Part shown: piece after piece, positions 1 to 27,168 of the stretch | Numbering within the stretch: position 1 is the first letter of the stretch | Layout: every line of letters begins with the position of its first letter | Source: a virus | DNA length: 27,168 nt | Strand: one strand, 5' to 3' | IMG/VR virus record: IMGVR_UViG_3300009151_000308 | Coordinates: 1-27,168 of that record | Program-made: the position numbers and the translations under genes | Notes under the pieces: model-generated | Databases searched by the model: none | What the model saw: only the letters and a program-made list of their open reading frames with translations | Told to the model about the DNA's origin: nothing

Positions 1-1
1 C

Positions 2-2491
2 GGGGCTACTACTGTTTCTAGTTTGTCTACTACAGACCCTTTTGGGCCTGCTACCGCTACTATTTCTTTCCCAGCTATTACTATTTTTGATTCGTTGGGT
101 ACTGGCGATTTGGATTGGTGTGTGCCTGAGGCAAATGTAGATATTATTTGGATGTCTCCTCAGTCAGCTGACGGCACTTCTGCTGGTACGCCTTTGTATT
201 ATTGGGAAGGTTACTTTCTCGCTTTTGAGTTTGGCGAAGATGATGCTGGCGGTACTTTGACTATTACATGTAATGGAGCGATGCGTCAGTTAGATAACTT
301 TTTGGCTAAGCCTGAATATTTGACGCATCCTATTTCTTATGAGCAGGCTATCGCTCGCCAGTTTTATTATAGTCTGCATCCTTCAAGTCGCCTTCGAGAA
401 ATTAGTCCTCTTTCTGAAACTCTTGATGAGTTGGATTGGTGGGATACGGTATATAACGCTTCTGATTATGCTAATCTTTCTAACTTTTATCGTCCTGTAA
501 GTATTAAAGATAAGACTCGTTGGACTGGTCTTTTGACTCGTTCTACTGGTAACTTTGAACCTGTTTTGACTACTTATATTCAGGGTTTGTTATCCACTAT
601 GCAAACATCTAGGGGCTGTTTTACTATTTTGTTAGGTAAGGATCGTAGACCTTATTTTAAACATCGTGACCGTTTACATGCGCCTTCTAACGAAACGCTA
701 GTAATTGATTTGTTGTGGCCGGGTGTACAGGTTAGTGTGTCTCAGGATTATTCGCAGCGCCTAAATGTTGTTTATGGTAATGGGCAGTCTTTGTCGGGAT
801 ATTCTTACTCTAACCTTAAAGTTTCTGCCGATGGGTCTAAAACTTATTACCAACCTTTTGCGGCTAGGCGCCAGGTTTATCCTTCTTTGGAAACAAACAT
901 TAATTTTGACCCTAATAAAATGGCTAAAGAAGTTTCGTTGCAGTTCTTTAGTGGTTTAGATGCAGATGAGGCTGCTGCTGTGGCTAGAAAGCATTTGGAG
1001 ATGTTTTCTGAGCCTGGTATTACTGGGTCTTTGACTTTAAAAACTGACCCTCTTGTTAATGGTGTTTCTTATCCTCGTCAAATGATTACAGCTGGTATGT
1101 CTGTTCAGTTGGTAGGGCTTTTTGGCGACCCTAATGGTGTTGTTGTTCATATTACAGAAACGTCTTATTCTGAAGACGGAAGCGTTTCTATCACTTTTGA
1201 TTCAAAGTTTCGTGATCAGTTGACTGTGCAAGAAGTACGTAAGCGCGGGCGTGATTCTATGGTGGTTAATAGAGTTTTGGGCGTTGGCCGTTATGCTCCG
1301 AGTATTCCGGATTTGTTGTTCCCGTGGACTTACGAAAAGCCAGTTTATTCAGGGTACATTCCGCAAGCGTCAGGGTTTATGTGGAATGCTGGCGTGAATT
1401 CTAATACTATTGCTAATGACGTTTCTTTCCCGTGGGCTGGTTTTACTAAAGCGTATCCACCAGGTAAGTCAGGGCATGAGTCTTTTTATGCCAAGATTGA
1501 GGGGCCTGCTAGTACAAATAATGCTGACAGTAACTGGTCTGACCCTACGGTAGTTAATCTTGCGGTTACTGGGCAGGTTGTTGGTGCGCAGTTTGTTGCG
1601 GTCAAATCTGATGGTACACAGTACAAAGTGCCTTTTCATGTTTCTATTTGGTATCAAAATGTTGATGTTTTGACAGGTATGCCTATTTTGCCTACGGCAA
1701 CTGGGGCGGATACTTTTTCTAAAACTATTACAGATCATGCTTTGGTGACTAGTACAGCAACTATTTCTGGCGGTATGTATACGATTACGTTTACTACTCC
1801 TAGGGCGCACAATCTAAAAGTTGGCGATAATGTTTTTGTGATGGCTGACCCCGCGCCAACTATTGATGGGTTGTTGTCTCCAACTTATTACGTGGTCGAT
1901 ACTGTACCAAGTGCAACTAAAATAACTGTCAAGGTAAGTTCTAGTGCTATTTCTGCTGCTGAGGCTAATACTTTGAAGTATGGTGATTCTACTTTTGCTA
2001 GGCAGTATGTAGGGCTTGCTAAATACATTATTGGTGTAAAAGATGCTGCTACTGGGTTTTCTTACCAGCCTGGTCAGTATTACCCGTTTTTTGAAGGTGC
2101 TTGGGAAAACAATAGAGCTGATGGCACTATTATTCAGGACCCTAATGTTGTGGCTAAAACGCCTCCTATTGCTGCGTGGGGTACTCATTATCAAAAGGCT
2201 GGCTATTGGCCTGCTTCATCGCCCGGTCCGGAACGCGATGGAGTAACTGTTCCTACCGGCAGGCTGGTGGATGAAACGCCTTTTAGTTTTGACTTTAAGG
2301 GTACTTCTATTGTTAATGTCAGCCAGTATGAGGCTTTCAATCCTAAGTTGCCTGATGCTGCGCGTGTGGCAGCTTATGTGATGTTTTATTGTGATCAGGA
2401 ATGGAGTGATTCTCAAGGTAAACTTATTCCTAGAACTGAGGATGTCTATTTCTTGGGTCGCTTGTATCACCAACCACCGACGGGACAATAA
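2..2491 (+). CDS. Minor tail protein (tail tip / baseplate hub-like), 5' end cut by the window
   Basis: Large virion protein of at least 829 residues. The frame is already open at base 2 and only a weak TTG lies near the edge (base 23), so the true start is upstream of the window. The first 420 or so residues are a beta-rich region ending in an Arg-rich stretch (VQEVRKRGRD), the layout I associate with actinophage minor tail proteins that sit on the tail tip. Around residues 575-640 there is a small beta domain with an H-x-L-x-V-G-D motif followed by a Y-x-V-x-x-V strand, also found in two leftward fibre-cassette proteins (20632-21246 and 18177-19724). The gene ends TAATG, overlapping the next start by one base, so the two are translationally coupled. 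The tail role is inferred from composition and context; the exact subunit is not identified. Confidence 0.7.
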   Translation, partial: GATTVSSLSTTDPFGPATATISFPAITIFDSLGTGDLDWCVPEANVDIIWMSPQSADGTSAGTPLYYWEGYFLAFEFGEDDAGGTLTITCNGAMRQLDNFLAKPEYLTHPISYEQAIARQFYYSLHPSSRLREISPLSETLDELDWWDTVYNASDYANLSNFYRPVSIKDKTRWTGLLTRSTGNFEPVLTTYIQGLLSTMQTSRGCFTILLGKDRRPYFKHRDRLHAPSNETLVIDLLWPGVQVSVSQDYSQRLNVVYGNGQSLSGYSYSNLKVSADGSKTYYQPFAARRQVYPSLETNINFDPNKMAKEVSLQFFSGLDADEAAAVARKHLEMFSEPGITGSLTLKTDPLVNGVSYPRQMITAGMSVQLVGLFGDPNGVVVHITETSYSEDGSVSITFDSKFRDQLTVQEVRKRGRDSMVVNRVLGVGRYAPSIPDLLFPWTYEKPVYSGYIPQASGFMWNAGVNSNTIANDVSFPWAGFTKAYPPGKSGHESFYAKIEGPASTNNADSNWSDPTVVNLAVTGQVVGAQFVAVKSDGTQYKVPFHVSIWYQNVDVLTGMPILPTATGADTFSKTITDHALVTSTATISGGMYTITFTTPRAHNLKVGDNVFVMADPAPTIDGLLSPTYYVVDTVPSATKITVKVSSSAISAAEANTLKYGDSTFARQYVGLAKYIIGVKDAATGFSYQPGQYYPFFEGAWENNRADGTIIQDPNVVAKTPPIAAWGTHYQKAGYWPASSPGPERDGVTVPTGRLVDETPFSFDFKGTSIVNVSQYEAFNPKLPDAARVAAYVMFYCDQEWSDSQGKLIPRTEDVYFLGRLYHQPPTGQ

Positions 2492-2868
2492 TGTTAGGTA
2501 TTGCTACTAATGAAACATATAACCGTTTTGTTGAACTTATTAAATCGCAAAACTGCTATATGTCGCTTCATTTTGACTATCCGTCTAATGTTGACCCTAC
2601 TGCCACTGAGTTAACTTCTGGCGGGTACAAGCGTCAGCAAATCAGCTGGTCTACATCTACGATTTCTTTGGTTAACTCTAACCGTATTACTTTTAGTGGT
2701 TTAACGTCGTGCACGATTAAATATGTGGGTATTTTTGATGATTTAACCGGCGGGTATCTTTTGTTTAAACTTCCGTTGACTGACCCTATTGTTATTATTA
2801 ATTCTGGGGCTTATCAGGTTGCGCCTAATGATTTGTTTATCGCTTTTGGTTCATCTGGTGACGTCTAA
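2491..2868 (+). CDS. Putative virion-associated protein
   Basis: 125 residues, not recognised. The ATG shares its A with the TAA of the minor tail gene, so it is coupled to it. The protein is beta-rich and polar with no membrane segment or signal peptide, and ends with short strands ('YLLFKLPL', 'YQVAPNDLFIAFG'). Its place between the minor tail protein and the fibre genes suggests a small tail-tip or fibre-attachment protein; this is inference from position only. Its stop codon lies inside a strong inverted repeat (2863-2886). Confidence 0.6.
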   Translation: MLGIATNETYNRFVELIKSQNCYMSLHFDYPSNVDPTATELTSGGYKRQQISWSTSTISLVNSNRITFSGLTSCTIKYVGIFDDLTGGYLLFKLPLTDPIVIINSGAYQVAPNDLFIAFGSSGDV

Positions 2869-2886
2869 GTCTTGGTAGACTAAGAC
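2863..2886 (+). other. Hairpin spanning a stop codon in the tail operon
   Basis: Inverted repeat GTCT-a-AGTCT, loop TGGT, AGACT-a-AGAC: nine paired bases with one A/A mismatch and a 4-base loop. It covers the stop of the 2491 gene and is followed by TATTGTTTT. It could be a weak terminator or an mRNA-processing or stability hairpin that sets the level of the fibre genes downstream. The T-tract is interrupted, so full termination is doubtful. Confidence 0.5.
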
Positions 2887-2906
2887 TATTGTTTTAAGGA
2901 GTTTAA

Positions 2907-3017
2907 GTGGCTGCCCATACCTATCCGATTACTATCAATCAGGGTTCTGAGTGGGCTTTTTCGTTTACTTATTCAACTAAATTGAAACTGGAAGGTCTGG
3001 TCCTGTCTAATGGCTAA
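2907..3017 (+). CDS. 36-residue truncated paralogue of the downstream tail protein
   Basis: Short GTG-start ORF with a strong ribosome binding site (AAGGAG at 2896-2901, 5 bases before the start). Its product matches the first 25-30 residues of the next gene: 'AAHTYPITINQGSEW' here against 'NAHPYPIKIDQGGTW' there, then 'FTYSTKLK' against 'LTYKINST'. It then stops, overlapping the next ATG (3010) by 8 bases. Either it is the leftover head of a duplicated gene whose rest was deleted, or a kept leader peptide that supplies ribosomes to the 3010 gene, which has only a weak site of its own. The reading frame and homology are seen directly; function is inferred. Confidence 0.6.
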   Translation: MAAHTYPITINQGSEWAFSFTYSTKLKLEGLVLSNG

Positions 3018-3357
3018 TGCGCATCCTTACCCAATTAAGATAGATCAAGGTGGTACCTGGACCCTATCTTTGACTTATAAAATTAACAGCACTCTGGTTA
3101 ATTTGACTGGTTTTACAGCGTCAATGATGGTGCGTACAAATTACACAGATGACAATCCTTTGCTATCTTTAACTACTGCTAATGGCGGTATTGCTTTGGG
3201 AGGCACTGCTGGCACTATCATAATTACTGCTTCGGCCATTAAGACTGCTGCTATTCCTGCTGGACAGGCTGTTTACGATTTGGAACTATATACAGGTAGT
3301 GAGGTTCGTAAGCTTCTGCGCGGTGATGTGACGATTGTGCCTGAGGTTACTCGATGA
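3010..3357 (+). CDS. Small tail/baseplate accessory protein (BppU N-terminal-like fold)
   Basis: 115 residues, all-beta. The pattern is an N-terminal 'IKIDQGGTW' strand pair, a central 'TANGGIALGGTAGTI' segment, 'IPAGQAVYDLELY', and a C-terminal 'LLRGDVTIVPEVTR'. This is the layout of small phage proteins encoded beside collagen-like or fibre proteins and resembling the N-terminal domain of upper baseplate proteins. The leftward gene at 20632-21246 has the same ending order (strand, 'GSEGIIQL', 'LTPGQFSIDIYA', 'VTSPIANPQVKLVSG'), so the two are probably paralogous. The start overlaps the truncated paralogue upstream, and the gene ends ATGA into the collagen-like gene. Virion role inferred from family resemblance and context. 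Confidence 0.6.
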   Translation: MANAHPYPIKIDQGGTWTLSLTYKINSTLVNLTGFTASMMVRTNYTDDNPLLSLTTANGGIALGGTAGTIIITASAIKTAAIPAGQAVYDLELYTGSEVRKLLRGDVTIVPEVTR

Positions 3358-3740
3358 GCGAAATTGTTGAAATTGGCAAGGATACGGTCAATTTGACGGT
3401 TGTTGATAATAATGTGTCCCTGAATGTCACTACATCGCAAATAACCCTTGAAACGGCTTCTGTGGGCCCTCAAGGGGTTGCTGGGGTTGCTGGACCAACT
3501 GGACCCGCAGGACCTACTGGACCTGCCGGACCTACCGGACCTACAGGCGGCACTTTTACATACACACAGGGCAGCCCTGCGTCTACATGGACTATTACAC
3601 ACAATTTGGGTTATAGACCGCAAGTTAGTGTTATAGATTCCGCAAACAGTTTAGTTGAGGGCGACTTTGCTTATCCGACCGTTGATACAATGATATTAAC
3701 TTTTTCATCTGCTTTTTCTGGTGTAGCATATTTATCTTAA
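3354..3740 (+). CDS. Collagen-like tail fibre / adhesin protein
   Basis: 128 residues in three parts. Residues 1-37 are a beta head. Residues 38-64 are nine uninterrupted Gly-X-Y triplets (GPQ GVA GVA GPT GPA GPT GPA GPT GPT). Residues 72-128 form a C-terminal domain with 'WTITHNLGYRPQVSV' and an ending 'SGVAYLS'. Gly-X-Y repeats in phage proteins form short trimeric collagen-like shafts. The C-terminal domain has the same T-x-T-H-x-L-G signature as the end of the next gene's product, so both probably carry the same tip or trimerisation module. ATGA overlap with the upstream gene. Likely function: trimeric fibre joining the tail tip to a host-binding tip. Confidence 0.75.
   Translation: MSEIVEIGKDTVNLTVVDNNVSLNVTTSQITLETASVGPQGVAGVAGPTGPAGPTGPAGPTGPTGGTFTYTQGSPASTWTITHNLGYRPQVSVIDSANSLVEGDFAYPTVDTMILTFSSAFSGVAYLS
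3465..3545 (+). repeat. Collagen-type Gly-X-Y coding repeat
   Basis: Nine tandem 9-base units coding Gly-Pro/Val-X, mostly GGACCTxCx. Near-identical units are prone to slippage, so copy number may vary between relatives. Confidence 0.85.
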
Positions 3741-3754
3741 GGAGATAATGACTA

Positions 3755-5074
3755 ATGGCACGTAAATTTTTAACTAAAATTGATTTGAACGGAAATGAAC
3801 TAACTAACTTTGCTGTTCAAAACTTAGGTACCCTTCCGGGCTCTGCTGCATATGGTCAATTGGTCTTTTACACTTCTGACAACACCCTTAGATATAACAC
3901 CAGCAGTGTGCTCGGTTCACCTAGCTGGCAGACCGTCAGCAATGGTGCTGGATCCTTTATTTTGGGTTCTACCACTATTAATTTGGGCTCAACCGCTGCA
4001 ACTGTTAGTGGCCTTACACTTAGTACTTCTAGTGTTTGGAATGGTAACGCAATTGGCGTTGGTTATGGTGGTACTGGAACGTCTACTGGTTCTATTACAG
4101 GTACCGGCGCCCTTACTTTTACAGCCGGCGGGACAAACACCAACATTAACTTAGTACCCCTTGGTACGGGATCTGTAGATGTTGCTAGCAAAAAAATTAC
4201 AAGTGTTGCGGACCCTACTCTTGCTCAAGATGCTGCTACTAAAGCTTACGTAGATACTCAGGTTGGTACTGTTGCTAGTGGTCTAAATGCCCATGATGCT
4301 GTGGCGTACGCTACAACTGGCGCTCTAGGTACTACAGGTAACCTTGTTGGTGGAACTATTACCACTACCCATACCACCCCATTTCTTACGCTAACTATTG
4401 CTACTTCAACTAACTGGACCTCTATTACAATTGACGGTCAGTCTCTAACCGTTGGCGATCGTGTTCTTATCAAGAATCAAGCTACTACTTCGCAAAATGG
4501 TATCTACACAGTAACTTCCGTTGGTGCTATCGGCAACACAACCTCGTTTGTATTTACTCGTGCAGCCGATGCTGATACTGTTGGTGAACTTAGTGCAGGC
4601 GATTTCTGTTACGTTCTTAACGGCACTACCAACGGTCGTTTTACGTATGTTGAAACAGCAACCGTTTCTACTCTTGGATCTAGCGCAATTACTTACTCGG
4701 TTTTGTCTAATGGTAACTTGACCAGTATTGTTACTGCAGCGCAGGGCGGTACTGGCGCTAGCAACACTGCTACGCTAAATAACTTCCTTGTTGGTGATGG
4801 CACTAACTTTGTTGCTACTAACCCTGCTAGTGCAAGAGCTGCTCTTAGTGTTTCTGGTAAATACTCTGGTTCAGTATCTTTTAGTGCAGCTACTACTGCA
4901 ACAGTTACACATGGTCTTGGAACATCTGCACTTATTGTTCAAGTATACGATAACGGTTCTCCGGCAAACTTAGTTGATTTTGATGTAAGTATTGCTGCTG
5001 CTTCGCCGTACACTATTACTTTAACTTCAGCAACAACAATCACGGGTACGTATTCTGTTGTTGTTATTGGCTAG
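3755..5074 (+). CDS. Tail fibre protein
   Basis: 439 residues, Thr/Ser/Gly-rich with many short beta strands, as in fibrous phage proteins. A central 'AQDAATKAYVD' (about residue 155) is a common tail-fibre motif and probably starts a short coiled coil. The C-terminal 75 residues contain 'ATVTHGLGTSALIVQVYD' and a terminal 'GTYSVVVIG', matching the end domain of the upstream collagen-like protein. The ribosome binding site AAGGAG (3739-3744) lies 10 bases before the ATG; an out-of-frame ATG at 3748 ends after four more codons and is not the start. Likely part of the host-recognition fibre. Confidence 0.75.
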   Translation: MARKFLTKIDLNGNELTNFAVQNLGTLPGSAAYGQLVFYTSDNTLRYNTSSVLGSPSWQTVSNGAGSFILGSTTINLGSTAATVSGLTLSTSSVWNGNAIGVGYGGTGTSTGSITGTGALTFTAGGTNTNINLVPLGTGSVDVASKKITSVADPTLAQDAATKAYVDTQVGTVASGLNAHDAVAYATTGALGTTGNLVGGTITTTHTTPFLTLTIATSTNWTSITIDGQSLTVGDRVLIKNQATTSQNGIYTVTSVGAIGNTTSFVFTRAADADTVGELSAGDFCYVLNGTTNGRFTYVETATVSTLGSSAITYSVLSNGNLTSIVTAAQGGTGASNTATLNNFLVGDGTNFVATNPASARAALSVSGKYSGSVSFSAATTATVTHGLGTSALIVQVYDNGSPANLVDFDVSIAAASPYTITLTSATTITGTYSVVVIG

Positions 5075-5086
5075 TAGGGGTTTGTA

Positions 5087-6265
5087 ATGTCTAGGGTATT
5101 TAAAACAAATATCAGTGCACCAAATATTATTGCAACTAATACGGTGTATGGTGCTGCGGTGGATGTTACTACTATAAGCTCAGGTTCATTAAATGTTCGT
5201 ACAGATGGTGCAATAACTCTTACCTCAAGTACGGGTCAGCCTATGAGTGTAGATGCATCAACGGGCATAATTCAGGCTGCCACAAGTGTGATTGCAAATC
5301 TTGGTAATGTTGATGCTTGGGATAATTCCTCAACACTGCCATCAGTAACAACAGGTTATGGAAATGTTAGGGCTATCAACCAAATTATTACCAGTAGTAC
5401 TGCTTCAAATTCTATTAAAACTTCTGGTGGAATTGTTACTGGAGGTAGCCTTAATATAACTTCTAGTGCCATACCTTTAACCGTTACTACAACTGCTGGA
5501 GCAAGTTTTACGGGTGGATATTTAGCTACTTTTAGTAATCCTTTTGATCAAACTACTAATTTAGTTACTATTGACTCTGCGGGGAATATAAATACACAAG
5601 CTGGTTTAACTGCTGGCCCTATACAGTGCAATGGTACATTCACTCTTCCAGCAACCGGAACCCCCGGTTCAGGAGGTTACTCTGCAGGCTCTATTGGATT
5701 TGACTCCGCTAGTAATAAATTTTATGGAACTACAACTACAACTAGTGGTAGAGGGCTTATTCCATCTATTCAAAAGCAAGTTCTTGCTGGAAATAGCTCC
5801 GCCGCTACCACTAATACTTTAGTTAACGTATTTCCAACTACCCCTGGATTACCTATTGAAGCGGCTAAACTTTATTACTTTAAGGCAACCTATCATTTTA
5901 ATACCACTTGGACTTCAGGAACGGCGGTTGCTAACGTAGCTTTCACGTTTGCTAATGCCCCAGTAGCAATTAAGTACACCATAAAAACTTACAATGCCAC
6001 TACTGCAAACTCGGCTTTAGAATACAATGCCGTGCGTACTACCGCAGCGGCCTCTCAAGCAACTGCTGCTTTTACAGCCTCTAGGAACTCAACGGCTGAA
6101 ATTGAAGGTTACTTTACATCCAATGCGACAACGGGTGGAACTATGACTCCTCAATTTAGTATGTCAACCACAGGATCATCCACAGTAGTTTCACAGTTTT
6201 CTACTTTTGAGATTCAAAAAATAGGTACTACAGGTACTCAAAATATTGCTGGTGCATGGGCATAA
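5087..6265 (+). CDS. Tail fibre / putative receptor-binding protein
   Basis: 392 residues. The first 220 are Ser/Thr/Gly-rich fibrous sequence with repeated short 'DSAGNINT'- and 'VDASTG'-like turns. A 'GFDSASNKFYGTT' segment precedes a separate C-terminal domain of about 165 residues, beginning near 'LIPSIQKQVLAG' and ending 'FEIQKIGTTG...AGAWA'. That domain looks like a jelly-roll beta tip, as in receptor-binding proteins, but I cannot name a family. The start follows AGGGGT at a short distance. It is the last clear structural gene of the rightward run. Receptor-binding role inferred from terminal position and shape. Confidence 0.65.
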   Translation: MSRVFKTNISAPNIIATNTVYGAAVDVTTISSGSLNVRTDGAITLTSSTGQPMSVDASTGIIQAATSVIANLGNVDAWDNSSTLPSVTTGYGNVRAINQIITSSTASNSIKTSGGIVTGGSLNITSSAIPLTVTTTAGASFTGGYLATFSNPFDQTTNLVTIDSAGNINTQAGLTAGPIQCNGTFTLPATGTPGSGGYSAGSIGFDSASNKFYGTTTTTSGRGLIPSIQKQVLAGNSSAATTNTLVNVFPTTPGLPIEAAKLYYFKATYHFNTTWTSGTAVANVAFTFANAPVAIKYTIKTYNATTANSALEYNAVRTTAAASQATAAFTASRNSTAEIEGYFTSNATTGGTMTPQFSMSTTGSSTVVSQFSTFEIQKIGTTGTQNIAGAWA

Positions 6266-6276
6266 TAATAGTTTAA

Positions 6277-6308
6277 TTAACAAGTTGTCATAACATATAT
6301 GCTAGTAT
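6277..6308 (+). promoter_or_regulatory. Candidate promoter before the 6338 gene
   Basis: TTAACA at 6277-6282 resembles a -35 box; TATGCT at 6298-6303 resembles a -10 box with a short 15-base spacer. The string TATGCTAGTA also occurs at the better promoter at 15417. Weak evidence. Confidence 0.3.
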
Positions 6309-6337
6309 TTCCTTGACCATCTAACTAGGAGTAAAAC

Positions 6338-6565
6338 ATGGCCATCGATTACGACGCTCTGCTATCTGCTGAGCAAAAGCAAACAATCATTGAGAACCGT
6401 ATTCAGCAGTTTGCTGCCGATATGTTTCAAACTGAACTAAATCGTGAGATTCATGTACGCGCAGGTAATGAAGATGCTATTACTGGTTCTGACGAATCTA
6501 TTGCATTTTTGAAGATTGCTATTGATGTTCATCAGGAAGAATTGGCTAAAATTTCTGCCGAGTGA
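6338..6565 (+). CDS. Small phage protein of unknown function
   Basis: 75 residues, helical and charged, no membrane segment or Cys; not recognised. The ribosome binding site AGGAG lies 7 bases before the ATG. It is separated from the fibre gene by a 72-base gap that may hold its own promoter. It is the last rightward gene before the convergence zone, and the bidirectional terminator starts about 25 bases after its stop. Confidence 0.65.
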   Translation: MAIDYDALLSAEQKQTIIENRIQQFAADMFQTELNREIHVRAGNEDAITGSDESIAFLKIAIDVHQEELAKISAE

Positions 6566-6582
6566 CCTGTTTTTGGGCATAA

Positions 6583-6633
6583 AAAAAAGACCAAATGGGG
6601 CGCCCCCGAAGGGGTGCCCCATTGGCTTTATAC
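6583..6633. terminator. Strong bidirectional intrinsic terminator
   Basis: Near-perfect stem from 6591-6606 pairing with 6611-6625 (CCAA-a-TGGGGCgCCCC, loop CGAA, GGGGtGCCCCATTGG). On the minus strand it is followed by TCTTTTTTTT, a full terminator for the leftward operon. On the plus strand the tail CTTTATAC is weaker but may stop the 6338 gene. Confidence 0.85.
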
Positions 6634-6724
6634 ATTGACGTAATGCATAACGCACACACCAAATAAAACACGACTAAGGAAAATGTCTCATTGGTTTTAT
6701 GCATTAGCGTAATGTAGTTGCACA
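6620..6724. repeat. Two imperfect direct repeats with palindromic cores
   Basis: Copy 1 starts at 6620 and copy 2 at 6689, 69 bases apart. Both read CATTGGyTTTATrCATT, then two variable bases, then CGTAATG. Each ends in a small palindrome: CATTG-ACG-TAATG at 6633-6645 and CATTA-GCG-TAATG at 6702-6714. This form suggests binding sites for a dimeric regulator or replication protein. No partner is identified. Confidence 0.6.
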
Positions 6725-6801
6725 TGTTGCGTCCGGTTTTTACCTTGCACTGTCTACCACACAAGGCTTGGTATGTGCATGCACGCAGGCCTCTGTCTAT
6801 T

Positions 6802-6831
6802 TGCATATCAGCGAGGGGCCACTCACGTCAA
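6802..6831 (-). promoter_or_regulatory. Candidate leftward promoter inside the non-coding zone
   Basis: On the minus strand, TTGACG (6831-6826), an 18-base spacer, then TATGCA (6807-6802). Transcription from here would cross both direct repeats and stop at the 6583-6633 terminator, giving an RNA of about 210 bases with no convincing ORF. Confidence 0.35.
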
Positions 6832-6971
6832 TGTCTTTCGGGTATTGCTACGTGCGTCGTGCGGGCGATACATCAAATAAATAGTCAGTCGACCTTAAAC
6901 TACTGCCAGAACAACAGTAAGCATAGGCAGGTTGACGTTTGCTCCCTGGAAAGGAGTCAGACGCACTTTAC

Positions 6972-7331
6972 TTAAGGTATCGTAACTGCGGGAGCAGTCA
7001 TCTTGGGGGGTAGACCCAAGTCTTTTCCAACAGGATCACCAATGTACAGGTCATTTTCTGTCATTCGTGTCGGTGGACGTTGTGCTGCTGGCGCACCGTT
7101 TGGCACACCAGCTTTTGCTGGAACAGGTACGGTCAAGGGTCCTTGACCTACGTGACCTTCAGCAAACCAGATTGCTACTTGCCGTACTGAATCAAATACG
7201 GTCAAGACGCGAGTGAGGATTCCTGAGAGGTTTCCAAACTGGTTGAGTCGGTCAAGGTTTCTTGCTCCGTTAGTCTTTGCCCAGGAGAATCCAAAAATGG
7301 AGACTGCTGTTGCCACAATAAGTAAGCCCAT
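6972..7331 (-). CDS. Small membrane-anchored protein, last gene of the P1 operon
   Basis: 119 residues, not recognised. Residues 1-18 (MGLLIVATAVSIFGFSWA) are a hydrophobic N-terminal anchor or signal. A helical middle part follows (residues 25-60), then a Pro/Ala-rich tail ('VPVPAKAGVPNGAPAAQ'). The ribosome binding site AAGGAAG sits 6 bases before the ATG. Its first 43 codons overlap the end of the upstream 7202-8182 gene in another frame (130 bases), unusually long even for a phage. A lysis or envelope role is possible but nothing in the sequence shows it. Confidence 0.6.
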   Translation of the reverse strand: MGLLIVATAVSIFGFSWAKTNGARNLDRLNQFGNLSGILTRVLTVFDSVRQVAIWFAEGHVGQGPLTVPVPAKAGVPNGAPAAQRPPTRMTENDLYIGDPVGKDLGLPPKMTAPAVTIP

Positions 7332-8182
7332 CGGTTACTTCCTTCATCTTGTAAGTCGTACACAGTTTGCCATCCTCTGTAAAAAGCATCTTGTGCTATT
7401 GACCAGATTTTGGCTGAGGTTTCAGATAGATGTTCTTCGATAACTGGTGGGTTAACATAGATTTCTTCTATCAATTGTTGTGCGTGATCTCGTGCATCGC
7501 AGTCACAGTCTTGCCTGTAATCTTTAGCATGCGAGCACTCATCGGTGCATTCTACGAGTTCTAGTGAGCACCAACAGTCGTTAAATCCTTCTAGCTTTTT
7601 CACAATTTCTGGGCTATTAATTTCGGATTTAAAGATGCGGTAATACTCTTCTTTAAGAGGCATTACGGTCCAGATAGGAACAACACCTACAATATGAAAC
7701 TTATTGTTTTCGTTTCCGACAACAATTTCGTTACCGTTTACTTCGTAATCAAAACGGTCAGCGTTAGATTCATACTGTAGGTTGTCTATAGCCCACCGGT
7801 GATTTTCAAGCGGGCTATAGACTCGTTGGATTCCTACGCAAGGGTAATCAATGTCAAAGAAATCAACTAGTTGCTGGTATGGCATGTTAGTTGATGGGTC
7901 AATGATTGAGCACCATTGCACTGCTGTTGGGTACAGGTAGGGCTGTCGCTGTTGTGTACAAACGCAGTTGTAAGCCATGCTGTGGTAATACCCGACGCAA
8001 TTGTTGCATTCAAATATTTGTCCAGCGTGTATTCCAACACCGGATTCAGCACCGCTAAGTAGTGAATACCAGTTTGTTTTGTCACCGGAAAGCCAGCGTT
8101 CATAGCCTGATTTCCATTCAGCGATAAAAGGTGAATAAAAGGTATCTAACGTTGGCCTTTCATCACCTCTCATGCCCCACAT
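7202..8182 (-). CDS. Cys-rich protein of unknown function
   Basis: 326 residues, not recognised. Twelve Cys fall in pairs and clusters: 59/62, 73/75, 91, 115, 203/205, 212/216, 226/228. The C-x-x-C and C-x-C pairs suggest two metal-binding or disulphide-rich knuckles around a Trp/Tyr-rich core. It has no obvious membrane segment. The tail after residue 290 is Ser/Thr/Gln-rich and is the part that overlaps the 6972 gene. The ATG lies two bases after the TAA of the 8185 gene, so it is read by coupling; a second in-frame ATG at 8173 is a possible alternative start. The partner is probably the membrane protein just upstream. Confidence 0.6.
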   Translation of the reverse strand: MWGMRGDERPTLDTFYSPFIAEWKSGYERWLSGDKTNWYSLLSGAESGVGIHAGQIFECNNCVGYYHSMAYNCVCTQQRQPYLYPTAVQWCSIIDPSTNMPYQQLVDFFDIDYPCVGIQRVYSPLENHRWAIDNLQYESNADRFDYEVNGNEIVVGNENNKFHIVGVVPIWTVMPLKEEYYRIFKSEINSPEIVKKLEGFNDCWCSLELVECTDECSHAKDYRQDCDCDARDHAQQLIEEIYVNPPVIEEHLSETSAKIWSIAQDAFYRGWQTVYDLQDEGSNRWAYLLWQQQSPFLDSPGQRLTEQETLTDSTSLETSQESSLAS

Positions 8183-8184
8183 GG

Positions 8185-9162
8185 TTACTTACGCTTTTTG
8201 TTCGGGTTGCTCTTGGGGTAGCTGTTACGCTGTCCCGGCTTGACGTTTGGGAAGTCTTTAGCCAGCGAACGTTCAGCGTCTGCTACTTCTTGAGCAACTG
8301 CTGCATTAGCAACCATTTCTGCTTGCTCTAGAGTGATGTCACCCTCAACTTCTACAGTGGCAATGTTTGACACAATGTCAATTACCGTTGCGCTTGCTGT
8401 AATCTTGTCGATGTTTTCGCTGATTACTTCTGCTACGATTTCGTCACGCTTGTAGAACAGGGTAAATGCTGCGCTAGCCATTGCTACGGAAACAATGAAT
8501 AGGACGGTTGCGACTCCGCCTGATAGTGCTGCGGCGATGAAATTTCCGACGAACGGAAGGCTTGAAACAAACGATACAACAGCGCCGTTTAGTAGAGCGT
8601 TAACAGCTAGTCCTGCGCCAACTGTTACAGATGCAAAAGTTGTTGAGCGGATAGTGATTGGGTTGTTGAAAGCGTGCTTCATGATTGTTCCGAGACCTGA
8701 AAGGTTACGGTATGCAAAGTTAGCAGCGTTGTAACGCATTTCAGTGAATGTAGCGTTTGCATCATGCACAAAATCACCAGTAGGTGCGTGTACACTCTTT
8801 ACCAAACTGCCGAGCAATGCACCGACCTTATCAATGCTGTTGTGCGTGATAATCGCGACTGTAGTGATGGTATTTGTTACAAAAGAAATCACTGACTGTA
8901 CGATTCCTGTTAGTGTCAAATACCCTTGCTTAGTTGCAGTTAAACTAGCAACTAGTGATCCACTAACACCTGCTGGCATGGATGACCATACGCGCTTTGC
9001 AAAGTTAAGGCCTGTTGTCGTGATGCCTTTTGTTGATGATGTTAGCTTGATTGCTAGTGCCTTAAGGAAGGCTAGCTGGTTAGTCGCTTTGGACTGTACT
9101 TTAACTAGGACTGACTTGTAGTCCAAGCCTGCGCCTACTGGCGCTGCTGATGATGCAGACAT
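8185..9162 (-). CDS. Integral membrane protein of unknown function
   Basis: 325 residues. The start chosen is the ATG at 9162, preceded by AAAGGG at 7 bases; the frame extends to 9192 but without a site there. Residues 175-200 and 205-237 are hydrophobic, Gly/Ala-rich and probably form two membrane helices, with a Lys/Arg/Asp boundary ('YKRDE'). The first 160 residues are amphipathic Ser/Thr/Ala-rich helix, and the last 20 are strongly basic (ends NKKRK). I do not recognise a family; holin-like, pore-forming or superinfection-exclusion roles are all only possibilities. It is coupled to the Cys-rich 326-residue gene that follows. Confidence 0.65.
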   Translation of the reverse strand: MSASSAAPVGAGLDYKSVLVKVQSKATNQLAFLKALAIKLTSSTKGITTTGLNFAKRVWSSMPAGVSGSLVASLTATKQGYLTLTGIVQSVISFVTNTITTVAIITHNSIDKVGALLGSLVKSVHAPTGDFVHDANATFTEMRYNAANFAYRNLSGLGTIMKHAFNNPITIRSTTFASVTVGAGLAVNALLNGAVVSFVSSLPFVGNFIAAALSGGVATVLFIVSVAMASAAFTLFYKRDEIVAEVISENIDKITASATVIDIVSNIATVEVEGDITLEQAEMVANAAVAQEVADAERSLAKDFPNVKPGQRNSYPKSNPNKKRK

Positions 9163-9186
9163 GTCTACACCCTTTCTTTGTGTGTA

Positions 9187-9266
9187 ATTCACTTTTAGTG
9201 AATGGGTAAGGTACTTCTGTTTCCCTAACTCCCCTAGATGCTCAACCAGATAAGTGGCTGAGCATC
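9187..9266 (-). promoter_or_regulatory. Two hairpins in the gap between the XRE gene and the membrane-protein gene
   Basis: 9237-9266 folds on the minus-strand RNA as a 12-pair stem (GATGCTCAgCCA / TGGtTGAGCATC, one G-U pair, loop CTTATC). 9187-9203 is ATTCAC-TTTTA-GTGAAT just before the ribosome binding site of the 9162 gene. Neither is followed by a U-tract, so they are more likely processing or expression-setting hairpins than terminators. The second palindrome could also be an operator. Confidence 0.5.
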
Positions 9267-9281
9267 GTAGGCAATCAGAGG

Positions 9282-9524
9282 TTAAAGTGCTTCACCTGGG
9301 CTGATTACTTCAAGGGCGCGAAGTAGCGTATTGATTTCTACGCCTAGCGCTTCGCACAGCGGGGGAAGAATGTCGATACTTGGCCTGGTTTCAAATGTGA
9401 AGTAACGGTACAAGTTACCTCGGTTGATACCAACGGCTACTGCGACTTCTTGCAGAGACTTATACTCAAGCTCTTTCATTCGTTCGCGTAGCCATTTCAT
9501 TCCGGTTGGTTGTTTCTTAGCCAT
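9282..9524 (-). CDS. Cro/XRE-family helix-turn-helix transcriptional regulator
   Basis: 80 residues, the usual size of a single-domain Cro-like protein. The HTH lies in residues 23-62: 'SLQEVAVAVGINRGNLYRYF' holds the turn and recognition helix, followed by 'SIDILPPLCEALGVEI', the standard fourth and fifth helices. The start is fixed by AAGGAG 9 bases before the ATG; it overlaps the end of the 9517 gene by 8 bases. It is the second gene after promoter P1, so it may control P1, P2 or both, which share nearly the same core. Targets are inferred, not shown. Confidence 0.85.
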   Translation of the reverse strand: MAKKQPTGMKWLRERMKELEYKSLQEVAVAVGINRGNLYRYFTFETRPSIDILPPLCEALGVEINTLLRALEVISPGEAL

Positions 9525-9912
9525 GGTGTACTAGCTCCTTTTCTTCTGCGCATTCGATGCAACCGCAGTCGCTGCACATTTTGTCGTATTCGTTAAAGAT
9601 GTGACTGAGTGTTGCTGATGTTAGGTTGCAGTTACGGTCAATGACTTTTGCTGCTTGGGTAGTTGTTTGTGCGAGTGCGTCTACAATTTCGCCGTCGATT
9701 GAATTCATGATGCTTGACGCTTGTGACGCTGCAACATCTGGCGGTAGGTAGTTCTCTAGGTGGCGTGTGATTGTGGTCTCGATAGCACCTAGTAGTTCAC
9801 GACCAAAGATAGTTTTAGCTTGGTCGTTAAAGTGGTCAATCATGATACTGCGTGTTACTTCGTTTTTTTCATACTCGCGCTTGAGTATTGCTTTTTGTAT
9901 TTGCTTGCACAT
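9517..9912 (-). CDS. Helical protein with C-terminal Cys knuckle, first gene of the P1 operon
   Basis: 131 residues from the ATG at 9912, which has GGAG at 5 bases. An upstream in-frame ATG at 9927 sits against the terminator U-tract and has no site, so it is rejected. The body is predicted helical with no membrane segment. The end carries a Cys cluster, 'MCSDCGCIECAEE' (C-x2-C-x-C-x2-C), near residues 113-120, which may bind zinc or an iron-sulphur cluster. It is not recognised. It lies directly after the structured leader and intrinsic terminator, so its expression from P1 must depend on readthrough or antitermination. Confidence 0.65.
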   Translation of the reverse strand: MCKQIQKAILKREYEKNEVTRSIMIDHFNDQAKTIFGRELLGAIETTITRHLENYLPPDVAASQASSIMNSIDGEIVDALAQTTTQAAKVIDRNCNLTSATLSHIFNEYDKMCSDCGCIECAEEKELVHHG

Positions 9913-9928
9913 GTTTACTCCAGACATG

Positions 9929-9960
9929 AAAAAAGCCCCGACGCTGTTTGCGTCAGAGCT
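9929..9960 (-). terminator. Intrinsic terminator between promoter P1 and its first gene
   Basis: On the minus strand an 11-pair stem (AGCTCTGACGC / GCGTCGGGGCT with two G-U pairs), loop AAACA, then TTTTTT. This is a classic rho-independent terminator. It ends the P1 leader and would also catch readthrough from the P2 operon. Confidence 0.9.
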
Positions 9961-10098
9961 GATTGCTTTGTATTTTGTCTTAAGGTTTGTCCGGTCACAT
10001 CCAAATCGTGACTGAGGTTATCCTCCGAGACTGGGAGTGATTATCAGATCAAATCGTAATAATCACTAGTTATCGGGTAAAGGTCTCCCAACCCGATA
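9929..10098 (-). ncRNA. Structured P1 leader RNA or stand-alone phage ncRNA (about 170 nt)
   Basis: The predicted transcript starts near 10097 and ends at the terminator. In order it can form: hairpin 1 (10098-10091 with 10078-10071, TATCGGGT/ACCCGATA); hairpin 2 (10066-10059 with 10044-10037, GTGATTAT/ATAATCAC); hairpin 3 (GAGG-ATAA-CCTC, 10025-10014); hairpin 4 (GTCAC/GTGAC, 10012-9994); and the terminator stem. The loop of hairpin 1 contains GGGAG (10089-10085), complementary to CUCCC at 10037-10033, so a pseudoknot is possible. No ORF with a ribosome binding site lies inside. It is either a small RNA or an attenuator/riboswitch-like leader. The folding is read from sequence; the function is unknown. 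Confidence 0.65.
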
Positions 10099-10103
10099 CA
10101 TCT

Positions 10104-10133
10104 ATTATACCACACATTTACAACGGCTTGCAA
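10104..10133 (-). promoter_or_regulatory. Promoter P1 (leftward)
   Basis: TTGCAA (10133-10128), an 18-base spacer and TATAAT (10109-10104) on the minus strand. The -10 region AATGTGTGG-TATAAT-AGATGTA is almost identical to P2. It lies immediately after the stop of the 10136 gene. Confidence 0.8.
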
Positions 10134-10135
10134 CT

Positions 10136-10324
10136 TTATTTGAAAGTTTTTTCTAACTCTCTTAAAACATCTTTTTCTTCACGAGATAGTTTGAGTTTAT
10201 CTCGGTAGTAGCCAGATGTTACCGTTCGTGTAGAAAGCCAGGCGCGAACACCAGCAGTAATAGCTACTGATGAACCTAATGTAAGTAGTGCACCCATGTA
10301 TTTAATGGTATCTAAATGTGTCAT
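10136..10324 (-). CDS. Small single-span membrane protein, last gene of the P2 operon
   Basis: 62 residues. A membrane helix spans about residues 9-31 ('YMGALLTLGSSVAITAGVRA'), followed by a charged cytoplasmic-type tail ('KLSREEKDVLRELEKTFK'). The ATG shares one base with the TAA of the 10324 gene. Not recognised. Holin-sized, but the charged C-terminal helix and company of other small membrane genes do not single it out as one. Confidence 0.65.
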   Translation of the reverse strand: MTHLDTIKYMGALLTLGSSVAITAGVRAWLSTRTVTSGYYRDKLKLSREEKDVLRELEKTFK

Positions 10325-10626
10325 TATTTGTCAACCACAGTCGGGCCTGTGTATCCGCTAATCTTTCGTGCAGCAACCTCAATGTTATTGATGTCGCCAA
10401 TGTGGCTTAGTTCACACGTCTTATTCTTGTACAGTTCTCGTTCTTCGTACAAGATTTGATTCTCTGTGTCGTAGTCGTACAGAGATTTTAATAACTTTTG
10501 ATTCTCAGCGTCACGTTCTACAATTTCGCTAAGAAGTTTGTGGTTTTCTTCAACGCGGTAAAAACCGCCAATAACAATGCCTGTAAATAAAATTCCAAAC
10601 ATTTCTACATAACTAATGGCGTTCAT
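10324..10626 (-). CDS. Membrane-anchored coiled-coil protein
   Basis: 100 residues from the ATG at 10626 (AAAGG nearby; ATGA overlap with the 10623 gene). The open frame extends to 10665 but that part overlaps a separate small gene. Residues 6-23 ('YVEMFGILFTGIVIGGFY') are an N-terminal membrane anchor. Residues 25-75 are heptad-rich, charged helix. The layout resembles phage spanin or Rz-like subunits and also many unrelated anchors; no lipobox or lysis partner supports a spanin call. Confidence 0.6.
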   Translation of the reverse strand: MNAISYVEMFGILFTGIVIGGFYRVEENHKLLSEIVERDAENQKLLKSLYDYDTENQILYEERELYKNKTCELSHIGDINNIEVAARKISGYTGPTVVDK

Positions 10627-10802
10627 TTCTTGCCTTTCTCGTGCTTTTCTAAGTACGCCGTGCATAGGTTAGCAAAGCGTACATCAACGGGTTGACTTTC
10701 ATCCTCTAGATGTACCAATAGTTCTTGGTTATCCATAAGAAGTTTAATTAAGTCTGCTTGCGACTTTTTTAGGGCATTTACAGCTTTTATTTTATTGAGC
10801 AT
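10623..10802 (-). CDS. Short helical protein (59 aa)
   Basis: 59 residues, beginning MLNKIKAVNALKKSQ and ending LEKHEKGKK, highly charged and helical with a single Cys. It starts 11 bases inside the end of the 10792 gene, with AGGT upstream, and its TGA overlaps the next ATG (ATGA). The unbroken chain of start/stop overlaps through this operon supports it as a real gene. Function unknown. Confidence 0.6.
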   Translation of the reverse strand: MLNKIKAVNALKKSQADLIKLLMDNQELLVHLEDESQPVDVRFANLCTAYLEKHEKGKK

Positions 10803-11541
10803 TTAGCGACCTGTAGTTGATTCGAGTGTTTCCATAAGATGATTGGTATTTAACAAATTCTTTGTCGTCACAAAAAACTTGCTGTATCAATTTTTCTTCG
10901 TTTGTGTAAGGGTTTTCTGAAACGACTATGTGATACCTATGCTTATCGCAAAAACAAAGATTTGCTCTAATGTATTCGATAGCTGCTTTTTTAGTAAGAA
11001 ACACACCCCAAAACTTTGCTTTAAACAAGCTAGAGTGTTTAGGTATGTCTAATGCTAAATAAGTTTTTGGTGGATCAATAACGTCAGACTCTAAAATGTC
11101 GTCAACAATTTTGATTGTAGGGCACGGATACTCAAGGTCGCACTCTACGCAAAAACCTTCTTCCTCTGTGTGCAGTTCATCTAACTTATCGACATGAAGT
11201 AAAACGTTATTAAACTTTTCGTTAATAGCAATTTCACGTTCAAATTTTCTTTCATTTCTTTCTTTTTGTTTTTGCCTCTTAGACTTGTGTGCAAAAGGAT
11301 TGACATTGACTACTCGCTCACCGATATTATTCGGACTACCAATAGAGTCCATGTAAGCGTTTGCAGCGTACGTACCTAATTGTTTTTCTACCGCAATGCG
11401 TAAACCTTCCGCATTACCTTCGGCTATTACCTTAGCAATATCTGAATTTTTTTCGGCGGCTTTTGCAAGTTCGGCAGCGATTTCTTTATACTCATCTGCG
11501 GTCAACAGAGTTATCGTTCTTAGATTAGTGTTTTTAATCAT
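10792..11541 (-). CDS. Protein with two Cys knuckles, unknown function
   Basis: 249 residues from the ATG at 11541, which overlaps the stop of the 11534 gene by 8 bases. The frame stays open to 11730, but that stretch is the coding region of the 11534 gene in another frame. Residues 14-55 are helical. Residues 86-110 are a strongly charged 'KSKRQKQKERNERKF' helix. A C-x2-C-x5-C-P knuckle sits at 131-141 ('CVECDLEYPCP'), the C-x-x-C-x(n)-P-C-P-T form seen in many actinophage and actinobacterial small proteins. A second pair, C196/C198, is followed by His ('CFCDKHRYH'). Probably zinc-binding; partner unknown. Confidence 0.6.
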   Translation of the reverse strand: MIKNTNLRTITLLTADEYKEIAAELAKAAEKNSDIAKVIAEGNAEGLRIAVEKQLGTYAANAYMDSIGSPNNIGERVVNVNPFAHKSKRQKQKERNERKFEREIAINEKFNNVLLHVDKLDELHTEEEGFCVECDLEYPCPTIKIVDDILESDVIDPPKTYLALDIPKHSSLFKAKFWGVFLTKKAAIEYIRANLCFCDKHRYHIVVSENPYTNEEKLIQQVFCDDKEFVKYQSSYGNTRINYRSLNAQ

Positions 11542-11776
11542 CAGCGTTTTTCTCACATTCGTGTTTGATGCTGTAATCAAATTGGCAGTAGTAGCACTCC
11601 ATTGTTTCACCACAGTTCTTGCACTCGTAGACAAACTGTTGCTCATCGCAGTGGATGATTGTATTGTCAAGAATCCAGTAGTAAGTGTTGTGGTCGATTG
11701 CATAATCAGGCATGTTCCTGGTGTCTGCATCTTTAATGGCGTCGTGCATTGCGTCGAGAGTTCCGTGGTCAGCCAT
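11534..11776 (-). CDS. Small Cys-rich zinc-ribbon-like protein
   Basis: 80 residues. The start used is ATG 11776; an in-frame GTG at 11785 is the alternative. The N-terminal part is acidic. Residues 50-76 carry C-x2-C-x5-C-x2-C-x9-C ('ECKNCGETMECYYCQFD' then 'HEC'), a zinc-ribbon spacing. It overlaps the upstream gene by 8 bases and the downstream gene by 8 bases. Likely metal-binding; nucleic-acid or protein target unknown. Confidence 0.6.
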   Translation of the reverse strand: MADHGTLDAMHDAIKDADTRNMPDYAIDHNTYYWILDNTIIHCDEQQFVYECKNCGETMECYYCQFDYSIKHECEKNADD

Positions 11777-12041
11777 GTTGACCACTTACTTGCTTTTGTG
11801 TGTGCAAATCCGTATCCAGTTTGGTTAAGGCTTGCTCTAACTCTCTTGCTAATTTCCTTGCTTCGTTAAACGTCAATGACGTTATCAACTTGTCAAGGTG
11901 CGCGTGGTCTTGCCAGACATTTACTGTTATGTTAACAACACCCTCAACGTAACCGTCTGGCGTGAACATGGTGGCGGAAGTTACGTCAACCAACTTGGTG
12001 CGATCTGCTGCGCGTAGCATTTCTAATTTACGAATATTCAC
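11769..12041 (-). CDS. Small soluble protein of unknown function
   Basis: 90 residues from a GTG at 12041 with AAGGAAG 5 bases upstream; GTGA overlap with the stop of the 12038 gene. The longer frame (to 12092) lies over the neighbouring gene and is not used. A beta region ('VVNITVNVWQDHAHLD') is followed by a helix ('FNEARKLARELEQALTKLD'). No Cys cluster or membrane segment. Not recognised. Confidence 0.6.
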   Translation of the reverse strand: MNIRKLEMLRAADRTKLVDVTSATMFTPDGYVEGVVNITVNVWQDHAHLDKLITSLTFNEARKLARELEQALTKLDTDLHTQKQVSGQHG

Positions 12042-12589
12042 TTGACTTCCTTTCGGCTTGGGTTGCTGATAGTCACAAAGCATTCCATGCATACGTAACC
12101 TTTTGGGTGTATTAGCAGGGAGTTTTCGTAATCGTCAGCAACTAGGCACTGGCCGCTGTTCATTGCCATAACGAAGCAGCCTTGGCAAACAGGACGAGTC
12201 TCAATGTAGTAGACCTGGTACTGCTTTTCTGGCTCTTGCTTAGACAAGCTAAACAGGGCTTTGATAGAGCCTGTAACTAACTCAAACAAAAACGTAACGG
12301 CTTCGTTCACGACATCTGAATTGTGCGGTAGCGTGTGATCAGGGCATTTGCAGCAATCAACACACAGATAGTCGCCGTCTTGAATGGTGTGCGGGCAAGC
12401 CCACTCATCAACACGCAGTACATTACATTCCTTGCACAATGGTGGCTTAATCACTTCTTGCTCCTTTGCGGGTTCAGGCATCAATTCTTTGATGTCAGAT
12501 TTAACTAGGTGGTACAGGATGACTAGCAGGACTGGCATGAGCACTAGCAGAAATGCACGTTCTAGGAACGTGGCGATGGTCCAGCCCAT
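12038..12589 (-). CDS. Membrane-anchored double zinc-knuckle protein
   Basis: 183 residues. The ATG at 12589 follows AAGGAAGG; the open frame further upstream is the end of the 12591 gene. Residues 7-29 ('TFLERAFLLVLMPVLLVILY') form one membrane helix. The first cluster is C52, C55, C65, C76, C79, C80 and C82 with nearby His ('CKECNVLRVDEWACPH', 'CVDCCKCPDH'). A second lies at C135, C138, C148, C167 and C170 ('CQGC', 'CMEC'). The pattern resembles tethered zinc-ribbon or treble-clef domains facing one side of the membrane. No catalytic motif is seen. Its first knuckle resembles that of the 10792 gene product. Confidence 0.65.
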   Translation of the reverse strand: MGWTIATFLERAFLLVLMPVLLVILYHLVKSDIKELMPEPAKEQEVIKPPLCKECNVLRVDEWACPHTIQDGDYLCVDCCKCPDHTLPHNSDVVNEAVTFLFELVTGSIKALFSLSKQEPEKQYQVYYIETRPVCQGCFVMAMNSGQCLVADDYENSLLIHPKGYVCMECFVTISNPSRKEVK

Positions 12590-12590
12590 G

Positions 12591-12830
12591 TTATTTACCT
12601 TCCTTGCATAAAGCGCAGTAACTGCTGTTGTGGCGTTGCCCGCGCATGTGAGCGATGGTTTCTTCTTCGCGAAGCTTTTGCTGAGCCTCGCCAGCAGTTC
12701 CAAGTGCTACAAGTATTGACATTGCTGTCTTTGCTGTAACACTGGCTGCCTTTTTTGCTGCTGCTTTAGCGTCAACACTTGGGGCGTCGACCTTAGAGCT
12801 ACTGGTGTTTCCGGTTTTTGCTTTTGACAT
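12591..12830 (-). CDS. Small Ala/Ser-rich protein with terminal Cys pair, first gene of the P2 operon
   Basis: 79 residues from ATG 12830, with AGGAG 7 bases upstream; the longer frame to 12950 runs through promoter P2 and is rejected. A low-complexity Lys/Ala/Ser head is followed by a mildly hydrophobic segment ('AMSILVALGTAGEA') and an end 'YCALCKEG', a lone C-x2-C pair that may join a metal site in a partner. It follows P2 and the 12853-12879 hairpin. Not recognised. Confidence 0.6.
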   Translation of the reverse strand: MSKAKTGNTSSSKVDAPSVDAKAAAKKAASVTAKTAMSILVALGTAGEAQQKLREEETIAHMRGQRHNSSYCALCKEGK

Positions 12831-12852
12831 GATTTTCTCCTGTAATGCAGAA

Positions 12853-12879
12853 ACCCCCAAAACACGGTATTTTGGGGGT
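12853..12879 (-). promoter_or_regulatory. Leader hairpin after promoter P2
   Basis: Ten-pair perfect stem ACCCCCAAAA / TTTTGGGGGT with a 7-base loop, then TTTCTGC on the minus strand. It lies between P2 and the first gene, the same arrangement as at P1 but with a weaker U-tract. It may be an attenuator or an mRNA 5'-end stabiliser. Confidence 0.6.
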
Positions 12880-12915
12880 ATTTTCAGGCAGCACAAATGC
12901 CGCTTGAATACTTCT

Positions 12916-12945
12916 ATTATAGCACACTTTGTGACCTTTATGCAA
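12916..12945 (-). promoter_or_regulatory. Promoter P2 (leftward) with an overlapping operator-like palindrome
   Basis: TTGCAT (12945-12940), an 18-base spacer and TATAAT (12921-12916), flanked by AAAGTGTGC and AGAAGTA, nearly the same as P1. A perfect inverted repeat CCTTTATG-caaca-CATAAAGG (12935-12955) covers the -35 box and is a plausible operator. Confidence 0.8.
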
Positions 12946-12982
12946 CACATAAAGGCAAAAAAATACCGATAGGCTAATAGAT

Positions 12983-13046
12983 ACAGAAAGGCTGGTCTCT
13001 TTCTGTAGTAGGAAGGGCAGTTTTGCCGTGTTTCTGCCCTTCCTAC
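12983..13046. terminator. Tandem hairpins after the DUF932 gene
   Basis: A perfect 13-pair stem (13008-13020 with 13034-13046, GTAGGAAGGGCAG/CTGCCCTTCCTAC, 13-base loop) stands next to an 8-pair stem (12983-12990 with 12999-13006, ACAGAAAG/CTTTCTGT). No U-tract follows directly on either strand. They probably end or protect the leftward DUF932 transcript and separate it from P2. Confidence 0.5.
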
Positions 13047-13055
13047 GTCTATTTA

Positions 13056-14012
13056 TTACAGTTTAGCCAGAATAGAATGTGCTTCTTGCTTAGGGCTTTC
13101 CAAGCGAGTCAAAGTGCGCTTAATTAACGAATCAGTGGTCTTAAACTCATTAACATGATCGCACAACTCAATAGCAGCCTGCAAAATGCCCCATTTGGTA
13201 CCAGAAATACCAGCACATGTAGGGCCTTCGTACAGTTTGCGTAACTGTGCACGCTTACCAGTTACATTGTCACGAATCCTTTCAGACATGTCGGTTGAGT
13301 ATGGCAACCACAAATCCATAAAGTCTTCAAACATGTAATCGCTAGCGTTCTGTGTCGCAAAATGCTCAGCCATACGCTCCCAATGCTTAAAAGCACCCAA
13401 ACTAGATTGAATGTGCATTCTTGCAGCCTCAATCTTGGTAGCCCAACTGCTGGTATGGCGAATAGTAAACGATGTCTTGTTGCTATCCATTTGCCGTTCA
13501 GCGATTGCTTGAGTATTAGCACAAACAACCCGTACGGCTGTAGGGCCTAGCTTTAACCCACCCTGACCGTCGTGCCGTGAAATAAACACAAGGTAAGGGT
13601 ATGTTTCTGACGGGTCATTCCGGACTTGGATTGGTTCGTCCAAGTACATTGTGGCGACAATTTGTCTTCCGCCATCTAAACTAACTAGCGTTTCAAACTT
13701 TAGATTGCTAGTTCCAGCGATGTTTCCATCCAAGACATAATCGATAATATCGCCAAACTCAGAATTTCCAATAACAGTGTACGAATTCTTTTCAATAGAG
13801 AGAATAGAGCCTGTATCATTGCGTACAATCCGTTGCCAACCGGGGATAACACTGTGGTCATCATCAAATAACTCCTTTGTTTCAACTTCCCAGGTTAAAC
13901 CTGCTTGTTTGCGTGCTTCTTCAAACGATCCTGGCCAATCGCCAATTACGTTGCCTAACTTGTGCCAGGCTGGTGTGCGGACAAACATTCCGCTATCAAA
14001 TAAATGTGCCAT
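13056..14012 (-). CDS. DUF932 / phage-plasmid-like protein (TIGR03299 type)
   Basis: 318 residues, close to the usual length of this family. Typical features are the N-terminal 'TPAWHKLGNVI' segment, 'NSYTVIGNSEFGDIIDYVL', the 'FISRHDGQGGLKLGPTAVRVV' core with 'CANTQ' after it, and a long helical C-terminal third. The family is common in actinophages and plasmids; its biochemical function is not established. The start codon is preceded by AGGAGAAAGC. It ends just before the tandem hairpins at 12983-13046. Confidence 0.85.
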   Translation of the reverse strand: MAHLFDSGMFVRTPAWHKLGNVIGDWPGSFEEARKQAGLTWEVETKELFDDDHSVIPGWQRIVRNDTGSILSIEKNSYTVIGNSEFGDIIDYVLDGNIAGTSNLKFETLVSLDGGRQIVATMYLDEPIQVRNDPSETYPYLVFISRHDGQGGLKLGPTAVRVVCANTQAIAERQMDSNKTSFTIRHTSSWATKIEAARMHIQSSLGAFKHWERMAEHFATQNASDYMFEDFMDLWLPYSTDMSERIRDNVTGKRAQLRKLYEGPTCAGISGTKWGILQAAIELCDHVNEFKTTDSLIKRTLTRLESPKQEAHSILAKL

Positions 14013-14020
14013 GCTTTCTC

Positions 14021-14281
14021 CTACAGGCTTATTGTGTGTGTGTAGTCAAGACCTGCTTCTCGTAGCAAGTCGTTTGCGTATCTTTCGGCATCTGACCATG
14101 CGGTCTCTGTGTCAAAAGTTTTGATTTTTGTGATTTTTATTTCTTTAGGTTTACCAGTTGTTTTTACAATAGTGTACTTTCCAGCCACTCCTTCATTTGG
14201 CTCGTAGTAAACCTCAATTAGCATATCTCCAACTAATCTAGTTGCCGCTAATGTTCTCATCGGGTTGTTGTGTTCCTTCAT
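14021..14281 (-). CDS. Small protein of unknown function
   Basis: 86 residues from ATG 14281 (AGAAGG 5 bases upstream); it overlaps the end of the HNH gene by 44 bases, and a later ATG at 14260 is possible. Beta strands come first ('MLIEVYYEP', 'GKYTIVKTT'), then a helix with 'AWSDAERYANDLLREAGL'. No Cys or membrane segment. Not recognised. Confidence 0.55.
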   Translation of the reverse strand: MKEHNNPMRTLAATRLVGDMLIEVYYEPNEGVAGKYTIVKTTGKPKEIKITKIKTFDTETAWSDAERYANDLLREAGLDYTHTISL

Positions 14282-14591
14282 ATTCACCTTCTGGGGTTAA
14301 TAAAACCCACATTCTGTGGATAAGGTTAAGTGGTGTTGTGTGTGGCTCTTCCCATGAATGGACCATAAAACCATTCGCGTAAGATTTTTTGGGATTTAGA
14401 TGAACGCTGTTTGTGCCTAAGTTGTGGCATTCATGGTGTAATGCTACGGCGTTCTCGATGTTGTTTGTGCCTCCTTGTGAGCGGAGTTTGCGGTGATGAG
14501 CTGCCCAACTTTCTGGTAAATCACCACCGCAATACTCGCACATGCCTTTGCAGCGCTTGTAAAGCGCTTTTCGGTCAATACCTTTAGACAC
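14238..14591 (-). CDS. HNH endonuclease
   Basis: 117 residues. A zinc-binding C18-x2-C21 ('MCEYCGG') is followed by the H32-H33 pair ('SWAAHHRKL'), Asn-rich 'GGTNNIENAVAL', and 'HHECHN' (H52, H53, C55, H56), which is the complete beta-beta-alpha metal HNH core. GTG start at 14591, overlapping the stop of the 14584 gene by 8 bases. In phages such proteins act in DNA packaging beside the terminase or as homing/nicking nucleases. No terminase large subunit is visible nearby, so the role is open. Confidence 0.85.
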   Translation of the reverse strand: MSKGIDRKALYKRCKGMCEYCGGDLPESWAAHHRKLRSQGGTNNIENAVALHHECHNLGTNSVHLNPKKSYANGFMVHSWEEPHTTPLNLIHRMWVLLTPEGEYEGTQQPDENISGN

Positions 14592-14928
14592 GCATACCGC
14601 TGTTTTTGTGGTCAGAATCGATAGCGTACGACATTGTCCTTGCTGCTTCTACATTGTTCTTAAGGATTGAAAGGTGCATTGATAGTGCTTTGGTGTTTGC
14701 TTCTGCAAGTTTGGCATACAAACGGTCATCGGCGCTTTCTAAAAATGCTTTGTTTTCTTTCTCAAAAACAGTTCCAGTTGCTGATAACCCTGCTTGAGAC
14801 AGTTTTGTTCGATATTTTTGGTCAGCTAATACTTCTTCAACCAAAGCATCTTTGTAGTCTTGATATACCGCGGACTGTTCTAAAGTTACTTGCTCTAGAT
14901 CATGCACGATACTGGTTTGTCGTATCAC
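14584..14928 (-). CDS. Helical protein of unknown function
   Basis: 114 residues, almost entirely charged helix and probably coiled-coil, ending 'SYAIDSDHKNSGMRV'. GTG start with AGGA upstream and a GTGA overlap with the upstream stop. No Cys or membrane segment. Not recognised; its coupling to the HNH gene suggests a shared role. Confidence 0.55.
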   Translation of the reverse strand: MIRQTSIVHDLEQVTLEQSAVYQDYKDALVEEVLADQKYRTKLSQAGLSATGTVFEKENKAFLESADDRLYAKLAEANTKALSMHLSILKNNVEAARTMSYAIDSDHKNSGMRV

Positions 14929-15170
14929 TTCTTTTTTCCTAACTCTTTGGCTAGCTTAGCGATGATGGCCACAAGGTCGTCCACAATGTCTTCGTAGATA
15001 GAAGTTTTAGGGTCTTCTTGCGGGGTTGGCTTGTGAAAGTGCTCGTTTGCTTTGGCGTTACTATATGGTTTTTTTTCATTGTTATCGTGAAAAAACCAAC
15101 TGGTGTCGCGCTTGCGTTCCTTTGGCACTTCGGGTAAGTTTGGTGGTGGAGTCGTGTTGTTCTCGTCCAT
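14925..15170 (-). CDS. Small Pro-rich charged protein
   Basis: 81 residues with a clear AAAGGAG 11 bases before the ATG. The head is disordered and Pro/Asn-rich ('TTPPPNLPEVPKERKRD'). The tail is a short amphipathic helix ('IVDDLVAIIAKLAKELGKKK'). Such ends often bind a partner protein. Function unknown. Confidence 0.6.
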   Translation of the reverse strand: MDENNTTPPPNLPEVPKERKRDTSWFFHDNNEKKPYSNAKANEHFHKPTPQEDPKTSIYEDIVDDLVAIIAKLAKELGKKK

Positions 15171-15206
15171 TGCGGTTCTTTCTCCTTTGTGTGTGTTGAG
15201 TGGAAG

Positions 15207-15233
15207 GCCCCCTAGTTCTCTAGGGGGTCTTTT
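15207..15233. terminator. Intrinsic terminator hairpin
   Basis: CCCCCTAG-TTCT-CTAGGGGG perfect 8-pair stem, followed on the plus strand by TCTTTT. On the minus strand it follows the stop of the 15232 gene but has no U-tract. It probably attenuates between the 15232 and 14925 genes or stops stray rightward transcripts. Confidence 0.6.
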
Positions 15234-15363
15234 ACATTACTGCAGTTATCTTAATGTCTGAGCAATGATTTTCCAATTCTTGTTCGACTCTTTCAGAAGC
15301 CGTTTCAGGATCTGGAGCGTCAAGCGTTACTCGGACTATAGCCTCTACTTCATAAGTCGGCAT
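15232..15363 (-). CDS. 43-residue protein
   Basis: ATG with AAAAGGAG 6 bases upstream. Sequence pattern: one beta strand ('YEVEAIVRVTLDAPDP'), an acidic helix ('ETASERVEQELENHC') and a final strand ('DIKITAVM'). This beta-alpha-beta layout with 'V-x-L-D-A-x-D/x-P-E-T-A' recurs in very small phage proteins of unknown function. It is the first leftward gene from the divergent region. Confidence 0.65.
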   Translation of the reverse strand: MPTYEVEAIVRVTLDAPDPETASERVEQELENHCSDIKITAVM

Positions 15364-15394
15364 TAATTTCTCCTTTTATTTCCTAGTGGTGTTC

Positions 15395-15433
15395 TTGACT
15401 TGACTTCCTTACTGTGTATGCTAGTAGTACACA
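15395..15433 (+). promoter_or_regulatory. Rightward promoter with an operator-like inverted repeat
   Basis: TTGACT (15395-15400), a 16-base spacer and TATGCT (15417-15422). The inverted repeat TGTGTA-N9-TACACA (15413-15433) covers the -10 box and could be a repressor site. The first gene starts about 30 bases on. Confidence 0.6.
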
Positions 15434-15451
15434 CTGACAGAAAGGTTACTG

Positions 15452-15676
15452 ATGGCACTCAGTCTTGACGTACCAGTTGTAAAGAAAGACAAAATCTGTT
15501 CTTTACAAAAACTTCGCAATAAATTAGATGTAGATGATCAAGCAATACTTGATAGCTGGATTGATGGAAAGGTAACACCTTACCGCATCTACATGGCTCT
15601 TAAACGAGACGGACATGCTATCGGCAGACAAGTTGTCTACGAACATATGAATGGATGTTGTATCTGTGGCTCTTAA
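15452..15676 (+). CDS. Small HTH-like DNA-binding protein
   Basis: 74 residues. The order is a basic head with one Cys, 'ILDSWIDGKVTPYRIYMALK' as the first helices, then 'GHAIGRQVVYEHMNGCCICGS' as a recognition-type helix and terminal Cys cluster. The 'G-H-x-I/V-x-R/G-Q-V-V-x-x-H' ending is familiar from small actinophage proteins placed just before a metallophosphoesterase. AAAGG precedes the ATG. It overlaps the next gene by 26 bases. DNA binding is inferred from the HTH pattern. Confidence 0.6.
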   Translation: MALSLDVPVVKKDKICSLQKLRNKLDVDDQAILDSWIDGKVTPYRIYMALKRDGHAIGRQVVYEHMNGCCICGS

Positions 15677-16853
15677 AGATTTTGTTGAAATGGGCCCTGG
15701 CAGCCCTGACCCTCGTGGCAAACACCCAAACATTCCTAAAGGGTGGGAGCCACGTTTAGAGTATGACGAAGCGCAGGGCGGTTATCTTGTCACTAAACCC
15801 CGCGAGGTCAAACAAGACGACCCAAGTTCTTTAGAAATCTTTGACCAATTTAATGTGAATCCTGATAAATGGAAAATCACTAATTTGCGCAGATCTACAT
15901 GGCAAACATTTAGTGGCGAATGGCTTGAATCTTTTAAAGCCACTTTTGTGCCGGTTACTCAGTTTAATGAGACACTTAGACTAGATGCAGACCAGTTAAT
16001 TGAGGAAGTTAAGCGTCACAAACCAAGCAAGCGTACAGCCCCCTCAGGAGACTTTACAGCCGTTTTTGCTGTGGGTGACACTCAGATAGGTAAAGTAGAC
16101 GGCGGTGGCTCAGAGACCATTCTGAGGAACATGCTGACGCGTTTTGACGCCTCTAAAGACCGCCTGACTGATTATCGCAAATTAGGTTACGGTATTGGCG
16201 AAGTAGTTGCTCCGTGGTTGGGTGACTGTATTGAGGGTAATCAAAGTCAAAGCGGGAATGCTGCAGCAGCTGGTCGTATAGATTTGACGATTACAGAACA
16301 ATACCGTGTGCTACGTCGAACGATGATGTATCAGATTAAAGCCTTAGCGCCTATGGTTGAAAGGCTTATTATTCCTGTTATTCCAGGTAATCATGACGAA
16401 GCTGAGCGCAGGGGTGGGATTGTTCGGTCTTACACTGATTCTTGGGCTATTGAAGCTGGAGTTGCTGTGGCGGATGCTTGTGCAGCAAATCCAGAGGTTT
16501 ACGGAAATGTATCGTTTATCTTTCCTCAGCCTGATGAGTTAACTGTCACTATGCAAACTAGCAATACTATTCTTGCTATGGCACATGGACACCAGTTTGG
16601 TAGAGATCCAATTAAATGGTGGCAAGCACAGTCGCACGGACGTCAACCTGTAGGCGAAGCGCACATTCTGTTAGGCGCTCATCTTCACCATCATAAAATG
16701 CAGGATAGTGGCCAAGACCGTGTGTTTATCCAGGTCCCTGCGCTTGATGGCGGGTCTACTTGGTTCAGGCATAGGCAAGGTGAAAGCGCTAAAGCAGGTC
16801 TGCTAACATTTGTTACATCAAACGGCGCATGGCATGAAATGAGTATTTTGTAA
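15651..16853 (+). CDS. Metallophosphoesterase (Mre11/SbcD-like nuclease superfamily)
   Basis: 400 residues. Family motifs in order: GDTQ (D143, Q145), GDCIEG (191-196), GNHDE (246-250), HGH (312-314) and GAHLHHH (342-348). This is the two-metal site of calcineurin-like phosphoesterases; the second position of motif I is Gln instead of the usual His. The first 130 residues are an extra N-terminal region with a Trp-rich part ('PDKWKITNLRRSTWQTFSGE'). Actinophages often carry this protein near replication genes; nuclease activity in recombination is likely but unproven. The start at 15651 has a weak site; a GTG at 15666 is possible. It ends TAATG into the next gene. Confidence 0.85.
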   Translation: MDVVSVALKDFVEMGPGSPDPRGKHPNIPKGWEPRLEYDEAQGGYLVTKPREVKQDDPSSLEIFDQFNVNPDKWKITNLRRSTWQTFSGEWLESFKATFVPVTQFNETLRLDADQLIEEVKRHKPSKRTAPSGDFTAVFAVGDTQIGKVDGGGSETILRNMLTRFDASKDRLTDYRKLGYGIGEVVAPWLGDCIEGNQSQSGNAAAAGRIDLTITEQYRVLRRTMMYQIKALAPMVERLIIPVIPGNHDEAERRGGIVRSYTDSWAIEAGVAVADACAANPEVYGNVSFIFPQPDELTVTMQTSNTILAMAHGHQFGRDPIKWWQAQSHGRQPVGEAHILLGAHLHHHKMQDSGQDRVFIQVPALDGGSTWFRHRQGESAKAGLLTFVTSNGAWHEMSIL

Positions 16854-17110
16854 TGGACCAAACAATCCTTGACGAAGCATGGGAACTAGTTAATGGAGAT
16901 CGTCAAAGCGACTATGGCAAAGCTAAAACTAACATGAGCAGAACAGCCAAAATTTGGTCAGGTATTTTAGACATTGATGTGACACCTGAACAAGTGGCTT
17001 TATGTATGGCTGGTGTAAAACTTGCTCGTACACAACAGGCATACAAGCGTGACAATGTTGTCGATGCTGTTGGTTATCTGCTTGTTTACGACAATGTTAT
17101 TAGGTCATGA
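16853..17110 (+). CDS. DUF6378-like phage protein
   Basis: 85 residues. Diagnostic pattern: 'GDRQSDYGKAKTNM' near the start, a central 'IWSGIL' and 'VTPEQVALCMAGVKLAR', and the ending 'RDNVVDAVGYLLVYD'. This 'GDR-x3-YG ... K-x-A-R ... DN-x-x-D-x-x-GY' signature defines a small helical family common in phages; its role is unknown, possibly linked to nucleotides by its His/Asp-rich helical-bundle form. One-base TAATG overlap upstream and ATGA overlap downstream. Confidence 0.75.
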   Translation: MDQTILDEAWELVNGDRQSDYGKAKTNMSRTAKIWSGILDIDVTPEQVALCMAGVKLARTQQAYKRDNVVDAVGYLLVYDNVIRS

Positions 17111-17313
17111 GACGCCAAATTGTCATCAAACTTTTTGGTGATGAGATTGTCAATATTCTCATTGACGAAAGTGATGATGATGTTTTAGAAGAAACAGAAG
17201 ATTCTGCGGAGCATTTGGGATCTGTAGGTTCAGCAGATGTTTCTATCTCCGGGAAGAGTTCTGTTGGTTTTGGGTCTCCGTGGTCTGTGGAGTATTGGTC
17301 TGAAGAAGATTAA
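17107..17313 (+). CDS. Small acidic protein of unknown function
   Basis: 68 residues. One strand ('QIVIKLFGDEIVNILID') is followed by a highly acidic, Ser/Gly-rich tail ('ESDDDVLEETEDSAEHLG') ending in Trp/Tyr ('SPWSVEYWSEED'). Starts by ATGA overlap. Its last 71 bases overlap the end of the opposite-strand gene at 17243. Not recognised. Confidence 0.6.
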   Translation: MRRQIVIKLFGDEIVNILIDESDDDVLEETEDSAEHLGSVGSADVSISGKSSVGFGSPWSVEYWSEED

Positions 17314-17473
17314 CTCTGTGCTCTACCCATTCAACTTTTTGCACATCATAATCGTCATTAATGTTGTCGGATTTCCAACCACATCTACAACCCGCTGATT
17401 TCAGCACTGTTAAAACACCATTTATTGGTTTAATTTGTATTGCTTGGTCGTAACGGCACTTTTTGTTAGCCAT
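17243..17473 (-). CDS. Small protein with Cys residues, unknown function
   Basis: 76 residues. 'MANKKCRYDQ' and 'GCRCGWKSD' supply Cys that may bind metal; the 'CRCGW' type is frequent in small actinophage proteins. The last 25 residues are Gln/Thr/Asn-rich and lie in the overlap with the opposite-strand gene. The ATG shares a base with the TAA of the 17473 fibre gene. Expressed as the tail of the leftward fibre cassette. Confidence 0.5.
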   Translation of the reverse strand: MANKKCRYDQAIQIKPINGVLTVLKSAGCRCGWKSDNINDDYDVQKVEWVEHRVNLLQTNTPQTTETQNQQNSSRR

Positions 17474-18177
17474 TATGCCGCTTCGTAGATTCCACTAAAA
17501 ACAATAAGGTCACTTGTGTTACGTGTGTAGATAGCGCTTGTGATACCAGCGCGGTTAGCGTAAATAATTGATGGTGAAGCAGTTGTTGTAATGCTTAACA
17601 GCTGAGGAATAAATGTTGTTGTGCTGTTTGGCGAAATGATAAGGGCAGCAGTTGATGCTGTGCCTGTAAGTTGTGCTCTGCCTGTGCCTGACCAGTTGGT
17701 ATCTAATGCTGTTACCGGAAGACTGAGCACAAGAGACGTACTGCCAATAGTTGCTGTGGCTAGTGACCAACTACCTTTGAAATAGACTGTTTTGCCTATT
17801 TGTTTCCACTGTCCTACTGGGACAGTGGCGCCTGTGGCCCAACTAGTACCTGTGACAGTTGGGTTGTAAGTTGTCCAAGCCGTGCGATCTACAGCCAAAG
17901 TAGAGCCAGATACACCGCCGATAGTTGACGTCGAATCAATCGTTCCGGTTATGTTAGTGGCTGTTAGTTGTGCAAGATTTAATGACGCTGTTGCAGAATT
18001 GTAATCCGCTAAGGTATCAACTTGTAGTGGCGCTGCTACCCATTTGTTGTCTAGGTAAACAATGGTGTCATTAAGGTTCGGGCTTCCAGCGCTGATGTCG
18101 GTAATGTCGTTCAGTTCATGGACATGCCCTGTTGCCGAGGATGTTGATGTTACTTTTCCTTGGTTTACTAAATCCAT
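17473..18177 (-). CDS. Tail fibre protein (second cassette)
   Basis: 234 residues, Thr/Ser/Gly-rich. Near the start is 'GHVHELNDITDI', a His-rich motif typical of phage fibre proteins. A linker follows, then a C-terminal beta domain of about 130 residues beginning 'TTYNPTVTG' with 'WKQIGKTVYFKGSW' in the middle. It probably forms the outer fibre or the receptor-binding tip. One-base TAATG overlap with the upstream gene. Confidence 0.7.
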   Translation of the reverse strand: MDLVNQGKVTSTSSATGHVHELNDITDISAGSPNLNDTIVYLDNKWVAAPLQVDTLADYNSATASLNLAQLTATNITGTIDSTSTIGGVSGSTLAVDRTAWTTYNPTVTGTSWATGATVPVGQWKQIGKTVYFKGSWSLATATIGSTSLVLSLPVTALDTNWSGTGRAQLTGTASTAALIISPNSTTTFIPQLLSITTTASPSIIYANRAGITSAIYTRNTSDLIVFSGIYEAA

Positions 18178-19724
18178 TAGGTAACTGTTACTTTCATTTG
18201 CCCATTAATGTTTGTTAATCCAGAAGTTAAATCACGGTCTAATCTCATGTATCCAGTACTAGAGTTGGAATAATCATACATTTGTCCGCCAATTGTTATG
18301 CCTTTGTATGTACCTGCTTTTAGTAGCGCTACCCATTCGGATGGAATCGTTATCCATCCTGACTTTCCTTTTGTTAGCGGCACAGTAGTAAAGCGGTACC
18401 ATCCTGATTTGTCTGCGGGTTTTGATGTGGCATAGTCAGTTGTGCTATTAACTGTGTTTGCAGAGGAATAAGTGGTGTACTTATGCAATGTCATTGTTAC
18501 ATAAGTTGTTGTTGGGCCTGGACTTACAGAACTTCGCTTAAAATATATTGCAATGTTTGACCATGTAGCGCTTGGCACATTAGCAAAAGCATTAGAGCCA
18601 TAATAAAAGAACGTGTAATAAGTTCCTGCAAGGTCTGAATAAGAGTATCCGTTGCCGTGGTAATAGTTATTTGATGTTCCTAACCAAGCTGGGGTAGCAT
18701 ACAAACCGCCATCAACCCATGTATAGGCTTGTTTAGGGTTAACATAATAATCACCGTTAACGTAATTATCTGTAGTAAATGTAGTTGCTAGTCCTGTTGG
18801 TGAGTTATCAGGACCTACCTTTGCTTGCAAAGCAATCGTGTATGTTGAACCTTTTGTTAAGCCTGTTATTGTGGCACCTGACGCTACCGAGCTACCACCT
18901 GTAAATGCTACGCCTGTATTAAAATCAACGATGTCAAAAGATGTTGCGCCAGAGTATGTTCCTGTCCAAGTTACAACAGCACTAACATCTGTAATACCAG
19001 TAGACGACACTGTTGGGGCAAATGTTGGTGCAGGTAGCTGGTCAAAATTTACTGTGATTGGTTGCGTTACTGATCCTGTGCTTATGGTGTTTGTTGTCGC
19101 ATTGTAAATCGGGCCAAAAGCATTTAGCTTAAAGTCAATTGGTGTCTGTGCTGTTGGTGAAGTGTAAGTGACTGTTTGCGTGCCAACTGGGCTGTTTCCA
19201 CTAGCTATTGTTGTGTTGGTATCTGTGTTAAAAATAGTCCAACTTGTAGCGTTTGGTACGTTAAAAGTAAACGTTACTGTGTTGTACGAAGGTGTACTTA
19301 AAGTGTAAGTAAAAGTATCTACGTACACTGTTGTAGGGTAAACCTGCACCCATCGTGAAGTAGGAGTAGTAAAAATAATTTCGCCTTGTGTTGTTGCTGT
19401 GGCAGCAAAAGCAGTTCCTGTTGGTGTTGCAGTAAATGATGTAGAGCTAGTAACTGTAGCTACGGTATATGTGGTGTTGATGGTGGACGGTGAAGCGCCT
19501 ACTACTGTAACCAAATCACCTACTACAAATGAATGTCCTGTTACTGTAAATGTGGCTTTATTGGGTGAACTTGTAACAACAATGGCTGTCGTTTTTGCTT
19601 TGTTTAAGTTACGCCATGCTTTTTGTGCCGGAACATATTTACCATTTTCGTCATAAACAGATAGACGCTTAGCAACGTTAAATGTGTGCTGTGCGCTATT
19701 TGCCGATGTATTTGGTGTAGTCAT
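18177..19724 (-). CDS. Large multi-domain fibre/adhesin protein with an FN3-like domain
   Basis: 515 residues from ATG 19724 (TAATG overlap; an in-frame GTG 15 bases upstream is less likely). Residues about 55-105 hold the 'GHSFVVGDLVTVVG' domain shared with the 20632 gene and the minor tail protein. A fibronectin-III-like domain lies near 238-320 ('ITDVSAVVTWTGTYSGA', 'ITGLTKGSTYTIALQAK'). The last 190 residues are Tyr/Ser-rich ('NNYYHGNGYSYSDL') and end in strands; they look like a carbohydrate-binding or adhesive head, but no family is named. Likely host-surface attachment. Confidence 0.7.
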   Translation of the reverse strand: MTTPNTSANSAQHTFNVAKRLSVYDENGKYVPAQKAWRNLNKAKTTAIVVTSSPNKATFTVTGHSFVVGDLVTVVGASPSTINTTYTVATVTSSTSFTATPTGTAFAATATTQGEIIFTTPTSRWVQVYPTTVYVDTFTYTLSTPSYNTVTFTFNVPNATSWTIFNTDTNTTIASGNSPVGTQTVTYTSPTAQTPIDFKLNAFGPIYNATTNTISTGSVTQPITVNFDQLPAPTFAPTVSSTGITDVSAVVTWTGTYSGATSFDIVDFNTGVAFTGGSSVASGATITGLTKGSTYTIALQAKVGPDNSPTGLATTFTTDNYVNGDYYVNPKQAYTWVDGGLYATPAWLGTSNNYYHGNGYSYSDLAGTYYTFFYYGSNAFANVPSATWSNIAIYFKRSSVSPGPTTTYVTMTLHKYTTYSSANTVNSTTDYATSKPADKSGWYRFTTVPLTKGKSGWITIPSEWVALLKAGTYKGITIGGQMYDYSNSSTGYMRLDRDLTSGLTNINGQMKVTVT

Positions 19725-20635
19725 TAGTATTGAACCCACATAGATCCGTATGGATAAGTACCTGTAGTTGGGGCTGCCGAACTAGAAATATTTACCGTTG
19801 ACAATACTGATGTGGTACCGGTTGTTCCGTCCCACAAATACACATACATAGTATTTGTATCTTGTTGTAGGTAAATTGTTCCGTTAGTGATTGCACCGCC
19901 TGTGTTTGTGCTTGTGTAAAAAGCGGCAGAAGCAGCAGCAGCGTTAGCATAAGACTGAACGCCTGAAGAACCCTTTACACCCGCAAGGCTTACTTTCCAA
20001 GAAGCATAAGTTCCAGTGCCACCCCATGTGTCAACATTTACTGTGACATTTAATGAAGATACAGCAGTAATGATTCCTTCAACAAAGTTAACTGGTGCTG
20101 TAGGGTATGCAAGGCGCACACGGTTTCCTACTGCATAAGCTCCAATAGCGCTAAAAGCAAAAACTTGGTTACCTGTTGATGTTGGGATTGCGTATGAAGT
20201 AGTTGATGTAATACCATCGTATCCAGCACCAGTAGGACCTGTTGAGCCGCCACCAAAACTACCTTGAAGTGCCCAAGAGCCAGATACCTTTAGATAAATA
20301 TTTTTGTTGGTGTAGTCCATGTAAACATCACCGTTGTTACTGGACGTTGGTGCTGGAGGTGATGATGTTGGTGCACCTGATCCTACATAAACCGATGTTC
20401 CAGTAGCACCAGTATTACCTTGCGGAATACTAAAGTTAAAAACAGCAGCTGATGAAGTTCCTGCGTTAGTTACAGTTGCGCTTGAGCCTGCGCTACCAGT
20501 TGTCACTGTTCCTACTGCAATAGTTGCTGCTGATCCCGCACTACCTGCTGCGCCTGTTGGCCCTACTCCACGTAAAACACCTGTTCGGACTTGTACTGTT
20601 CCGCCAGAGGTTAGACGGACTGTGTTGTTGCTCAT
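19724..20635 (-). CDS. Collagen-like / Gly-rich fibre protein (second cassette)
   Basis: 303 residues. The head ('TVRLTSGGTVQVRTGVLRG') is followed by short 'GPTGAAGSAGSA' and 'PQGNTGATGT' collagen-type stretches (residues 25-80), the motif 'NGDVYMDYTNKNIYLKVSGS' found in phage fibre linkers, and a beta C-terminal half ending 'YPYGSMWVQY'. GGAG lies 5 bases before the ATG; ATGA overlap. It sits in the same position after a BppU-like gene as the collagen-like gene at 3354 does. Confidence 0.7.
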   Translation of the reverse strand: MSNNTVRLTSGGTVQVRTGVLRGVGPTGAAGSAGSAATIAVGTVTTGSAGSSATVTNAGTSSAAVFNFSIPQGNTGATGTSVYVGSGAPTSSPPAPTSSNNGDVYMDYTNKNIYLKVSGSWALQGSFGGGSTGPTGAGYDGITSTTSYAIPTSTGNQVFAFSAIGAYAVGNRVRLAYPTAPVNFVEGIITAVSSLNVTVNVDTWGGTGTYASWKVSLAGVKGSSGVQSYANAAAASAAFYTSTNTGGAITNGTIYLQQDTNTMYVYLWDGTTGTTSVLSTVNISSSAAPTTGTYPYGSMWVQY

Positions 20636-21246
20636 ACGCTCTCCATAATTGTTGTTCGGCTATTTACGGTAAAGAAGCCTGATACTAACTTTACTTGAGG
20701 ATTAGCAATAGGTGAAGTTACCCCATCAACAGTCGCATAAATATCTATTGAAAACTGTCCAGGCGTAAGGCTTTTTGTGACTGATTTTGGTGCACTTAGT
20801 TGAATGATGCCTTCTGACCCGGCAATAATAATTGATGCTTGAGTAGATGGCGTGTTAGACGATTTGAAAGAAATTATTGTGTTTCCTGAAGCATCTTTAA
20901 CATCTGCTCGGCAACTTTCAAATGTTGCTGAACCATAAGGTGATACAGGCGCAGCGTTTGCGTTTGCTATTTTAAATACAGTTGATGAAGTAACGGCTGT
21001 AACAGGAAAAATACCGTTATTAACACTTTGGCTAAAACCTGTCAGTGTTGCGTAGTCACCAACACTAAAGGAATGACCAGGTGTAGTAAGTGTTGCTATC
21101 CCACCTGAATAAGATAATGACGACACTGTTACGGTTGAAGAAGCACGAATTGGCATTACTGTTCCGTCGCTGTCACTCCACAGCAACTGACAGGCAAAGT
21201 CCTCGCCGATATCTAAACTAATATCGACATAATCTTGAGTGGCCAT
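20632..21246 (-). CDS. Tail/baseplate accessory protein with inserted beta domain
   Basis: 204 residues. Residues 1-30 ('DISLDIGEDFACQLLW') and 110-204 ('ITASIII'-type strands, 'GIIQL', 'LTPGQFSIDIYA', 'LVSGFFTV') match the fold order of the 115-residue protein at 3010. Between them is an insert of about 60 residues with 'GHSFSVGDYATLTG' and 'FPVTAVTSSTVFKI', the same domain as in the neighbouring 515-residue protein. So it appears to be a paralogue of the 3010 gene that has gained an extra domain. AAGGAG 9 bases before the ATG. Confidence 0.65.
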   Translation of the reverse strand: MATQDYVDISLDIGEDFACQLLWSDSDGTVMPIRASSTVTVSSLSYSGGIATLTTPGHSFSVGDYATLTGFSQSVNNGIFPVTAVTSSTVFKIANANAAPVSPYGSATFESCRADVKDASGNTIISFKSSNTPSTQASIIIAGSEGIIQLSAPKSVTKSLTPGQFSIDIYATVDGVTSPIANPQVKLVSGFFTVNSRTTIMESV

Positions 21247-21746
21247 TAATAATCTCCTTGATCAGTAATTACTGGCAGTTCAGCAACACGACGTAGAGCA
21301 GCAACATATTCTTCAGATGTACCAGCAACAACGATAGTGTTATTAGTTATTGTACTAGTAGGCATGTTATCAAGACCCAATACTTTAGCACGCGCTTGAA
21401 TAATCTTTAATGCTGTTTCTACGGCTTGCCTGTCACCATTAATGGCGTCTTGCCATACAGCGCTTTGCAACTCATCAAGCCGGTCCACTTCCATAGCCAG
21501 TAAAGACCTTTTGTGGCCAGCGTCTACTAAGTCTGCGGCTTCTTTTAAAGCATCAGAAATCAAAGTGTTTACGTTTCGCTCTGAAATTCCTAGGTGTTCT
21601 GCTATTGACCATAAAGAGCGACCTGATCTGCGCATTTCTAGTGCTTTTCTGGCTTTTTCGTTGCGTTCGTCTTGTAAAAGCGCCGCTGAAGTAACTTTTT
21701 TGGTTCTAGCTATTTCTTTAGTAACAGCCGCTTTTTTTACCGTCAT
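21246..21746 (-). CDS. Terminase small subunit-like HTH protein
   Basis: 166 residues. The head is a basic Lys/Ala/Thr helix. Residues 34-70 carry an HTH ('ALEMRRSGRSLWSIAEHLG' then 'ISERNVNTLISDALKEA'). Residues 84-125 match the usual small-terminase helix pair ('DELQSAVWQDAINGDRQAVE', 'KIIQARAKVLGLDN'). Small terminases bind the packaging site and guide the large subunit; no large subunit is in the window. AAGGAG lies 6 bases before the ATG, inside the end of the WhiB gene (ATGA overlap). Its place at the head of the second fibre cassette is unusual. Confidence 0.7.
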   Translation of the reverse strand: MTVKKAAVTKEIARTKKVTSAALLQDERNEKARKALEMRRSGRSLWSIAEHLGISERNVNTLISDALKEAADLVDAGHKRSLLAMEVDRLDELQSAVWQDAINGDRQAVETALKIIQARAKVLGLDNMPTSTITNNTIVVAGTSEEYVAALRRVAELPVITDQGDY

Positions 21747-22174
21747 TTCTTTCTCCTTCTAGGAGCTACAAAAGCTTTGTCGTCATAATCATCCATGGTT
21801 TTTTGCACGTTACCTTTATTGCGTGCTAAAGCCGCTCTTCGTTCAAAACTTGTAAAACCGCCCCATACACCAAAAGGCTCTTGTTTTTTTAAGGCTGTAA
21901 TTAAACAGTCACGCTGAACATCACATAGTTTGCAAATAGATTTAGCATAATTTATTTGCTGTGAAGACATTGGCAAATCGGAGTGTCCATAAAATATTTC
22001 TGATGGCATTCCAAAGCAATAAGAATCGTCACGCCAATCTCTGCGTGCCGTATAGCGCCAAGCAAGTGGCGTCGATGGCGTCTTGAGGTTTTTTGAGTTG
22101 CTGGCAGGCGTCGTAATAATTGGGGTGTTTGGAAGCAAGCCATCTTGCGACAGCTTCTTTGTCCGATCTTCCAT
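21743..22174 (-). CDS. WhiB-family iron-sulphur transcription factor
   Basis: 143 residues from ATG 22174. The four cluster Cys are present in canonical spacing: C53 ('DDSYC'), then C81-x2-C84-x5-C90 ('CKLCDVQRDC'). The family turn GVWGG (102-106) and a basic C-terminal end ('APRRRKK') for DNA contact follow. WhiB proteins bind a 4Fe-4S cluster and modulate the housekeeping sigma factor in Actinobacteria; phage versions can alter host or phage transcription. The first 48 residues, outside the domain, overlap the RuvC gene in another frame by 146 bases; a TTG at 22138 would shorten but not remove this. It supports an actinobacterial host. Confidence 0.9.
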   Translation of the reverse strand: MEDRTKKLSQDGLLPNTPIITTPASNSKNLKTPSTPLAWRYTARRDWRDDSYCFGMPSEIFYGHSDLPMSSQQINYAKSICKLCDVQRDCLITALKKQEPFGVWGGFTSFERRAALARNKGNVQKTMDDYDDKAFVAPRRRKK

Positions 22175-22496
22175 TACCAACTACCGCCTTTTTCCATGAT
22201 GAAGGTCCAATAAATATTACCTCTGATTCTACTCGCTGTGCTGCCACAGCCAAAGCACCGGCTACCATACCCATAGATATGCCCGTACGGATGTTGTGGC
22301 TAGCGCCCTGAATTGCTTGTTCAATAACAGTCAATTCAGGGCACGTAGCCCACATTAGGTTGGTTAACCAATCAGACAGGATTAATAGGTTTTTGACGTC
22401 ATCTTTGCTGGTCAAAATGAGTTCTTCAAAAACCATGTGGCTAGGGTGTGCGAACGCAATTCGTCTTACACCATAGTCAACTCCTGCTGCATCCAT
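22029..22496 (-). CDS. RuvC-like Holliday junction resolvase
   Basis: 155 residues, close to bacterial RuvC. Acidic catalytic residues are in the right order: D7 ('GVDYG'), E59 ('TVIEQAIQG'), D139 and D142 ('QDAIDATCLA'). 'GPSSWKKAVVGNGRSDKEAV' matches the loop before the last helix in RuvC-type resolvases. It cuts branched DNA during recombination, or before packaging in phages. The upstream ribosome binding site is weak; it follows the 26-residue membrane ORF. Its end is overlapped by the WhiB gene. Confidence 0.85.
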   Translation of the reverse strand: MDAAGVDYGVRRIAFAHPSHMVFEELILTSKDDVKNLLILSDWLTNLMWATCPELTVIEQAIQGASHNIRTGISMGMVAGALAVAAQRVESEVIFIGPSSWKKAVVGNGRSDKEAVARWLASKHPNYYDACQQLKKPQDAIDATCLALYGTQRLA

Positions 22497-22505
22497 GTAT
22501 CATTT

Positions 22506-22586
22506 CTACCAGTTTTGTCGCTGAATGTACAACATGACACACAATAAGCCACTAAAGGCTATCAGTAGCATAATGTCTTTAATCAT
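22506..22586 (-). CDS. 26-residue single-span membrane microprotein
   Basis: MIKDIMLLIAFSGLLCVM followed by a short polar end (LYIQRQNW). The middle is a membrane helix of about 17 residues. It has GGAG 7 bases before the ATG and an ATGA overlap with the 22583 gene, the same coupling used by its neighbours, so it is probably translated. Function unknown; the form fits a regulator of a membrane protein. Confidence 0.55.
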   Translation of the reverse strand: MIKDIMLLIAFSGLLCVMLYIQRQNW

Positions 22587-22786
22587 CGCTTTTCTCCGTC
22601 TGCTGGTGGCCCCCAAGACGACCAAGGGTTTGGGCGCCAAGCAACACGACAAATCTTGTTATCAAACATGGTGATAAGTAGTTCGCCGCCTTCTGGCACG
22701 GGTATTTGGTCATTTTCATCTAGGTTTACTACAAATGTAGAAACAACCTCTTCGTTAATCATCTTTTGTAGCCTCTCATCTAACAT
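22583..22786 (-). CDS. Small soluble protein of unknown function
   Basis: 67 residues, a helix ('ERLQKMINEEVVSTF') then strands ('PEGGELLITMFDNKICRVAW') and a Pro/Trp-rich end ('RPNPWSSWGPPADG'). AGGAG 9 bases before the ATG, with an 11-base overlap with the 22776 gene. Not recognised. Confidence 0.6.
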   Translation of the reverse strand: MLDERLQKMINEEVVSTFVVNLDENDQIPVPEGGELLITMFDNKICRVAWRPNPWSSWGPPADGEKR

Positions 22787-22967
22787 CAGTTGATTCTCCT
22801 AACTCACTTACTTGGGTTAACGCATCGCGATATCCCATGGCTATTACAGTGGCTATTTTTAGCCCATTTAATGTTCCGCCATAGTATTCACCTACATATG
22901 GCCCTGTTTCTTCAATGTAATCGCTAATTTCTTGAGCAATTTTTTGACGAAACTGTTCTTCACTCAT
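22776..22967 (-). CDS. Small helical protein of unknown function
   Basis: 63 residues from ATG 22967 (8-base overlap with the 22960 gene; ATGs at 22982 and 22997 are alternatives). Charged helix 'EEQFRQKIAQEISDYIEE', then a Gly/Tyr loop ('GPYVGEYYGGTL') and a second helix. Not recognised. Its place suggests an accessory role in replication. Confidence 0.55.
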   Translation of the reverse strand: MSEEQFRQKIAQEISDYIEETGPYVGEYYGGTLNGLKIATVIAMGYRDALTQVSELGESTDVR

Positions 22968-23172
22968 CGTCTCTTGAGTCATCATTATCCATTTCATCTT
23001 CAGAAAATTCGGCGTTGCATTCCCAGCAATTTATGGGCAGTGCGCGGCCTTTTGAGTGGTGTCGTCGACAGTTAGCGTTTGCTTCATCGTCGATTATGAT
23101 TTCTTGCTGATACTGAGAAGTTGTATTTACCGTTATGGTAATACTTTCGGGTTTGTTTGTTGATGTGCTCAC
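22960..23172 (-). CDS. Small acidic protein with Cys knuckle
   Basis: 70 residues from a GTG at 23172 (GGAAAGAG upstream; GTGA overlap with the nuclease stop). The longer frame to 23202 lies inside the nuclease gene. It has a Ser/Thr-rich head, 'CRRHHSK' and 'CWECNAEF', together a C...HH...C-x2-C pattern that may hold zinc, and a very acidic end ('SEDEMDNDDSRDDE'). Not recognised. Confidence 0.6.
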   Translation of the reverse strand: MSTSTNKPESITITVNTTSQYQQEIIIDDEANANCRRHHSKGRALPINCWECNAEFSEDEMDNDDSRDDE

Positions 23173-23939
23173 GCTAACTCTTTCCATTGTGCTGTTGGGC
23201 AAGATTCTTTGAAATCACAATAATTGTAATTACTGCCTTTTTTAGTTAGACATGTTTCTAGCATGACTGGCAGTTCTTTAATAGCAATGTGATTGTGTAG
23301 TGATTCCATGAGCAGTTCTAGTGTGTCATCGACCTCTTGCATTCTAGCTACTCGAAATTCTTTCCAGATAGCGTGCTCGCGGTTTTCGTACACGATAGAA
23401 AAATGGCTTAGATCAAGTGCTTTCATGTAAGCGTGCGTTTGCATAAGGTGTGGAAATAGAGGTGAGTTTTGTTTTAGTACATCTCGCCATTTGTTGCTGT
23501 TTACTGTTTTTAATTCCCACCCTGAGCCGTCACTGATTACGCCGTCCATAGCGCCTTTTACTAGCCAAGGATTGTACTCAACTTGAACCTCTATGTCAGC
23601 CAACCAACCTTGAGATAGGCCGGCAAGTTGCCATCTGTAATGCCCCCACGTTCCAGCGTTCATTACGTCAAAACTGCCGTCTGAAGGGGTAAGTTTTTCT
23701 TCCCCTAAATACGACAATAGATGCTTACGTTGGCAGGAATCACCGATAAGCGATGGTCTAATGCGACCTGCTCCGCTGGTTCGTGAGTTGTCAAACGAAT
23801 CGTTATGCATTACTTCTTGCAAACGAGCAAATGCTTCTGGCGTTATGACTGAACCGCTTTCACGCCATTTGCTCATGCCAAATGTGACAGGCATGTCGTT
23901 ATTGCCCATCACACTTTTTAGTAGGTTAACCATGTTCAT
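23169..23939 (-). CDS. Cas4/RecB-like PD-(D/E)XK exonuclease with predicted 4Fe-4S cluster
   Basis: 256 residues. Motifs in order: 'RPSLIGDSCQRK' (C69), H100 ('GTWGH'), D132 ('VKGAMDGVI'), E142-x-K144 ('WELKT') and Q167-x3-Y171 ('LMQTHAYMKAL'). These are the RecB-family active site. C69 plus C230, C241 and C247 ('ETC', 'NYCDFKESC') match the four-Cys cluster of Cas4 and AddB-type nucleases. No CRISPR array or Cas1 is near; phage Cas4-like nucleases usually serve recombination or DNA end processing. ATGA overlap with dnaE implies coupled production with the polymerase. Confidence 0.85.
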   Translation of the reverse strand: MNMVNLLKSVMGNNDMPVTFGMSKWRESGSVITPEAFARLQEVMHNDSFDNSRTSGAGRIRPSLIGDSCQRKHLLSYLGEEKLTPSDGSFDVMNAGTWGHYRWQLAGLSQGWLADIEVQVEYNPWLVKGAMDGVISDGSGWELKTVNSNKWRDVLKQNSPLFPHLMQTHAYMKALDLSHFSIVYENREHAIWKEFRVARMQEVDDTLELLMESLHNHIAIKELPVMLETCLTKKGSNYNYCDFKESCPTAQWKELA

Positions 23940-26581
23940 GATTCTTCTCTTTCTAAGCCGATTAAAGCACCGGCATCAAATAGTGCAGCGACAATACCGC
24001 CACATGCTGATGGTGTGTGACCTAGCCCAAGTGATTTTGCACCTGTGACTCTTCTTCCGCTTACTTTTCGTGCTAAATCATCAAGTGAAGTGTATGGTGC
24101 ATGTCTGACAATCTCCTCTGCGGCTTTTGTGCCTACGTTCTTAATAGAGGTTAATCCTTTACGGATTGCGTTTTGTTTGATGTCAGCCGAGTAACCTTCT
24201 TGTGATCTATTTACATGTGGGGGTCTTATTTGTACTCCTGCTTCTCTAGCTGCTTTAAGGTAAAGCGGTTCTTGTTTTGCGCCTGTGTAGGAATGTAGCA
24301 TTCCTGCCCAAAACGCTGCTGGGTGGTGCACTGAATAGTAACCAGTTATGTATGCTAAGACACCGTATGCTGTTGCATGTGCTTTGTTAAACCCATAGCC
24401 AGCGTATGCCTCAAGCGCTTCTTCTAGCCATGCCAAGTCATGAATGTTCATGCCTTTGGCTAATGCTAGTTCGCGTACACGCTTAAGTAGTTCTACCAAT
24501 TCATCTCTTGCATCACCAACATTGGCGTTAGATGCTTTAATGACTTTGCGCATGCGTTCAATTTCTTCAGCGTCCAAACCAATATTGCGCATAACACCAA
24601 TAACTTGTTCTTGGTATAAAAGCACGCCGTATGTGTCTTTGGTCTCATCAGAAATAATTGCGTGACGTTGCGGTACTGGCTCTACTCTTTGCCTACGGTA
24701 AATGAAATCGTCAGTAGCGCCTGACTCCATAGTTGCAGGTCTAAACAGCGCCATAGCAGCAATAACATCAGCAATCTTTGTAGGCTTTAACCTACGAACA
24801 CCACTGCGGCTAGAACCGCCTTCCAACTGAAACATACCAACCGTATTGCCTTTAGACATAGCACTATATACAGAACGATCATTAAGCGGAATGTCTTCAG
24901 GATTTACGCCTGAATACTCACTCATAATACGCAAAGCAGTTAGTGTTTTAAGGCCTAGCAAATCAAGTTTTACTAAACCTAAACGCTCAACATCATCTTT
25001 ATCAAACGATGTCACCATAGTTTTACTTGAAGCAACATATTGCAGCGGGACCACAGATGCGGCTTCTGCGCTAGGTGCAACAAGTAATCCAGCAGCATGG
25101 ACGCCATAGCCCAAGAATGCTTTCTTGTTTGCTAAACCTTTTAGTGCATTCCATTGATACGTAGTTAAAGGTATGTCAGGGTCTGCGCCAAGTTTTCTTG
25201 CACGCATTTTCCATCGAACCATAAGGCTACCTTTTTGGTCATTTTCATCATCATCTAGACCCATTTGTAGCCAAGTGCTGATGTTAACAACGTGAAAGTT
25301 ATCTCTAAGCCAGTTAACTACCTCATCTCGACGGTCATGCTCAACATCAATATCGATATCTGGTGGCTTAGTCCGGTCTTTTGATAAAAATCGGTCAAAC
25401 CTTAATCCCCAAACAATTGGATCAAAAGATGTGATGCCTAATAGCCAACAAAGTAGTGAACCAGATGCTGAACCACGAACGTTATAATTGATTTTGTTTT
25501 CGTCCATGTATCTGCAAACAGCAGCAGTAAATACTAAATAGCCTGAAAAACCAGCATTTGTAATAACATCTAATTCTTCATAGATACGGTCTAAGTAAGC
25601 CTTTTTCTTGCTTGGCTTTAACTTTCCTGTTTCTATTTTGTAATCTAATGATTTTAAACTTACTTCTGCTAGTTCTTTTTCAGGATTTCCAGTAACTGTC
25701 GTGTCAGGTACTTTAAGCGAAAAAGTATCCAACTCTGGAATTACTACTTTTGCTTTAGACAACAAATCATCAAGCCCTTGCATTCCTGCGTTAAAAATTG
25801 CTGGGGCGTGGTGTTCTTTCATCCATTGTGTATCTACCATGTGGTACCCATCACCAGGAAACAGCGCATCCTCTGGGTCTTCTGACCAAGATACAAGCTC
25901 TTTCATGGTGTCATGCAGTACACGATCAGACTCTTCTACATAATGCGAGTCTTGCGTAATAATCACCGGTAGACCGTGCTTTTGTGCAATGCGCCATTGA
26001 AGGTTTGAGTGCAGGTCGCTATCTTGACCATCTAAATAGATTGCGTGGTTTTGTATTTCTACATAAAGACCTGAACCAAACCAGCCAGCCATACTCATAA
26101 GTAGGTTATCTGTAATCTTGTCGATGTCTGCATTTGGTGTTTTTAGTGTTTCAGACAAGACACCAAACCAACAGCCGGTCATTGCTGCAATGCCATCTAA
26201 TCTTCCGTCTTCAGCAGCTTGTGCTAAGTCCGCAAAGTCTAGAATTGGCTTGTATTTGAACTGTTGGTGTGACTGCGTAACAAGCCCGGAAAGGTTGCGA
26301 TAGCCTCTTTCACTTGTTGCAAGCATACCTAAGTGCATAGTGTCTGGGCGTTTTTGTTCTCTGTTAACTGCGATGTATGCTTCAACACCAGGCAAAGGCA
26401 ATATTCCGGCTTTTCTGCAACCTGTATAAAGTTGCACAGAGCCAGCCATTGTTCCATGATCTGTTAACCCAAGAGCAGGGTATTCTAACTCTTTGGCTTT
26501 ATTGACTATTGCATCGACGGTTGGCAGAGCATCTTTAACAGAGTAGCGACTGTGTGTGTGTGCACTCCAAAACGTGCTCAT
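23936..26581 (-). CDS. dnaE: DNA polymerase III alpha subunit (DnaE-like replicative polymerase)
   Basis: 881 residues, shorter than the 1150 or so of cellular DnaE; the C-terminal OB-fold and tau-binding parts are missing. Residues 1-215 are a PHP domain with metal ligands intact: H8 and H10 ('AHTHS'), D41-H42 ('LTDHG'), E67, H83, D211 and H213. This suggests an active proofreading PHP site. The polymerase core has 'NVRGSASGSLLCWLLG' (367-382) and the catalytic 'PDIDIDVEHDRR' (D408, D410, D412), with 'KLDLLGLKT' further on. A helix-hairpin-helix pair lies near the end ('SIKNVGTKAAEEIV'). AGGAG 6 bases before the ATG. It replicates the phage genome; the end overlaps the nuclease gene. Confidence 0.95.
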   Translation of the reverse strand: MSTFWSAHTHSRYSVKDALPTVDAIVNKAKELEYPALGLTDHGTMAGSVQLYTGCRKAGILPLPGVEAYIAVNREQKRPDTMHLGMLATSERGYRNLSGLVTQSHQQFKYKPILDFADLAQAAEDGRLDGIAAMTGCWFGVLSETLKTPNADIDKITDNLLMSMAGWFGSGLYVEIQNHAIYLDGQDSDLHSNLQWRIAQKHGLPVIITQDSHYVEESDRVLHDTMKELVSWSEDPEDALFPGDGYHMVDTQWMKEHHAPAIFNAGMQGLDDLLSKAKVVIPELDTFSLKVPDTTVTGNPEKELAEVSLKSLDYKIETGKLKPSKKKAYLDRIYEELDVITNAGFSGYLVFTAAVCRYMDENKINYNVRGSASGSLLCWLLGITSFDPIVWGLRFDRFLSKDRTKPPDIDIDVEHDRRDEVVNWLRDNFHVVNISTWLQMGLDDDENDQKGSLMVRWKMRARKLGADPDIPLTTYQWNALKGLANKKAFLGYGVHAAGLLVAPSAEAASVVPLQYVASSKTMVTSFDKDDVERLGLVKLDLLGLKTLTALRIMSEYSGVNPEDIPLNDRSVYSAMSKGNTVGMFQLEGGSSRSGVRRLKPTKIADVIAAMALFRPATMESGATDDFIYRRQRVEPVPQRHAIISDETKDTYGVLLYQEQVIGVMRNIGLDAEEIERMRKVIKASNANVGDARDELVELLKRVRELALAKGMNIHDLAWLEEALEAYAGYGFNKAHATAYGVLAYITGYYSVHHPAAFWAGMLHSYTGAKQEPLYLKAAREAGVQIRPPHVNRSQEGYSADIKQNAIRKGLTSIKNVGTKAAEEIVRHAPYTSLDDLARKVSGRRVTGAKSLGLGHTPSACGGIVAALFDAGALIGLEREES

Positions 26582-26608
26582 TATTTCTCCTGAAATATGT
26601 AGACAACA

Positions 26609-26638
26609 AAGGAGGCTGCCCCGCAGGACAGCCCCCTT
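26609..26638 (-). terminator. Intrinsic terminator upstream of dnaE
   Basis: On the minus strand a 13-pair stem (AAGGGGGCTGTCC / GGGCAGCCTCCTT, two G-U pairs, loop TGCG) ending in a short T-rich run (TTTGTTGT). It follows the stop of the 26650 gene and should lower readthrough into dnaE. Confidence 0.7.
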
Positions 26639-26649
26639 CGTAGTTATGA

Positions 26650-27168
26650 TTAAACGTTGTGCGCTTCGGCAAGTGCAATCAACGCAGAGCGTGTGGACCG
26701 TGGCGGAATAGAAACATTAGCCTTAGTCAACAGTGTCTTAAGACGCACATCAGAAATAGATGCATACTTGTTATCATCTGCAGATTCAGTCTCAATGACT
26801 GCTTCTTCGTATGATTCAACAACATCGTATTCTTCATCTGCGATAGTTGTTTCAATGTGCGTAGATGAGAGACTGCGAACAAACTCTTCAACATCCTTGC
26901 GAACGGAAGCAAATACTTCAACCAAATCGTACGGTTCAGGTAGTTCAACCGGTGGTTCGTCCTTGATTTGCTTAACGCTCAAGGTAGTGCTCAAGCCAGT
27001 TCCACTGACAGTAAGTGCCCACGGATGAGTTGTGCAAGAGAAGTTCTCGTCAACATCCTTGTATGTGTTAAAAGCCTTAAACAAGTCTCTTGCTCGCGCA
27101 GCGCTCATCTTAAGAATGACATGCTTACCTTCTTCAGTAAGAATGTTTACAGCAACCTTGTCTTGGCC
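26650..27168 (-). CDS. Phage protein with C-terminal SAP/HeH-like domain, 5' end cut by the window
   Basis: At least 172 residues. The frame runs off the right edge ('NILTEEGKHVILK' precedes the first Met), so the real start is outside. Residues after the first Met: a helical part ('ARDLFKAFNTYKD'), beta strands, a strongly acidic middle ('IADEEYDVVESYEEAVIETE'), and a C-terminal 35-residue helix-extended loop-helix unit ('ISDVRLKTLLTKANVSIPP' and 'RSALIALAEAHNV') like SAP or HeH DNA-binding modules. Probably a DNA-associated replication or packaging accessory; exact role unknown. Confidence 0.65.
   Translation of the reverse strand, partial: GQDKVAVNILTEEGKHVILKMSAARARDLFKAFNTYKDVDENFSCTTHPWALTVSGTGLSTTLSVKQIKDEPPVELPEPYDLVEVFASVRKDVEEFVRSLSSTHIETTIADEEYDVVESYEEAVIETESADDNKYASISDVRLKTLLTKANVSIPPRSTRSALIALAEAHNV

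Follow-up and report, generated by a model that had tools for sequence, protein, structure and literature searches.

A predicted structured RNA family, new to Rfam 15, between a promoter and an intrinsic terminator in related phage contigs

Comparison of five sequence variants of one phage locus identified a predicted structured RNA, here called unit A, that lies between a promoter and an intrinsic terminator at the head of an operon. Unit A constitutes an RNA family new to Rfam 15, its predicted structure being supported by compensatory base changes. The DNA analysed, referred to throughout as the window, is a 27,168-base virus record, probably a genome fragment, since several relatives measure 66-70 kb. 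Its encoded proteins include one that is WhiB-like and a DnaE-type polymerase, as read from the translations and, for DnaE, from its relatives. The best listed relatives of the DnaE and of a DUF932 protein were mostly actinobacterial phages, e.g. of Gordonia and Microbacterium, and we infer that the host is an actinobacterium.

For these phages, which are known here only as IMG/VR contigs, the analysis adds a covariation-supported RNA family with a searchable model and reveals a recurring layout of promoter, RNA, terminator and gene. Should readthrough be under the control of this RNA, the family would provide a handle on gene timing in hosts without Hfq, the usual small-RNA chaperone, which actinobacteria are generally not known to possess.

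Layout of unit A in the window

Unit A lies on the minus strand. The first-pass annotation had proposed a near-consensus promoter here, and the elements were present as described: the putative promoter P1 (10104-10133) consists of TTGCAA (10133-10128), an 18-base spacer and TATAAT (10109-10104) with an extended -10 (TG). The motif alone is within chance, as eight promoter-like sites were observed in 10 kb compared to 16.1 expected from shuffles; the 39-base promoter segment is conserved among the five variants, with 64-92% identity. Transcription would start ~7 bases downstream of the -10 and yield an RNA of ~170 non-coding bases (9929-10098), where structured sequence had been claimed. Its predicted folding energy of -58.2 kcal/mol compares to a mean of -36.5 for shuffles (z = -5.69), none of the 200 being as good. 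With the terminator removed, the z-score was -3.91, again equalled by none of 200 shuffles.

The unit A RNAs of the five variants span 121-170 bases, and the predicted folds of all five showed three separate domains, namely a 5' hairpin, a core and a terminator. The 5' hairpin (10071-10098), which in the window has GGGU/ACCC within its stem and a GAGA loop, was predicted in every variant with variable sequence. An A+T-rich hairpin 2 (10036-10067) follows in the window variant alone; it was not predicted in V3, V4 or V5, and V2 has a single composite 5' helix instead. Comparative alignment placed the conserved core at 9977-10031, with the helices GUCU/AGAC, GAGG/CCUU and CC/GG plus a stem of variable sequence. 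The core is joined by an unconserved linker (9961-9976; 5-16 bases across variants) to the intrinsic terminator (9929-9960), which has the 11 pairs (stem 9960-9934) and the six T initially reported. The four successive hairpins first described were predicted for the window's own variant, but hairpin 2 did not hold as a family feature. A pseudoknot between GGGAG and CUCCC had also been suggested. CUCCC does sit at 10037-10033, where the 3' end of hairpin 2 overlaps it, but neither motif is found in the RNAs of V2-V5, and the pseudoknot was rejected for the family.

The leader had not been assigned to any nameable class, and database searches agreed. Rfam 15 returned no match at the gathering threshold in the window or in seven related loci; at a relaxed threshold, six sub-threshold matches were obtained, none near its own gathering score (the top one, MicC, reached 18.7 bits vs 90). 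Among 50,697 records of known phages, queried with V1, V4 and V5, there was no full-length match, the best for V5 being Lactobacillus phage LP65 (27% coverage, E 0.04). A literature search by title and the start of the abstract gave no description of this RNA among the matches listed. Modules of promoter and terminator, like small RNAs of phages, are already known kinds of element; the unit A RNA itself is unmatched in Rfam 15 and, at full length, in these phage records.

Variants and compensatory changes in the core

Three other contigs carry near-identical copies of the window (99.3-99.9% across 10-12 kb). Beyond these, unit A was recovered as five sequence variants, V1 being that of the window, in related phage contigs whose DnaE proteins are 59-91% identical (relative to the window, V2 91%, V5 73% over the best segment, V4 68% and V3 59%). 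V2 shares 79% identity with the window over unit A, and V3 and V4 were found by pattern scans of viral contigs. A covariance model built from V1-V4 was then run on 19 records reached via DnaE, the first gene or the RNA. Eight matched at E ≤10, six of them strongly (E 9e-19 or better), while the remaining 11, several of which are fragments, gave no match. Five of the strong records held variants already known, and the sixth supplied V5 (84 bits, E 9e-19). The two weak matches, G011 (E 4.7e-5) and G012 (E 2.2e-5), scored mainly from the terminator and were for that reason excluded from the family. Three pattern matches without the fold and the promoter-terminator setting were taken as chance: L031, L033 (the sole match in the scan of genome contigs) and L088, which sits inside an open frame. 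One contig, IMGVR_UViG_3300027749_000047 (135,953 bases; L001, L007, L009), contains two DnaE genes, 91% and 100% identical to that of the window, together with both RNA variants V2 and V1, and looks like two related phage genomes joined, probably by assembly.

The structure tested comprises 26 pairs, drawn from core and terminator, and was scored on a five-variant MAFFT alignment. In this alignment 99.2% of cells pair, and sliding the partners by 1-3 columns reduced this to 27-44% (at most 43.8%). Compensatory changes in related phages had been named as a check on the stems, and they were found: eight of the 26 pairs are changed on both sides across the five sequences. The covariation score was 0.269 against a shuffle mean of 0.166 (0/500 shuffles as high); the count of further pair types was not above shuffles (474/500 as high). 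On the same alignment RNAalifold gave the same helices plus one extra pair, with 8/27 pairs doubly changed. The outer helix changes from U-A to C-G in V3, the GAGG/CCUU helix from G-C to A-U in V5, and further compensatory changes fall in four of the five inner-stem pairs and in two terminator pairs. The CC/GG helix is invariant, as is the internal-loop strand AUAA, with ACAAA near-invariant; the one broken cell is a change from G-U to A-C in V4. Four of the doubly changed pairs were already evident in V1-V4, and V5 added the other four. V5 forms all 26 pairs of the structure derived from V1-V4, having been found later with a model of that structure, and five sequences represent few independent events. 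The V5 change also speaks for the predicted long-range GAGG/CCUU helix over a local AGG-AUAA-CCU hairpin, because it would break the latter.

Identity between variants was 73-93% in the core and 78-100% in the terminator, compared to 17-53% in the linker and 29-69% in the 5' part. Corresponding values for the genes were 44-63% (first downstream), 52-69% (XRE) and 47-77% (335-aa). That the terminator is exactly conserved carries little weight, because a near-same terminator occurs in unrelated phage contexts. A search with the terminator sequence alone returned 15 stretches, ten of which were V1-V5; the other five fell into three contexts (L142, equal to L146; L143, close to L145; and L144), none with the core.

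By energy the window core is not exceptional, so that the case for the core is comparative. As an isolated 55-base segment it gave z = -0.68, with 49/200 shuffles as good. Its minimum-energy structure departs from the consensus, although the centroid comes close to the consensus and the fold of the full-length RNA contains it. The isolated cores of V2-V5 gave z-scores of -2.09 to -3.00, those of V4 and V5 having slightly shifted inner pairs. Taken over the alignment, the core is a predicted structured RNA under evolutionary constraint, kept by compensating mutations while the adjoining genes changed: the first proteins of V1 and V2 are 47% identical, and V5 has an intervening extra ORF. Sequence comparison provides the promoter and terminator motifs, the fold, the compensatory changes, the conserved layout and, in predicted folds, the independence of core and terminator.

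Downstream operon and modules of like layout

The first gene past the terminator (9517-9912, minus strand) has the Shine-Dalgarno (SD) sequence GGAG at 9921-9918 and encodes a fast-evolving protein predicted to be helical. The second (9282-9524, minus strand) encodes an XRE protein with a helix-turn-helix of the Cro/C1 type (HTH_26, E 7e-7) that is 58-73% identical between variants. A structured RNA between promoter and terminator, ahead of an operon that includes the XRE regulator, is supported as first proposed. In the window 16 bases separate the end of the terminator from the likely start codon, and in all five variants the start codon lies 10-17 bases past the T run. The likely start is ATG 9912 (9912-9910) and not ATG 9927, which adjoins the T run and whose counterpart in V2 is out of frame.

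The gene order first gene, XRE, 335-aa, 326-aa and 119-aa protein is kept in V1-V5. Extra ORFs occur in V5, where a small one lies directly behind the RNA and ahead of the first-gene place, and in V3, behind the first gene. The first gene is the fastest-changing, with protein identities of 20-46% between variants: V1 and V2 share 46-47%, V1 and V4 29%, and V1 and V3 matched over just 34 residues (E 0.001). The first downstream protein of V5 had no blastp match at E 0.01, and its gene may be a different one in the same place, as perhaps is that of V3. The first downstream protein of the window had no Pfam or PHROG match, and its structure model was all helical (mean pLDDT 82.5, pTM 0.51).

The RNA seems not to be tied to the XRE regulator. 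At 14 loci of XRE-bearing relatives outside V1-V5, no convincing RNA match was found (best E 0.12), with four of these loci holding <700 bases upstream of XRE, too short to be sure, and with many being near-identical (L128/L130/L131/L132 and largely L129; L133/L134; L140/L141).

A second module, unit B (12830-12945, minus strand), was present in all five variants. It comprises TTGCAT-18-TATAAT, a 5' hairpin, a terminator, an SD and ATG, and its RNA is unrelated in sequence to that of unit A. The RNA of unit B in the window folded with z = -4.49. In its 5' hairpin 95.6% of cells pair, two pairs breaking in V5, and the single compensatory pair is no better than shuffles (203/500 as high). Units A and B have the promoter type and first transcribed bases in common (consensus TGTGSTATAATAGANGTAT, from which V3 A, V5 A and V5 B differ at one or a few places), as well as the order promoter, hairpin, terminator and SD. 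They differ in sequence and predicted structure, and past the first bases no common RNA element was seen by eye.

An automatic scan for promoter-terminator-SD modules gave 1, 2, 3, 2 and 2 modules in the records of V1-V5, covering 80 kb of the V2 record and 20 kb of the V5 record; the 10 first-order resampled controls made from every record contained none. Unit B in G001 was missed by the scan due to an interrupted T run. One further unit was observed in V3 and one in G018; the former, at L037 13495 (+), is a possible third promoter-leader-terminator-SD unit.

The two weakly matching records represent more distant phages (DnaE best segment 60% for G011 and 59% for G012). Each contains two modules arranged in this way, with RNA sequences that are different again. 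The G011 pair sits between DUF932 and the 335-aa gene, the G012 pair upstream of the latter gene, and these RNAs folded only slightly better than their shuffles (z from -1.4 to -2.2). By manual count, CTATT follows the T run within a base in eight of 14 modules: units A and B of V3 and V4, plus the four modules of G011 and G012.

Possible roles of unit A

The initial proposal offered a phage small RNA or a conditional attenuator. The reading we favour, with confidence evenly balanced, treats unit A as a gene for a small RNA that also serves as a terminated leader, with a core that binds a protein or RNA polymerase and with readthrough feeding the operon. RNA polymerase would start at P1 and make an RNA of three domains, i.e. 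the 5' hairpin, the conserved core and the terminator hairpin. Most rounds would stop at the terminator and release a discrete RNA of ~120-170 bases, and a minority would read through, allowing expression of the first gene, the XRE regulator and the later genes. We infer transcription, the efficiency of termination, readthrough and binding by the core. With no more than 10-17 bases between the terminator and its first gene, the operon would depend on readthrough, whether constant or regulated.

The core would bind a protein or the polymerase rather than complementary RNA, because the constraint sits in helices and internal loops and not in an exposed seed. A search for 12-base complementary matches to the phages' own DNA gave three for V1 and two for V4 (0.9 expected from shuffles in each case) and no excess for V2, V3 and V5. 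With no consistent excess against this phage DNA, and with the conserved bases in helices and internal loops, an antisense seed is disfavoured. The order promoter, structured RNA, terminator and gene in unit A recalls type III toxin-antitoxin loci (ToxIN), which are arranged in this way. The unit A RNA differs from these in having no tandem repeats, just one 8-base direct repeat 48 bases apart, and the protein encoded downstream lacks a Pfam match and is predicted to be all-helical.

Against the small-RNA part of the favoured reading, the 10-17-base gap has no room for another promoter, and a gated leader fits equally. The main rival, if somewhat improbable, is that unit A serves as a gate of regulated promoter-proximal termination, at which a phage protein or the nascent RNA makes polymerase ignore the terminator. 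The timing of operon expression would then be set by a protein that is loaded onto the nascent RNA or at the promoter, in the manner of Q and AlpA, or by the RNA alone, in the manner of HK022 put. The two units of the window are alike in promoter type, first bases and the order of their parts, G011 and G012 carry two modules each upstream of the 335-aa gene, and the layout did not arise in the resampled controls. Since unit B and the units of these two distant relatives repeat the layout with different RNAs, a common cis role is indicated. Against regulated antitermination, units A and B have no common RNA element by eye past the first bases, and none of the ten window proteins scanned was Q-, N- or LoaP-like.

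Precedents for such a gate are available. In lambda, pR'-tR' is an example of a Q-controlled promoter with a downstream intrinsic terminator. AlpA and Q act at promoters followed by an intrinsic terminator, according to PMC9371919, and unit A resembles these in its succession of promoter, short untranslated transcript, intrinsic terminator and operon. It differs in that no Q-like protein or binding element was found in the scanned part and in that its leader RNA is structurally conserved. The put RNAs of HK022, as presented in PMC9378689, are ~70 bases long with two stem-loops and lie downstream of early promoters. The likeness to putL and putR is that of a structured RNA near the start of early phage transcripts, before terminators, with two per genome. 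The two put elements are similar to each other, whereas units A and B are unrelated, and the predicted unit A core is a single interrupted helix. A further proposal, which we regard as doubtful, is that the core is an antitermination element of RNA alone or RNA plus one protein, put-like in modifying polymerase and unrelated to HK022 put, or else the first member of an orphan class with a ligand made by phage or host, that gates an early operon of viruses with putative actinobacterial hosts.

A conditional attenuator or riboswitch had been among the first suggestions, and a metabolite riboswitch, in which the core is an aptamer whose ligand alters termination, would suit a compact core with (near-)invariant AUAA/ACAAA loop strands in covarying helices, directly before a terminator and an operon. 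We consider it unlikely. The seven terminator pairs tested had probabilities of 0.85-1.0 in all five variants, and blocking six bases of the terminator 3' arm cost 9.7-12.1 kcal/mol. In the predicted equilibrium folds of the five variants, the freed 5' arm was not used by the core or hairpin 1, both of which were unchanged, and no mutually exclusive terminator/antiterminator pairing occurred. In these predictions the core and terminator are independent domains without base competition, and a classic attenuator or two-state riboswitch is therefore not supported. Additionally, neither the length nor the sequence of the linker is constant, none of the downstream proteins scanned was recognised as metabolic, and Rfam gave no riboswitch match.

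Least probable, to the point of being hard to credit, is a recombination or insulation cassette in which a promoter-terminator module shuffles accessory genes and blocks upstream transcripts, the RNA itself being functionless: units A and B both border fast-changing small genes, and long and short leader types seem to occur in G011 and G012 (L083-L086) in the opposite order to the window, but a mere cassette would not require a 55-base core with compensatory changes to lie between these two elements. The PeSL cassettes of T4-like phages reportedly combine a promoter and a stem-loop terminator beside variable genes. Unit A differs from these by the covarying RNA core between promoter and terminator, and just two units per variant were found, with three in V3. 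Outside the window, a further promoter-like site followed by similar, non-coding-looking sequence was observed in V1 and V2 (L050 5135 (+), L047 4773 (+)), and L044 3865 (+) has a similar site.
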